Positions 1 to 43,383 of a DNA stretch of 43,383 nt are shown piece by piece (the first letter of the stretch is position 1; every line of letters begins with the position of its first letter). The notes under the pieces were generated by a model. It was not told where the DNA came from and did not search any database. It was given only the letters and a program-made list of their open reading frames with translations. Source of the DNA: a virus. Where the stretch lies: IMG/VR virus record IMGVR_UViG_3300048838_000169, positions 1-43,383 of that record. The stretch is one strand, 5' to 3'. Made by a program: the position numbers and the translations under genes.

Positions 1-108
1 GGTTGTGACAAGATACAATTTGAAACTTGGAACAATACAGGGTGGGCGTACAGTAATAACAATTGTACTCATTGGATGCCTTTACCGCAAAAACCTTTAA
101 TACCTTAG
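1..108 (+). CDS. DUF551-like protein, C-terminal fragment (5' cut by window edge)
   Basis: The frame is open from base 1 and ends at TAG 106-108. It encodes the last 35 residues of a protein ending in HWMPLPQKP, the typical C-terminus of DUF551 phage proteins, whose function is unknown. Bases 1-101 are identical to 42941-43041, inside the complete gene at 42737-43048, so this is the same gene seen again at the other contig end. The last two residues differ (IP here, MS there) because the two copies diverge at base 102. Confidence 0.8.
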   Translation, partial: GCDKIQFETWNNTGWAYSNNNCTHWMPLPQKPLIP

Positions 109-111
109 ATT

Positions 112-276
112 ATGAAAGAAGCCCTAAACATTAGATTAAATAAAGTAAAAGAAGAGCTTGAAGTTTATCAACAACTAGAACAAGAGGCAAAAGAAAGGTA
201 CGAGAACTGTAAAAAAAATGTTAATGAGATTAAAAAAAGAATTGAGCATTTAGAAAAACAAATAAATAAAAATTAA
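112..276 (+). CDS. small coiled-coil protein, 54 aa
   Basis: Begins MKEALNIRLNKVKEEL and is almost entirely charged helix (E/K rich with heptad-like L/I/V spacing), so probably a short coiled coil. It starts 3 bases after the previous stop. A second allele begins at 43283 and differs at four bases over the first 101 bases, with substitutions I7M and Q20K. Conservation of the frame between the two alleles supports a real gene. Function unknown. Confidence 0.7.
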   Translation: MKEALNIRLNKVKEELEVYQQLEQEAKERYENCKKNVNEIKKRIEHLEKQINKN

Positions 277-300
277 TATGGAACATTGAATATAAAGACA

Positions 301-537
301 ATGAAACTAAACCAACTAACCAAACATTCTTCAATAACAGAAGAAAGATTTTTAGCCTTAGTAGAAGTTAAAGGCGTAGAGATGCTTTGCAGTGTGCTCA
401 AAACTACTAATATAAGCATGGTAGGCACTCCTAGCCATACAAGATTTTCAATAAAAAGATTTGGTAATAAAATCTCTAAAAAAGAAAGAACAGAACTTAA
501 AAAATTGATTGAGGAAAAAATCAATAAATTCACTTAA
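301..537 (+). CDS. hypothetical protein, 78 aa
   Basis: ATG at 301 (MKLNQLTKHSS) is preferred over an in-frame TTG at 286. The protein is basic with a lysine-rich C-terminal helix (KKERTELKKLIEEKINK). I do not recognise a family. It lies in a run of co-oriented small genes that continues from the 3' end of the window. Confidence 0.65.
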   Translation: MKLNQLTKHSSITEERFLALVEVKGVEMLCSVLKTTNISMVGTPSHTRFSIKRFGNKISKKERTELKKLIEEKINKFT

Positions 538-552
538 ACAAAATCAAGCAAT

Positions 553-819
553 ATGAAACTAATAGACAAACTAGAACAAGCCTTAATTAAAGCAGATATT
601 ACCCACGAAAGAAATGGGTGGGAGGAAACTGTGGGCTACAAAAAACCAACAAAAGAAGGCTGGATAGATATAACTATTCCATGTAGCAAAAACAAATCAT
701 TATCTATTCATTTGTTTTTTAAAAACAATGAAAAAGATTTGTCCGATATTCAGGTGTTTGAAAATACACTTGAAACTGTGATTAAATCAACAACTAAAAT
801 AAGCTTATGCCAGATATAA
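553..819 (+). CDS. hypothetical protein, 88 aa
   Basis: Starts MKLIDKLEQALIKADI and contains a WxxxVGYKKP segment and alternating hydrophobic strands (WIDITIP, SIHLFF), suggesting a small alpha/beta fold. Its 3' end overlaps the next gene by 13 bases in another frame, consistent with translational coupling. The bases around its start (AAAATCAA..AATATGAAACTAA) recur at about 1826-1847 inside a non-coding inverted repeat, which looks like a scar of this gene start. No family recognised. Confidence 0.65.
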   Translation: MKLIDKLEQALIKADITHERNGWEETVGYKKPTKEGWIDITIPCSKNKSLSIHLFFKNNEKDLSDIQVFENTLETVIKSTTKISLCQI

Positions 820-1007
820 CAATTTGTACCAACGAGAATTGCCCCCTTTCAAATATTTGTTGGCGTTTTATTTGTCCGCCAAGTAAGTACCAACAAAGTT
901 ATGCGAAGTTTGAACCGCAAGTAGACAAGACAAATTGTGAAATGTATTTCGAAAAGCCAAATAAAGCTATGTGGAGCTCGAATAAAGTACGCCTAACGCC
1001 TGAATAA
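807..1007 (+). CDS. cysteine-rich small protein, 66 aa
   Basis: Five cysteines in an N-terminal CTNENCPLSNICWRFIC pattern (residues about 7-23) plus Cys-44 suggest a small metal-binding knuckle. This pattern occurs in uncharacterised small proteins of Bacteroidota phages and mobile elements. The start overlaps the preceding gene by 13 bases. The C-terminal codons run into the attC-like site: bases 987-997 encode the last residues before the stop. Function unknown. Confidence 0.65.
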   Translation: MPDITICTNENCPLSNICWRFICPPSKYQQSYAKFEPQVDKTNCEMYFEKPNKAMWSSNKVRLTPE

Positions 1008-1043
1008 ACGTCTGCGAAGTTGCGTTTATACTACGTTATTTTT
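987..1043 (+). repeat. compact attC-like site (cassette boundary)
   Basis: Layout: R''-like GTACGCCTAAC (987-997), then a hairpin with arms ATAAACG (1004-1010) and CGTTTAT (1023-1029), then R'-like GTTATTTTT beginning at 1035. GCCTAAC fits the integron R'' consensus RYYYAAC. The end of the site, GTTTATACTACGTTATTTTT, is shared with the site at 5299-5354. The R'' finds only partial complementarity (GGCGTAC, 42505-42511) with the previous cassette start, so this is one of the weaker sites. Confidence 0.5.
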
Positions 1044-1086
1044 AACTAAAATTAAAACATGAAAACAATAATAATTATGGAAAACG
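1035..1086 (+). repeat. 52-bp direct repeat, copy 1 (leader and gene start)
   Basis: Identical over 52 bases to 2565-2616. It begins exactly at the GTTATTTTT of the attC-like junction and runs through the ATG at 1059 into MKTIIIMEN. Sharing that starts at the predicted crossover triplet GTT suggests it was duplicated by cassette recombination or by homologous exchange between cassettes. Confidence 0.9.
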
Positions 1087-1478
1087 AAAACACAAGCATT
1101 CAAAGAAAACTAGGTGAATCTACATTAAATCCAGAAATTACTTTACAAAATGGAATTGTCTTAAAAGTCGGTGAAAAATACACCAAAATAGTATGGGAAG
1201 AGAATAAATTTGTTAAAGTTGTTGCTTTAGGGCAGAAGTGTTTTTTAGGTTTAAATCAATACAGTGAAGATTGTTTGTGGGAAATTGATATGGACTGGCT
1301 ACCTTACAAAGGACCAAAAGTAGGACCTGCAAAACCGCTAAAAGAATATCAAAAATACTACGCAGACAATGGTAACGGTATGTTATTCGTTCAGTATTGG
1401 GCAATTAGACCAAGTAATACTCCCAAAATGAAGTGGTACTCTGAAAGCGAGGCTATTGAGTTAGGATTGACAATTTAA
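1059..1478 (+). CDS. hypothetical protein, 139 aa
   Basis: ATG 1059 gives MKTIIIMENEN; an internal ATG at 1077 is also possible. Both starts lie in the 52-bp repeat whose second copy is at 2565. The product is mainly beta with many aromatic residues (WEIDMDWLPYKGP, VQYWAIRP). No family recognised. It is the first gene after the attC-like site at 987-1043 and is followed after 5 bases by the next gene, so the two are probably co-transcribed. Confidence 0.6.
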   Translation: MKTIIIMENENTSIQRKLGESTLNPEITLQNGIVLKVGEKYTKIVWEENKFVKVVALGQKCFLGLNQYSEDCLWEIDMDWLPYKGPKVGPAKPLKEYQKYYADNGNGMLFVQYWAIRPSNTPKMKWYSESEAIELGLTI

Positions 1479-1483
1479 AATAA

Positions 1484-1783
1484 ATGACTTACTACTTATA
1501 CAATGAATACAATAATCTATTGCTTGTAACAGAAGTACATAGTAATATTGCAAGATTTATTTCTGAGTTTATAGGTTTTGAAGTTAAAAATTCAGAGGTA
1601 AAAGTAAACGTGTTCATGTTTGAGCGATTCTACTTGAGAACTAAGCACATTCACTACTCTTCTGAATACTTAGAAGTAAAAAAAATAATAAACATTGGAG
1701 AAAAGCTTAAAACAAGCGAAATAACACTTAAAGAAGCTCGTAAAGAACTTTATGGTGAAGAATTTAACGTTGAAAAATTATGA
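1484..1783 (+). CDS. hypothetical protein, 99 aa
   Basis: Starts MTYYLYNEYNNLLL, five bases after the previous stop. An N-terminal beta-rich part is followed by a charged C-terminal helix (EITLKEARKELYGEEF). No recognised domain. No clear attC-like site with matching R'' follows it; instead a 17-bp inverted repeat and an orphan right arm are found. Confidence 0.6.
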   Translation: MTYYLYNEYNNLLLVTEVHSNIARFISEFIGFEVKNSEVKVNVFMFERFYLRTKHIHYSSEYLEVKKIINIGEKLKTSEITLKEARKELYGEEFNVEKL

Positions 1784-1793
1784 AAAAAGAGAA

Positions 1794-1866
1794 AATTTGA
1801 AAATTCATCGAGGAGGAAATAAATAAAATCAAATAATATGAAACTAAAACGATGAATTTTCAAATT
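1794..1866. repeat. perfect 17-bp inverted repeat around an abortive gene start
   Basis: Arms 1794-1810 and 1850-1866 are perfect reverse complements (AATTTGAAAATTCATCG). The 39-nt spacer holds an AGGAGG-like stretch and a 5-codon frame ATGAAACTAAAACGATGA at 1839. The spacer resembles the start context of the gene at 553. It may be a transcription-ending or mRNA-stabilising hairpin, or a degraded cassette end. The rest of the 1784-2022 gap holds an orphan attC-like right arm (about 1870-1913, ending GTTAGCGCC at 1905-1913) and a promoter. Confidence 0.6.
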
Positions 1867-1967
1867 ACAAACAAATGCTTGTAGGCATATCTTGAATACG
1901 CGGTGTTAGCGCCAGTTATTTATTTTAATTCTAAATAGTAAATATTTTTAAAATAATTGCTTTTTTA

Positions 1968-1999
1968 TTTGGTAAATGCAATAATGAGTTGTATATTTA
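1968..1999 (+). promoter_or_regulatory. Bacteroidota-type promoter for the 2023 gene
   Basis: TTTG at 1968-1971, a 20-nt spacer, then TATATTTA at 1992-1999 (TAnnTTTG-like with the last base changed). The gene start follows 23 nt later at 2023 with the leader TTAAAACATACAATTATG, similar to other leaders in this genome. Confidence 0.55.
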
Positions 2000-2022
2000 C
2001 ATCATAATTAAAACATACAATT

Positions 2023-2196
2023 ATGAAAACGATAATTTTTAACTCAGAAAAAAAAGCAAAGGTTTACGAAGTAAGAAGTGCAATAGAACAAGGTTGCTAT
2101 AAAGCAAATGAATTGATAAGAACTGTAAAAACTGACAAAGTTGAAAACTTAATAAACGATGGACAATATAAAGAAATTGCAATTGAGGTTAAGTAA
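2023..2196 (+). CDS. small hypothetical protein, 57 aa
   Basis: ATG 2023, TAA 2194-2196. The product begins MKTIIFNSEKKAKVYEV and ends KEIAIEVK; it is charged and mixed alpha/beta. It has its own promoter (1968-1999), which supports expression. Its end overlaps the next gene by 38 bases. Function unknown. Confidence 0.6.
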   Translation: MKTIIFNSEKKAKVYEVRSAIEQGCYKANELIRTVKTDKVENLINDGQYKEIAIEVK

Positions 2197-2362
2197 AATA
2201 GAAAAACAGTTGGACACTTGCAGAACCGAAGTTCTGCAAGATGGCTGGCAAACACAAAGATTTGCAAAGAAAAGCCGTAAATGGGATATTTTAGCACAAA
2301 GAAAAATGCAACTAATACAGAAAATTGAAGATGAACAGACAAACTATAATAGTAATAATTAA
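2159..2362 (+). CDS. small helical protein, 67 aa
   Basis: Starts MDNIKKLQLRLSKIEKQL; predicted almost wholly helical with the block RFAKKSRKWDILAQRK. Proteins with a similar SRKWD..A..K segment are common small proteins of Bacteroidota phages, with unknown role. It overlaps both neighbours (38 bases before, 32 after), a compact coupled trio with 2023 and 2331. Confidence 0.6.
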   Translation: MDNIKKLQLRLSKIEKQLDTCRTEVLQDGWQTQRFAKKSRKWDILAQRKMQLIQKIEDEQTNYNSNN

Positions 2363-2504
2363 GCCGACATTGCAAACAATTGAATGTTGGGGCAATTTAA
2401 AAAAGGCTTGTATCGCTCATGGTTGGGCTTATAATACGTTATCAAAAAGAAAATTGCCTATCGAATATGAAGGCTATCGAATTGAACGATTGCCGTTCTT
2501 ATAA
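2331..2504 (+). CDS. small KxPI-type basic protein, 57 aa (paralogue of 11960-12124)
   Basis: ATG 2331, TAA 2502-2504. After a leader-like N-terminus the product has the pattern NLKKAC...YNTLSKRKLPIEYEGYRIERL. The same layout, NFKKMC...YHSLKGKKFPIEGNKYFI, occurs in the 54-aa protein at 11960-12124. The helix followed by Y-(N/H)-(T/S)-L-x(3)-K-(L/F)-P-I resembles a short helix-turn-helix unit plus beta hairpin found in small flavobacterial phage proteins, so DNA binding is plausible but unproven. Confidence 0.6.
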   Translation: MNRQTIIVIIKPTLQTIECWGNLKKACIAHGWAYNTLSKRKLPIEYEGYRIERLPFL

Positions 2505-2506
2505 AA

Positions 2507-2573
2507 AATCCGCCACTACGCCAAGCCCGAAACCGTTATGCCAATAACAGAATGTTTAATCGAAGTTATTTTT
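2507..2573 (+). repeat. degenerate attC-like junction
   Basis: An attC-like right arm (AAATCCGCCACTACGCC, from 2507) leads to CCGTTATGCC at 2533-2542. A minimal inverted pair AATAAC (2543-2548) / GTTATT (2565-2570) follows directly. No matching left arm lies upstream, so the original site seems truncated. GTTATGCC at 2535 pairs with CATAACGG at 2967-2974, giving a cassette around the 2624 gene. Confidence 0.4.
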
Positions 2574-2616
2574 AACTAAAATTAAAACATGAAAACAATA
2601 ATAATTATGGAAAACG
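2565..2616 (+). repeat. 52-bp direct repeat, copy 2
   Basis: Identical to 1035-1086. Here the copied start codon (2589) opens only a 15-codon frame (MKTIIIMENVNIWKN, stop 2634-2636). That frame overlaps the true start of the next gene at 2624, so it may act as a translated leader for it. Confidence 0.9.
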
Positions 2617-2623
2617 TGAATAT

Positions 2624-2959
2624 ATGGAAAAATTGAAACGTGGAGATAAAATTTATCTCGATAAAAACCAAGAAAAAGAATCTGCCGTAAATTCATATTT
2701 AGATTGTAGAGACGGCATTGTAGAAGTTTATGAATATAATGATTCATCTGGATATGGTTCAAAAACACGATTGTTTTATTGCCAAAATACCAAGCATGAA
2801 TCTGTGAGTATTATTAGACAGATATACATTAACTTTAATAAAGAATGGGTTGAAGAAACAATGGATTTTGATTCTGATTCATTTGAATTTTTAAAGGCAA
2901 TTATCAACGGGAAAGAAGATGTCTTGGGTGGTAAATACTTATTTGTGCGAGATTATTAG
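2624..2959 (+). CDS. hypothetical protein, 111 aa (cassette gene)
   Basis: Starts MEKLKRGDKIYLDKNQ, followed by beta-rich acidic sequence and a C-terminal helix (DSFEFLKAIINGKED). The N-terminal KRGDKIYL looks like the first strand of a small beta-barrel; no family is assigned. It is the only gene of the cassette from 2535 to 2972 and sits behind the second copy of the 52-bp repeat. Confidence 0.6.
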   Translation: MEKLKRGDKIYLDKNQEKESAVNSYLDCRDGIVEVYEYNDSSGYGSKTRLFYCQNTKHESVSIIRQIYINFNKEWVEETMDFDSDSFEFLKAIINGKEDVLGGKYLFVRDY

Positions 2960-2963
2960 CCTT

Positions 2964-3100
2964 GCACATAACGGTTGAGTATAACCGTCAGTTGGCGATT
3001 TAATAGTAATAACTTTCAAAATATAGATAAACATGAATAAGAGTAAAAAATTATCGAATACGCAGAAACCAGCCAATTGCGGTTATACTGTGTTACCTGC
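2964..3100 (+). repeat. long attC-like site with a start codon in the loop
   Basis: R'' GCACATAAC (2964-2972). L'' GTATAACCGTCAGTTGGC (2979-2996). L' GCCAATTGCGGTTATAC (3072-3088). R' GTTACCTGC (3092-3100). L'' and L' pair with one C/T difference and a single unpaired base in L'', the extrahelical-base feature known from attC sites. The 75-nt loop contains the ATG at 3033 that opens the next gene. The size (about 137 bp) is like the long V. cholerae repeats. Confidence 0.65.
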
Positions 3101-3380
3101 CGTTTTTTGTCAGCAGGAAGAAGAATTGATTGCTAATTATATGGGTGAAAAAGCAACAGGAGGCTATCACCAAAGTTGGGATTGGTTAATGCCCGTTGTG
3201 GTAAAAATTAACTCAAATGGCTTTTTCTTCTTTTGGGAAGATTATGTTGTTAGAATATGCCGTTGGAGAGACGGGTCTGGTAGTATTAGCAAAAAAAGTT
3301 TTTTAAAAGGAGAAGATGCTTTTAAAACCGTATATAAATGTGTAGTTGAATTTTTAAAAGAATGTTATCCTGTCTCTTAA
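3033..3380 (+). CDS. hypothetical cassette protein, 115 aa, with attC-encoded N-terminus
   Basis: The conserved part runs from about residue 31 (LIANYMGEK...YHQSWDWLMPVVVKI). This matches small uncharacterised Bacteroidota phage/plasmid proteins of the form FMGxK...YHKSWDWLMPVVEKI. The first 20 codons (MNKSKKLSNTQKP...) lie in the preceding attC-like site, and the crossover GTTACC falls at codon 20/21, so the start was supplied by the neighbouring cassette end. No good ATG lies between the junction and the conserved part except Met-36 inside FMG/YMG. Confidence 0.65.
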   Translation: MNKSKKLSNTQKPANCGYTVLPAVFCQQEEELIANYMGEKATGGYHQSWDWLMPVVVKINSNGFFFFWEDYVVRICRWRDGSGSISKKSFLKGEDAFKTVYKCVVEFLKECYPVS

Positions 3381-3523
3381 AATGGCAGGTAACGGCTACG
3401 GCTATGTGCAGTAGCGGATTTGAAACACAAAACTTAAAATAACAGATAAATTATGATAGTAGAACAAATGTTGAAGAACGCACAAACACCGCTATTGCAT
3501 ATAGCCGATGTTAGCGGTAGTGC
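3379..3523 (+). repeat. long attC-like site with a start codon in the loop
   Basis: R'' AAAATGGCAGGTAAC (3379-3393) complements 14 of 15 bases of its cassette start GTTACCTGCCGTTTT (3092-3106). L'' CGGCTATGTGCAGTAGCGG (3399-3417) pairs with L' CCGCTATTGCATATAGCCG (3489-3507) at 17 of 19 positions, both exceptions being C/T. The next R' GTTAGCGGTAGTGC starts at 3510. The 71-nt loop carries ATG 3453, spaced 36 nt from GATTT exactly as in the site at 2964-3100. Confidence 0.7.
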
Positions 3524-4244
3524 TTTATTTCAAGGCGATTGTTTAGATATTATGCCTTTGATACCTGATAAATCGGTTCAGTTGATTTTGGCTGATTTGC
3601 CATACGGAACGACCGCTTGTAAATGGGACAGTATAATTGATTTGGATTTACTTTGGAAACAATACAAACGAATTATAAAAGATAACGGAGCAATAGTATT
3701 AACAGCTTCACAACCATTTACGACTAAATTGATTAGCAGTAATTACGAAATGTTTGGGTATGAAATTATTTGGCAAAAAGAAAGACCTACAAATTTTATG
3801 TTAGGTAAAAAACAAATATTAAAGTATCACGAAAATATTTTAGTATTTTATAAACAGCAACCAATTTACAACCCTGTATTAGAAGATAAACCTATTGAAA
3901 ATAAGCGTAAAAATAAACCAAGAAAAATGACAAATGCCGTTTATGGAATAAATGAGGGATTGAAATATGCAGAAAGGACTGAAAATGGAGGCATAAAAGA
4001 TTGGAATTATCCGCATTCAATACAATATTTTAGTATGGAAAGAGGATTGCACCCAACCAAAAAACCTTTGGAACTTATGAAATATTTAATATCCACTTAT
4101 ACCAACGAAAACGATATGGTATTAGACAATACAATGGGGAGTGGAACGACTTGTTTAGCAGCCAAAGAACTGAACCGTAAATTTATCGGAATAGAAAAGG
4201 AAGCTAATTATTATGAAATTGCTTGTCGGAGGTGCGGTTTTTAG
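3453..4244 (+). CDS. beta-class DNA methyltransferase (N6-adenine or N4-cytosine)
   Basis: Catalytic motif IV DLPYG is at residues 48-52 and the SAM-binding motif I DNTMGSGTT at about 225-233. Motif IV before motif I is the beta-class order. HPTKKPLELMKYLI precedes motif I, as in phage and restriction-system MTases. Likely role: methylate phage DNA against host restriction; no cognate nuclease gene is nearby. The first 19 codons come from the preceding attC-like arm and the cassette begins at Val-20 (GTTAGC). The conserved fold starts at ALFQGDCLDIM, so the N-terminal 20 or so residues are an extension. Target sequence cannot be told. Confidence 0.88.
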   Translation: MIVEQMLKNAQTPLLHIADVSGSALFQGDCLDIMPLIPDKSVQLILADLPYGTTACKWDSIIDLDLLWKQYKRIIKDNGAIVLTASQPFTTKLISSNYEMFGYEIIWQKERPTNFMLGKKQILKYHENILVFYKQQPIYNPVLEDKPIENKRKNKPRKMTNAVYGINEGLKYAERTENGGIKDWNYPHSIQYFSMERGLHPTKKPLELMKYLISTYTNENDMVLDNTMGSGTTCLAAKELNRKFIGIEKEANYYEIACRRCGF

Positions 4245-4304
4245 CATTACCGCTAACGCCCGTATAAACCATCGTTTTAATGTGGTTTATACCTTGTTAT
4301 AGCC
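4244..4304 (+). repeat. compact attC-like site after the beta-class MTase
   Basis: R'' GCATTACCGCTAAC (4244-4257) is complementary at 13 of 14 bases to the start of its own cassette (3510-3523). The core has arms GTATAAACCA / TGGTTTATAC around a loop with CGTTTTAATG (4273-4282), then R' GTTATAGCC (4296-4304). The core from TAACGCCCG to TTTATAC is identical to that of the site at 5299-5354. Confidence 0.72.
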
Positions 4305-4361
4305 AGTACGGTTTATTAAGCATAAAACTTTAATCGAAGAACTAAAAAAAGAATTTAAAAA

Positions 4362-5294
4362 ATGAGCGTGGGAAAAGAAAAAATAAATGTATTGAGTTTG
4401 TTTGATGGTATTAGCTGTGGGCAGATTGCATTAGAACGAGCTGGAATAAAAGTGGGAAATTACTTTGCTTCTGAAATTGATGAGTATGCTATTGGAATGT
4501 GTAAAAATAATTACCCAAATACAAAACACATAGGAAGTGTATTAGATGTAAAAGCGAGTGATTTACCAAAAATTGATTTACTTATTGGTGGTAGCCCTTG
4601 CCAAGATTTAAGCATAAGTAAAAAGGATGGTAAAGGACTTGATGGGGATAAGAGTGGCTTGTTTTGGGAATATGTAAGATTGAAAAATGAATTGAACCCA
4701 GAATACTTTTTATTAGAGAATGTGAAAAATAAATGGGCTGATGAAATGACAAAAGCCATAGGAGTTGAGCCTATTGAAATAAATTCTGCTGATTTTTGCG
4801 GTGCTAATAGACCAAGATTATATTGGACAAATATACCTATTGGTAAATGGGAAAAGAAAGATATTGTTATTTCCGATATACTTTTTGATGATAGAAATAA
4901 AATATGTAGCGAATACATATTAACAAAAGAACTTTCAAATGAAAGATTAAATAAATGTAATCAAATTGGATTTGTAAAGAAAAACCGACAAGGGAAAAGA
5001 ATTTATGATATAAATGGAAAACACGCTTGTTTAACTGGTAGTAGAGATGCGGGTGGATATTTAACTAATTATATTTATGATGGGAAAATTTGCAGAGAAT
5101 TAAGTGTAACAGAGTGCGAAAGACTACAAACAATACCTGATGGATACACAAAAGGATTTAGTGATACACAAAGATTTAAAGCAATAGGAAATGGATGGAC
5201 TGTGGATGTGATTTCTTTTATTTTTTCTTTTTTGAGAGGGGAAAATTTTTTAAATTATTTTTCTCACGAAAGTTCAATCGAAGCACAAAAGTAG
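4362..5294 (+). CDS. dcm: C5-cytosine DNA methyltransferase
   Basis: Motif I FDGISCGQ (residues 14-21), catalytic motif IV GGSPCQDLS with Cys-80, motif VI LLENV (117-121), motif VIII ANRPRLYWTNI, and C-terminal motifs IX/X including RELSVTECERLQTIPDGYT and FKAIGNGWTVDV. At 310 aa it is short but has all key motifs. SPCQDLS and LSLFDGISCGQ are typical of phage enzymes related to the DNMT3-type group. Likely protects phage DNA from host restriction. It is alone in a cassette whose ends, GTTATAGCC (4296) and GGCTATAAC (5299), are perfectly complementary. About 57 bases of AT-rich leader lie between the junction and the ATG. Confidence 0.9.
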   Translation: MSVGKEKINVLSLFDGISCGQIALERAGIKVGNYFASEIDEYAIGMCKNNYPNTKHIGSVLDVKASDLPKIDLLIGGSPCQDLSISKKDGKGLDGDKSGLFWEYVRLKNELNPEYFLLENVKNKWADEMTKAIGVEPIEINSADFCGANRPRLYWTNIPIGKWEKKDIVISDILFDDRNKICSEYILTKELSNERLNKCNQIGFVKKNRQGKRIYDINGKHACLTGSRDAGGYLTNYIYDGKICRELSVTECERLQTIPDGYTKGFSDTQRFKAIGNGWTVDVISFIFSFLRGENFLNYFSHESSIEAQK

Positions 5295-5298
5295 TATT

Positions 5299-5354
5299 GG
5301 CTATAACGCCCGTATAAACCATCGTTTTAATGTGGTTTATACTACGTTATTTTT
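5299..5354 (+). repeat. compact attC-like site after the C5 MTase, end of the left array
   Basis: R'' GGCTATAAC (5299-5307) is the exact reverse complement of GTTATAGCC at 4296-4304; similarity extends to 13 of the first 14 bases. The core is identical to the site at 4244 up to TTTATAC, then CTACGTTATTTTTT follows. R' GTTATTTTT at 5346 matches the junctions at 1035 and 2565. The lysis gene starts 25 bases after the junction, so this marks the boundary between cassettes and phage core. Confidence 0.7.
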
Positions 5355-5370
5355 TAATTAAATTTGAATT

Positions 5371-5808
5371 ATGAAATATTTCAAAATTGAAGAGCTAGTA
5401 GATAGCACTGTATTTAAGGCTCACGGACAAAACGCTTGGAAATTCATTGATAAAACCTTACTAGATTGCTTATTGGTAGTTAGAGAAGGCTTAGGCAAAC
5501 CTATGACTATTAATAACTGGCACGTAGGCGGTCAATTCTCACAAAGAGGGCTAAGAACTAATATTAGTCCAATGGTTAAAGGTAAGACAAGCCTTTACCT
5601 TTCTGCTCATTTGTTTGGAAAAGCAGTTGATTTTGATGTAGCTGGAATGACTGCCGTACAAGTAAGAGAATGGATAGTTGCTAATGCGGACAAATTCCCG
5701 TGCAAAATAAGGCTAGAGCGAAACATGAACGGTAAGCCTATTAACTGGGTGCATTTGGACACGCTAGCAGGTGAAAACGACGGTAAAGTAACTCAATTCG
5801 ACGTGTGA
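5371..5808 (+). CDS. endolysin, M15-type peptidoglycan peptidase
   Basis: 145 aa. Zinc-peptidase motif SAHLFGKAVDFD gives ligands His-80 and Asp-87, with WVHLD supplying His-128 and Asp-130: the M15 (D-alanyl-D-alanine / L-Ala-D-Glu peptidase) arrangement. NNWHVGGQFSQRGLR (48-62) is typical of Bacteroidota phage members. No signal peptide, so it needs a holin. Followed by TGATG overlap with the next gene and then a spanin-like gene, a lysis cassette. A TAAATTTG box at 5359-5366 sits just before the ATG but may be chance. Confidence 0.85.
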   Translation: MKYFKIEELVDSTVFKAHGQNAWKFIDKTLLDCLLVVREGLGKPMTINNWHVGGQFSQRGLRTNISPMVKGKTSLYLSAHLFGKAVDFDVAGMTAVQVREWIVANADKFPCKIRLERNMNGKPINWVHLDTLAGENDGKVTQFDV

Positions 5809-5933
5809 TGAAAATAGCTGTGATTAACAGAAAATACAACGTTGGAGGAAAACTAATTAGATTTAGAAAAATGGGAAATCACGGCTTTTTGATTGCTGTT
5901 TTTAAGTACGAATTTAGATTTTATAAAAAATGA
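5808..5933 (+). CDS. small basic protein, 41 aa
   Basis: ATG 5808 overlaps the endolysin stop (TGATG) and its own stop overlaps the next ATG (ATGA at 5930), so coupling on both sides supports translation. Begins MKIAVINRKYNVGGK and is beta-rich and basic. No family recognised. Confidence 0.6.
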   Translation: MKIAVINRKYNVGGKLIRFRKMGNHGFLIAVFKYEFRFYKK

Positions 5934-6475
5934 AACAAACAACCGCATACATTCTAATCTTCGCTTTAGGCTTTGCAGCTGCGTTTATGTTAAGAAATTG
6001 TTCTAAAATCGAACAAAAAGTAATAGACAGTCAATCGCTAATCGATAGCCTAAAGAATGAAAACGATCATTTACTCGATGAGGTGTTTGATTTAGAGGAC
6101 AAGTTCTTAGATCTAGATTCAATTAACGCAGCACACCTCACGACTTATTACAGAGGCAAAGAAACGATTAAAATACTTAAAGAGAAGGTAATTATCACCG
6201 ACACTGTAATCATTCGTTACACAGACGCTTTAGAGGCGCAAATCGAAACGTGCGATACTATTATAGCTACGCAAGGAGAAATGATTACAAACTTAGAAGT
6301 TCAAAACGGCAACCTGAAAGAAGTAGTGGCAAATGACAGTACTATAATTGAGGCATTAGAAAAGGACATCAAAAAAAAGAAGCGTAAAATCTTTATTCTC
6401 AAAATCGAAAGAGTGCTTTATCCTGTAATTGTTGCTGTTGGATTAGGTTATTTAATTGTTAGCTCTCAAAATTAA
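5930..6475 (+). CDS. spanin-like membrane-anchored coiled-coil protein
   Basis: 181 aa with an N-terminal membrane segment (ILIFALGFAAAFML, about residues 8-21), a long acidic coiled coil (about 24-155) and a second hydrophobic segment near the C-terminus (YPVIVAVGLGYLIV, about 163-176). This Rz-like layout next to an endolysin suggests a spanin or other lysis accessory; the two-TM topology resembles unimolecular spanins, though no lipobox is seen. Overlaps the previous gene by 4 bases. Functional call is from context. Confidence 0.6.
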   Translation: MKQTTAYILIFALGFAAAFMLRNCSKIEQKVIDSQSLIDSLKNENDHLLDEVFDLEDKFLDLDSINAAHLTTYYRGKETIKILKEKVIITDTVIIRYTDALEAQIETCDTIIATQGEMITNLEVQNGNLKEVVANDSTIIEALEKDIKKKKRKIFILKIERVLYPVIVAVGLGYLIVSSQN

Positions 6476-6530
6476 TCTTCCTCATTTTCAAGCAGTTACA
6501 AAATAATCTAAAAACAATTTATTCAAATTG

Positions 6531-6560
6531 TTGAATATTAAATAAATATTCTTATATTTG
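6531..6560 (+). promoter_or_regulatory. Bacteroidota-type promoter with shared leader
   Basis: TTG 6531-6533, 19-nt spacer, TATATTTG 6553-6560. The leader ends TAAAACAACGATTATG. This leader is repeated, nearly unchanged, after the -7 boxes at 12135 and 19169 and in weaker form after 11795, with 25-30 nt from box to ATG each time. Confidence 0.75.
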
Positions 6561-6585
6561 AATATAACCTTTTAAAACAACGATT

Positions 6586-6927
6586 ATGAAAACAATGAAA
6601 GACATTTTAACAGAGAATAGAGAATCAGTAATTTCTTCAATTAAGTTTGTTTTCAAAATTTGGAAAGCAGAAGATTTGAAAGTAAAAATGGTTGAATTTT
6701 TAGATTTTGCAAACACTAATTACTCTGTTGATTCATTAATAAATTCAGATAGGGTAAAAACAGATTTAAAGTATATGGTTCAAAAAATGAAAATTTCTCA
6801 GAAAACTAAAACTGATAAAAGAAAATGGTATGAAATCGCAGAAGACATCGCAGACCAAAGAGGTTTATCAAGATGTTCAAGAACAGGGATTTTTACAGAC
6901 ATAAATGGAAAAGTTGTAAATATTTAA
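6586..6927 (+). CDS. hypothetical protein, 113 aa, behind a strong promoter
   Basis: Starts MKTMKDILTENRESVIS, 26 nt after the TATATTTG box. Helical and basic; the C-terminal part (KWYEIAEDIADQRGLSRCSRTGIFTDINGKVV) could be a small nucleic-acid-binding unit, but no family is assigned. First gene of a three-gene operon with 6939 and 7166, likely early and regulatory by position. Confidence 0.65.
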   Translation: MKTMKDILTENRESVISSIKFVFKIWKAEDLKVKMVEFLDFANTNYSVDSLINSDRVKTDLKYMVQKMKISQKTKTDKRKWYEIAEDIADQRGLSRCSRTGIFTDINGKVVNI

Positions 6928-6938
6928 AATTTAATATT

Positions 6939-7172
6939 ATGAAAACTCAAATACAAAAAAAATTAGAAATTATTTTAACAAATGCACAAGATTTGTCTTT
7001 TGAACATGGTAGAAATTCTGTTGATGTTCATATTTGGGATAATGATGGTGATAAAATTTTAACGTGCAGGGGTGAGGATTGTGATTTATGGTTAAAGTTT
7101 TTTGATTATGGTTCTTTAATTTCTGATGACGTAGAGTTAAATAAAAAATACTTAGAATTAATTTTATGCTAA
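6939..7172 (+). CDS. hypothetical protein, 77 aa
   Basis: ATG 6939 (MKTQIQKKLEIIL) is chosen over an upstream in-frame start at 6873 because it follows the previous stop by 12 bases and has the TTAATATTATG context. Acidic alpha/beta protein (VDVHIWDNDGDKI). Overlaps the following HTH gene by 7 bases. No family recognised. Confidence 0.6.
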   Translation: MKTQIQKKLEIILTNAQDLSFEHGRNSVDVHIWDNDGDKILTCRGEDCDLWLKFFDYGSLISDDVELNKKYLELILC

Positions 7173-7342
7173 AAAAACTAAACACCTTCTTCAAAAGCCC
7201 CGTCATCAATAAGGCTGGGTTTTGCAAAGAAGCAGGAATAAGCCAGCAATATTTAAACTCAGTGCTTGCAGGTCGCTATCCTTTAACTGATAAATTTGTT
7301 AAGAAAATAATGCCGACTTTGAATAAATATGGTTATCTTTGA
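7166..7342 (+). CDS. small helix-turn-helix protein, XRE/Cro-like
   Basis: 58 aa, ATG 7166, stop 7340-7342, beginning MLKKLNTFFKS. The segment KAGFCKEAGISQQYLNSVLAGRYPLT (about residues 16-41) fits a Cro/CI-type HTH: AGISQQYLNSVLAG as turn and recognition helix. Too short for a full CI repressor (no dimerisation or cleavage domain), so probably a Cro-like transcription switch. Last gene before the terminator at 7395. Confidence 0.7.
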   Translation: MLKKLNTFFKSPVINKAGFCKEAGISQQYLNSVLAGRYPLTDKFVKKIMPTLNKYGYL

Positions 7343-7394
7343 TATAAATCCACGGCTCATTCTTGAGCTAGTTGTTTTTAAAAGGTTTCAAAAG

Positions 7395-7421
7395 GTGCGG
7401 CTCGTTACCGCACTTTTTTTT
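7395..7421 (+). terminator. Rho-independent terminator ending the early regulator operon
   Basis: Stem GTGCGG (7395-7400) / CCGCAC (7408-7413), 7-nt loop, then eight T. The T-run merges into the next promoter box. Confidence 0.85.
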
Positions 7422-7428
7422 ATATTTG
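7421..7428 (+). promoter_or_regulatory. TATATTTG -7 box fused to the terminator T-run
   Basis: TATATTTG follows the T-tract directly and the ATG of the next gene is at 7435, only 6 bases on, so a transcript would be leaderless or nearly so. No good TTG is seen at the -33 position, which would lie inside the terminator stem. Confidence 0.4.
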
Positions 7429-7434
7429 CCTTTA

Positions 7435-7800
7435 ATGGCAACAAGGAATAACATTAAGGTGTTTGAAAACGTAGTAATGACTGCACCGAGCGACTTTGTT
7501 TATGAGCTTTCGGCAGATTACAACATTAGTTTTCAAGCTTATTGGACTGGTCTTGTTGGGGAGGCGAAATTCTCACTTTTTTACTCTTTGGATGGGGTGC
7601 ATTTTGATAAATACCCTTTGAAGGAATTAGAGGCTGGGGTTATTTATTACGACATTCCAATAGTTGGCGCAGATGAAAGTTTTAGCTTTAAACTTAACAC
7701 AATTGGAAGCGGATTCCTAAAGTTCAGCTACTCAAATAATACAGCTTCAAGTGGCACAATAAACGGACGTCTGAACATTATGGACAATAAACACTACTAG
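7435..7800 (+). CDS. hypothetical structural-type protein, 121 aa
   Basis: ATG 7435 (MATRNNIKVFENVVM) is chosen because the longer frame from 7372 runs through the terminator. Beta-sandwich-like sequence with FSLFYSLDGVHFDKYPL and a Ser/Gly/Asn-rich end, as in phage tail accessory or fibre-attachment proteins. First of six linked genes, apparently a second structural block. Virion role inferred from composition and neighbours. Confidence 0.6.
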   Translation: MATRNNIKVFENVVMTAPSDFVYELSADYNISFQAYWTGLVGEAKFSLFYSLDGVHFDKYPLKELEAGVIYYDIPIVGADESFSFKLNTIGSGFLKFSYSNNTASSGTINGRLNIMDNKHY

Positions 7801-7802
7801 CG

Positions 7803-8624
7803 ATGGGGGTGGTTTATTTAGATGGTTATGGTATCGCAGGAGGTGGTGGTGGCGGAGGCTCACAAATAATCGTTGTTGCTAATTACTCAGCACTACCAGC
7901 AGCGAACACAGTAACGGGTAAGTATTATTGGAGTTCAAATACAGAATATTTCTTTGCCATCCCTTTTGTTAGGTATAGCGGTCTTTATTACTCTAACGGG
8001 ACTAATTGGGAGTATCAAGGAACGCCAATGAAAGCAACACAATCACAGGTAAACACGGGCACGGATAACACAATGTTCGTTACTCCTTTGACATTTACAA
8101 ATAGCAATAAAATTGTAAATTCCTTTCAAAAAAACGTTGACGATTCAGATGACGTTACGGAGGGTATTGCTCAAGGCTTTGTGCCTCTACCTGAGCCATT
8201 TGATGTTAACTACTATCTAAGCGGTTTAAGAACGTGGGCTTTGTTGCCAGTTGTTACTGGAGATGACGGTGAAACGAACTTTCCCAGCGGAGTAACACTC
8301 GGAACAGCTATAAGCTACACAATAACAGCTAATACGAACAATTTAGTTGTTCCCGACATCGAAACAGCTATTGTATTACGATTAACATCAACGGGCAATT
8401 TTAGTTTAACTGGCCTTGTTCCGTTTAACAACGCTAAAGCTTGGATGCTGTTTATTGTTAATGTAGGTGTAAAAAATATTATTTTTCCTGACAATTCTGC
8501 TAGTTCCGCCGCTCAAAATAGATGGCTACTTGGGGCAAATAAGACCGTTCAAGCAAACGAAGGTATTATCTTTTTTTACGACCCAATTTCAAACCGCTGG
8601 AGGGGTGGAGGAATTAATATTTAA
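7803..8624 (+). CDS. putative tail fibre or tail-associated protein, 273 aa
   Basis: Starts MGVVYLDGYGIAGGGGGGGSQ: a short N-terminus followed by a seven-glycine linker, then GLYYSNGTNWEYQG and ATQSQVNTGTDNTMFVTPLTF, a motif typical of tail fibre attachment regions. The C-terminal half is beta-rich, ending with an NRWRGGGINI tail. Probably a distal tail or fibre protein; family-level evidence only. Confidence 0.6.
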   Translation: MGVVYLDGYGIAGGGGGGGSQIIVVANYSALPAANTVTGKYYWSSNTEYFFAIPFVRYSGLYYSNGTNWEYQGTPMKATQSQVNTGTDNTMFVTPLTFTNSNKIVNSFQKNVDDSDDVTEGIAQGFVPLPEPFDVNYYLSGLRTWALLPVVTGDDGETNFPSGVTLGTAISYTITANTNNLVVPDIETAIVLRLTSTGNFSLTGLVPFNNAKAWMLFIVNVGVKNIIFPDNSASSAAQNRWLLGANKTVQANEGIIFFYDPISNRWRGGGINI

Positions 8625-8633
8625 TTTTACAAT

Positions 8634-8858
8634 ATGGAAGAAAAGTTAAAACAATTGGTTAAAGAAATACTGCATGACGAGATTTCTTATAAGCTTGCGG
8701 ATGGTATAGATTCTACGCAAGACATAGAAGAGAGTATTTATAAAGGATTATTACTAGCTATTAAAATAGCTAATGGAGAGGATGTGGATGTAAAAAAAGA
8801 GTTTGAGTACATTCCTCCATCTGAAAAGAATTATTGTGTTTTTGATGACGGAAAATGA
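8634..8858 (+). CDS. hypothetical protein, 74 aa
   Basis: MEEKLKQLVKEILHDEI start; acidic helical protein ending in IPPSEKNYCVFDDGK. Overlaps the next gene by 4 bases (ATGA). No family recognised; lies within the 7435-11726 structural operon. Confidence 0.6.
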   Translation: MEEKLKQLVKEILHDEISYKLADGIDSTQDIEESIYKGLLLAIKIANGEDVDVKKEFEYIPPSEKNYCVFDDGK

Positions 8859-9469
8859 GGCTTTGGATTGAAAATATTGAGAATTTACCCGCTGTTGTTT
8901 GGCAGCTAGAAGCACCTAGCCAAAACTACACTGATTGCACGAACGACATTGTTAAGTGGGATTCTCACGGATTATTAGCTAAAACAGAAACGGACCAATT
9001 TGATTATAAGCGTGTTCGTGATAAGTTAATCCCATTAATTATTGCAGCGGTTTATCCCGATTTTTCTAATTGGGCAAATGTTAGTCAAGAAGTAAGGGTA
9101 ATTGCGGCTAAGTGGATTATCGCCCCCTATGCTTTACGAGTAACCGTACATTCAGAGGAGCAAGATTTGATTTATTTTGGTGAAATGTACGAAAAAAGCA
9201 AAGCGAGCAGAAAGGTTATAGTAGCGAAACTAGCTAATCATGTAGCTGTTAATTACTATCGAACAGGTGTAATTACAGAAGCTCAAGCGGCATCATTTAC
9301 ACTTGATACTTCAAGTTTGGTTTATGAATATTTAGAATTTAGTTCTAGCTCATTCAGACAGTGGCTTACTAATGCTGCCCCTTATGAGAATGACGGGTTT
9401 GCTCAAAAAGATTATTATTCAGAAGGTTTAAAAAACGAATTACTTCAAATATATTACGGAAACTTATGA
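8855..9469 (+). CDS. hypothetical structural-block protein, 204 aa
   Basis: Starts MRLWIENIENLPAVVWQL. Mixed alpha/beta with a long central helical part (VRVIAAKWIIAPYALRV...KASRKVIVAKLANHVAVNYY, interrupted). It resembles, in style only, uncharacterised proteins of Bacteroidota phages next to DUF1353 genes. Four-base overlaps on both sides. Confidence 0.6.
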   Translation: MRLWIENIENLPAVVWQLEAPSQNYTDCTNDIVKWDSHGLLAKTETDQFDYKRVRDKLIPLIIAAVYPDFSNWANVSQEVRVIAAKWIIAPYALRVTVHSEEQDLIYFGEMYEKSKASRKVIVAKLANHVAVNYYRTGVITEAQAASFTLDTSSLVYEYLEFSSSSFRQWLTNAAPYENDGFAQKDYYSEGLKNELLQIYYGNL

Positions 9470-9885
9470 CACCAGAAAAGCACACATACATAGAACTAGC
9501 CTACGTTTTAGGAAAAAGAAGTAACAAGCAAATGTTCGATAACAGCTGGATGCTACTTGAGAATTTAAGAGTAACGTTGTCAACTGGCGAAACTATCACA
9601 ATACCAAACGGATTTAGAACGGATTTAAGCTCAATCCCTGAGTTTATGTGGGGGTTAATGAAGCCTTATGGCGACTTTATTTTAGCTCCTATTGTACACG
9701 ACTGGATGTATCGAACTAATTTTAAAGAAAAAGAACTAGGAGCTAAAGGGGCTCGAAAATTCGCAGACGATGAAATGTACTGGATTTCAAGCCAAGTAAA
9801 TAAAAAGCACTGGTACAACCGCTTAGATAATTGGTTACGTTGGAAGGGATGTCGTATATTTGGAGCTAAAACATACAAAAAATGA
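9466..9885 (+). CDS. DUF1353 family protein
   Basis: 139 aa with the DUF1353 signature: IPNGFRTDLSSIPEFMW (residues about 47-63) and PIVHDWMYRTN (about 75-85), then a charged helix and KKHWYNRLDNWLRWKG. DUF1353 proteins are common in tailed phages near tail and lysis genes; function is unknown, though the conserved His-Asp and Asp residues suggest metal binding. Overlaps both neighbours by 4 bases. Confidence 0.85.
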   Translation: MTPEKHTYIELAYVLGKRSNKQMFDNSWMLLENLRVTLSTGETITIPNGFRTDLSSIPEFMWGLMKPYGDFILAPIVHDWMYRTNFKEKELGAKGARKFADDEMYWISSQVNKKHWYNRLDNWLRWKGCRIFGAKTYKK

Positions 9886-11726
9886 AGGCTTATTTTTCGA
9901 TTGCAGGGTTATTTGATGAGGTAAAATTCAATTCTGGAAAAGAGGTAAAATTAGCGCTTAACTCGATTAAAGTCGATGGGGTTGAGCAGTTAACCGCTGC
10001 TTTCTCTAGCGAAATTGTACCAGCTTTTGTAAACCCTCACACGGGTAATTTATGGCAATTTGCAAACTGTAACGCTGCTATGACTAGCTGCTCGATTGCA
10101 GGTACGCCAAATAGTTTTAACCCTTTCAAGGAGGCTTTCGGCTTGGTTTATTCCGATACCGTTGGAGGTGTTGCAAGGGGTGAAATAACAGGCACGCAAA
10201 CAACGAGCGTTTACGGATTTGAGCAGTTCGGTTTTGGGTTTGATACTATTGATGTGCCTGTGAATGATATTGCTGGGGGTGGTTCTACGGGAGCAACTAA
10301 AGAGGGTATGTTTTGGCTTGATGTGGATTATTCGTTGAGCTTTGAGATGGAAATATACATTGAATTAAAAAACGCATCGGGTTACGTTTACAGCAAAAAG
10401 AAACACACTTATACTTTCGATTCTGCTAACTGCTCTTTTACTTACACAGTTGAAGAGATTGGCACAAAGTTTTTCGCTAGGGTGTTAAGCACGATTCACC
10501 CGTCTTATGTGGCTAATAACGCTACTTTTTCTTTAACAAAAGGAAACGACACTCAAAGCACTCCATTCGCAGACGCTTTCACAATGGGCACGGCAATAAA
10601 CGCAGGTGATATTGATTTTGTTACGGCTAATTGGGCCTCCATATCTTCTACCTTTTTTGTTGTTGAAGGAAATGACAAGGAGGCAATAGCTGTTACTTTT
10701 CAAGATTCAAACGTTACCGTGTTCAACCAAGGAACATCGGCATACACGTCTGTTACCACCATGCTTTCCTTCCTTTCAGGAGGATTGAACGGATGGATAA
10801 CGCCTAGTTGCGGTGCAAGTGGAAACCCTAATGATGATCCTATTGTAACTCAAGCGCTGGGTATATTACAAGCTGCAAGGGTTGTGCCTGTGCAAGTGTT
10901 TGATTTTGCAACAACTAAAACTTGCTGCTATTTTTCGCCTGTTTTTGCTCACTTGGTTGACACTGATAGCTGGAAGAATGATGTTAATAGCTTTATTTTA
11001 AAGCGTGATTTTGCAAGCGAAACTATTGATTTAGTCTTACTTAAAGATGGTGGATTGAGCAACGGAGGCACTGATATTCCTCTAATTGATAATACCTATG
11101 GCACTTATTATGATTTTGGCAACTTGTCAAACTCAAATTACAAAGGCTATCAAATCGAATGGCAGAAAGTGCTGCAAGTAGAAGGAGAGGGAAGTTACCA
11201 ACTGCAAGCAACAAGCACGCTTATAAGCGGCGTTGTTACGGAATTTAGCTTGGTGTTTAAGCTGAAAAGCTACACGGAAGAAGCGGTTAAAGGTACTGTT
11301 CGTGTACAATCAATTATGAATGGCTTTTTACGCCACACTGGATTTAATTACAAAGGCTTGCAGTGGAAGGATGGCATAAGGGTAAGAGGTATGTTTGGTA
11401 ATAGGCAAGCTGAATATGAGCAAGAACAAATCATTTACACCAACAGAAACTCTGTACAATTACGAAGTGAAATGATTAACAACTACGTGCTTGAAACATC
11501 TCATATTCCTTCTTGCGTTACTGATTTGTTTATTGAATATCACAACTTTGCTAATCACTTACTTATCACTGACTATAACCCTGTAAATCACGTTAAGACA
11601 TACGTAGATAAGAAGGTAGTGTTTGATTCGATGGAGGAAATTGATTACAAGGGCGTAACGGATAGAGCGCCGCTAAGAATAAAGTATAAAGATTTTACGC
11701 AAAACTTTTTAAAATCTAATTGCTAA
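9882..11726 (+). CDS. large structural protein, 614 aa, probably tail
   Basis: Starts MKAYFSIAGLFDEVKFN. Long beta-rich protein with many Thr/Ser/Asn, several Cys in the first half, and a C-terminal part with charged strands (YVDKKVVFDSMEEIDYKG). Size, composition and its place as last gene before a terminator suggest a baseplate or receptor-binding protein. No motif proves this; it could also be a head decoration. Confidence 0.55.
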   Translation: MKAYFSIAGLFDEVKFNSGKEVKLALNSIKVDGVEQLTAAFSSEIVPAFVNPHTGNLWQFANCNAAMTSCSIAGTPNSFNPFKEAFGLVYSDTVGGVARGEITGTQTTSVYGFEQFGFGFDTIDVPVNDIAGGGSTGATKEGMFWLDVDYSLSFEMEIYIELKNASGYVYSKKKHTYTFDSANCSFTYTVEEIGTKFFARVLSTIHPSYVANNATFSLTKGNDTQSTPFADAFTMGTAINAGDIDFVTANWASISSTFFVVEGNDKEAIAVTFQDSNVTVFNQGTSAYTSVTTMLSFLSGGLNGWITPSCGASGNPNDDPIVTQALGILQAARVVPVQVFDFATTKTCCYFSPVFAHLVDTDSWKNDVNSFILKRDFASETIDLVLLKDGGLSNGGTDIPLIDNTYGTYYDFGNLSNSNYKGYQIEWQKVLQVEGEGSYQLQATSTLISGVVTEFSLVFKLKSYTEEAVKGTVRVQSIMNGFLRHTGFNYKGLQWKDGIRVRGMFGNRQAEYEQEQIIYTNRNSVQLRSEMINNYVLETSHIPSCVTDLFIEYHNFANHLLITDYNPVNHVKTYVDKKVVFDSMEEIDYKGVTDRAPLRIKYKDFTQNFLKSNC

Positions 11727-11734
11727 AAAAAAAC

Positions 11735-11762
11735 AATCCTGATTAAGTTCAGGATTTTTTTT
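11735..11762 (+). terminator. Rho-independent terminator
   Basis: Perfect stem AATCCTGA (11735-11742) / TCAGGATT (11749-11756), 6-nt loop, followed by T's. Ends the 7435-11726 operon. Confidence 0.9.
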
Positions 11763-11794
11763 GCTAAAAAATAGTATTATTAAATAAATAATTC

Positions 11795-11802
11795 TAGATT
11801 TG
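11795..11802 (+). promoter_or_regulatory. TAGATTTG -7 box, recombination operon
   Basis: TAGATTTG with a leader ending AACTAACGAATATGG before the ATG at 11832. It resembles the shared leader of the promoters at 6553, 12135 and 19169. No convincing TTG at -33. Confidence 0.5.
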
Positions 11803-11831
11803 TACTCATAAATCTTTAAAAACTAACGAAT

Positions 11832-11963
11832 ATGGAAGAACAAGAAGAAATAAACTGTCCAGTCTGTGAAGATACAGGCAAAGTGCAAATATTTAATTGC
11901 AGCTCGTCTTGCGACTATTGCGCTGACTGCTACGCAACAACTCAATGCCCAGAATGTCAATGA
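11832..11963 (+). CDS. zinc-ribbon-like micro-protein, 43 aa
   Basis: ATG 11832, TGA 11961-11963. Nine cysteines in 43 residues: CPVC near residue 9, then CSSSCDYCADC (about 23-33) and CPEC near the end. This spacing suggests one or two zinc knuckles. It has its own promoter and couples to the next gene by ATGA. Probably nucleic-acid or protein binding; no family assigned. Confidence 0.65.
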   Translation: MEEQEEINCPVCEDTGKVQIFNCSSSCDYCADCYATTQCPECQ

Positions 11964-12124
11964 AAAAACACGTTATTATTTACCACTCCGTCCAATCAAT
12001 GGAGGTTTACAGCAACTTTAAGAAGATGTGTAAAATTAAAGAGTTGCCGTACCATTCCCTGAAAGGAAAAAAATTCCCAATTGAAGGGAATAAATATTTT
12101 ATTTACAAAATTAGAATTATTTAA
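11960..12124 (+). CDS. small KxPI-type basic protein, 54 aa (paralogue of 2331-2504)
   Basis: ATG 11960 overlaps the previous stop. Begins MKKHVIIYHSVQSME. Pattern NFKKMCKIKELPYHSLKGKKFPI followed by YFIYKIRII matches in layout the 57-aa protein at 2331-2504. Basic; possibly a minimal HTH plus hairpin that binds DNA. Inference only. Confidence 0.6.
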   Translation: MKKHVIIYHSVQSMEVYSNFKKMCKIKELPYHSLKGKKFPIEGNKYFIYKIRII

Positions 12125-12134
12125 ACATTATTTC

Positions 12135-12142
12135 TATATTTG
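12135..12142 (+). promoter_or_regulatory. TATATTTG -7 box with shared leader
   Basis: TATATTTG, leader ending AAAAACAACGAATATG, ATG 12167. Same spacing (25 nt) as the promoter at 19169. It drives the ERF/exonuclease/SSB operon. The -33 element is not clear. Confidence 0.65.
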
Positions 12143-12166
12143 ATTAAACCTTTAAAAACAACGAAT

Positions 12167-12340
12167 ATGAAAGACAAACTAGAATTTAAGCTCATAGAGC
12201 TGCAACAAATGTTAGATGGCATTAATCACGACCTTGTTGACAAAGAAAACTTAACCATCGGGCAAATTGCCAGAATGAATGTCGAGAGAGCAAAAGTAAA
12301 ATTTGCAATTCAAATTCTTAAAGAAATCCAAAATGACTGA
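12167..12340 (+). CDS. small helical protein, 57 aa
   Basis: ATG 12167 follows the shared leader. Begins MKDKLEFKLIELQQML; predicted two-helix hairpin (LEFKLIELQQMLDGI and GQIARMNVERAKVKFAI). Overlaps the next start by 8 bases. Function unknown; first gene of the recombination operon. Confidence 0.65.
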   Translation: MKDKLEFKLIELQQMLDGINHDLVDKENLTIGQIARMNVERAKVKFAIQILKEIQND

Positions 12341-12488
12341 GGAACAAATCAAAGCAATTAAATTCGATTTGCTCAAAGAGTATATTGAAAAAGAATACGA
12401 ATATTATTCAATTAAAACAAAAGAAGGAAACTGGGACGCATCGCTCATCGCAAGGTTTATTTTAACTTTTAAATTTTTATTGAAATGA
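12333..12488 (+). CDS. small hypothetical protein, 51 aa
   Basis: ATG 12333 (MTEEQIKAIKFDLLKEYI) in the overlap with the preceding gene; stop overlaps the ERF start. Helical, with a hydrophobic end (ARFILTFKFLL). The flavobacterial-style coupling on both sides supports translation. No family recognised. Confidence 0.55.
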   Translation: MTEEQIKAIKFDLLKEYIEKEYEYYSIKTKEGNWDASLIARFILTFKFLLK

Positions 12489-12979
12489 AAAACATTATTA
12501 AAAAAATTCATGCTGCAAAGCTGGAAATCGGAAAAGTAGCAAAGAATGCTAAAAATCCACACTTTAAAAACACATACGCTGATTTAAACGCTTTAATTGA
12601 AGCAGTTGAGCCTATATTGCTCGAAAAAGGATTGGTGCTTTTACAGCCAATATCTGGGGGCGAGGTGAGGACAATTATTGCAGATGTTGAAAGCGGTGAG
12701 CAAATAGAGAGCGCAATGGTTTTACCTCCGATTGTAGACCCTCAGAAAATCGGTTCTGCGATTACTTACTTTCGAAGATACACTTTGCAAAGTCTTTTGA
12801 GCCTTCAAGCGGTTGATGACGATGGTAACGCTGCAAGTAGCGCAAAACAAACCCTCCCTTATTTGTCAGATGAACGCTTTAATGCAGCTTTAGCTAAAAT
12901 ACACAAAGGCGAATACACGATTGAAAAATTAAAATCTTCATTCACTTTAACACCATCGCAAAATGAGAAACTACGATAA
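12485..12979 (+). CDS. erf: ERF-family single-strand annealing recombinase
   Basis: 164 aa. Hallmarks of the ERF family are the N-terminal helix and NPHFKNTYADLNALIEAV (24-41), and GSAITYFRRYTLQSLLSL (90-107) followed by DDDGNAA. ERF anneals complementary single strands during phage recombination and circularisation. It is shorter than P22 Erf (about 204 aa), lacking much of the C-terminal domain. The partner exonuclease overlaps it by 17 bases and an SSB-like gene follows, forming a typical recombination operon. Confidence 0.88.
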   Translation: MKNIIKKIHAAKLEIGKVAKNAKNPHFKNTYADLNALIEAVEPILLEKGLVLLQPISGGEVRTIIADVESGEQIESAMVLPPIVDPQKIGSAITYFRRYTLQSLLSLQAVDDDGNAASSAKQTLPYLSDERFNAALAKIHKGEYTIEKLKSSFTLTPSQNEKLR

Positions 12980-13724
12980 CCTTAGATTACGGCCTTCTGA
13001 ATTTGGAAAGGTCGTTGTCGGATTAGATAAGCCTAATTTAACCGATAAGCAATCTCAAGAACTTCTAGATCTTCAAGCGAAAGAAAAGCGCACGGATTTA
13101 CAGGAGCAGAAGTTAGCTGATTTAATAGCTAAACGGGATGCGCCTAAAGAATTAAGTGAAGGTGCTAAAACGTACATTCGTGAAATGGTGGAGGCCGATG
13201 AATATGGTTATATTGATAGGATTGATAATAAATACTTTGATAAGGGCAATACTTGTGAGCAGCTTGGAATTGAGCTACTAAACCAAATCTTCTTTGAAGA
13301 ATATACAAAATTTCCCGAGGGCGCTTACTCTAATGAGTGGTTGATATCTAACGGCTGCGATATTCTACACGGAGATATAACGCGAGATGTTAAATGTAGC
13401 TGGTCAAAAAAAACGCACCCCAAGACTTGGGAGCAGGCTTACAATATCGTGTACGAATGGCAGGGAAGATGCTATATGAATTTATTCGGCAGTAAATTTC
13501 ACTTTGTTGACCATGTTCTTATTGACACTCCCGAACATTTGATTAAGTTTGAAGATGCTTCGCTGCATAAAATGTCAAATTTAACGCTTGAACAAAGACA
13601 CACATCTATACGTTTTGAGTTCTCAAAAGAACTGGATGAATTAATCCCTTTAGCGGTTAAACTAGCTAGAACATACGCAAACGAGTATCTAAATCAAATA
13701 AATAATAACAATAAAAACTATTAA
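12963..13724 (+). CDS. PD-(D/E)xK exonuclease (YqaJ/lambda-exo type)
   Basis: 253 aa. A conserved Glu in CEQLGIELLNQIF (about 98-110), then GDITRDVKCSWSKK (about 137-150), where D and DVK form the D..(D/E)xK core, and a later YEWQGRCYMNLF helix with the motif IV Gln. It should resect double-stranded ends to single strands for the ERF annealase encoded just upstream. A charged insert at residues 27-60 is unusual. The start overlaps erf by 17 bases. Confidence 0.75.
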   Translation: MRNYDNLRLRPSEFGKVVVGLDKPNLTDKQSQELLDLQAKEKRTDLQEQKLADLIAKRDAPKELSEGAKTYIREMVEADEYGYIDRIDNKYFDKGNTCEQLGIELLNQIFFEEYTKFPEGAYSNEWLISNGCDILHGDITRDVKCSWSKKTHPKTWEQAYNIVYEWQGRCYMNLFGSKFHFVDHVLIDTPEHLIKFEDASLHKMSNLTLEQRHTSIRFEFSKELDELIPLAVKLARTYANEYLNQINNNNKNY

Positions 13725-13728
13725 AAAA

Positions 13729-14043
13729 ATGGAAATTAAAGGAAAAGTAGTGGCTATTATGCCAGAACAAGTCGTAAGCGAAAAGTTCAAAAAAAGGGAA
13801 ATAGTAGTAGCAACAGGCGACACTTACCCACAGGAAATTGTAATGCAGTTAACGCAGGATAAATGTAGTTTGGCTGATAAATTAACTATTGGTGGTGCTG
13901 TTACGGCTCACATTAATCTGAAAGGTAAAAAATACACCAACAAAACAACGGGCGCTGATGCTTGGTTTAACTCTATTGAAATTTGGAAAATTGACATTGA
14001 GCCAGTAACCAGTTCAGTAACTTCGAACGAATTAGATTTTTAA
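13729..14043 (+). CDS. DUF3127 SSB-like protein
   Basis: 104 aa starting MEIKGKVVAIMPEQ. Matches the DUF3127 pattern: KFKKREIVVATGDTYPQEIVMQLTQDK, interrupted by a loop, then ADKLTIGGAVTAHINLKGKKYTN. This is an OB-fold-like small protein common in Bacteroidota phages and thought to bind single-stranded DNA. Context with ERF and an exonuclease supports a recombination/replication role. Confidence 0.82.
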   Translation: MEIKGKVVAIMPEQVVSEKFKKREIVVATGDTYPQEIVMQLTQDKCSLADKLTIGGAVTAHINLKGKKYTNKTTGADAWFNSIEIWKIDIEPVTSSVTSNELDF

Positions 14044-14046
14044 GCA

Positions 14047-14229
14047 ATGGAATTAGCAGTAGAAACAGCAACAGAGATAGTCAATGCCCTTCGTGGGCTT
14101 GGCTTAAAGTTCTATTCGCAAAGAGAGCTTTTCGATTTTATTAAAGTTCGATGCAAGATTGAGCGGCAAAATAAGCTAAACATACTTTATCTTGACAACG
14201 TAATTATAGCCAAATGGAAATCAAAATAG
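14047..14229 (+). CDS. small hypothetical protein, 60 aa
   Basis: Starts MELAVETATEIVNALRG, 3 bases after the DUF3127 stop; helix-rich N-terminus, then basic (FIKVRCKIERQNK). Overlaps the next frame by 16 bases. No family recognised. Confidence 0.6.
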   Translation: MELAVETATEIVNALRGLGLKFYSQRELFDFIKVRCKIERQNKLNILYLDNVIIAKWKSK

Positions 14230-14378
14230 GTAAGATTGAAATAAAGGTGTTTTTAGCTTCATTCAAAGACGAAGAAGGAGTAAGGCATATTCCAGTACTT
14301 GGTTTACATTTTCATTCGTTACAGAGCTTCTTTTTTGTGTTTGCGACCGTGTGCGTGTCCTTTGCAATTCAGGAATGA
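14214..14378 (+). CDS. small hypothetical protein, 54 aa, hydrophobic C-terminus
   Basis: ATG 14214, TGA 14376-14378. Begins MEIKIGKIEIKVFLASF and has a hydrophobic stretch SFFFVFATVCVSFAI near the C-terminus that could span a membrane. Overlaps the neighbours by 16 and 4 bases, consistent with coupling. Confidence 0.5.
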   Translation: MEIKIGKIEIKVFLASFKDEEGVRHIPVLGLHFHSLQSFFFVFATVCVSFAIQE

Positions 14379-14560
14379 ATGACATGAGGGATTTAATCCA
14401 ATACTTTAGGGAGCAGGTTAAGTTGGTGCAAACATCCCGACTTCAAATAATTGTCTGTCCAGTGTCGGAGTTGGAAAATATTCTCTACCTTCTTGAGAAG
14501 GGATATTGGGAGATAAAACTAGAGCTACTCCCGAACAACCTAATCAAAATAATTTTTTAA
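14375..14560 (+). CDS. small hypothetical protein, 61 aa
   Basis: ATG 14375 (MNDMRDLIQYFREQVK) overlaps the preceding stop by 4 bases; an upstream GTG at 14351 is less likely. Alpha/beta, ending in alternating hydrophobic residues (IKLELLPNNLIKIIF). Last gene before a strong terminator. Confidence 0.55.
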   Translation: MNDMRDLIQYFREQVKLVQTSRLQIIVCPVSELENILYLLEKGYWEIKLELLPNNLIKIIF

Positions 14561-14585
14561 GCTGCCTTCGGGCGGCTTTTTTTTT
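14560..14585 (+). terminator. Rho-independent terminator ending the recombination operon
   Basis: Stem AGCTGCC / GGCGGCT around a stable TTCG tetraloop (14567-14570), followed by nine T. Confidence 0.93.
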
Positions 14586-14592
14586 GGTTAAT

Positions 14593-14901
14593 GTGTACTA
14601 ATTTTAATCAATGTGTACTAATGTGTACTAAAAAAGTACTGTGATAATCAGTTAATTAAGGCTTAAAATCGCTAAGTACACATTTATCCCCTATACTGTA
14701 ATATACGTGATATATTTTGTGTGTGTGTAATTTCGTTTTTTTACACACACACATTTTTTACCGCTATATTTTTTTGAGATAAAAAAAAGTGTACTATTAG
14801 CCTTTTTTATAGCTAACTACTTGATTATCACAGTACAAAAAAAGTACACATTACAGTACATATTAGGGTAAATTCAGTACACATTTAAAATAAAGTGTAC
14901 T
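14593..14901. other. candidate replication origin with iterons and palindromes
   Basis: Non-coding AT-rich region between a terminator and the replication operon. GTGTACT occurs at 14593, 14613, 14623, 14789 and 14895, and its complement AGTACAC at 14675, 14843 and 14876, with partial copies at 14635 and 14855. A 15-bp perfect inverted repeat, GTACTGTGATAATCA (14636-14650) / 14822-14836, encloses a 13-bp perfect hairpin TGTGTGTGTGTAA (14718-14730) / 14741-14753. Iterons arranged symmetrically around a central hairpin and placed before the primase gene suggest an origin. The binder could be the DnaA-like protein or the primase. Confidence 0.65.
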
Positions 14902-14906
14902 TTAGG

Positions 14907-14935
14907 TTGATTTTAAAAATAATTGCTTAGATTTG
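14907..14935 (+). promoter_or_regulatory. promoter of the replication operon
   Basis: TTG 14907-14909, 18-nt spacer, TAGATTTG 14928-14935. It lies directly after the last iteron, so iteron binding could regulate it. A 7-codon frame (MKQTQQF, 14955-14978) lies in the leader. Confidence 0.7.
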
Positions 14936-14984
14936 TAGAAGCACAATAAAAGACATGAAACAAACACAACAATTTTAAAAATAT

Positions 14985-15049
14985 TAGCTATTCATTAAGG
15001 GTAAAAAATTCCTCTGGTCTTTTTTTGTGCCTCCCTTATTGGATAGCTA
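14985..15049 (+). promoter_or_regulatory. leader hairpin upstream of the replication genes
   Basis: TAGCTATTCATTAAGGG (14985-15001) pairs with CCCTTATTGGATAGCTA (15033-15049) at 15 of 17 positions. It lies between the short leader frame and the first gene, so it could act as a regulatory or mRNA-stabilising structure. No riboswitch class recognised. Confidence 0.4.
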
Positions 15050-15066
15050 TTTATATCTTATTTATT

Positions 15067-15297
15067 ATGAGAAAATTAATTATTCAAAATTTAAAAGAGT
15101 TTTTTTTTATTGGGTTTGATAATCAGTTTAATATTTTAGCTGAATTAGAATCTCAAATAAATGAAAAACAAGAAATACAGGACGTTGTTTTTATTGAATA
15201 CAAAACTGATAAAGATTGTATTTTTAGATTAAAAAAAATTGAATATAAAGAAAGGGTAGAGGTGTTTACTTATGTTTATGAATCTACAATTTCTTAG
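15067..15297 (+). CDS. hypothetical protein, 76 aa
   Basis: ATG 15067 (MRKLIIQNLKEFFFIG) is preferred to a TTG at 15025, because the latter would lie inside the leader hairpin. Alpha/beta, acidic. Two bases separate it from the primase-helicase gene. No family recognised. Confidence 0.6.
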   Translation: MRKLIIQNLKEFFFIGFDNQFNILAELESQINEKQEIQDVVFIEYKTDKDCIFRLKKIEYKERVEVFTYVYESTIS

Positions 15298-15299
15298 AT

Positions 15300-17651
15300 A
15301 TGAACGTAAATTTTTTCACTCGAAAAGAATCGGTTTCGCCAGATTTAAGACCAAGGGATGCAATCTATTATTTGGATAGGATTCAAAGTGGCAAATTAAA
15401 AAAAGTAATTGAATCTTTAAGGGCTGAAATAGACCCAGAAAAAAAGAAGCAAATAAAAGGTAAATTATCAGGAGTTACTTTTTGTGGAACATTTCACACA
15501 AGGAAAAAAGACAGCCTAAAAAAAGGTTCTGGATTAGCTATATTAGATTTTGATAAATTAGAGAACTTATTAGAATATAAAGAGAATTTAAAACAAAACG
15601 AGTATATTTTTTCATGTTGGATTAGCCCTAGTGGGAATGGATTAAAGGCGCTAATAAAAATTCCTGTTGTAAATAATGATAGTGAATATAAAAATATTTA
15701 TAAACAGTTAAAGGGTTTATTTCCTGATATTGACGATAGTGGTTCGGATATTAGTAGACTTTGTTTTGAAAGTTACGATTCTGATTTGTATCTAAATTTA
15801 GATTCAAAACAATTTATACCAGAATTACCAAGTGTTGATGTTGATGTTATTAATTTAGGAACTGTTACAAATATTCCTTTAATTGATAACGATGAAATAG
15901 CAAATAGGTTAATTAAATGGTTTACTGGTAAGTTTGATAAAGGCGCTAGAAATTCATCACTCTTTAAATTAGCAATTGGCTTTAATGATTTTGGAGTAAG
16001 TAGAGATATCGCAGAAAGGTATTGTCTAACATTTCAAGAAAAAGACTTTGGACAAACTGAAATATTAGCTTTAATAAATTCAGCTTATAAACACACTTCT
16101 AGTTTTGGAACTAAATTTTTTGAAGATAATCAAAAGTTAAAAAAACTTTCGAATTTAGCAATGACTGGAAAAGACAGCAAAGCTATTTATGAAGAGTTTA
16201 AGGAATACGATTTTGAAAAAATAACAGAAGAGTTAAAAATTCAAAGAAAAAAAATAAAACTTGATGAATTTTGGCACTATAATGAAGAGGGTGTGCTAAA
16301 GTTATGCCCACATCGTTTTAAGTTCTATTTAGAGCATAAAAACTTTTTTAAATACTATCCTTTAGAGAAATCAAAAACATTCACTTTTATAACAAAAGAA
16401 GAAAATTTTGTTGATGAGGTTACAGAGTTTCAAATAAAGGATTTTGTTTTAAACGAGTTATTAAGTAATAATAATTTATCTGAATTTGATTTAGTAGCAT
16501 CCAACGCGCAGACTTTCAATCCTAAATTTCTGTCAATGATTGAAACAGCAAAGTTTAGCTTAGAACAAGACACACAAGAATACGCAATGTTGTATTTTCA
16601 AAATACAGCTTTACGGGTTTGGAAAGATAAAATTGAAGAAATAAGCTATAATGATTTGCAAGGTTTTGTTTGGAAAAAACAAGTGATTGAAAGAGATTTT
16701 AAAAAGACAGACCATCACGATTCTGAATATAGAACATTTCTTTGGTATTGTTCAGGAAAAGATAGGCAAAAATACGATTCCTTGCGTTCCGTAGTTGGTT
16801 ATTTGTTGCACAGCCATAAGACTAGCGCCAACAATAAAGCAATAATTTTTAATGACGAAACTATAAGCGAAAATCCAAACGGTGGTTCTGGTAAGTCTAT
16901 CTTTTGGAATGCTTTAGGACACTTAAAAAAAGTTAGCCCTATTGACGGAAAAACATTTGAATTTACAAAGTCATTCCCTTATCAGACAGTACCTAGTGAT
17001 ACTCAAATATTGGTATTTGATGATGTTAAAAAGAATTTCCAATTTGAAAATTTATTTAGCTTAATAACAGAGGGCATAACTTTAGAATATAAAGGACAAG
17101 ACGCAATAAAACTACCTGTTCAGAAATCCCCTAAAATTGTAATAACAACAAATTATACAATAAAAGGTGTTGGGGGTTCTTTTGACCGTAGGAAGTTTGA
17201 AGTAGAAATGTCTAGCTATTTTAATGCAAATCATTCGCCTATTGATGAATTTGGACATATGTTATTTGATGATTGGAGCGATTCTGAATGGTCTTTGTTT
17301 GATAACTACATGATTAATTGCTTGCAAAGGTTTTTAAAAGACGGTTTAATTCCTTTTACATTCAAAAATCTTGAAAATCGAAAGTTAATAAATGAAACCG
17401 CTTTAGAGTTCTTAGAGTGGATACAAGAAAAGAACTTTAAAAAAGGGGAAAGGTATTCTAAATCGATTTTGTTTGAAGATTTTGTAAACGAAAACAAAGA
17501 TTTTAAAGTATGGTTAAAACAAAAAAGGTTTACACAATGGATTGCTAGATATTGCGAATACAATAATATACCTTTTTCAGAGGGTAATACAAACGGGATG
17601 CGATGGTTTTGTTTAGGAGAGTTTGATCTAGATAATGTTTTACCTTTTTAA
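15300..17651 (+). CDS. primase-helicase (VirE-N/BT4734-like primase plus SF3-type helicase)
   Basis: 783 aa. The N-terminal part (about 1-180) has the BT4734/VirE-N pattern: SGVTFCGTFHTRKK, GLAILDFDKLEN, WISPSGNGLKALIKI and DSGSDISRLCFESYD. This is an archaeo-eukaryotic-primase-like domain typical of Bacteroidota mobile elements. The C-terminal part is a DUF5906/SF3-like ATPase: Walker A GGSGKS at about 528-533, Walker B LVFDD near 573, sensor KIVITTNY near 613. It should prime and unwind phage DNA, probably starting at the iteron region just upstream. Confidence 0.85.
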   Translation: MNVNFFTRKESVSPDLRPRDAIYYLDRIQSGKLKKVIESLRAEIDPEKKKQIKGKLSGVTFCGTFHTRKKDSLKKGSGLAILDFDKLENLLEYKENLKQNEYIFSCWISPSGNGLKALIKIPVVNNDSEYKNIYKQLKGLFPDIDDSGSDISRLCFESYDSDLYLNLDSKQFIPELPSVDVDVINLGTVTNIPLIDNDEIANRLIKWFTGKFDKGARNSSLFKLAIGFNDFGVSRDIAERYCLTFQEKDFGQTEILALINSAYKHTSSFGTKFFEDNQKLKKLSNLAMTGKDSKAIYEEFKEYDFEKITEELKIQRKKIKLDEFWHYNEEGVLKLCPHRFKFYLEHKNFFKYYPLEKSKTFTFITKEENFVDEVTEFQIKDFVLNELLSNNNLSEFDLVASNAQTFNPKFLSMIETAKFSLEQDTQEYAMLYFQNTALRVWKDKIEEISYNDLQGFVWKKQVIERDFKKTDHHDSEYRTFLWYCSGKDRQKYDSLRSVVGYLLHSHKTSANNKAIIFNDETISENPNGGSGKSIFWNALGHLKKVSPIDGKTFEFTKSFPYQTVPSDTQILVFDDVKKNFQFENLFSLITEGITLEYKGQDAIKLPVQKSPKIVITTNYTIKGVGGSFDRRKFEVEMSSYFNANHSPIDEFGHMLFDDWSDSEWSLFDNYMINCLQRFLKDGLIPFTFKNLENRKLINETALEFLEWIQEKNFKKGERYSKSILFEDFVNENKDFKVWLKQKRFTQWIARYCEYNNIPFSEGNTNGMRWFCLGEFDLDNVLPF

Positions 17652-17653
17652 CA

Positions 17654-18910
17654 ATGAACGAGCTTAGACCATACCAAACCGAAACAGCTAACAAGTGCTT
17701 AGAGGTACTAAAGCGGCTAAACTTTGTTTATTTGCAAGGCGCAGTAAGAACAGGAAAGACGCTAATAGCTTTAAAGGTTGCTGAAATGTACGGAGCTAAA
17801 AAAGTTTTATTCCTAACTAAAAAGAATGCTATTTCTTCCATTGAATCAGATTACATCAACTTTGATTTTAAGTACAAATTAACAATTGTAAATGATGAAT
17901 CAATGCGCAAGCTAGGTAATGATTATGATTTAGTACTACACGACGAACACCATCGCTTCGGTGCTTTCCCAAAGGCAGGACAACAAACTAAACTATTCAA
18001 ACAAATGTTTAGTCATTTACCAATAATAGCTGTCTCAGGAACACCACACCCTGAAAGTTACTCACAAATATTTCACCAATTTTGGGTAAGCAAATTCACC
18101 CCTTTTAAACATTCAAACTTCTACAAATGGGCGAAGGAGTTTGTGAATGTAAAGCAAAGGCATTTAGGGTATGGGGTAATAAACGACTATTCAGACGCTA
18201 AAATTGAGCTAATAAAACTAATCATTGAGCCTTATATCGTTAGGCTTTCACAGGAGCAAGCAGGCTTTAAAAATAAAATCAAGGAGCATTTTATTCCTGT
18301 AAAGATGAAAGCGGTTACTCACCAGATATGCAGCCAGTTGATAAAAGATAAAATATTTGAAGGTAAGACAGCGACAATAGTAGCCGACACAGGAGCAAAG
18401 CTACAAAGCAAGCTGCACCAAGTATTTAGTGGCACAATAAAGCTGGATGAAGGTAATAGCTGTATAGTTGACAACTCAAAGGCAATAGCTATAAAACGAA
18501 TGTTTGAAGGAAAAAAAATAGCCATATTTTATAAGTTCATAGCCGAAAAAGAGATGTTAATTGATGCGTTTGGCGGCTTGGTAACGGATAACTTAGAGGA
18601 ATTTAACACCAGTGATAAAAGCATAATTGGACAAATCCAGTCAATAAGAGAGGGTGTCAACCTTTCTAAAGCAGAGGCGATAGTGTTTTTAAACATTGAT
18701 TTTAGCGCATTAAGCTACTGGCAGGGAAGGGATAGAATGACAACAATAGAAAGGGAGGTGTCGGATATTTATTGGATATTTTCAGAAGGTGGAATAGAGA
18801 GTAAAATATATAAAGCTGTTACAGCAAAAAAGAACTACACAACCTCTGTTTTCTTAAAAGATTATGGCGTCAAAGCAACAAACAAAGCTAATAAACAAGC
18901 TAAAAGCTAA
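17654..18910 (+). CDS. SF2 DEAD/DEAH-type helicase
   Basis: 418 aa. Q-motif-like LRPYQTET at the N-terminus, Walker A GAVRTGKT (29-36), motif II DEHH (97-100), motif III SGTP near 131, and a second RecA-like domain with IGQIQSIREGVNLSKAEAIVFL and YWQGRDRMTT (motifs V/VI). Probably remodels or unwinds DNA during replication or recombination; it belongs to the family of short phage SF2 helicases. Overlaps the VRR-NUC gene by 47 bases, a pairing often seen in phages. Confidence 0.87.
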   Translation: MNELRPYQTETANKCLEVLKRLNFVYLQGAVRTGKTLIALKVAEMYGAKKVLFLTKKNAISSIESDYINFDFKYKLTIVNDESMRKLGNDYDLVLHDEHHRFGAFPKAGQQTKLFKQMFSHLPIIAVSGTPHPESYSQIFHQFWVSKFTPFKHSNFYKWAKEFVNVKQRHLGYGVINDYSDAKIELIKLIIEPYIVRLSQEQAGFKNKIKEHFIPVKMKAVTHQICSQLIKDKIFEGKTATIVADTGAKLQSKLHQVFSGTIKLDEGNSCIVDNSKAIAIKRMFEGKKIAIFYKFIAEKEMLIDAFGGLVTDNLEEFNTSDKSIIGQIQSIREGVNLSKAEAIVFLNIDFSALSYWQGRDRMTTIEREVSDIYWIFSEGGIESKIYKAVTAKKNYTTSVFLKDYGVKATNKANKQAKS

Positions 18911-19136
18911 AGCTTGGAAGGTCTTAAATGTAATTAGACTGGGCGAAAATGGCTATCCCGATTTACTTTGCTTAAAGCAAGGAGAGGTTATTTGGGTGGA
19001 AAGTAAAGAGAAGCAAGACACGTTAAGCCCTTTGCAAGCGTTAAGAATTAAGGAGTTAAGGAGTGAAGGCTTTAAAGTATTTATTGAAAAAGATGGCGAA
19101 TTTTCAGAACTTGAGAAGTATTTGTCTAATAACTAA
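18864..19136 (+). CDS. VRR-NUC domain nuclease
   Basis: 90 aa, the whole protein being one VRR-NUC (PD-(D/E)xK) unit: GYPDLL (30-35), VESK (45-48) and LSPLQ (54-58) give the D, ExK and Q elements. Stand-alone phage VRR-NUC proteins act as structure-specific nucleases, for example on Holliday-type junctions. Starts 47 bases inside the helicase gene in another frame, which fits coordinated expression. Confidence 0.88.
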   Translation: MASKQQTKLINKLKAKAWKVLNVIRLGENGYPDLLCLKQGEVIWVESKEKQDTLSPLQALRIKELRSEGFKVFIEKDGEFSELEKYLSNN

Positions 19137-19142
19137 GTTTCT

Positions 19143-19176
19143 TTTGTTTATAATTAGAAAACTGTTTGTATATTTG
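19143..19176 (+). promoter_or_regulatory. promoter with shared leader
   Basis: TTTG 19143-19146 and TATATTTG 19169-19176; the spacer is a long 22 nt. The leader ends TAAAACAACGATTATG, the same as that before 6586. Confidence 0.65.
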
Positions 19177-19200
19177 ATTAACCTTTTTAAAACAACGATT

Positions 19201-19338
19201 ATGACGCACAATGAATTAAGAGCTAAACTTCTTGAGCTTTACCCAGACAGCGACAACTCAGAATTAAAACTAAAGAACACCGAACTTAGACTTCGAAATT
19301 TGAGCTATCGCTACTCCCTTAGGCAATTAACGAGGTAA
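19201..19338 (+). CDS. small hypothetical protein, 45 aa
   Basis: ATG 19201 (MTHNELRAKLLELYPD), directly after the conserved leader; longer frames starting at 19063 would lie upstream of the promoter. Helical, basic C-terminus (LRLRNLSYRYSLRQL). No family recognised. Confidence 0.6.
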   Translation: MTHNELRAKLLELYPDSDNSELKLKNTELRLRNLSYRYSLRQLTR

Positions 19339-19351
19339 AACGAACGTACAA

Positions 19352-19564
19352 ATGAAAGCACAAATCTACCAGCATTTTATCCCTCATTTAGAGGTGTACT
19401 TTACCCACGAGGGGAAAAAATATTCCTTTCACGGAACAGAGTTAGTCGCTGGAGGGGCTTTGCACACCATTAAAAATACAAAAACAGGCAATGTTAAATC
19501 AGTACCTCACAGCGTTCTTGATAGAATTGTTGATTTTGAAACGAAGCCTCTTTTAACAAAATGA
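19352..19564 (+). CDS. small hypothetical protein, 70 aa
   Basis: Begins MKAQIYQHFIPHLEVYFTHE; beta-rich with GGALHTIKNTKTGNVKSVP. Four-base overlap with the next gene. Function unknown. Confidence 0.6.
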   Translation: MKAQIYQHFIPHLEVYFTHEGKKYSFHGTELVAGGALHTIKNTKTGNVKSVPHSVLDRIVDFETKPLLTK

Positions 19565-19773
19565 AGCCAATCCTACTCCTTTACTTCACCATTAGACCAC
19601 TCTTTTTCGGGGGCGTACCAATTCAGGAAATTAAGCCTAAACTAACACTTTCCAATTACCTTAAAGCAAGCTGCGGAATACCATTAAGCGTTGACTGGAA
19701 GGAAGCTAGGAGGTTGATTAAATACAGTGATAAGATAAAAGCAAGAATTAAATATTTAGATAAAACAAGATGA
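19561..19773 (+). CDS. small hypothetical protein, 70 aa
   Basis: Starts MKPILLLYFTIRPLFFGG, with a hydrophobic N-terminus that could be a weak signal anchor, followed by a basic helical part (WKEARRLIKYSDKIKARIK). Overlaps both neighbours by 4 bases. No family recognised. Confidence 0.6.
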   Translation: MKPILLLYFTIRPLFFGGVPIQEIKPKLTLSNYLKASCGIPLSVDWKEARRLIKYSDKIKARIKYLDKTR

Positions 19774-20057
19774 AAACAAGATTCGTAATTACAAACACAC
19801 CAACAAAATTTCCCCTTCAAAGTACTATTCTTTATACTTTTTTACTACATTATTTTGAAGCAAATTTATTATTATGGGGAGTGTTTATCAGTATTTATTT
19901 TTTTTATTGGGCGGCTGTAATTAAACTAAAATTACACGAAAAACAAATTGATTTAAAACTAGATGAAAATAACCAAATGAAAACAGTAAACAAATGTGAA
20001 AATTGTCTTAAATCTTCTTGGGTAGAAAAATTAAAAAACAGTCAAAATGAACACTAA
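19770..20057 (+). CDS. small membrane protein, 95 aa
   Basis: Hydrophobic segments ILYTFLLHYF and LLLWGVFISIYFFYWAAVI (about residues 20-52) predict one long or two short membrane spans, then a soluble tail with CENC. Overlaps the DnaA-like gene by 11 bases. Role unknown. Confidence 0.6.
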   Translation: MKTRFVITNTPTKFPLQSTILYTFLLHYFEANLLLWGVFISIYFFYWAAVIKLKLHEKQIDLKLDENNQMKTVNKCENCLKSSWVEKLKNSQNEH

Positions 20058-20475
20058 AAAAATAAACGATATTATCTACTCTCACTTGGGGTTTAACATC
20101 AATCCACAACTAGCCCGAAAGGTACGAAACATCATTACCGATTATCACTTCTTCGCATTTGAGCCTACTGAGGTAAGCCAGCAAAGGGAAGTAAAAAAAG
20201 TAACCCCCGAAAATATTTTAAACGCAATTGACAAAGTTCTAGACGTAAACCTAGACCAAATCAAATCACAAACTAGGAAAAGCAGAATAGTACTAGCTCG
20301 GCAATTCTTTTGCTACCTTGTCCGTGAGCGGTGCAATTACGGGCTTGTTGATGTGGGCGCAATGATTAACCGAGACCATTCAACGGTCCTTCATTCGGTT
20401 AATGTAATTGCAACAATGCTGGACAACAACAAGTTTTACCAGTTCTATTTTAATGAGGTTCTAAAAAATATTTAG
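20047..20475 (+). CDS. DnaA domain IV-like DNA-binding protein
   Basis: 142 aa. The C-terminal half matches the DnaA DNA-binding domain: SQTRKSRIVLARQFFCYLV (74-92), then GAMINRDHSTVLHSVNVI (104-121), including the DnaA signature RDHSTVLHS. The AAA+ ATPase domain is absent and the first 60 residues are not recognisable. It may bind DnaA boxes or the GTGTACT iterons at 14.6-14.9 kb, either to recruit or to compete with host DnaA. Located just before the packaging genes. Confidence 0.85.
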   Translation: MNTKKINDIIYSHLGFNINPQLARKVRNIITDYHFFAFEPTEVSQQREVKKVTPENILNAIDKVLDVNLDQIKSQTRKSRIVLARQFFCYLVRERCNYGLVDVGAMINRDHSTVLHSVNVIATMLDNNKFYQFYFNEVLKNI

Positions 20476-20483
20476 TAAATTTG
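20476..20483 (+). promoter_or_regulatory. possible -7 box before terS
   Basis: TAAATTTG ends 5 bases before the ATG at 20489. No TTG at -33. It would give a nearly leaderless mRNA; possibly chance in AT-rich DNA. Confidence 0.3.
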
Positions 20484-20488
20484 GGGTT

Positions 20489-20869
20489 ATGGCTTATGAC
20501 AAAAAAAAGATATTTCAGCAAGCGAAAGAAGCAATAATAAAACACAAACTATATTTTATTGAAGATATAGTAGCGTTCTTACCTATTGCTAAAAAGACTT
20601 ATTACGAATACTTTCCTTTAGAGAGTGACGAAAGTAACGAGTTAAGAGAAATGTTAGAAATAAACAAAATACAAACAAAATCTAGTATTAGAACTAAGCT
20701 ACATAATAGCGACAAAGCAGCAGAATTATTAGCACTTTATAGATTACTTGCAACACCAGAGGAACACCAAAGACTTAACCAATCTTACATCGACCACACC
20801 ACAAAAGGAAAAGAAATAAATATGCCAATAAGCAACTGGGCAGATGGTAACGTTAATCCCGAAATTTAA
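20489..20869 (+). CDS. terS: terminase small subunit
   Basis: 126 aa, starting MAYDKKKIFQQAKEAI. The N-terminal helices with FIEDIVAFLPIAKKTYYEYFP resemble the HTH of small terminase subunits of flavobacterial phages, followed by KIQTKSSIRTKLHNSDKAAELLALYRLLATPEEHQRL. It should recognise phage DNA for packaging. Position directly before the large subunit, overlapping it by 26 bases, supports the call. Confidence 0.8.
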   Translation: MAYDKKKIFQQAKEAIIKHKLYFIEDIVAFLPIAKKTYYEYFPLESDESNELREMLEINKIQTKSSIRTKLHNSDKAAELLALYRLLATPEEHQRLNQSYIDHTTKGKEINMPISNWADGNVNPEI

Positions 20870-22055
20870 ACCGCTTTACACCTCAATAAGCCGTTACTTT
20901 GTTTGCACTGGGGGAAGGGGTTCGGCTAAGTCCTTTCACGTTTGCGACTTTCTGTTGAAGCTAACATACGAAAAAGGGCATATTATCCTTTTCTCACGTT
21001 ACACAATGGTTTCGGCTCATATATCAATTATTCCTGAGTTTACCGAAAAAATACAGCTTTACGGTTTAGAGAATGTGTTTGAAGTTACTAAGAATGAAAT
21101 TGTAAATAAACTAACTGGCTCAAAGATAATATTCAAAGGAATAAAAACTAGCTCAGGCAACCAAACCGCCGCTTTAAAGTCTATATCTGGAATAACTACT
21201 TTTGTGCTTGATGAAGCTGAGGAGGTAACGGATGAGAAGGATTTTGACACAATAGACGAAAGTATTAGGAAGAAAGGCAGCCAAAACAGAGTAATACTAA
21301 TCCTTAACCCAACCACAAAAGAGCATTGGATTTACAAGCGGTTCTTTGAGCAGAATGGAGTAAATGGGGGAGACAATTGCACTAAAACAAATGTTACATA
21401 CATTCACACAACTTACCTAGATAACATCAACAACCTTTCTAACTCTATTATTGAAAAGTTTGAAATACTAAAAACACAAAACCCTGAGAAATACAAGCAC
21501 CGTGTTTTAGGTGGATGGCTTAACAAAGCAGAAGGTGTCGTGTTTACGAATTGGAAAGTGGGCGACTTTGTTAATTGTGGGCAAATTATTTTCGGACAAG
21601 ATTATGGTTATTACCCAGACCCGACTACGCTTGTTTGTGCCTCTATTGATAGTAAAAGGAAGGTTATTTATGTGAAGGAAATGTTTTGTGAAACAGGGTT
21701 AAGCACCGAACAAATAGCAAGCAGAAATAAGCAATTGACAAACGGAGGGTTAATTGTTGGGGATTGTGCCGAGCCTAGACTAATTAACGATTTGCGACTT
21801 AGAGGGATAAACATAATTCCATGTCAAAAGGGCGCTGGAAGTATTATGGCTGGCATTAATTTGTTGCTTGAATATCAGTTAATAATCGACCCTAATTCAA
21901 CAAATATTATCAAAGAGTTAAACAATTATTGTTACTCAGATAAAGGCAGAAGCCTTGTTATTGATGACTATAATCATAATTTAGATAGTTTACGTTATTG
22001 CGTTTACCATCAATTAAAGCGACCAAATAAATTAGGTTTAAAACAAATAAATTAG
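20844..22055 (+). CDS. terL: terminase large subunit
   Basis: 403 aa. Walker A GGRGSAKS (23-30), Walker B TFVLDEAEE (119-127), a coupling motif around ILILNPTTKEHW, and the RNase H-like nuclease with FGQDYGYYPDPTTLV. This matches PBSX-type terminases (Terminase_3). It cuts and pumps DNA into the prohead bound to the portal. The C-terminal codons and stop lie within a 20-bp tandem repeat (22024-22075). Confidence 0.93.
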   Translation: MVTLIPKFKPLYTSISRYFVCTGGRGSAKSFHVCDFLLKLTYEKGHIILFSRYTMVSAHISIIPEFTEKIQLYGLENVFEVTKNEIVNKLTGSKIIFKGIKTSSGNQTAALKSISGITTFVLDEAEEVTDEKDFDTIDESIRKKGSQNRVILILNPTTKEHWIYKRFFEQNGVNGGDNCTKTNVTYIHTTYLDNINNLSNSIIEKFEILKTQNPEKYKHRVLGGWLNKAEGVVFTNWKVGDFVNCGQIIFGQDYGYYPDPTTLVCASIDSKRKVIYVKEMFCETGLSTEQIASRNKQLTNGGLIVGDCAEPRLINDLRLRGINIIPCQKGAGSIMAGINLLLEYQLIIDPNSTNIIKELNNYCYSDKGRSLVIDDYNHNLDSLRYCVYHQLKRPNKLGLKQIN

Positions 22056-22075
22056 GTTTAAAACAAATAAATTAG
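22024..22075 (+). repeat. 20-bp tandem repeat at the terL 3' end
   Basis: Unit CAAATAAATTAGGTTTAAAA repeated 2.6 times without mismatch. The unit length is not a multiple of three, so the second copy supplies the TAG stop of terL. Likely a slippage product that could vary between isolates. Confidence 0.9.
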
Positions 22076-22109
22076 TATTATTGTATTTATAATTATAACA
22101 GTTTGAAGT

Positions 22110-22409
22110 ATGAGTTTAGCAAAAAAATTATGTGACGAATTAAGAAAGCCTTCTTTTAGAACAGAAAAAGAGCTGTACCCTATGCCTAAAGACGAAATAA
22201 TGAAAGACGAAAATCTTTCTATTTTATTTGTTGATTATAAAATAATGAGCGAAGAGCTAGGAAAAGAAATAAAATACGACATAAGCGTAAATGATTTAAT
22301 TTCTGAGTGCCAAATTTTGCATAAAGATTTTTCTAAAATAGACTTTCTTACTAAAGATGTTTTTAAAGCTGCATCGAAGAGTTTTTCAAATAAACTAAAC
22401 AACTTATAA
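22110..22409 (+). CDS. hypothetical protein, 99 aa
   Basis: Starts MSLAKKLCDELRKPSF. Charged and helical with no recognised family, and it lies between terL and a structural gene. Preceded by an AT-rich stretch with no clear promoter. Confidence 0.6.
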   Translation: MSLAKKLCDELRKPSFRTEKELYPMPKDEIMKDENLSILFVDYKIMSEELGKEIKYDISVNDLISECQILHKDFSKIDFLTKDVFKAASKSFSNKLNNL

Positions 22410-22417
22410 ATTTTATT

Positions 22418-22425
22418 TATATTTG
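22418..22425 (+). promoter_or_regulatory. TATATTTG -7 box before the 22457 structural gene
   Basis: TATATTTG with a 31-nt leader. The -33 TTG is not clear. A dedicated promoter fits a highly expressed virion protein. Confidence 0.5.
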
Positions 22426-22456
22426 GTTTTAATTATCAACTTTAAAACTAAATAAA

Positions 22457-23071
22457 ATGAGTTTATCTTCTTGTAATTGCCCGTTGCCAGCCGCAATAGG
22501 TAATATAACACCAAACACTTGTCCTGAGAATTTCGGACAAATTCAAAAAGTAATTTTCCAAAGAAAAGGATTCATCTTTGATGGAACTGCTGGAAAAGAC
22601 ATCACATTGTTAGCCGATTGGCAAGCTTTGTTAGTTGAAACCGACGACACGAAAGTACAAGTTTCACCATTTGTTCACAACCCGATTATAACTGCTGGTG
22701 AAGCTATCACTAACGGAGGGGGCGACAATTCAACTTTAAACGGTGAGAGCGAACTGGTAGGCGTTAATCCTTCTGTGTTTACTGCTGAGTTTAGAAGTTT
22801 GAACAGTGCTACTATTGCACAACTTCAAGCATTAAATTGCGAAAGTGCTTTAGGTGTTTATTTCGTGACGAAAGACCAAAAGATTATTGCTAAGAAGTCA
22901 GGTACTGTTGATTACACTACTTTCGACATCTCTAGCTTATTTGTTGGGGACAAAACAAATAGCGGTTTTGCTACTAAAGATATGAACGCTTTTAGCTTTA
23001 ATATTGCTGCTTGTTGGTCTGCTGAGTACTTAATTGCTACTCCTGCTTTCAATCCATTAACTGAAATCTAA
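22457..23071 (+). CDS. structural protein, candidate major tail protein
   Basis: 204 aa, starting MSLSSCNCPLPAAIGNITPN. Mainly beta with segments such as GSFIFDG-like KGFIFDGTAGKDITLLADW and a C-terminal AFSFNIAACWSAEYLIATPAF. Composition and its own promoter fit an abundant virion protein such as the tail tube, although a tail-tube gene between terL and portal is unusual. It could also be a head decoration protein. Confidence 0.5.
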   Translation: MSLSSCNCPLPAAIGNITPNTCPENFGQIQKVIFQRKGFIFDGTAGKDITLLADWQALLVETDDTKVQVSPFVHNPIITAGEAITNGGGDNSTLNGESELVGVNPSVFTAEFRSLNSATIAQLQALNCESALGVYFVTKDQKIIAKKSGTVDYTTFDISSLFVGDKTNSGFATKDMNAFSFNIAACWSAEYLIATPAFNPLTEI

Positions 23072-23074
23072 TAA

Positions 23075-23296
23075 ATGAAAGTTACTTTAAAAGTAAAAGG
23101 GAAAGAGGCAACCCGTGAGTTTGAAAAGGCTCACGCGGTTGCTCTTTTAACCCTTAAAAATTCGCAGTGGGAAATCGACACTAATTCAACATTTGAATTT
23201 ATAGACAATGAGCTTAGAAGAAAGCAAAATCAGGAAGTTAATACAGGAACAACCGAAGAAGGAATTTCTAAAAGAAGCAAGAAGTCACGAAAATAG
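23075..23296 (+). CDS. small hypothetical protein, 73 aa
   Basis: MKVTLKVKGKEATREFEKAHA start; N-terminal beta hairpin, then basic (ISKRSKKSRK end). Overlaps the portal start by 89 bases in a different frame. Small proteins of this kind often follow tail-tube genes in flavobacterial phages; role unknown. Confidence 0.6.
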   Translation: MKVTLKVKGKEATREFEKAHAVALLTLKNSQWEIDTNSTFEFIDNELRRKQNQEVNTGTTEEGISKRSKKSRK

Positions 23297-24917
23297 GCTG
23301 GTCCTCCATACGGAGGCTTGTGTTAATTACACTAATCCTAATCCTGCTTTAACAGAATATAAGACCTCAATTAAGGCTTTATTGCCTAAGGATAAATTCA
23401 AAAGGTTCGAACAATTATTAAAAAATCCAGTTGCTACTATTCCAATCACTAGCGATATCTTTAGCGAACTTGCAAGGATATTTGATGGGCAAAATGCGTT
23501 TTTTAACTATGAGTTTAAAACACTTGACTTACAAGAAGATTTTAACTTATATTTAAAAAAAGAACTAAACGACCGTAATTTCTTCAAGAATCAAGGATTT
23601 GAGCAGTTAAAGAGTGGTATCAACTCAATCTTAGTGGTTGACTTACCTAGCGAGCCTGAGAGTGGAAGACCTGAGCCGTTTTATTACTTCGTGCCTATTG
23701 AGAATGTTATTGACGTTGATACTTACAGCGATGGGCAAATCAAACACATTATCTTTAAGCTATCAGAGAATAAAATAGGGGCTTACTGTGATGACTTTTA
23801 CAGAGTTTATTCTAAAGAAAATGACACTATTACACTACTATCTGAAAGTGCACACGGCTTAGATTATTGTCCAGCTTCTTTCTTTTGGGATGACAATTTA
23901 TATAAAGGCGATAACATCAATAAGCGGTCGCCAATTACCAACGTATTATCTTTACTTGATAGGTACTTGAGCTTTGACACGTTTAAAGAACACGCAGACC
24001 TTTACAGTGCCTTCCCTATTGTGGTTTCAATGGAGAAGCTCTGCAACTTTGAAGGATGCCAAGAAGGGGTAATAACCAAACAAGAAAGGAAGTATTTTAA
24101 CGATGTTGATTACGACATCATTAACATTCCTACTAAATGCCCAGCTTGTGAAGGAAGGGAGCTTGTAGGAGCTGGAACAAACTTTGAATATCCAGCAAGA
24201 CAAAGCAACGAAGACCCAGACTTAAGCAAACCAGTTGAGATAATTTCTGCAAACGTTACTCCGCTTGAGTACTTAACCGAAAAGCTCAAAACTATTGAGG
24301 CTCAAATCAAATCACAAGTAATAGGAACGAGCAGTAAAACCTTAGACACGGAGGCTATTAATGAGCTGCAAGTTGTTGGAAGTTTTGAGAGCAGAAGGAA
24401 CGTTCTAATTAACATAAAAGAGCGATTTGAGCGAATACATAAATGGGCAAATGATACGGTTGCATTTCTACGTTATGGTGATAGCTTTGTAGGCTCTACT
24501 GTTTTCTATGGTGATGAATTTTATTTAAAGAGTTTAAGCGACCTTCAAAAAGAGTACAAAGAAGCAAAAGAGAGCGGAGAGCCTGAAGATGAGATTGATG
24601 CTATTTATAGACAAATAATTCAAACTAAATACAAAGGGAATAGTGATAAAATAAAGAGAGCAGTTATACTTCTTAACCTTAACCCATTGCCGCACATGAA
24701 ATTAGAGGAAGCTAAAACAATGCTTGACAATGGTACGATAAGCACTGAGGACTATATTATCAAAGCTCGATTTGCTGCCTTTATTGCTCGATTTGAAAGG
24801 GAAAATACCAATGTAATTTACTTTGGAGATGACTTAGAGTTTTCAACTAAAATAGATAAAATCAATAACCAATTAAAACTTTATTCAAATGAAAGTAGAG
24901 AAAATCAAAGCAAATAA
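23208..24917 (+). CDS. portal protein
   Basis: 569 aa. The pattern IRKLIQEQPKKEFLKEAR, the stem-like central part (PFYYFVPIENVIDVDTYSDGQ, split), a zinc-finger-like CNFEGC...CPACEGR, and a long helical C-terminal part (EYLTEKLKTIEAQIKSQV, FESRRNVLINIKERF) match portal proteins of Bacteroidota phages. Located after the terminase and before scaffold and capsid, the expected place. Forms the dodecameric DNA channel. The start at 23208 lies inside the preceding gene; a later start is possible but would lose conserved sequence. Confidence 0.8.
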   Translation: MSLEESKIRKLIQEQPKKEFLKEARSHENRLVLHTEACVNYTNPNPALTEYKTSIKALLPKDKFKRFEQLLKNPVATIPITSDIFSELARIFDGQNAFFNYEFKTLDLQEDFNLYLKKELNDRNFFKNQGFEQLKSGINSILVVDLPSEPESGRPEPFYYFVPIENVIDVDTYSDGQIKHIIFKLSENKIGAYCDDFYRVYSKENDTITLLSESAHGLDYCPASFFWDDNLYKGDNINKRSPITNVLSLLDRYLSFDTFKEHADLYSAFPIVVSMEKLCNFEGCQEGVITKQERKYFNDVDYDIINIPTKCPACEGRELVGAGTNFEYPARQSNEDPDLSKPVEIISANVTPLEYLTEKLKTIEAQIKSQVIGTSSKTLDTEAINELQVVGSFESRRNVLINIKERFERIHKWANDTVAFLRYGDSFVGSTVFYGDEFYLKSLSDLQKEYKEAKESGEPEDEIDAIYRQIIQTKYKGNSDKIKRAVILLNLNPLPHMKLEEAKTMLDNGTISTEDYIIKARFAAFIARFERENTNVIYFGDDLEFSTKIDKINNQLKLYSNESRENQSK

Positions 24918-25203
24918 CTACGATGTAGTTTACAAGCAAGTTCCGAGTGATTACGGAGTAACCGTGCCTAGTGAAATTGACGCAAATTGTACAGATATGT
25001 ACCATTGCTTATTTATTAGAAGAACTCACAGACCAGCACAAGAGGACTATTTAACAGCGGCTTACGTTAAGCAATTCCAGCCAGACGCTTGGGAAAGAAA
25101 AGGAGGTGTAAAAGATAACTTAGCTTTGTTGGGCTACACAAAGGTCTATGTTTTGCACGACCCAAAGAAGCCAGTAGCTAAAGCAAAGAAAATAGAAGAG
25201 TAA
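24889..25203 (+). CDS. hypothetical protein, 104 aa, between portal and scaffold
   Basis: Begins MKVEKIKANNYDVVYKQV, overlapping the portal end by 29 bases. Contains CLFIRRTHRPAQEDYLTAAY and a Lys/Pro-rich end (DPKKPVAKAKKIEE). No family recognised; position suggests a head morphogenesis accessory. Confidence 0.6.
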   Translation: MKVEKIKANNYDVVYKQVPSDYGVTVPSEIDANCTDMYHCLFIRRTHRPAQEDYLTAAYVKQFQPDAWERKGGVKDNLALLGYTKVYVLHDPKKPVAKAKKIEE

Positions 25204-25238
25204 ACAATTAATCAATTTAATCTATAACAAGGGTAATT

Positions 25239-26159
25239 ATGGAAAATTTAACAGTAGATGTTATCGCACAAGCGTTTAACGAAAATCAAGAATTAAGAGG
25301 TCAAATTCTTGAAACAATCGCACAATCGGAACACGGAAAGCAGTATCTTGACAATTACGCAAACCTTCAATTTGAACAAAAGGTAGGCTCAAAAATCGGT
25401 GAGCTTCACGGGGAATATGATAAGAATTTTGAGAGCGTTTTGGGTATTAAGCGCCCACAGGGTGAGAAGTCTTACAACTTCTGGACAAGTCAAGTAAAGA
25501 GTTTAAAAGAAAAAGCAAGCGCAGCGGACGAAGATTTTATCAATCAAATCAAAAAAGAGAATGAAGAGTTGAAAAGTAAGATTGAAAATAATGAGCAAGC
25601 AAAGTATTTTAAAGACCTTTACGAAAGCACTAAAAAGACTTATTCAGAGCAGATACAAGAAAAAGAGCAACTTTTAACACAATTTCAAGAAAAGCAAAAG
25701 CGGTTCTCAATTGAGAGCGAGTTAAACAAATCGCTGGCTAAATTTACTATTAATGAGGCCCTGCCAGAAGATGTAAGAAGTACTTACATTAACACGGTTT
25801 ACGCGTCGTTGTTAAACGAAGCTAAAATTCTTGAAGATGGCAGCATTGCTTTCTATGCTAATGGTGAGTTGATTACCAACAAAAAAACAATGTCGAAGGC
25901 AACCGCAGAGGAAATACTAAGCGAGAGGTTGAAGTCTATATTAGTTGATAAGACTAATGCCGCTGGTGGTGGTGGTGCAGACCCCGCACAAAGGAAACCT
26001 GCAAACGTTGCTTTAAGCGCTGCAAAGAATAAGGTAGAGTTGAACAGGTTGATTGAAGACACATTGATGAAAGAAGGTGTTGCGAAAAATTCAACAGAGT
26101 TCGTAAAGAAAGCAGACGAATTAATGTCGGAATATGGAAAAAATTTACCATTAAGGTAA
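25239..26159 (+). CDS. scaffolding protein
   Basis: 306 aa, strongly acidic and helical: coiled coil from about residue 70 to 170 (FINQIKKENEELKSKI, QEKEQLLTQFQEKQK). This is followed by a Gly-rich linker (AAGGGGADPAQRK) and a C-terminal helical part that could contact the capsid. Placement just before the major capsid gene is the classical scaffold position. Calls of this type rest on composition and context. Confidence 0.72.
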   Translation: MENLTVDVIAQAFNENQELRGQILETIAQSEHGKQYLDNYANLQFEQKVGSKIGELHGEYDKNFESVLGIKRPQGEKSYNFWTSQVKSLKEKASAADEDFINQIKKENEELKSKIENNEQAKYFKDLYESTKKTYSEQIQEKEQLLTQFQEKQKRFSIESELNKSLAKFTINEALPEDVRSTYINTVYASLLNEAKILEDGSIAFYANGELITNKKTMSKATAEEILSERLKSILVDKTNAAGGGGADPAQRKPANVALSAAKNKVELNRLIEDTLMKEGVAKNSTEFVKKADELMSEYGKNLPLR

Positions 26160-26194
26160 TTATAAATATTTTTTATTACTTTAGTGTTTAAATA

Positions 26195-26220
26195 GATTTT
26201 CTTGAAGGGTAGAGAAAATC
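26195..26220 (+). promoter_or_regulatory. hairpin in the capsid mRNA leader
   Basis: Perfect 8-bp stem GATTTTCT (26195-26202) / AGAAAATC (26213-26220) with a 10-nt loop in the 102-nt gap before the major capsid gene. Not followed by a T-run, so more likely an mRNA-stabilising or processing structure than a terminator. Confidence 0.5.
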
Positions 26221-26261
26221 AAAATCAACAACAATTATTAACAAACTAAAATTTTAAATTT

Positions 26262-27326
26262 ATGGCTGGTTTAGCTAACACTTTAACGCAAGCATTGCGT
26301 ACCGCCTACCCTTCGAACTATGATAAATACGAAGATAGGCTTTCGGAACATGGCGCATTAGCCTTATTCAAATTAGATACAATTGCACCTAATGCAGTTA
26401 TTACTCCAGATGTTATCGAGATGAGTAAGATGTCAATGGGTAACACATTGCAGATTCCTGTAATTGATGGCGATGATGTTACTATCGGTAACGTTAGAAG
26501 CTGTACAATTGCAGATTACGAAAACACTTCGCAATTGTACACAGTTACATTTGCTACTTATGCTTTCGGATTTACAATGGTTCCAGCGTCTTACCAAAAC
26601 AATGATATCAAGTACCAAGCTGATTACAACAGAAAATTATTGAAGTATTTGAAGAAATTTGCTTCAACTTTAGATTCCGCAGCAATTGCAAAATTAGAAG
26701 CTGACAAGACTGCGATTATGAACTCTCCGTTTATCGGGGCTGGTCAGAAGTACGGAGCATTAGTTGGTGATGCAATCCAAGTAACTAACGCTCAGAAGGG
26801 TTTAATCTTTAATGATTTAACGGCTATCTTAGGTGAAGATGACTTCTACGGCAGGTACAACGTTTTGGGCTCGCAAACTTTACGGTCAATTGTTGGCGAG
26901 TACGCTAATCAAGGGGCTGCAAACGCTACTAATACTCAATTCCAATTTGGCGAGTACGACTTCGGTTATTCAAACAGAGTAACAGTTGGGGCTGGTAAAG
27001 CTGCTACTTTCTACGCTGTGCCGAAAGGAACTTTAGCTGTATTGAACAGAAACGAACCAGATGCAATTTTAGGTTCTATGATTAACAGCGAGAACTATTG
27101 GGAAGAGGTACAAGTGCCAATCGTTGATTTAACAATGGGCGTTAGATACTTTAAAGAGTGTGCTAATAACTCTACTATCAATGGTGGTTCAGGTGCTGCA
27201 CATTTAACAGGTTCTATGAAGGAAACTTTTATCTGGTCAACAGATGTGGCTTTCATTACAGCTTACAATAGCGACCCTGTTACATTGCCTTCTGCAATCT
27301 TTAAAGCTGAAATTTCTGCTTCTTAA
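26262..27326 (+). CDS. major capsid protein
   Basis: 354 aa, starting MAGLANTLTQALRTAYPS. Fits the HK97-fold capsid pattern of Bacteroidota phages: an N-terminal helical arm, then SMGNTLQIPVIDGDDVTIGN, FGFTMVPASYQNNDIKYQAD and the spine helix YNRKLLKYLKKFASTLDSAA, and a C-terminal P-domain with TMGVRYFKECAN. It follows the scaffold, has its own long leader and ends in a terminator, as expected for the most abundant virion protein. Confidence 0.82.
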   Translation: MAGLANTLTQALRTAYPSNYDKYEDRLSEHGALALFKLDTIAPNAVITPDVIEMSKMSMGNTLQIPVIDGDDVTIGNVRSCTIADYENTSQLYTVTFATYAFGFTMVPASYQNNDIKYQADYNRKLLKYLKKFASTLDSAAIAKLEADKTAIMNSPFIGAGQKYGALVGDAIQVTNAQKGLIFNDLTAILGEDDFYGRYNVLGSQTLRSIVGEYANQGAANATNTQFQFGEYDFGYSNRVTVGAGKAATFYAVPKGTLAVLNRNEPDAILGSMINSENYWEEVQVPIVDLTMGVRYFKECANNSTINGGSGAAHLTGSMKETFIWSTDVAFITAYNSDPVTLPSAIFKAEISAS

Positions 27327-27352
27327 GGGTTAAAATAAATAAAGAAAAGAGA

Positions 27353-27384
27353 GAGGGTGTGTTAATTTACACCCTCTTTTTTTT
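27353..27384 (+). terminator. Rho-independent terminator after the capsid gene
   Basis: Stem GAGGGTGT (27353-27360) / ACACCCTC (27369-27376) with an 8-nt loop and eight T. Strong. Confidence 0.93.
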
Positions 27385-27391
27385 AACTTTG
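27384..27391 (+). promoter_or_regulatory. TAACTTTG -7 box fused to the terminator T-run
   Basis: TAACTTTG starts on the last T of the terminator tract; the next ATG is at 27404, 13 bases on. It repeats the terminator-then-box arrangement seen at 7395-7428. No -33 TTG is visible. Confidence 0.4.
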
Positions 27392-27403
27392 AAAAAAAAT
27401 AAT

Positions 27404-28546
27404 ATGTTCGATATTAACAAAATAAAGGCTGGGTTTGCAAAAATAAACGGCTGGAGAAATTCAAGCGACTTAGACGTGCCACAGATAACAAACCCAGATT
27501 TATTAACTAGTGAAAGTGGATTATACTATAATGACTTTCACCCGTTAATAGACATGGAGGCAATTTCAAACAGCATTCCTGAAACAAAGGACTTAGAGGA
27601 ATACCTAGAAGAGAGGGTTGCTTCTGGGGTTGTGAAAGTGTTTCAAAAGTTTGCGATGTGGAAAAAGGAGATGAACAGCACAAAGACTATCCTTAATTCA
27701 AGTGCGATGTTTGATGGCGTTGCGAGATTTTCACAAACGATAGTTAATGAGGGTAAATTTGTAGGCTTTAAAATCCAGTTGAAGAACAGCTACGGAGTTA
27801 GCGCAAAAGTTGATAGGCTAGGACTTCAATTCACTTCACCACAAACGAACCTACCTGTTTATGTCTTTCACAGCTCACAGCTTGACTATGTGCAACGAAT
27901 ACTTGTAACAACAACAAAGGCTAGTTCAATGGAATGGGTTACGTTAAGCGAACCGATAGACTTTAGTTATTATGGGGATAATGATACAGGGGGGTACTAC
28001 TACATTGGCTACTATCAAGATGACATTTTAGGAACAGCGCTTAAAAAAGATTTTCACTTTGTTAACTTTTGCGCTGGGTGTCAAGGTAGGGAGGCAATCA
28101 AGATTTGGAACACTAGGTTAAACTTTATGCAAGTAGTGCCGTTTTATGTTTCGGCTTCAAACCACACTTTTCAAGAAATGTGGGATTATTACGACGACAC
28201 CGAAACTCCCGATATTAATTACGGTTTAAACATTGCAACTACTATTCAATGTGATTTGTCTGACTACTTTATAGAGAATAGAGTAACATTCTCAGAGGCA
28301 ATCGGTATGCAAATCGCGGTTGATGTTTTAAATGACATGAAGCATAGCAATAGAGCGAATAGGATAGTAGAGGTTAATAGGAACATGATTATAAGAGATT
28401 TAGAGGGCGATAAAGAAACAAACGAGCGAGGACTAGCTTTAAGGCTAGAAGATGCTTTAAAGGCGCTAGATTTTGATTTCAGCAAGATTGATTCACCTTG
28501 TTTGCCTTCTAATAAAAAGTATGGTGTAAGCATTAAAAGTGTATAA
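27404..28546 (+). CDS. structural protein, 380 aa, putative connector or neck
   Basis: ATG 27404 (MFDINKIKAGFAKI) is used since longer frames run through the terminator. Beta-rich central part with YYYIGYYQDDILG and a Cys pair (NFCAGCQG), and a helical C-terminus (FSEAIGMQIAVDVLNDM). It lies directly after the capsid gene and before tail-completion candidates, so it is probably a head-tail connector or virion protein. No specific motif. Confidence 0.55.
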   Translation: MFDINKIKAGFAKINGWRNSSDLDVPQITNPDLLTSESGLYYNDFHPLIDMEAISNSIPETKDLEEYLEERVASGVVKVFQKFAMWKKEMNSTKTILNSSAMFDGVARFSQTIVNEGKFVGFKIQLKNSYGVSAKVDRLGLQFTSPQTNLPVYVFHSSQLDYVQRILVTTTKASSMEWVTLSEPIDFSYYGDNDTGGYYYIGYYQDDILGTALKKDFHFVNFCAGCQGREAIKIWNTRLNFMQVVPFYVSASNHTFQEMWDYYDDTETPDINYGLNIATTIQCDLSDYFIENRVTFSEAIGMQIAVDVLNDMKHSNRANRIVEVNRNMIIRDLEGDKETNERGLALRLEDALKALDFDFSKIDSPCLPSNKKYGVSIKSV

Positions 28547-28547
28547 T

Positions 28548-28802
28548 ATGAAAACGATTGAGTTAGATATCTTTGTTTACGAAAAAAACGATGAAATTTT
28601 AAAAGAACTAGGTGTAGATGTTGACGATTTAGATTCGACAAAATGGGTGACAAGAAAACAAAAATTTTATAACATTGATTCAATTTCAGAATTCATTTCG
28701 GATGACAACAAAGAGTACTCTTCTGTTTTTTCTGGTGGGTTTTCTTTTGTTTGCAATTTGACTTATAAACAACTAGATAAGAAAATAAATGATAATCTTT
28801 AA
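28548..28802 (+). CDS. hypothetical protein, 84 aa
   Basis: ATG 28548 (MKTIELDIFVYEKND) directly after the previous stop; a GTG at 28539 is less likely. Acidic, alpha/beta, with an FSGGFSFVCNLTYKQL end. Overlaps the next gene by 14 bases. Head-tail junction context; function unknown. Confidence 0.6.
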   Translation: MKTIELDIFVYEKNDEILKELGVDVDDLDSTKWVTRKQKFYNIDSISEFISDDNKEYSSVFSGGFSFVCNLTYKQLDKKINDNL

Positions 28803-29223
28803 GAAGTTAAAAAGCAATTTAGAGTACCTTAAACAAGGTGGGTTAAATGCTATTATTCAAGATGAGGTTATTAATGAAGCTGGTTTTGTAATGGATTTAA
28901 ACCGAGATAAGCAGCTTTACGATAAAGGAATAAAGAGCGATGGTAATAAGCTACCTAGTTATACTAGATACACCAAGTCTATTAAGAAGCAAAAAGGGCA
29001 GCCATACGATAGAATGACTTTAAGAGATACCGAAAGTTTTCAAAACAAGTTTTATCTAAAGATTGACAATAGCAAGTTTACTATTGATAGCACGGATAAA
29101 AAAAGGAATAAATTAGTAGAACGTTTTACTGGTTTCATATTTGGTTTAACCCCCGAGAACAAAAACATTTTAGCTCACAAGATAGCACCTAACATTATTA
29201 AAAAAATTAAATTTAGACTTTAA
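28789..29223 (+). CDS. putative head-tail completion protein, 144 aa
   Basis: Starts MIIFKKLKSNLEYLKQ. Basic, with LYDKGIKSDGNKLPSYTRYTK, a pattern of phage proteins in the neck region (compare HK97 gp10-like or minor capsid proteins). Four genes after the capsid and directly before the tail-terminator candidate. Call is mostly positional. Confidence 0.55.
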   Translation: MIIFKKLKSNLEYLKQGGLNAIIQDEVINEAGFVMDLNRDKQLYDKGIKSDGNKLPSYTRYTKSIKKQKGQPYDRMTLRDTESFQNKFYLKIDNSKFTIDSTDKKRNKLVERFTGFIFGLTPENKNILAHKIAPNIIKKIKFRL

Positions 29224-29805
29224 ATGGCTTACCAAAATCCAAGTGTTCCAATTCCTCCAAACCCTGTGTTTTTAGACAAAGCACTGGGCGAGTTGCAACA
29301 AGTATTAAGCACAAATGTAGGTTGGTTAAGTTATGTCTTTGGGCGGTCCTATACTAAAGTAGAAATGCGGTCTGGTTATGAGTTAAGAGTGCCAATGGTT
29401 TATAAAGGTAGTGCTGAGTATTTACCTGTTCAGTTCAATGACAATTTGCAAGCGCAAAGTTTCTTTGAGGTGGGTGATGAAGTGTTGGAGGGAGACTATG
29501 ACCAGTTTATTTTGAACTTTTATAAAATAAACGTGGGGCTAATCGTTTGGGCGAACTTAAAAAAGATTGACAGCGCAAAGGGCAATAATTATTACTTTGC
29601 CGAGCAGTTAAAGCAGGACGTTAGGCACGCTTTAAGAGATGCGCATTTGCTTTACAGCGATTTAACGATAACTAGAGTTGAGGAGAATGTCGATAGTGTT
29701 TTTTCAAAATACAACTTCGAGCAAGTAGAAAAGCAGTACTTTAGTTATCCTTATGCGGGCTTTCGTTTTAACTTTGATTTAGTAATATCTGAGGAATGTA
29801 TTTAA
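29224..29805 (+). CDS. putative tail terminator/completion protein, 193 aa
   Basis: Starts MAYQNPSVPIPPNPVFLD with a central strand-rich region (ELRVPMVYKGSAEYLPV) and a C-terminal FSYPYAGFRFNFDL. Size, place between neck genes and the tape measure, and beta/alpha makeup fit a tail terminator. No decisive motif seen. Confidence 0.5.
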   Translation: MAYQNPSVPIPPNPVFLDKALGELQQVLSTNVGWLSYVFGRSYTKVEMRSGYELRVPMVYKGSAEYLPVQFNDNLQAQSFFEVGDEVLEGDYDQFILNFYKINVGLIVWANLKKIDSAKGNNYYFAEQLKQDVRHALRDAHLLYSDLTITRVEENVDSVFSKYNFEQVEKQYFSYPYAGFRFNFDLVISEECI

Positions 29806-30041
29806 TAGAAAAATCGTTAGTTGTGGCCGCTTTCATGGCTTTTGTCTTAACCGTTAGCGAAAAGACTGGCTTTCGTGTTTGGCTTTTCCAACGAATAAAA
29901 AATGATACGATTGCAAAGCTCATAGACTGCGACTTTTGTTTGACCTTTCATTTTGCTTGCATAGTTCCTTTGGCGCTGCAAGACATTGGCTTATTATTAC
30001 TTCCTGTTTGCGCTGCTACTTTTGTTAAATTTTTAAGATGA
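29796..30041 (+). CDS. small membrane protein with CDFC motif, 81 aa
   Basis: Two hydrophobic segments (LVVAAFMAFVLTV and FACIVPLALQDIGLLLLPVCAA) flank IDCDFCLTFHF. Similar two-span proteins with a CxFC motif occur in the tail region of other Bacteroidota phages; function unknown. Overlaps the previous gene by 10 bases and the next by 4. Confidence 0.65.
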   Translation: MYLIEKSLVVAAFMAFVLTVSEKTGFRVWLFQRIKNDTIAKLIDCDFCLTFHFACIVPLALQDIGLLLLPVCAATFVKFLR

Positions 30042-30778
30042 AAGACTTAGTTTTTTATAGTGATATTTCCGAGATGCCGTTCATGCGGTTTAATGCTTTT
30101 AATAAGTATGTGATGCTTGACAGCGAGCTAGGGAGTACCATTGAGGCTTTTGATAAGATAGTGATAAGGATAAGTGAGTTTATGAATAAAGAGATGTACG
30201 AAGATGCTAGGCAGGAGGTGCTTAATATGAGAATTGTTTACCACAATGTTTTAACAATGAACGAGAGTAAAGGACTTGCGTTTGCTTCATTGATTAAGAC
30301 ATACAAAGGTCAGCCAGTTGATTACAATGAGGAAAATTTACGGGCGCTGCTCAAGGGATTGAGCGATAAAGGATTGACAATAAAGGACGTTTCTGATAAA
30401 ATATCGGAAACCAAAAAAAAAATAGACTTTGAGCTAAAGATATACTTTCCATCCTTGTTTGATGATTCACAGGATTTTCAAAGTAGGTTATACAGAAAGG
30501 AACGGTTACTAGCAATGTGTGACATTATGCTAGGGGACGAAAGCAAGGTAAAGAAGTTATTTGAAATTGAAAGGGAATTGTTAGGCTTGTTTAAGCCTAA
30601 GAATTTCGGACATCAAGAAAACTACGAGGTAGAATTTGAGAAGAACTTTCAAATACTTTGCCATTCTTTAAATTCACACACAAACGAAAATATTAAAAAC
30701 ATGAGCGTTCTTGAGGCTTATAGCTTAATGGAAATGCTTAAAAAACAACAACAAAAAAATGGCAGAAAATCCGATTAA
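30038..30778 (+). CDS. putative tail assembly chaperone, 246 aa
   Basis: Starts MKDLVFYSDISEMPFMRF. Acidic-helical with FEIERELLGLFKP and a Gln/Lys-rich end. It lies immediately before the tape measure gene and overlaps its start by 20 bases, the usual place of tail assembly chaperones. An A7 run (30753-30759) lies at the overlap, but no second reading frame typical of a -1 frameshift product is seen before it. Confidence 0.55.
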   Translation: MKDLVFYSDISEMPFMRFNAFNKYVMLDSELGSTIEAFDKIVIRISEFMNKEMYEDARQEVLNMRIVYHNVLTMNESKGLAFASLIKTYKGQPVDYNEENLRALLKGLSDKGLTIKDVSDKISETKKKIDFELKIYFPSLFDDSQDFQSRLYRKERLLAMCDIMLGDESKVKKLFEIERELLGLFKPKNFGHQENYEVEFEKNFQILCHSLNSHTNENIKNMSVLEAYSLMEMLKKQQQKNGRKSD

Positions 30779-33700
30779 ATACAGCGACCTTTTTCAAGAT
30801 GACGGGGCTATTGATAAGCTTATTTCTAAGCTTGGTGAATTAGAAGGAGTTTATAAAAAGTTAAATAACACCATACAAAAGCAGATTAAGGAAACTAAAA
30901 CTGAGGCTGCGGGAGTTGATATTGTAGACGAGGAAAGCATTAAGCGTATAACAGAACTTGAAAACAAACTAGCTATATTAACAAAGCAATACGATAAGCT
31001 AAGAAAATCTGAGGACGAATATCAAAAGACTAAAAAAGAAACAAAGGATATTTTAACTGAGGAGGAAAAGCTACAAAAGAAAAGAAATGCTTTGCTTCAA
31101 GAAGATGCTGTAAAATTAGAGGCTTTAAAGCTAGAAATTACAGAGATAACCAAAGCGAATAAAAAACAAGCAAAAGAGGCTTTAGGTTTAGTTGGCGCTT
31201 ATGATAAATTAAGCGGTGAGTTAAACGATTTAAGAAAAGCCTATAAAAATTTAGCAGCCGAAGGACAAGCGAACAGCGAGGAAGCTGAAAAGCTTTTATT
31301 TTCTATCACTAAACTAGACACTGAGCTAAAAGAAATTGATGCAACAGTAGGGCAAACACAGCGCTCGGTAGGTAATTATAAAGAAGCTGTAAAGGAGGCT
31401 TTGGAAGAAACTGACCTTTGGGGCGAAGGTCTTACGGGAATGATTGATAAAAGCGGTGTTCTTGGGGGTGTTTTGCAAAAGCTACAATTAATATTAGGCT
31501 TACTTAAAAAGCAACAACAAGCAAATACAGCGGCTTCACAAGTAAACACAGTTGCAACGGAAGCAAACGCAACCGCAACTTCACAAGCTGCAACAACACA
31601 AAACTTATTTGCACGGGCACAATTAGGAGCAGCAAGGGCTAGCAGGGTTCTAGGCAAAGCATTGAAAGCAAGTGGGATAGGGCTTGTTATTGCTGCATTA
31701 GCTGGATTGGTGGCAATGCTAACAAAAACACAGGCGGGAGTAGATAACGTAGCCGTTGGTATTGAAGGAATAAAACAGGTGTTAGAAGTCTTAATAGGCA
31801 GGTTTGCAAAGTTTGGCAGCTCTATACTTAGTTTGTTTAAAGGTATAGGACAAGGCGCTAAAGGGATTGCGCTTGCTTTAACTGGCAGCTTTTCCGATGC
31901 GGGTAAGGCTTTTGATGAAGCAGGTAAATCTTTTGCCGCTTCTTGGGATAATGCAAAAGCTAGTGTAACGGGGTTAAAAGATGAAGTTTCAGCAGCTATT
32001 GAAGTTGCTAAGGAAATTGCAGCTTTTGAAAAAGAGAGAAGGAAAAATGCTATTTTATTAAAAAAACAAATTGCAGAATTAAATGCAGAAGCTGAAAAGG
32101 GTGAGGAAATTGAAGGCGACAATACAAAGAGCTTTGAGGAAAGAAAGCAAGCTATTTTAAGCGCTGCAAAAGCACAAAAAGAAGCCAGTAAATTATCTGT
32201 TCAACTTATTGAAGATGAAATAAAAGCACTTGAATTAAGAGCAGAAACAGCAAGAAGGGCTGGAACTTTTGAAGCAAATATAGAGGCACAAGAAGAAATA
32301 GCAGAAAAGCAAGTTGAATTAATTGAGGCACAAACAGAGGCTACCGTTAAAGGATTGGCTTTAAGAAGGATTGCAAACCAATTAGAACAAGATTTAATAG
32401 AGAAAAACCTAGATATTTTAATTGATGGGTTTGATAATCAAAAGACCATTAATGAGCAATTGATTGCAGACGAAAAAAGGAGTTTTGAGGAAAGAAAAAG
32501 AATACTCGAAGAAACTAAAGCACTTCAAACAATTTCTTTAAATGAGGAGATAAAAGAAATTGAAAAGAAGGCTAAAAAACAAATTGATATTCAGGACTTA
32601 ATAGCTACCTCAGATGCCAAACTATTAAATGATAAAATTAGAGGCTTAGGTCTTTCTGAAATACTTGAAGGTAGGTTATTGGAGGTTATTCGGGATAATA
32701 GAACGGCAACTAATGATTTAAAAACAGCGGACAAAGATTTAAACGAAAGCCGCATATCTTTCTTAAACCAAGTAATCGAAAAAACAAAACAGCTACAAGT
32801 TCAAAACGAAGGTAATGTAACAGCTCAAAGAGAGCTTGAAGAAAATTACAGGTACGAAAAAGAAATAGAAGAACTAGAGTTGCAAATTAAAGTAGCCGAA
32901 AATGATTTAGAACTAACAACGGCTTTACTAGATAAAAAAGCACAATTAGAGATTGAGCATAACAGAAAGTTAGCAGACAACAAGATTACAACTTTACAGG
33001 AAACAAACCAAATTGAAGAAAAACAGCTAGAAATAAAGCTTTTAAAAGAGGGTGAAAAAGAAAAGGAAATAACAGAACAGTTAAGGGATTTTAAAATAAA
33101 GGCTTTAGAGGAGGAAATAAAAACAAAGCAAGATTTACAAAGAGATGCTTTAAACGAGGAGCTAGAACTTGCGAGGCTTAAATCTGAAAAGGAAAGAGAG
33201 ATTACAGCTAAAAGGTTAAAAGACCAACAAGAACTAACAGACTTAGTCGCTAATGCTTCATTTGATGCTTTTAAGGAAAGAATAGATAAAGAAAATGCTT
33301 TGTTAGATGACCAAACCCAAAAGCAAGAAGATAAAGTAACGTTACAGCAACAAAGAGCCGCAGAAGGTTTAGAGAACACTTTAGCATTTGAGGAGGCTGA
33401 ATTAGCTAAATTAGAGCAAAAGAAATTACAGCAAGAACGCAGGGCAATACGTTTAGAGAAGGTTAAAGCGCTTTATTCAGCCTACTCCGCTGCGGCTAGT
33501 GCTGGGGATAATAACGCAATTGTAAAAGTGATTCGGGATTTTGCTTTGATACAAGGGATTGAAAATAGCTTGTCTAGTTTTGGTGAGGGAACGGGCGAAC
33601 ATGGGACAGTAGCAGAGGCATTAAGCTCTAAACGTTCAGGCTCAAAAGGCGGCAACTCAATCTATGGTGGGCTTATTAGGGGTGAAAGCCATAAACGTAG

Positions 33701-34058
33701 AGGTTTTGGCGTGCCTATCCTTGTTGAAGGTGGCGAGGGTATTTTAAGTGTTAATCAGATGAAGGCGTTCGGAGTGGACAACTTCCAACAATTAACAAAG
33801 AGCTTGGATAGTGGTATAGTTGGAACGAATGTTTTTAGCGGGCAAATTGGACAAGTGCCAGTGCTTAACACTGTAAACATTGATTTAAGCAGTTTGAAAA
33901 AAGAGCTAAGAAGTGTGAAACAAGCAATTGAGAGTAAGCCAGTGCAACAAGTAAACGTAGAGCAATTAAGTAAGTCTTATACCGACTTTGTTGATACTAG
34001 AATAGAAGGCAATAGGAAAGTAATTAGTAGATTTAGAGTAAATAAAAAACGCATTTAA
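30759..34058 (+). CDS. tail tape measure protein, 1099 aa
   Basis: Longest gene. Long coiled-coil stretches (residues about 30-230 and 400-900, rich in Glu/Lys/Gln), a hydrophobic segment LKASGIGLVIAALAGLVAML near 306, and a Gly-rich stretch around 965-980. This is the makeup of tape measure proteins that set tail length and help DNA pass the envelope. At about 0.15 nm per residue it would suggest a tail of roughly 160 nm. Confidence 0.88.
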   Translation: MAENPIKYSDLFQDDGAIDKLISKLGELEGVYKKLNNTIQKQIKETKTEAAGVDIVDEESIKRITELENKLAILTKQYDKLRKSEDEYQKTKKETKDILTEEEKLQKKRNALLQEDAVKLEALKLEITEITKANKKQAKEALGLVGAYDKLSGELNDLRKAYKNLAAEGQANSEEAEKLLFSITKLDTELKEIDATVGQTQRSVGNYKEAVKEALEETDLWGEGLTGMIDKSGVLGGVLQKLQLILGLLKKQQQANTAASQVNTVATEANATATSQAATTQNLFARAQLGAARASRVLGKALKASGIGLVIAALAGLVAMLTKTQAGVDNVAVGIEGIKQVLEVLIGRFAKFGSSILSLFKGIGQGAKGIALALTGSFSDAGKAFDEAGKSFAASWDNAKASVTGLKDEVSAAIEVAKEIAAFEKERRKNAILLKKQIAELNAEAEKGEEIEGDNTKSFEERKQAILSAAKAQKEASKLSVQLIEDEIKALELRAETARRAGTFEANIEAQEEIAEKQVELIEAQTEATVKGLALRRIANQLEQDLIEKNLDILIDGFDNQKTINEQLIADEKRSFEERKRILEETKALQTISLNEEIKEIEKKAKKQIDIQDLIATSDAKLLNDKIRGLGLSEILEGRLLEVIRDNRTATNDLKTADKDLNESRISFLNQVIEKTKQLQVQNEGNVTAQRELEENYRYEKEIEELELQIKVAENDLELTTALLDKKAQLEIEHNRKLADNKITTLQETNQIEEKQLEIKLLKEGEKEKEITEQLRDFKIKALEEEIKTKQDLQRDALNEELELARLKSEKEREITAKRLKDQQELTDLVANASFDAFKERIDKENALLDDQTQKQEDKVTLQQQRAAEGLENTLAFEEAELAKLEQKKLQQERRAIRLEKVKALYSAYSAAASAGDNNAIVKVIRDFALIQGIENSLSSFGEGTGEHGTVAEALSSKRSGSKGGNSIYGGLIRGESHKRRGFGVPILVEGGEGILSVNQMKAFGVDNFQQLTKSLDSGIVGTNVFSGQIGQVPVLNTVNIDLSSLKKELRSVKQAIESKPVQQVNVEQLSKSYTDFVDTRIEGNRKVISRFRVNKKRI

Positions 34059-34059
34059 A

Positions 34060-36045
34060 ATGGCAATTCAGTTAGATTTTACTATTAACGGAAGGCAGGG
34101 AGGTACGCCAAGAAATGCGGGTGAAATAAAGCTCATTTCCAACTGGAATGAGAGTAACTTGGAGGACAAAAGCGAAGCTGAGGTATCAACTAACGTGCTG
34201 CAATTCGCCCTTGAAGATGCAAATGAAATTAACAGTCACGTTTCAGGCGGTCTAACTGGGGGTGGTGGTATATTTGAGGGGCTGCCTTATGCAATCACAG
34301 CTAACAATCTAATTACGGGTGTTAAAACAACTATCCTAGATGGGTATATTGACTTGACTGAAAACGCAAACTTTATAAGCTGCGATGAGGTGGAGGCGGT
34401 TATTAAGAAGCGTAAGAACTTAGACTGGTTCTCAGAGCAAGCCGATAGTTTTTCATTTGCTTATTTGGCTAGTTTACCAGTTGGAACGGTAGGAAGGATA
34501 AATGAAAGCGATTACATTGCAGTGCCTTATGTGCTAAACTTTCGCCCAGATGGATTTGTGGTGGTAATGATTTCAACGAACCTGTTTTTATTGGGCAAAG
34601 AAATTTACCAAACAATAAGGGAAATAATTAAAACGGTTGCAGATTTTGTAGAGGCAATACCGTTTGACTTAGCGGATTTAGCAGCTGCGATATTAAAAGT
34701 ACTTGGACTACTGATATACTTAGCCATTTTGATAAAGTTGTTTTATGATTTAGTGGTGCAAATGATTGAGGAATTTATGCCTCCTGTTAGACGCTATAAA
34801 GGAATGACATTCAAAACAATGTTTATTCGTGGTTGCGAGTACTTAGGATTGGACTTTCAAAGTACAATATTTGCAGAACAAAAGTGGGCAGAACTTATTT
34901 ATATGCCCACAAAATCGGTAAAAGGTAAGATTGGTGGTGGTGTGTTTAAGTCGCCTATTGAGAATGGACATCCGAATACAAATAGTGCCATTTATAACTT
35001 TGGCGACTTCCTTCGGGTAATGAAGCAAATGTTTAACGCTCAAATAAAAATTGAAGGTAAAACATTGCGGTTTGAACGTCGGGACCACTGGGATAGTACT
35101 TCTACTTGGGTATTGCCACGAGTTGAAACCGACCAACAAAGGAGGCTTTCAATTTTCAAATATAACACGGGGGAGCTAAATTCAAATTACATTATTAGTT
35201 TTTCAGTCGACCCTGTGGACGAAAACACGCTTGAAACATTTAAGGGCACTAATTTTCAAGCAGTAACAACACCAGTTATTGTCGGAAATAAAGATTTTGT
35301 AAATGTAAAAGGGCTTGCTGAGGTTCGCTTACCTTTTGCTTTAGGGGTGCGTAAGGAAGGGTTGAACAGATACGAAGTAACGCTTATAACTTTAGCGGTA
35401 CTTTTAGATACCTTTGTAGCTGGAGTGAATATCATAAGAGCTTCGCTTAACAATTTAAGCGGCGGAAGTGTTGGGAATCAAAATTCCTTCGCTTTATTCG
35501 GGTTAACAAAGTCGATTACAAACAGAATCGGAATGCTGCAATTAAGTCAAGATTTAACGGGCGTTGACAAAATGCTACCAGATTTTGCAAAGAATCCAAA
35601 GCCTAATTTAATCACTGAGATAGCGACTAATTTACAAAGTTGGATTAGCGGGGTTTTCAATGTAACTAAACCGCCAAGCGTGACAAACGCAATAAGTAAC
35701 CAAGCGGCTTTAAGTTTAACCACTATTAACGCTTCACAGCTTTGGGCACACTTTCACTGCATTAACTCTTTTGCTGAAACAATAGATGGACTTAAGACTT
35801 ATCAAACAAATACATACGTTAAGACTAATAATCAAGCGAAAATTTATGAGGCAGTTGAGATGCCATTTTGTGAGCAAGATTGGCTAAGTTTGCAAACAAA
35901 TAATAGGTTCGTAACCAACGATGGAAAGATAGGTGAGGTGCTTAGGATTGAATGGGATTTACAAAATGATAAGGCTGTTTTGGACTACACAATAAAAGAA
36001 AAATACACTAATAATTTAAAAGTAGAATTTAATGAAGGAGGATAG
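34060..36045 (+). CDS. putative distal tail/baseplate protein, 661 aa
   Basis: Directly follows the tape measure gene (1-base gap), the standard place of distal tail proteins. Starts MAIQLDFTINGRQGGTPRN. A strongly hydrophobic region (about 190-240, LAAAILKVLGLLIYLAIL) is unusual for a tail protein and could interact with the host membrane. Later part is strand-rich. Confidence 0.6.
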   Translation: MAIQLDFTINGRQGGTPRNAGEIKLISNWNESNLEDKSEAEVSTNVLQFALEDANEINSHVSGGLTGGGGIFEGLPYAITANNLITGVKTTILDGYIDLTENANFISCDEVEAVIKKRKNLDWFSEQADSFSFAYLASLPVGTVGRINESDYIAVPYVLNFRPDGFVVVMISTNLFLLGKEIYQTIREIIKTVADFVEAIPFDLADLAAAILKVLGLLIYLAILIKLFYDLVVQMIEEFMPPVRRYKGMTFKTMFIRGCEYLGLDFQSTIFAEQKWAELIYMPTKSVKGKIGGGVFKSPIENGHPNTNSAIYNFGDFLRVMKQMFNAQIKIEGKTLRFERRDHWDSTSTWVLPRVETDQQRRLSIFKYNTGELNSNYIISFSVDPVDENTLETFKGTNFQAVTTPVIVGNKDFVNVKGLAEVRLPFALGVRKEGLNRYEVTLITLAVLLDTFVAGVNIIRASLNNLSGGSVGNQNSFALFGLTKSITNRIGMLQLSQDLTGVDKMLPDFAKNPKPNLITEIATNLQSWISGVFNVTKPPSVTNAISNQAALSLTTINASQLWAHFHCINSFAETIDGLKTYQTNTYVKTNNQAKIYEAVEMPFCEQDWLSLQTNNRFVTNDGKIGEVLRIEWDLQNDKAVLDYTIKEKYTNNLKVEFNEGG

Positions 36046-36274
36046 CCTAAAGGAATTTCAAAAGTTAGCAGAAACGATAAAGACAGCATTTGACAAAATG
36101 CCTGAATTAATCAATAGCTTAACTAATGAATTGCCAGAGGAAGAAAAAAAGAAAGTAGCTGGGATAATGGCTGAGGGCTTTGATTTGCTTGATAATAACA
36201 AGCTAGACTTTATGACTAAAATGCAAAAGATTAATGATTTAAATAATAAATATGGCAAAGGCAACGCTCGTTAG
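36032..36274 (+). CDS. small helical protein, 80 aa
   Basis: Starts MKEDSLKEFQKLAETIKT; acidic helices throughout. Overlaps both neighbours (14 and 23 bases) within the tail operon. No family recognised. Confidence 0.6.
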   Translation: MKEDSLKEFQKLAETIKTAFDKMPELINSLTNELPEEEKKKVAGIMAEGFDLLDNNKLDFMTKMQKINDLNNKYGKGNAR

Positions 36275-38762
36275 TAGGGTTTACGGCAATAGGTTTGACG
36301 CTCAAACAACCTCTTTTCTTATTGGGAACGTGGGCGATATTATCGACCTTACTTTGCAATTTGATGTCGAAATAACAAGCACTAGCAGTACTGGCAACGC
36401 TTGGAATATCACAAATAACACAACAATAACTAGAACAATCGGTAGCTGGTACGATGAGGGCTACATTCAGGGAGGTGCGGTATCAATAACATTGTTACAC
36501 AACTCGGGAGTAAAGAGCTTAACAGCGACAATATTAACCCTTTCGCCTACGATAATGGTTTTAACTGCAATGGTGGGCGATACGCTAGAGAATGGAACAT
36601 ATCCCGACACGGCAGCCATGAATGGTCTTGCTTATATGGGTAGCGATGAACCAATCGAAGGCATAGAGTTTAAATATAATTTAACATCAAACACACAAGC
36701 GCAAAGTGGTGGAACGGATGCAAGCGTTATCGATGGAGGAGTAACGATATTTAAAAGCAACCAACTAGACGCAACAGACCCGACATTGATAGATTTAACT
36801 CCTTATGGTGAACGGTCTGGAATGGCTATTTTAAGTTCGCAAATAAAAGGACTTGGGATAAGCGGAGGGGTGCAATCCTTTGAACTTCGAGCTTCATTTA
36901 TGATTTTGCCCGATTGGGAGCTAACAAGCAACTTTACAACTGGCACAAAACCGAGTAATTATAGCAATCAAGAGTGTTTGACCGACTACATTTATTGTAA
37001 ATTCTTACCGCAGGCAGCAAACCCGAACATATTTGTTGAAACAAGCACATCACAAACAGCATTGCTGGGAAATACAGGCTGGTTTGATGAAAATTATAAT
37101 GGGGGAGCAAATAAATTTGCAACAAAATTAGGAAGTAGTTATTTAGCAACTTTCGCTAACGAATTAAACACCTTAACCGTTCCCGATGTACTAACAACAG
37201 AGGGTACTAACTTTAGATTTTTTTTGGTTGACAATGGCGCAAACGCGAATAGGGAGTACAAAATTGGCTTTCTTTGGTTGCCAGACGACACTAGCTTATA
37301 TTTTAACAAATTAACACCCTTTCACGAAAACTTACTTTATTGTGGGGCTGGTGATGTTACACCTCTTCAAGTTGGTTCTACTGGCTTGTTTACTGGCTAC
37401 ACTAATGCAGACGGTGCAAGGATGGACATTCAAATAAATGCGGTTGCTATTCCAGCAAGTGATGCTGTTATTTTCGAGGGTCTATTTAAACCAAATGCGG
37501 CTTTCAATACCTTCATGCAAACCGCAACAGCTTCGGGAACTCAAAACGCTAATTATTTGATTTGGATAAGCGCTGGGGATGAAACTTTAAGCACATTGAA
37601 TAGTGATAGAGTTTCAGTAATAGCTAAATTCGGCGAGCTTCAAACTTCAACAAACAGTTATGAACAATTCAATGTTACTAACAGCTTCATTAATCATGCT
37701 CAATTAGCTGCTCAAGTTGGTACAACTGATATTGTTACTTGCGTAGAAGATGAGGTAATGGCTAGGAGTGTGATTAAAGTTGATACGGCACAACAGGAGT
37801 TTATCGAGGAAATTACTTTCTCAATTGATGCAGTAAGTAACCAGCCAATCGGATTTAATACAGGACTTTCTAGCTTCAACGTTGAAACAACGACTTTTGA
37901 TTGTACAGGTTTTCCAAAGGATGCACAACAAATTCAACAAATTGACATTGACACGATTAGAGGTTTTAAAATGGCTACTGGGGTGGAAAAAAACCAAGTT
38001 AAGATTTTTAGAAGCCCGATTGACGATAGCGGTACTTTGCTTGCTTACCGTGCCCTTTATAGCTTTCGCCCACGTTGGGAGGACTGGCAACAGAACTTAA
38101 ACGTAGACGGGGCTTTTTACGATAATTCAGAGTTAAACAAAGGATTCAATAATGATTGGTCTAGGTTTGACAATATAAATCTACTTGGTGGGGCTTGGCG
38201 TTTGCAGTATTCAGTTAAAATGCGAATAAATAGAGGTGGTACAATTGTGTACACGCAAAACCCATTCAAATTTTCGGTTAGGGATTACGAAGAAAGCACT
38301 GTTTGGGACGGCGCAATAACTACGTATAACGTTAATAAATCAACTAGCTTATTCATTGGGGTAAACGCAGACGGGATAAGAGAGAATGGCATAATCGCAG
38401 ACAATAAAACATGGGTAGAGGCTGACTTTGACTTAGAAGATGTTATGGGCGACGTTGGAAGTGTTAGTGATTATTTCGGGGTGATTAGAATGGAGGAATA
38501 CCGCAACGGAGGTATTTATAAAATTGATATGCTTTCAAATGTTATAGACAATGAAAATATTACGAATTTTTTAATACCTTTAACTGGAGAAACGGCAACG
38601 AAGATTACTAAGGTAAGTGCTACAAAGATGAGGCTAGAATGTTATATTGATAACACGAGGTTAAACAGCTCTGTATCAAGTTATAAGCTAAGTGCAAGGC
38701 TGGGGATTAGCAACATAAACTTAGGGAAATATTCAAGTCATTACTCTAAAAAATACAATTAA
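36252..38762 (+). CDS. large tail protein, 836 aa
   Basis: Starts MAKATLVSRVYGNRFDA. Strand-rich with many Thr/Asn/Gly, consistent with a tail-tip or receptor-binding scaffold between distal tail protein and spike. No enzymatic motif seen. Together with the 614-residue protein at 9882 it is one of two large candidate host-contact proteins. Confidence 0.55.
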   Translation: MAKATLVSRVYGNRFDAQTTSFLIGNVGDIIDLTLQFDVEITSTSSTGNAWNITNNTTITRTIGSWYDEGYIQGGAVSITLLHNSGVKSLTATILTLSPTIMVLTAMVGDTLENGTYPDTAAMNGLAYMGSDEPIEGIEFKYNLTSNTQAQSGGTDASVIDGGVTIFKSNQLDATDPTLIDLTPYGERSGMAILSSQIKGLGISGGVQSFELRASFMILPDWELTSNFTTGTKPSNYSNQECLTDYIYCKFLPQAANPNIFVETSTSQTALLGNTGWFDENYNGGANKFATKLGSSYLATFANELNTLTVPDVLTTEGTNFRFFLVDNGANANREYKIGFLWLPDDTSLYFNKLTPFHENLLYCGAGDVTPLQVGSTGLFTGYTNADGARMDIQINAVAIPASDAVIFEGLFKPNAAFNTFMQTATASGTQNANYLIWISAGDETLSTLNSDRVSVIAKFGELQTSTNSYEQFNVTNSFINHAQLAAQVGTTDIVTCVEDEVMARSVIKVDTAQQEFIEEITFSIDAVSNQPIGFNTGLSSFNVETTTFDCTGFPKDAQQIQQIDIDTIRGFKMATGVEKNQVKIFRSPIDDSGTLLAYRALYSFRPRWEDWQQNLNVDGAFYDNSELNKGFNNDWSRFDNINLLGGAWRLQYSVKMRINRGGTIVYTQNPFKFSVRDYEESTVWDGAITTYNVNKSTSLFIGVNADGIRENGIIADNKTWVEADFDLEDVMGDVGSVSDYFGVIRMEEYRNGGIYKIDMLSNVIDNENITNFLIPLTGETATKITKVSATKMRLECYIDNTRLNSSVSSYKLSARLGISNINLGKYSSHYSKKYN

Positions 38763-38765
38763 AAT

Positions 38766-40304
38766 ATGGCAGATTTAGGAAATATAGTAGCGCTTAAAGC
38801 CGCAATTGCGGCAATACTGAATAACAGCGTGCCAGACGAAAGTATTGAGCCAGACGACCACAACGGGTTGTTAGTTGATTTGCTTGACACGATTACCAAT
38901 GGCACAATATTTCAAAACGTTTTAGTTTCAGGCACAAATATTAAGACAGTTAAAGGAATTTCCTTGTTGGGAGCTGGCGATGTGCCAATAAACGAAAACG
39001 CAACCCATACAGGAGAGGTTACAGGGGCGACTGCATTAACCGCACAGCCAACGATTATAAGCAATAAAACTGCAATAGTAGGAGCTTTAACAGGGACAGA
39101 GGAAGTACTTGTTAATGATGGTACTTTAAAGAAAGTAACAACGCAGCAAATTGCAGACTTGGGGGGTGCTCCTTTTGGTAAAGTAGGTATTCCAAATTCA
39201 AACGGTGAATACACTTACTATAATGATGTTAAAATAGCTATTGAAAGTGCAACAAGTGGACAAATTGTTTTCTTGTTTGCGAATTGTGAAACAACAGCTA
39301 CAATTACTTTACCTGCAAATGTAAGTTTAGAGGGTAATGGCTTTAAAATTTACAATCATCAAGCCGATGCAACAAGGATTTTAGAGTTAAATTCTACCGT
39401 AGCACATAAAACAAATTGGTCTAATATAACATTTGAAAGAGTAAATGGTACTTCTTATGTAATAGACGTTTTAAGTCCATGGAGCGGAAACGTGCAATTG
39501 ACTTGTTCAAACGTTTTAATAACTAGTGATAGTCCAGAATACGTTATGTTTTGGCTTAATAACAACGTAGGCAGTTTTCTAAAAGGTTTACGAGTTGATG
39601 CGGTTGCGGGTATTCAAATACAAAATCCTATCACAGTAACAGATTGTAATGTAAAAACAACCACAGGTATTTGTTACTTTGGAAATCTAAGCGCTAAAGT
39701 TGTTAATTCTTACGGAGAAAGTTTAACAGGTAAAGTTTTTAATATACCTAATGTTGTTTCATGTTACGGAGTTACCTCTTCAGGTACTCTTGTAGGAGGT
39801 TATAATGTGTATATCCGAAATACAATTCTTGAGAGTTCTTCGGGGTCTATTGATGCTGGATTTACTGCACTTTTGAAAAATTCAATAGCTACCTCTACTT
39901 GCTCAACGTTTTTAGTTAGTGGAAGAGCTGAAAATTCTATTATTACCAATAATGGAACTGGAGCAGCTTTTGAAACTTTTTTTGGCAATGTTCCAAGTGA
40001 AAATTCAAAATTTTATAGTGCTGGAAATGTAGTTGCAAACATTACCAACCCTGTGCAAAGTATGCAATTTACCAACTGCGTTATTGAAAGTGCATGGAAT
40101 AATGCAGGAGGACACGGTATTATTTGCGGTACAAATTCAAAAATAACAGGTTGTAAAATAAAGGTCGCCAATGCTTCCGCCAATTGTATAACGTCAGGTA
40201 CAGCTTATATGGCGAACAATACTTATGAGGGGGCAACAGTACCAGTAGCAGCAACTCAATTAATAACTAACCTTATTGATAATCAAGGAAATATTTTAAT
40301 GTAA
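38766..40304 (+). CDS. tail spike/fibre with right-handed beta-helix
   Basis: 512 aa. The N-terminal part ends in a typical fibre motif, IKTVKGISLLGAGDVPI (about 58-74), and VTTQQIADLGG. From about residue 150 a repeating pattern of short strands with turns (ATITLPANVSLEGNGFKI, CNVKTTTGICYFGN, NSIITNNGTGAAFE, NCVIESAWNNAGGHGIIC) indicates a pectate-lyase-like beta-helix. Such spikes bind or cut host surface polysaccharides; no catalytic residues can be assigned. Confidence 0.75.
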   Translation: MADLGNIVALKAAIAAILNNSVPDESIEPDDHNGLLVDLLDTITNGTIFQNVLVSGTNIKTVKGISLLGAGDVPINENATHTGEVTGATALTAQPTIISNKTAIVGALTGTEEVLVNDGTLKKVTTQQIADLGGAPFGKVGIPNSNGEYTYYNDVKIAIESATSGQIVFLFANCETTATITLPANVSLEGNGFKIYNHQADATRILELNSTVAHKTNWSNITFERVNGTSYVIDVLSPWSGNVQLTCSNVLITSDSPEYVMFWLNNNVGSFLKGLRVDAVAGIQIQNPITVTDCNVKTTTGICYFGNLSAKVVNSYGESLTGKVFNIPNVVSCYGVTSSGTLVGGYNVYIRNTILESSSGSIDAGFTALLKNSIATSTCSTFLVSGRAENSIITNNGTGAAFETFFGNVPSENSKFYSAGNVVANITNPVQSMQFTNCVIESAWNNAGGHGIICGTNSKITGCKIKVANASANCITSGTAYMANNTYEGATVPVAATQLITNLIDNQGNILM

Positions 40305-40609
40305 TGGCAAAAGAAAGAATTTCAATAATAAAGGGTTACGATATTTTAACGGTGTTTGACGAAAACAGCGAAAAAATACATGAAGAAAGCCCACAAACAA
40401 CAGACAGTTCAGCAGTTGAAAATGTTTTAAATAATAATAAAACTGTTGTATGGGACTTTAAACTGATTTCAATAGCTGTTAGCGTTGGTCAAATTACAAT
40501 TTACAGTACTGTTTTACCAAGCGAGGAACAAGAGTTTGAACAACTTTATATTTTAGACTTTACAGCAGAGGAACAAACAATAATTAATAATTTTCTCTCT
40601 TTATTATAA
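40304..40609 (+). CDS. hypothetical protein after the spike, 101 aa
   Basis: Starts MAKERISIIKGYDILTVF, shares its first base with the spike stop codon. Beta-rich with acidic loops. Possibly a spike chaperone or tail-associated protein by position. No family recognised. Confidence 0.6.
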   Translation: MAKERISIIKGYDILTVFDENSEKIHEESPQTTDSSAVENVLNNNKTVVWDFKLISIAVSVGQITIYSTVLPSEEQEFEQLYILDFTAEEQTIINNFLSLL

Positions 40610-40692
40610 TGGCTGTAATTAATAGAGGCATAACGTTTGAAACAAAACTACCAAGTGGTTTCGCACAAATAATTAAAAAGAGCAATGATTAA
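40609..40692 (+). CDS. micro-protein, 27 aa
   Basis: ATG 40609 shares its A with the previous stop (TAATG); TAA 40690-40692. Begins MAVINRGITFETKLPSG. Junction coupling suggests translation, but the product is too short for a family. Confidence 0.4.
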   Translation: MAVINRGITFETKLPSGFAQIIKKSND

Positions 40693-40771
40693 CTGGAACT
40701 TAGACTATATTAACCTAGAGGCTTGTATGCCTCATTTAAGCTTAACGCAATGGCAGCACACCACAAGATAA
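40685..40771 (+). CDS. possible micro-protein, 28 aa
   Basis: ATG 40685 overlaps the previous frame by 8 bases and ends 21 bases inside the following holin-like gene. Begins MINWNLDYINLEACMPH. It may only couple translation to the holin gene. Confidence 0.3.
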   Translation: MINWNLDYINLEACMPHLSLTQWQHTTR

Positions 40772-40956
40772 CAGATAACGCCTTTATTGACTTCTTAATC
40801 GGGCACATTTTTACAGCTTCAATATTTAGCTTTTCTGTTGATTTCGGAAGGGCTATGTTACTTGGTGTGGCTGGAGGTTTAGGTTCTTTGCTGGTTCGTT
40901 TTTTCCACAATTTAATAAAAAAACATTATGTCAAAGACGATAAAGAGAGTAATTAA
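40750..40956 (+). CDS. putative holin-like membrane protein, 68 aa
   Basis: ATG 40750 (MAAHHKITDNAFIDFLI). Two membrane segments, FLIGHIFTASIFSFSV and MLLGVAGGLGSLLVRFF, with a charged C-terminus (KKHYVKDDKESN). Small two-span proteins at the end of the late operon are typical holin candidates; the endolysin lies further along the circular map at 5371. Overlaps the next gene by 29 bases. Confidence 0.55.
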   Translation: MAAHHKITDNAFIDFLIGHIFTASIFSFSVDFGRAMLLGVAGGLGSLLVRFFHNLIKKHYVKDDKESN

Positions 40957-41119
40957 CGTACTAACAAGTTTAAAGTCAATAATTGGCGTAGTTGCTATGA
41001 CTACTTATGCGATGGAGCATGAGAAGGTAGCGTTTTGGACGCTTGTAGGAGGGGCAATGCTTGACGAAGCGGCAAAGCTTCTTAAAAAAGAAATTAATCC
41101 AAAAGAAGAAATAAATTAA
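40928..41119 (+). CDS. putative holin-like small membrane protein, 63 aa
   Basis: Starts MSKTIKRVINVLTSLKS, then a hydrophobic region (IIGVVAMTTYAM and FWTLVGGAMLDEA) and a basic/acidic tail (KKEINPKEEIN). With its neighbour it may form a holin pair or holin/antiholin. Followed by a terminator. Call from size, topology and place. Confidence 0.5.
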   Translation: MSKTIKRVINVLTSLKSIIGVVAMTTYAMEHEKVAFWTLVGGAMLDEAAKLLKKEINPKEEIN

Positions 41120-41157
41120 TAGCTTATCAACCAGTAAGAGTTGAAAAAGTATAAGAA

Positions 41158-41193
41158 GCCGTTTAGTTAATTCTAAGCGGTTTTTGTTTTTTT
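41158..41193 (+). terminator. late-operon terminator
   Basis: Stem CCGTTTAG (41159-41166) / CTAAGCGG (41173-41180) with a T-rich tail. The following 41194-41334 is AT-rich with no gene. It contains an orphan junction-like GTTACCATTAG at 41287 preceded by TATACGGT, perhaps a remnant attC right arm. Confidence 0.85.
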
Positions 41194-41334
41194 AACATTT
41201 AAATTTTGTCAATTGGGATTAAAATATACTTTGAAAATACTACTGAAATTTGGTTAAACACTTAATAGCTATACGCTTTATACGGTGTTACCATTAGTAC
41301 GGTAAAATAAGAACGAAACTTTTTTAATATTCCT

Positions 41335-41364
41335 TTTGTATTTACAATTTATTTACTATATTTA
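41335..41364 (+). promoter_or_regulatory. promoter of the structured RNA
   Basis: TTTG 41335-41338, 18-nt spacer, TATATTTA 41357-41364. Transcription would begin about 5-7 bases on, at the start of the closing stem of the RNA (41368). Confidence 0.65.
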
Positions 41365-41367
41365 CAT

Positions 41368-41623
41368 AAGTTCTTTGAGTAAACGAAACCGAAACCGTGA
41401 GAGCAACAAGATGCGGTCTATGGAGGCGAGAGTTATGAAGGTTATACGCTATATAAGATAGGGCAAAAGTACGCTTTAGGAAAATAAAGCCCGAACACTT
41501 GGCGAAGTGTTCAACTTGATTAAACGGTGGTATCATAGTTATGCAGGAATTAAAACCGATGCACTGAAAAGAATGTGTTGACAAGCTTGATAACAGGCGA
41601 CTGGGCTGATACTCAAAGAACTT
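41368..41623 (+). ncRNA. structured RNA, about 256 nt, unknown class
   Basis: The ends AAGTTCTTTGAGTA (41368-41381) and TACTCAAAGAACTT (41610-41623) are perfect 14-bp complements that close the molecule. Inside are a perfect 8-bp hairpin GAACACTT/AAGTGTTC with GGCG loop (41493-41512) and GCTTTA/TAAAGC (41473-41490), itself inside GGGC (41461-41464)/GCCC (41489-41492), plus GNRA-like and purine-rich linkers. No + strand frame fills it and base composition is richer in G than the neighbours. A promoter sits just upstream and an RHH gene 15 nt downstream. It does not look like tmRNA, RNase P RNA, 6S or a known riboswitch. It may be a free RNA or a 5' UTR structure. Confidence 0.65.
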
Positions 41624-41638
41624 TATTATTTAAAAAAT

Positions 41639-41788
41639 ATGGCAAAAACTAAAAAAGTAACGGTATCAATGACCGAAGAAACTAAACAAAAAGCAGTTAA
41701 TTTATCTGTTTTGGTGTTAGGAACTGAAAATATAAGCGCTTACATAAGTTACTTAATAAACAAAGCTCATTTAGAAGCACAGAAGTAG
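41639..41788 (+). CDS. ribbon-helix-helix DNA-binding protein, 49 aa
   Basis: ATG 41639, TAG 41786-41788. A basic lead MAKTKKVTVSMTEETKQ gives the beta strand (KKVTVSM) followed by two helices (EETKQKAVNLSVLVL and ISAYISYLINKAHLE): the Arc/CopG ribbon-helix-helix plan. Probably a repressor or antitoxin-like regulator; no toxin neighbour is obvious. It lies directly downstream of the structured RNA and may regulate or be regulated by it. Confidence 0.7.
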   Translation: MAKTKKVTVSMTEETKQKAVNLSVLVLGTENISAYISYLINKAHLEAQK

Positions 41789-41840
41789 TATTAACAGCTG
41801 AGAAGGTGGGGAGTGTTTGGATAATTAAAACTAAAACAAG

Positions 41841-41960
41841 ATGAAAACAAAAACAACAGTAAAACAATCCAAAATTATAAACAGCTGGATAATAGAAGCG
41901 GCAAAATCGTATAATTTGAAATATGACGATATAAAAGACGACCAAATAATTAGCTTTTAA
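41841..41960 (+). CDS. small hypothetical protein, 39 aa
   Basis: ATG 41841, TAA 41958-41960. Begins MKTKTTVKQSKIINSWI; contains a helix and an acidic end (YDDIKDDQIISF). Leader ACTAAAACAAGATG resembles other starts here. It ends 4 bases before the attC-like site at 41965. No family. Confidence 0.5.
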   Translation: MKTKTTVKQSKIINSWIIEAAKSYNLKYDDIKDDQIISF

Positions 41961-41964
41961 AATA

Positions 41965-42065
41965 GCATATAACTGTTTGCAGGTAGGCGATAGTGCCGCT
42001 TATTACAAAATTTAAATCAAAACAATCAGGCTCATAGCGGCATTTTGCCTACCTGCTGTTAGGTG
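41965..42065 (+). repeat. attC-like site
   Basis: R'' GCATATAAC (41965-41973). L'' GCAGGTAGGCGATAGTGCCGCT (41979-42000, 22 nt with spacing as listed) pairs with L' AGCGGCATTTTGCCTACCTGC (42036-42056), with two mismatches and one unpaired base. R' GTTAGGTG (42058-42065) fits GTTRRRY exactly over its first seven bases. The loop is 35 nt and has no ATG. The palindrome and the unpaired base are strong attC features. Confidence 0.72.
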
Positions 42066-42445
42066 TCTGTAAAAAATAAATTTAGCGTGGGCAATTAAAC
42101 AATTTACAAAATGACAACAGAAAGAAGAAATGAAATTGATAAAATCGTGAAAGAATTATCATTAGAATTTAAAGAAAATGCTTCATTTGGAGATGGAAAT
42201 TTCGGAGTATTATATTTATCATGCGATGTGAAAAATGTTAATTTTCAAATATCGCTAGAAGCAAATAGAGAAACATTTAAGCACATGATTTTATCAATGA
42301 TGAATGCAAGTACAGGTGTTGCCGAAGATATAATTGATGTAGTGGAAAATCATTATATGGGTAAAGACCCTTTAAATCTTAAAATGATAGCAGGATGATT
42401 GTTAGTGTGGGTGCGGTGGGAAATTTATTTTTTATTGTGCCTAAC
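42058..42445 (+). mobile_element. single-gene cassette with extended complementary ends
   Basis: The cassette starts GTTAGGTGTCTGTAAAAAAT and ends with CCTAAC at 42440-42445. The ends complement beyond the core: AAATTTATTTTTTA (42421-42434) is the exact reverse complement of 42070-42083. It holds one gene (42111-42398). This is the clearest single cassette on the right side of the array. Confidence 0.65.
42111..42398 (+). CDS. hypothetical cassette protein, 95 aa
   Basis: Starts MTTERRNEIDKIVKEL. Alpha/beta: N-terminal helix, strands FGVLYLSCDVKNVNFQISLE, then helices ending VVENHYMGKDPLNL. No recognised family. It fills the cassette 42058-42445, as the only gene. Confidence 0.6.
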   Translation: MTTERRNEIDKIVKELSLEFKENASFGDGNFGVLYLSCDVKNVNFQISLEANRETFKHMILSMMNASTGVAEDIIDVVENHYMGKDPLNLKMIAG

Positions 42446-42510
42446 ATTGAAATAACTGCTAGTCCGAAGGATTGCAGTTATGGAATGTTATACGCCGTTT
42501 TAATGGCGTA
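42437..42510 (+). repeat. compact attC-like site with adjacent hairpin
   Basis: R'' CCTAAC (42440-42445). L'' ATAACTGCTAGTCC (42452-42465) pairs with L' GGATTGCAGTTAT (42469-42481) around a short GAA loop. R' GTTATACGCC is at 42487-42496. Directly after it TACGCC (42491-42496) and GGCGTA (42505-42510) form another hairpin whose loop context CGTTTTAATG also occurs in the two sites at 4273 and 5323. It may be a composite of two sites. Confidence 0.6.
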
Positions 42511-42536
42511 CGATTAACCACCTAAAACTAAATGAT

Positions 42537-42734
42537 ATGAAAACAAAAGAACAAATCGCCGAAATGGCGGAGAGGGAATATCCAATAGGAACTAAAAAGA
42601 CTATGGAATTATTGAAAGAAGGCTTCATTAACGGCTATCAAACAGCTCAGAAGGATATGAAGCAATGCCCAACTTGTAAAGCTTTAACAGACACTTGGGA
42701 TAATGATAAAGATGAACAATTTAATAACATTTAA
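42537..42734 (+). CDS. small protein with CxxC, 65 aa
   Basis: Starts MKTKEQIAEMAEREYPIG. Helical N-terminus (MELLKEGFINGYQTAQKD), then CPTCKAL, a possible half zinc-knuckle. This resembles small phage proteins that precede DUF551-type genes. Two bases separate it from the next gene. Confidence 0.65.
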   Translation: MKTKEQIAEMAEREYPIGTKKTMELLKEGFINGYQTAQKDMKQCPTCKALTDTWDNDKDEQFNNI

Positions 42735-42736
42735 GT

Positions 42737-43048
42737 ATGACTAAAAAAGAATTACTAAAAACATTTAGAGAATCTTTAGAAGGGCTATTTGCAGACAAAG
42801 AAGCGAAGGACGATAAAGAAATTCTTGAGTTTTATTTGGAAGTTTGTTGCACGATAGCAGAAACTTATGCAGAAGAAAAGTGGATTGATTTTAGGGATAA
42901 AAAACCTACTGAATACGGCAGATACCTAGTTTACCGATCAGGTTGTGACAAGATACAATTTGAAACTTGGAACAATACAGGGTGGGCGTACAGTAATAAC
43001 AATTGTACTCATTGGATGCCTTTACCGCAAAAACCTTTAATGTCTTAG
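42737..43048 (+). CDS. DUF551-like protein, 103 aa
   Basis: The C-terminal half (from KWIDFRDKKP, about residue 48) fits DUF551: KKPTEYGRYLVYR, a Trp-rich middle and HWMPLPQKP. DUF551 proteins are common in phages and prophages, function unknown. The N-terminal half is a charged helix. Bases 42941-43041 are repeated at 1-101. Confidence 0.75.
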   Translation: MTKKELLKTFRESLEGLFADKEAKDDKEILEFYLEVCCTIAETYAEEKWIDFRDKKPTEYGRYLVYRSGCDKIQFETWNNTGWAYSNNNCTHWMPLPQKPLMS

Positions 43049-43051
43049 ATT

Positions 43052-43246
43052 ATGAAGCTAAAAGTAACAGCAACAATAGAGGTAAATTCTACTTGGAACT
43101 CTTTAGATAAAGAGGAATTAGAATGGTTTACCGATTGTGTTTTAAACAATAAACAAGATACTATGTTAATCCTATATTCAAATGATATAGGAGATGAAAT
43201 AGGAAGTACAACAGCTTTTAAATATGAGATATTACCCAACAAATAA
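43052..43246 (+). CDS. hypothetical protein, 64 aa, missing from the other end allele
   Basis: Starts MKLKVTATIEVNSTWN, strand-rich N-terminus then EELEWFTDCVLNN and a strand-rich end. Located 3 bases after the DUF551-like gene. The corresponding place at 102-111 in the 5' copy has no such gene, so it is variable gene content. Confidence 0.65.
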   Translation: MKLKVTATIEVNSTWNSLDKEELEWFTDCVLNNKQDTMLILYSNDIGDEIGSTTAFKYEILPNK

Positions 43247-43282
43247 CTAAAAATTAGGATTAACAGTGTAAAATAAACGATT

Positions 43283-43383
43283 ATGAAAGAAGCCCTAAAT
43301 ATGAGATTAAATAAAGTAAAAGAAGAACTTGAAGTTTATAAACAACTAGAACAAGAGGCAAAAGAAAGGTACGAGAACTGTAA
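43283..43383 (+). CDS. small coiled-coil protein, 5' part (cut by window edge)
   Basis: Starts MKEALNMRLNKVKEEL; 33 complete codons before the end. It is the second allele of the gene at 112-276, with I7M and Q20K. Leader AAAATAAACGATTATG resembles the shared early-gene leader. Confidence 0.7.
   Translation, partial: MKEALNMRLNKVKEELEVYKQLEQEAKERYENC

Follow-up and report, generated by a model that had tools for sequence, protein, structure and literature searches.

In acr-aca operons, a variable cargo and a conserved repressor stand behind a shared promoter, and the usual Aca regulator is an HTH protein, whereas the regulator of the module described here appears to be ribbon-helix-helix (RHH)-like instead. 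Shared regulatory sequences have been used as markers of anti-defence genes (PMC11065993). Phage RNAs directed against host defences have also been reported: Racrs are RNA-based anti-CRISPRs of phages that consist of solitary CRISPR-repeat mimics (PMC10651486), and pseudo-ToxI of phage PhiTE is a non-coding RNA, built of ToxI-like repeats, that acts against a host defence by mimicry (PMC3475682). Finally, phage-borne clusters of attC sites (CALINs) are known, e.g. from Polaribacter phage P12002L (PMC9892861).

The locus compared here with these systems lies in a stretch of viral DNA of 43,383 nucleotides (IMG/VR record IMGVR_UViG_3300048838_000169, positions 1 to 43,383; hereafter the window). 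Its terminase is nearest to those of phages of Nonlabens (54%) and Riemerella (49%), from which the host is probably a flavobacterium. An earlier note on this DNA had described an unclassified RNA that follows the late terminator, has its own promoter, placed for a start at a perfect 14-bp closing stem, overlaps no plus-strand gene and ends 15 nt before an RHH gene, and the sequence analysis supports these points, the start being a predicted one. The upstream, late operon ends in a rho-independent terminator (41154-41191, plus strand) that has a stem of 13 pairs and then a run of Ts. Downstream of it, on the same strand, lies an exchangeable module (41283-41794) comprising a promoter (41335-41364), an orphan RNA without Rfam family (41368-41623; predicted transcript 5' end at 41369, length of about 255 nt) and a gene for a 49-aa RHH-like protein (41639-41788, ATG at 41639), which is conserved in phage loci and is the probable autorepressor of the module.

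As in acr-aca operons, small cargo of variable kind was found here, preceded by a shared promoter and followed by a conserved regulator gene, and the likeness extends to the repeats beside the conserved promoter that would serve as operators, the hypervariability of the cargo, the small regulator gene in last position and the mobility between unrelated phages; by its RHH-like sequence pattern and weak structure matches, the regulator is a candidate DNA-binding protein. The two differ in that the cargo here is an RNA, and anti-CRISPR activity of the cargoes of this module is conjecture. The novelty lies in the context, i.e. an RNA in a slot that elsewhere carries changing small protein genes.

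A second copy of the RNA, with 244 of 256 nucleotides identical (95.3%) and no indel, was found at positions 2717-2972 of IMG/VR contig 3300025839_000011 (IMGVR_UViG_3300025839_000011; L008). The module as a whole matches, at 92%, an otherwise different 93-kb phage contig: a blastn comparison with L191 returned window positions 41283-41794, the block around the L008 copy, with unrelated immediate flanks. Elsewhere in the two RNA-bearing contigs some genes are related, at lower identity.

The promoter is of the Bacteroidota type, with TTTG at 41335-41338, an 18-nt spacer and TATATTTA at 41357-41364 (plus strand). Eight homologous promoters could be aligned to it, each one ending in TAnnTTTG (8/8). 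Since this box spans positions -12 to -5 in F. psychrophilum (PMC9723704), transcription is predicted to start at 41369, at the base of the closing stem. Two 8-bp repeats with an 11-bp period, GTATTTAC-aat-TTATTTAC (41338-41356, plus strand), abut the -7 box and are the probable RHH operator. Both are present in nine of nine modules, spaced 11 bp and beside the -7 box, and in L068 both are altered together, from TTT to AAA, while the beta-strand of the L068 RHH protein differs too.

Nine modules, that of the window included, share this promoter. Between it and the RHH gene almost every phage carries a different small ORF (L004/L005, L007, L010, L064, L065 and L068, the last one very short), and two further cargo ORFs are joined to the RHH gene in L006 and L067, where the L067 contig ends before the promoter and the homology of L006 to the window begins only at the RHH ATG. 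With the exception of the L004/L005 pair, the cargo ORFs are mutually unrelated, with identities at or near noise level. Across the phages with the promoter and/or the RHH gene, the slot contains at least seven unrelated kinds of ORF in addition to this RNA; L066 encodes a more distant RHH homologue in a different arrangement. The RNA fills exactly the cargo slot, because L007 shares 41305-41372 and then 41639-41794 with the window, and it is precisely the RNA that is replaced between these two blocks.

The other cargo genes showed no match to a known anti-defence family, and PADLOC gave marginal matches for one cargo protein. The cargo protein of L010 (2793-2999) was assigned to phrog_20997 and has relatives in the Cellulophaga phages phiST, phi19:2 and phi13:1, so that this gene also occurs in phages without a detected RHH relative. 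DNA methyltransferase genes are located near several modules (Danklef, JQ, L006, L065, L008 and the window at 3453-5291), those of L006, L008 and L065 having been called by sequence reading and not by family search; such neighbours are consistent with an anti-defence region, yet they are common in phages.

Relatives of the RHH protein were identified by protein and alignment searches in ten IMG/VR loci, in Polaribacter phage Danklef and in Tenacibaculum phage JQ. The family was found in phages only and not in the bacterial genomes searched, one of these bacterial searches having been run without a positive control. None of the six Danklef records annotates the gene (L004 3228-3377, corresponding to MT732458.1 36566-36715), for which reason the module has been overlooked so far. 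The protein matched no Pfam family, and sequence searches returned no solved relative. Its AlphaFold2 model, computed as a monomer, has two helices after a strand-less N-terminal region (pLDDT 69); the strand of RHH proteins forms in the dimer only. Structure matches of this model in the PDB, all of them weak, include PutA, MazE-mt1, AtaR, TacA2, pCXC100 ParB and CdbA, which we take to be RHH-fold proteins. Taken together, the sequence pattern and these weak structure matches suggest that the 49-aa protein is likely an RHH protein.

The RHH gene and the promoter are constant, whereas other phages have exchanged what lies between them for unrelated protein genes. On these grounds the shared promoter is most likely under the control of the RHH protein, with the RNA as cargo, and we consider it probable that the element is indeed the cargo of the module. 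By the same pattern, a leader to which the RHH protein binds, as suggested in the earlier note, is less likely than the opposite arrangement; another of its suggestions, a packaging-type RNA, was unsupported. More generally, the element might be a structured 5' UTR of the RHH mRNA that acts in cis on the translation of RHH or on the stability of its mRNA, possibly as a target of the RHH protein itself, and would then not be a free RNA. The element is co-oriented with the RHH gene, ends 15 nt before its ATG and is without a terminator of its own, and a closing stem at the 5' end would shield the end of the mRNA; we nevertheless regard a cis-acting leader as unlikely, as in the other modules a protein ORF precedes the RHH gene and such a leader is absent, and as the RNA of L008 is whole although the RHH gene there lacks its start codon and first beta-strand.

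Within the element proper, the closing stem is formed by AAGTTCTTTGAGTA (41368-41381, plus strand; identical in L008) and its inverted-repeat partner TACTCAAAGAACTT (41610-41623, plus strand), and the two 11-mers of this stem lie more than 225 nt apart in both the window and L008. In place of the several internal perfect hairpins that had been described, the element contains a single one of at least 8 bp, namely GAACACTT-GGCG-AAGTGTTC with a GGCG loop (41493-41512, plus strand), which is invariant in L008. Read on the minus strand, this internal hairpin (41491-41514) is also terminator-like. A boxA or antitermination reading of GTTCTTTGA was dropped: flavobacterial rRNA leaders have AAGTTCATAGACATATTG, the likeness is partial and the position is inside the stem.

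The fold of the element shows a modest excess of stability over shuffles (z=-2.2), with an MFE of -66.9 kcal/mol in the window, and L008 folds differently. Six of the eight L008 substitutions at MFE-paired sites disrupt pairing; simulated mutants conserved the fold equally as well as the real window/L008 pair, leaving the interior without support; and the consensus fold of these two sequences, which are 95% identical and the only ones in the collections searched, comprises no compensatory pairs, the closing stem being invariant. The dependable structure within the element is limited to the closing stem and the 41493-41512 hairpin, because the MFE interior is contradicted by L008 and no compensatory change was observed.

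This non-conserved interior, and the fact that all other slots hold ORFs, would fit a non-functional filler, either a decayed cargo ORF or neutral DNA with a fortuitous inverted repeat. Such an origin is quite unlikely: when the 461-bp region was shuffled 3000 times with dinucleotides preserved, a perfect 14-bp repeat appeared just five times (approximately 0.2%), the element begins exactly at the predicted +1, its length is equal in both phages, with no indels and the 14-bp stem intact, and a comparison of the window with L008 revealed no conserved frame or frame remnant in any of the three frames. Two individual ORFs were also considered: an 80-aa minus-strand ORF (41342-41584) was rejected, its L008 homologue containing a stop codon, and coding by a 16-aa plus-strand micro-ORF (MRSMEARVMKVIRYIR) was unsupported, two differences altering one residue from Ala to Met. 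The divergence between the two copies bears on both sides. The RNA differs at 12 of 256 sites (4.7%), compared to 10 of 23.3 synonymous sites (43%) in the adjacent RHH gene (P=6e-7), a contrast that alone would mean strong constraint on the RNA. Recombination with a breakpoint between the RNA and the RHH gene would, however, account for it equally well, and the constraint argument is confounded because the stretch left of the promoter also differs by just 8.7%; the slow divergence of the RNA could reflect a recent exchange of promoter and RNA, which would suit a filler as well.

With respect to known RNA families, an Infernal search with Rfam 15, which the earlier note had proposed as a check, gave no match at gathering thresholds and none up to E=10 within the element. 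No covariance model of tmRNA, 6S, RNase P, introns, riboswitches, GOLLD/ROOL/OLE or retron RNAs matched the element, ARAGORN found nothing in it, and no reverse transcriptase-sized gene is present from 41119 to 43383. In view of these results it is very improbable that the element belongs, in diverged form, to one of the known phage or bacterial RNA classes (tmRNA, 6S, RNase P, group I intron, retron ncRNA, GOLLD/ROOL/OLE or prohead RNA), even though its paired ends and size are similar in outline to several of them.

Scans of viral contigs with patterns of the stem and of internal segments returned L008 as the sole real match, the others being chance matches as judged by their surroundings, and a genome-wide 17-mer scan gave no real homologue among the matches listed. 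A DNA search of 397 Flavobacteriaceae and 395 class-level genomes, with no positive control among bacterial genomes, revealed no homologue; a 31-nt match from this search was rejected as it lies inside a coding gene. A profile search of 396 order-level genomes gave four weak matches (21-23 bits), all within long open frames and likewise rejected, while the same profile recovered both known copies, and no others, from 18 phage loci. A plasmid search for the element gave no match.

Mimicry of a CRISPR repeat, for which the anti-defence-like slot and the Racr precedent (PMC10651486) would speak, is scarcely credible and is largely refuted for the repeats sampled, as 43 repeats from flavobacterial cas2 loci, compared in both orientations, showed no similarity above shuffles except one marginal 25-nt match, and as the element is far longer than one repeat. 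The element thus resembles Racrs as a phage-encoded non-coding RNA in an anti-defence-like context, but differs from them in its length of about 255 nt, its 14-bp closing stem and its dissimilarity to the flavobacterial repeats. With pseudo-ToxI it would share, if the role proposed below holds, the action of a phage non-coding RNA on host defence; unlike pseudo-ToxI it contains no tandem array of ToxI-like repeats, just two-copy repeats of 9-11 nt, and no Rfam match.

Returning to the RNA as module cargo, the best explanation of the whole, which we put forward at slightly less than an even chance, is an RNA gene carried by a small, exchangeable, self-regulated module, expressed early, shut off by the RHH protein and acting in trans. 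Upon infection, the host RNA polymerase would fire the promoter at once, and a start at 41369 would tie the 5' end of the transcript into the 14-bp stem. The RNA, whether as a separate molecule or after cleavage from the RHH mRNA at the stem, would accumulate early and act in trans, after which the RHH protein would bind the repeats and shut off the promoter, as Aca repressors do in acr-aca operons. Given the anti-defence-like behaviour of the slot, the most likely role of the RNA would be that of a decoy that binds, and thereby blocks, a host defence or a host factor. This proposal draws on the acr-aca-like design of the module and on the existence of phage anti-defence RNAs (PMC10651486, PMC3475682).

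An anti-defence function of the element itself is suggested only tentatively by this analysis, and we would sooner doubt than assert it. It is somewhat unlikely that the element represents a novel class of anti-defence RNAs of phages, related neither to CRISPR repeats nor to ToxI, from an RHH-autorepressed slot that otherwise holds protein inhibitors. If the slot is an anti-defence slot, the promoter repeats and the 49-aa RHH gene could serve as bait for small unannotated inhibitors encoded by flavobacterial phages, and the short list of phage RNAs with a known or suspected action against bacterial defences would gain one that does not mimic a CRISPR repeat.

CALINs resemble this module in their small exchangeable genes between attC-like palindromes, their occurrence in flavobacterial phages and the presence of DNA methyltransferases. 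They differ from it in that here the promoter and the RHH gene are constant and the inner cargo alone is swapped, and in that the window has lost the attC-like site directly downstream of the RHH gene; an integron integrase was found in neither the window nor the L008 contig. The first part of the L008 contig (1-6132) is a run of small ORFs between attC-like palindromes (TAAC...GTTA arms) resembling phage-borne CALINs (PMC9892861), and attC-like hairpins are located on both sides of its RNA module (2581-2642, z -4.5; 3143-3205, z -3.0). In the window, an attC-like hairpin, GCAGGTAGGC...GCCTACCTGC (41979-41988/42047-42056), with a second stem (z -3.1) is found between small downstream genes.

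Further repeats were observed elsewhere in the window. A 57-nt imperfect inverted repeat (14619-14675/14797-14853) with a perfect 13-bp TGTGTGTGTGTAA hairpin inside occupies an inter-ORF gap (14560-15025) and is a possible origin or regulatory element. A 17-bp perfect inverted repeat with a 39-nt loop (1794-1810/1850-1866) lies in a gene-poor stretch. Finally, an identical 101-bp repeat is present near the contig ends (1-101 and 42941-43041), the second copy within a DUF551-like gene, and reflects either a duplication or an assembly-end effect.
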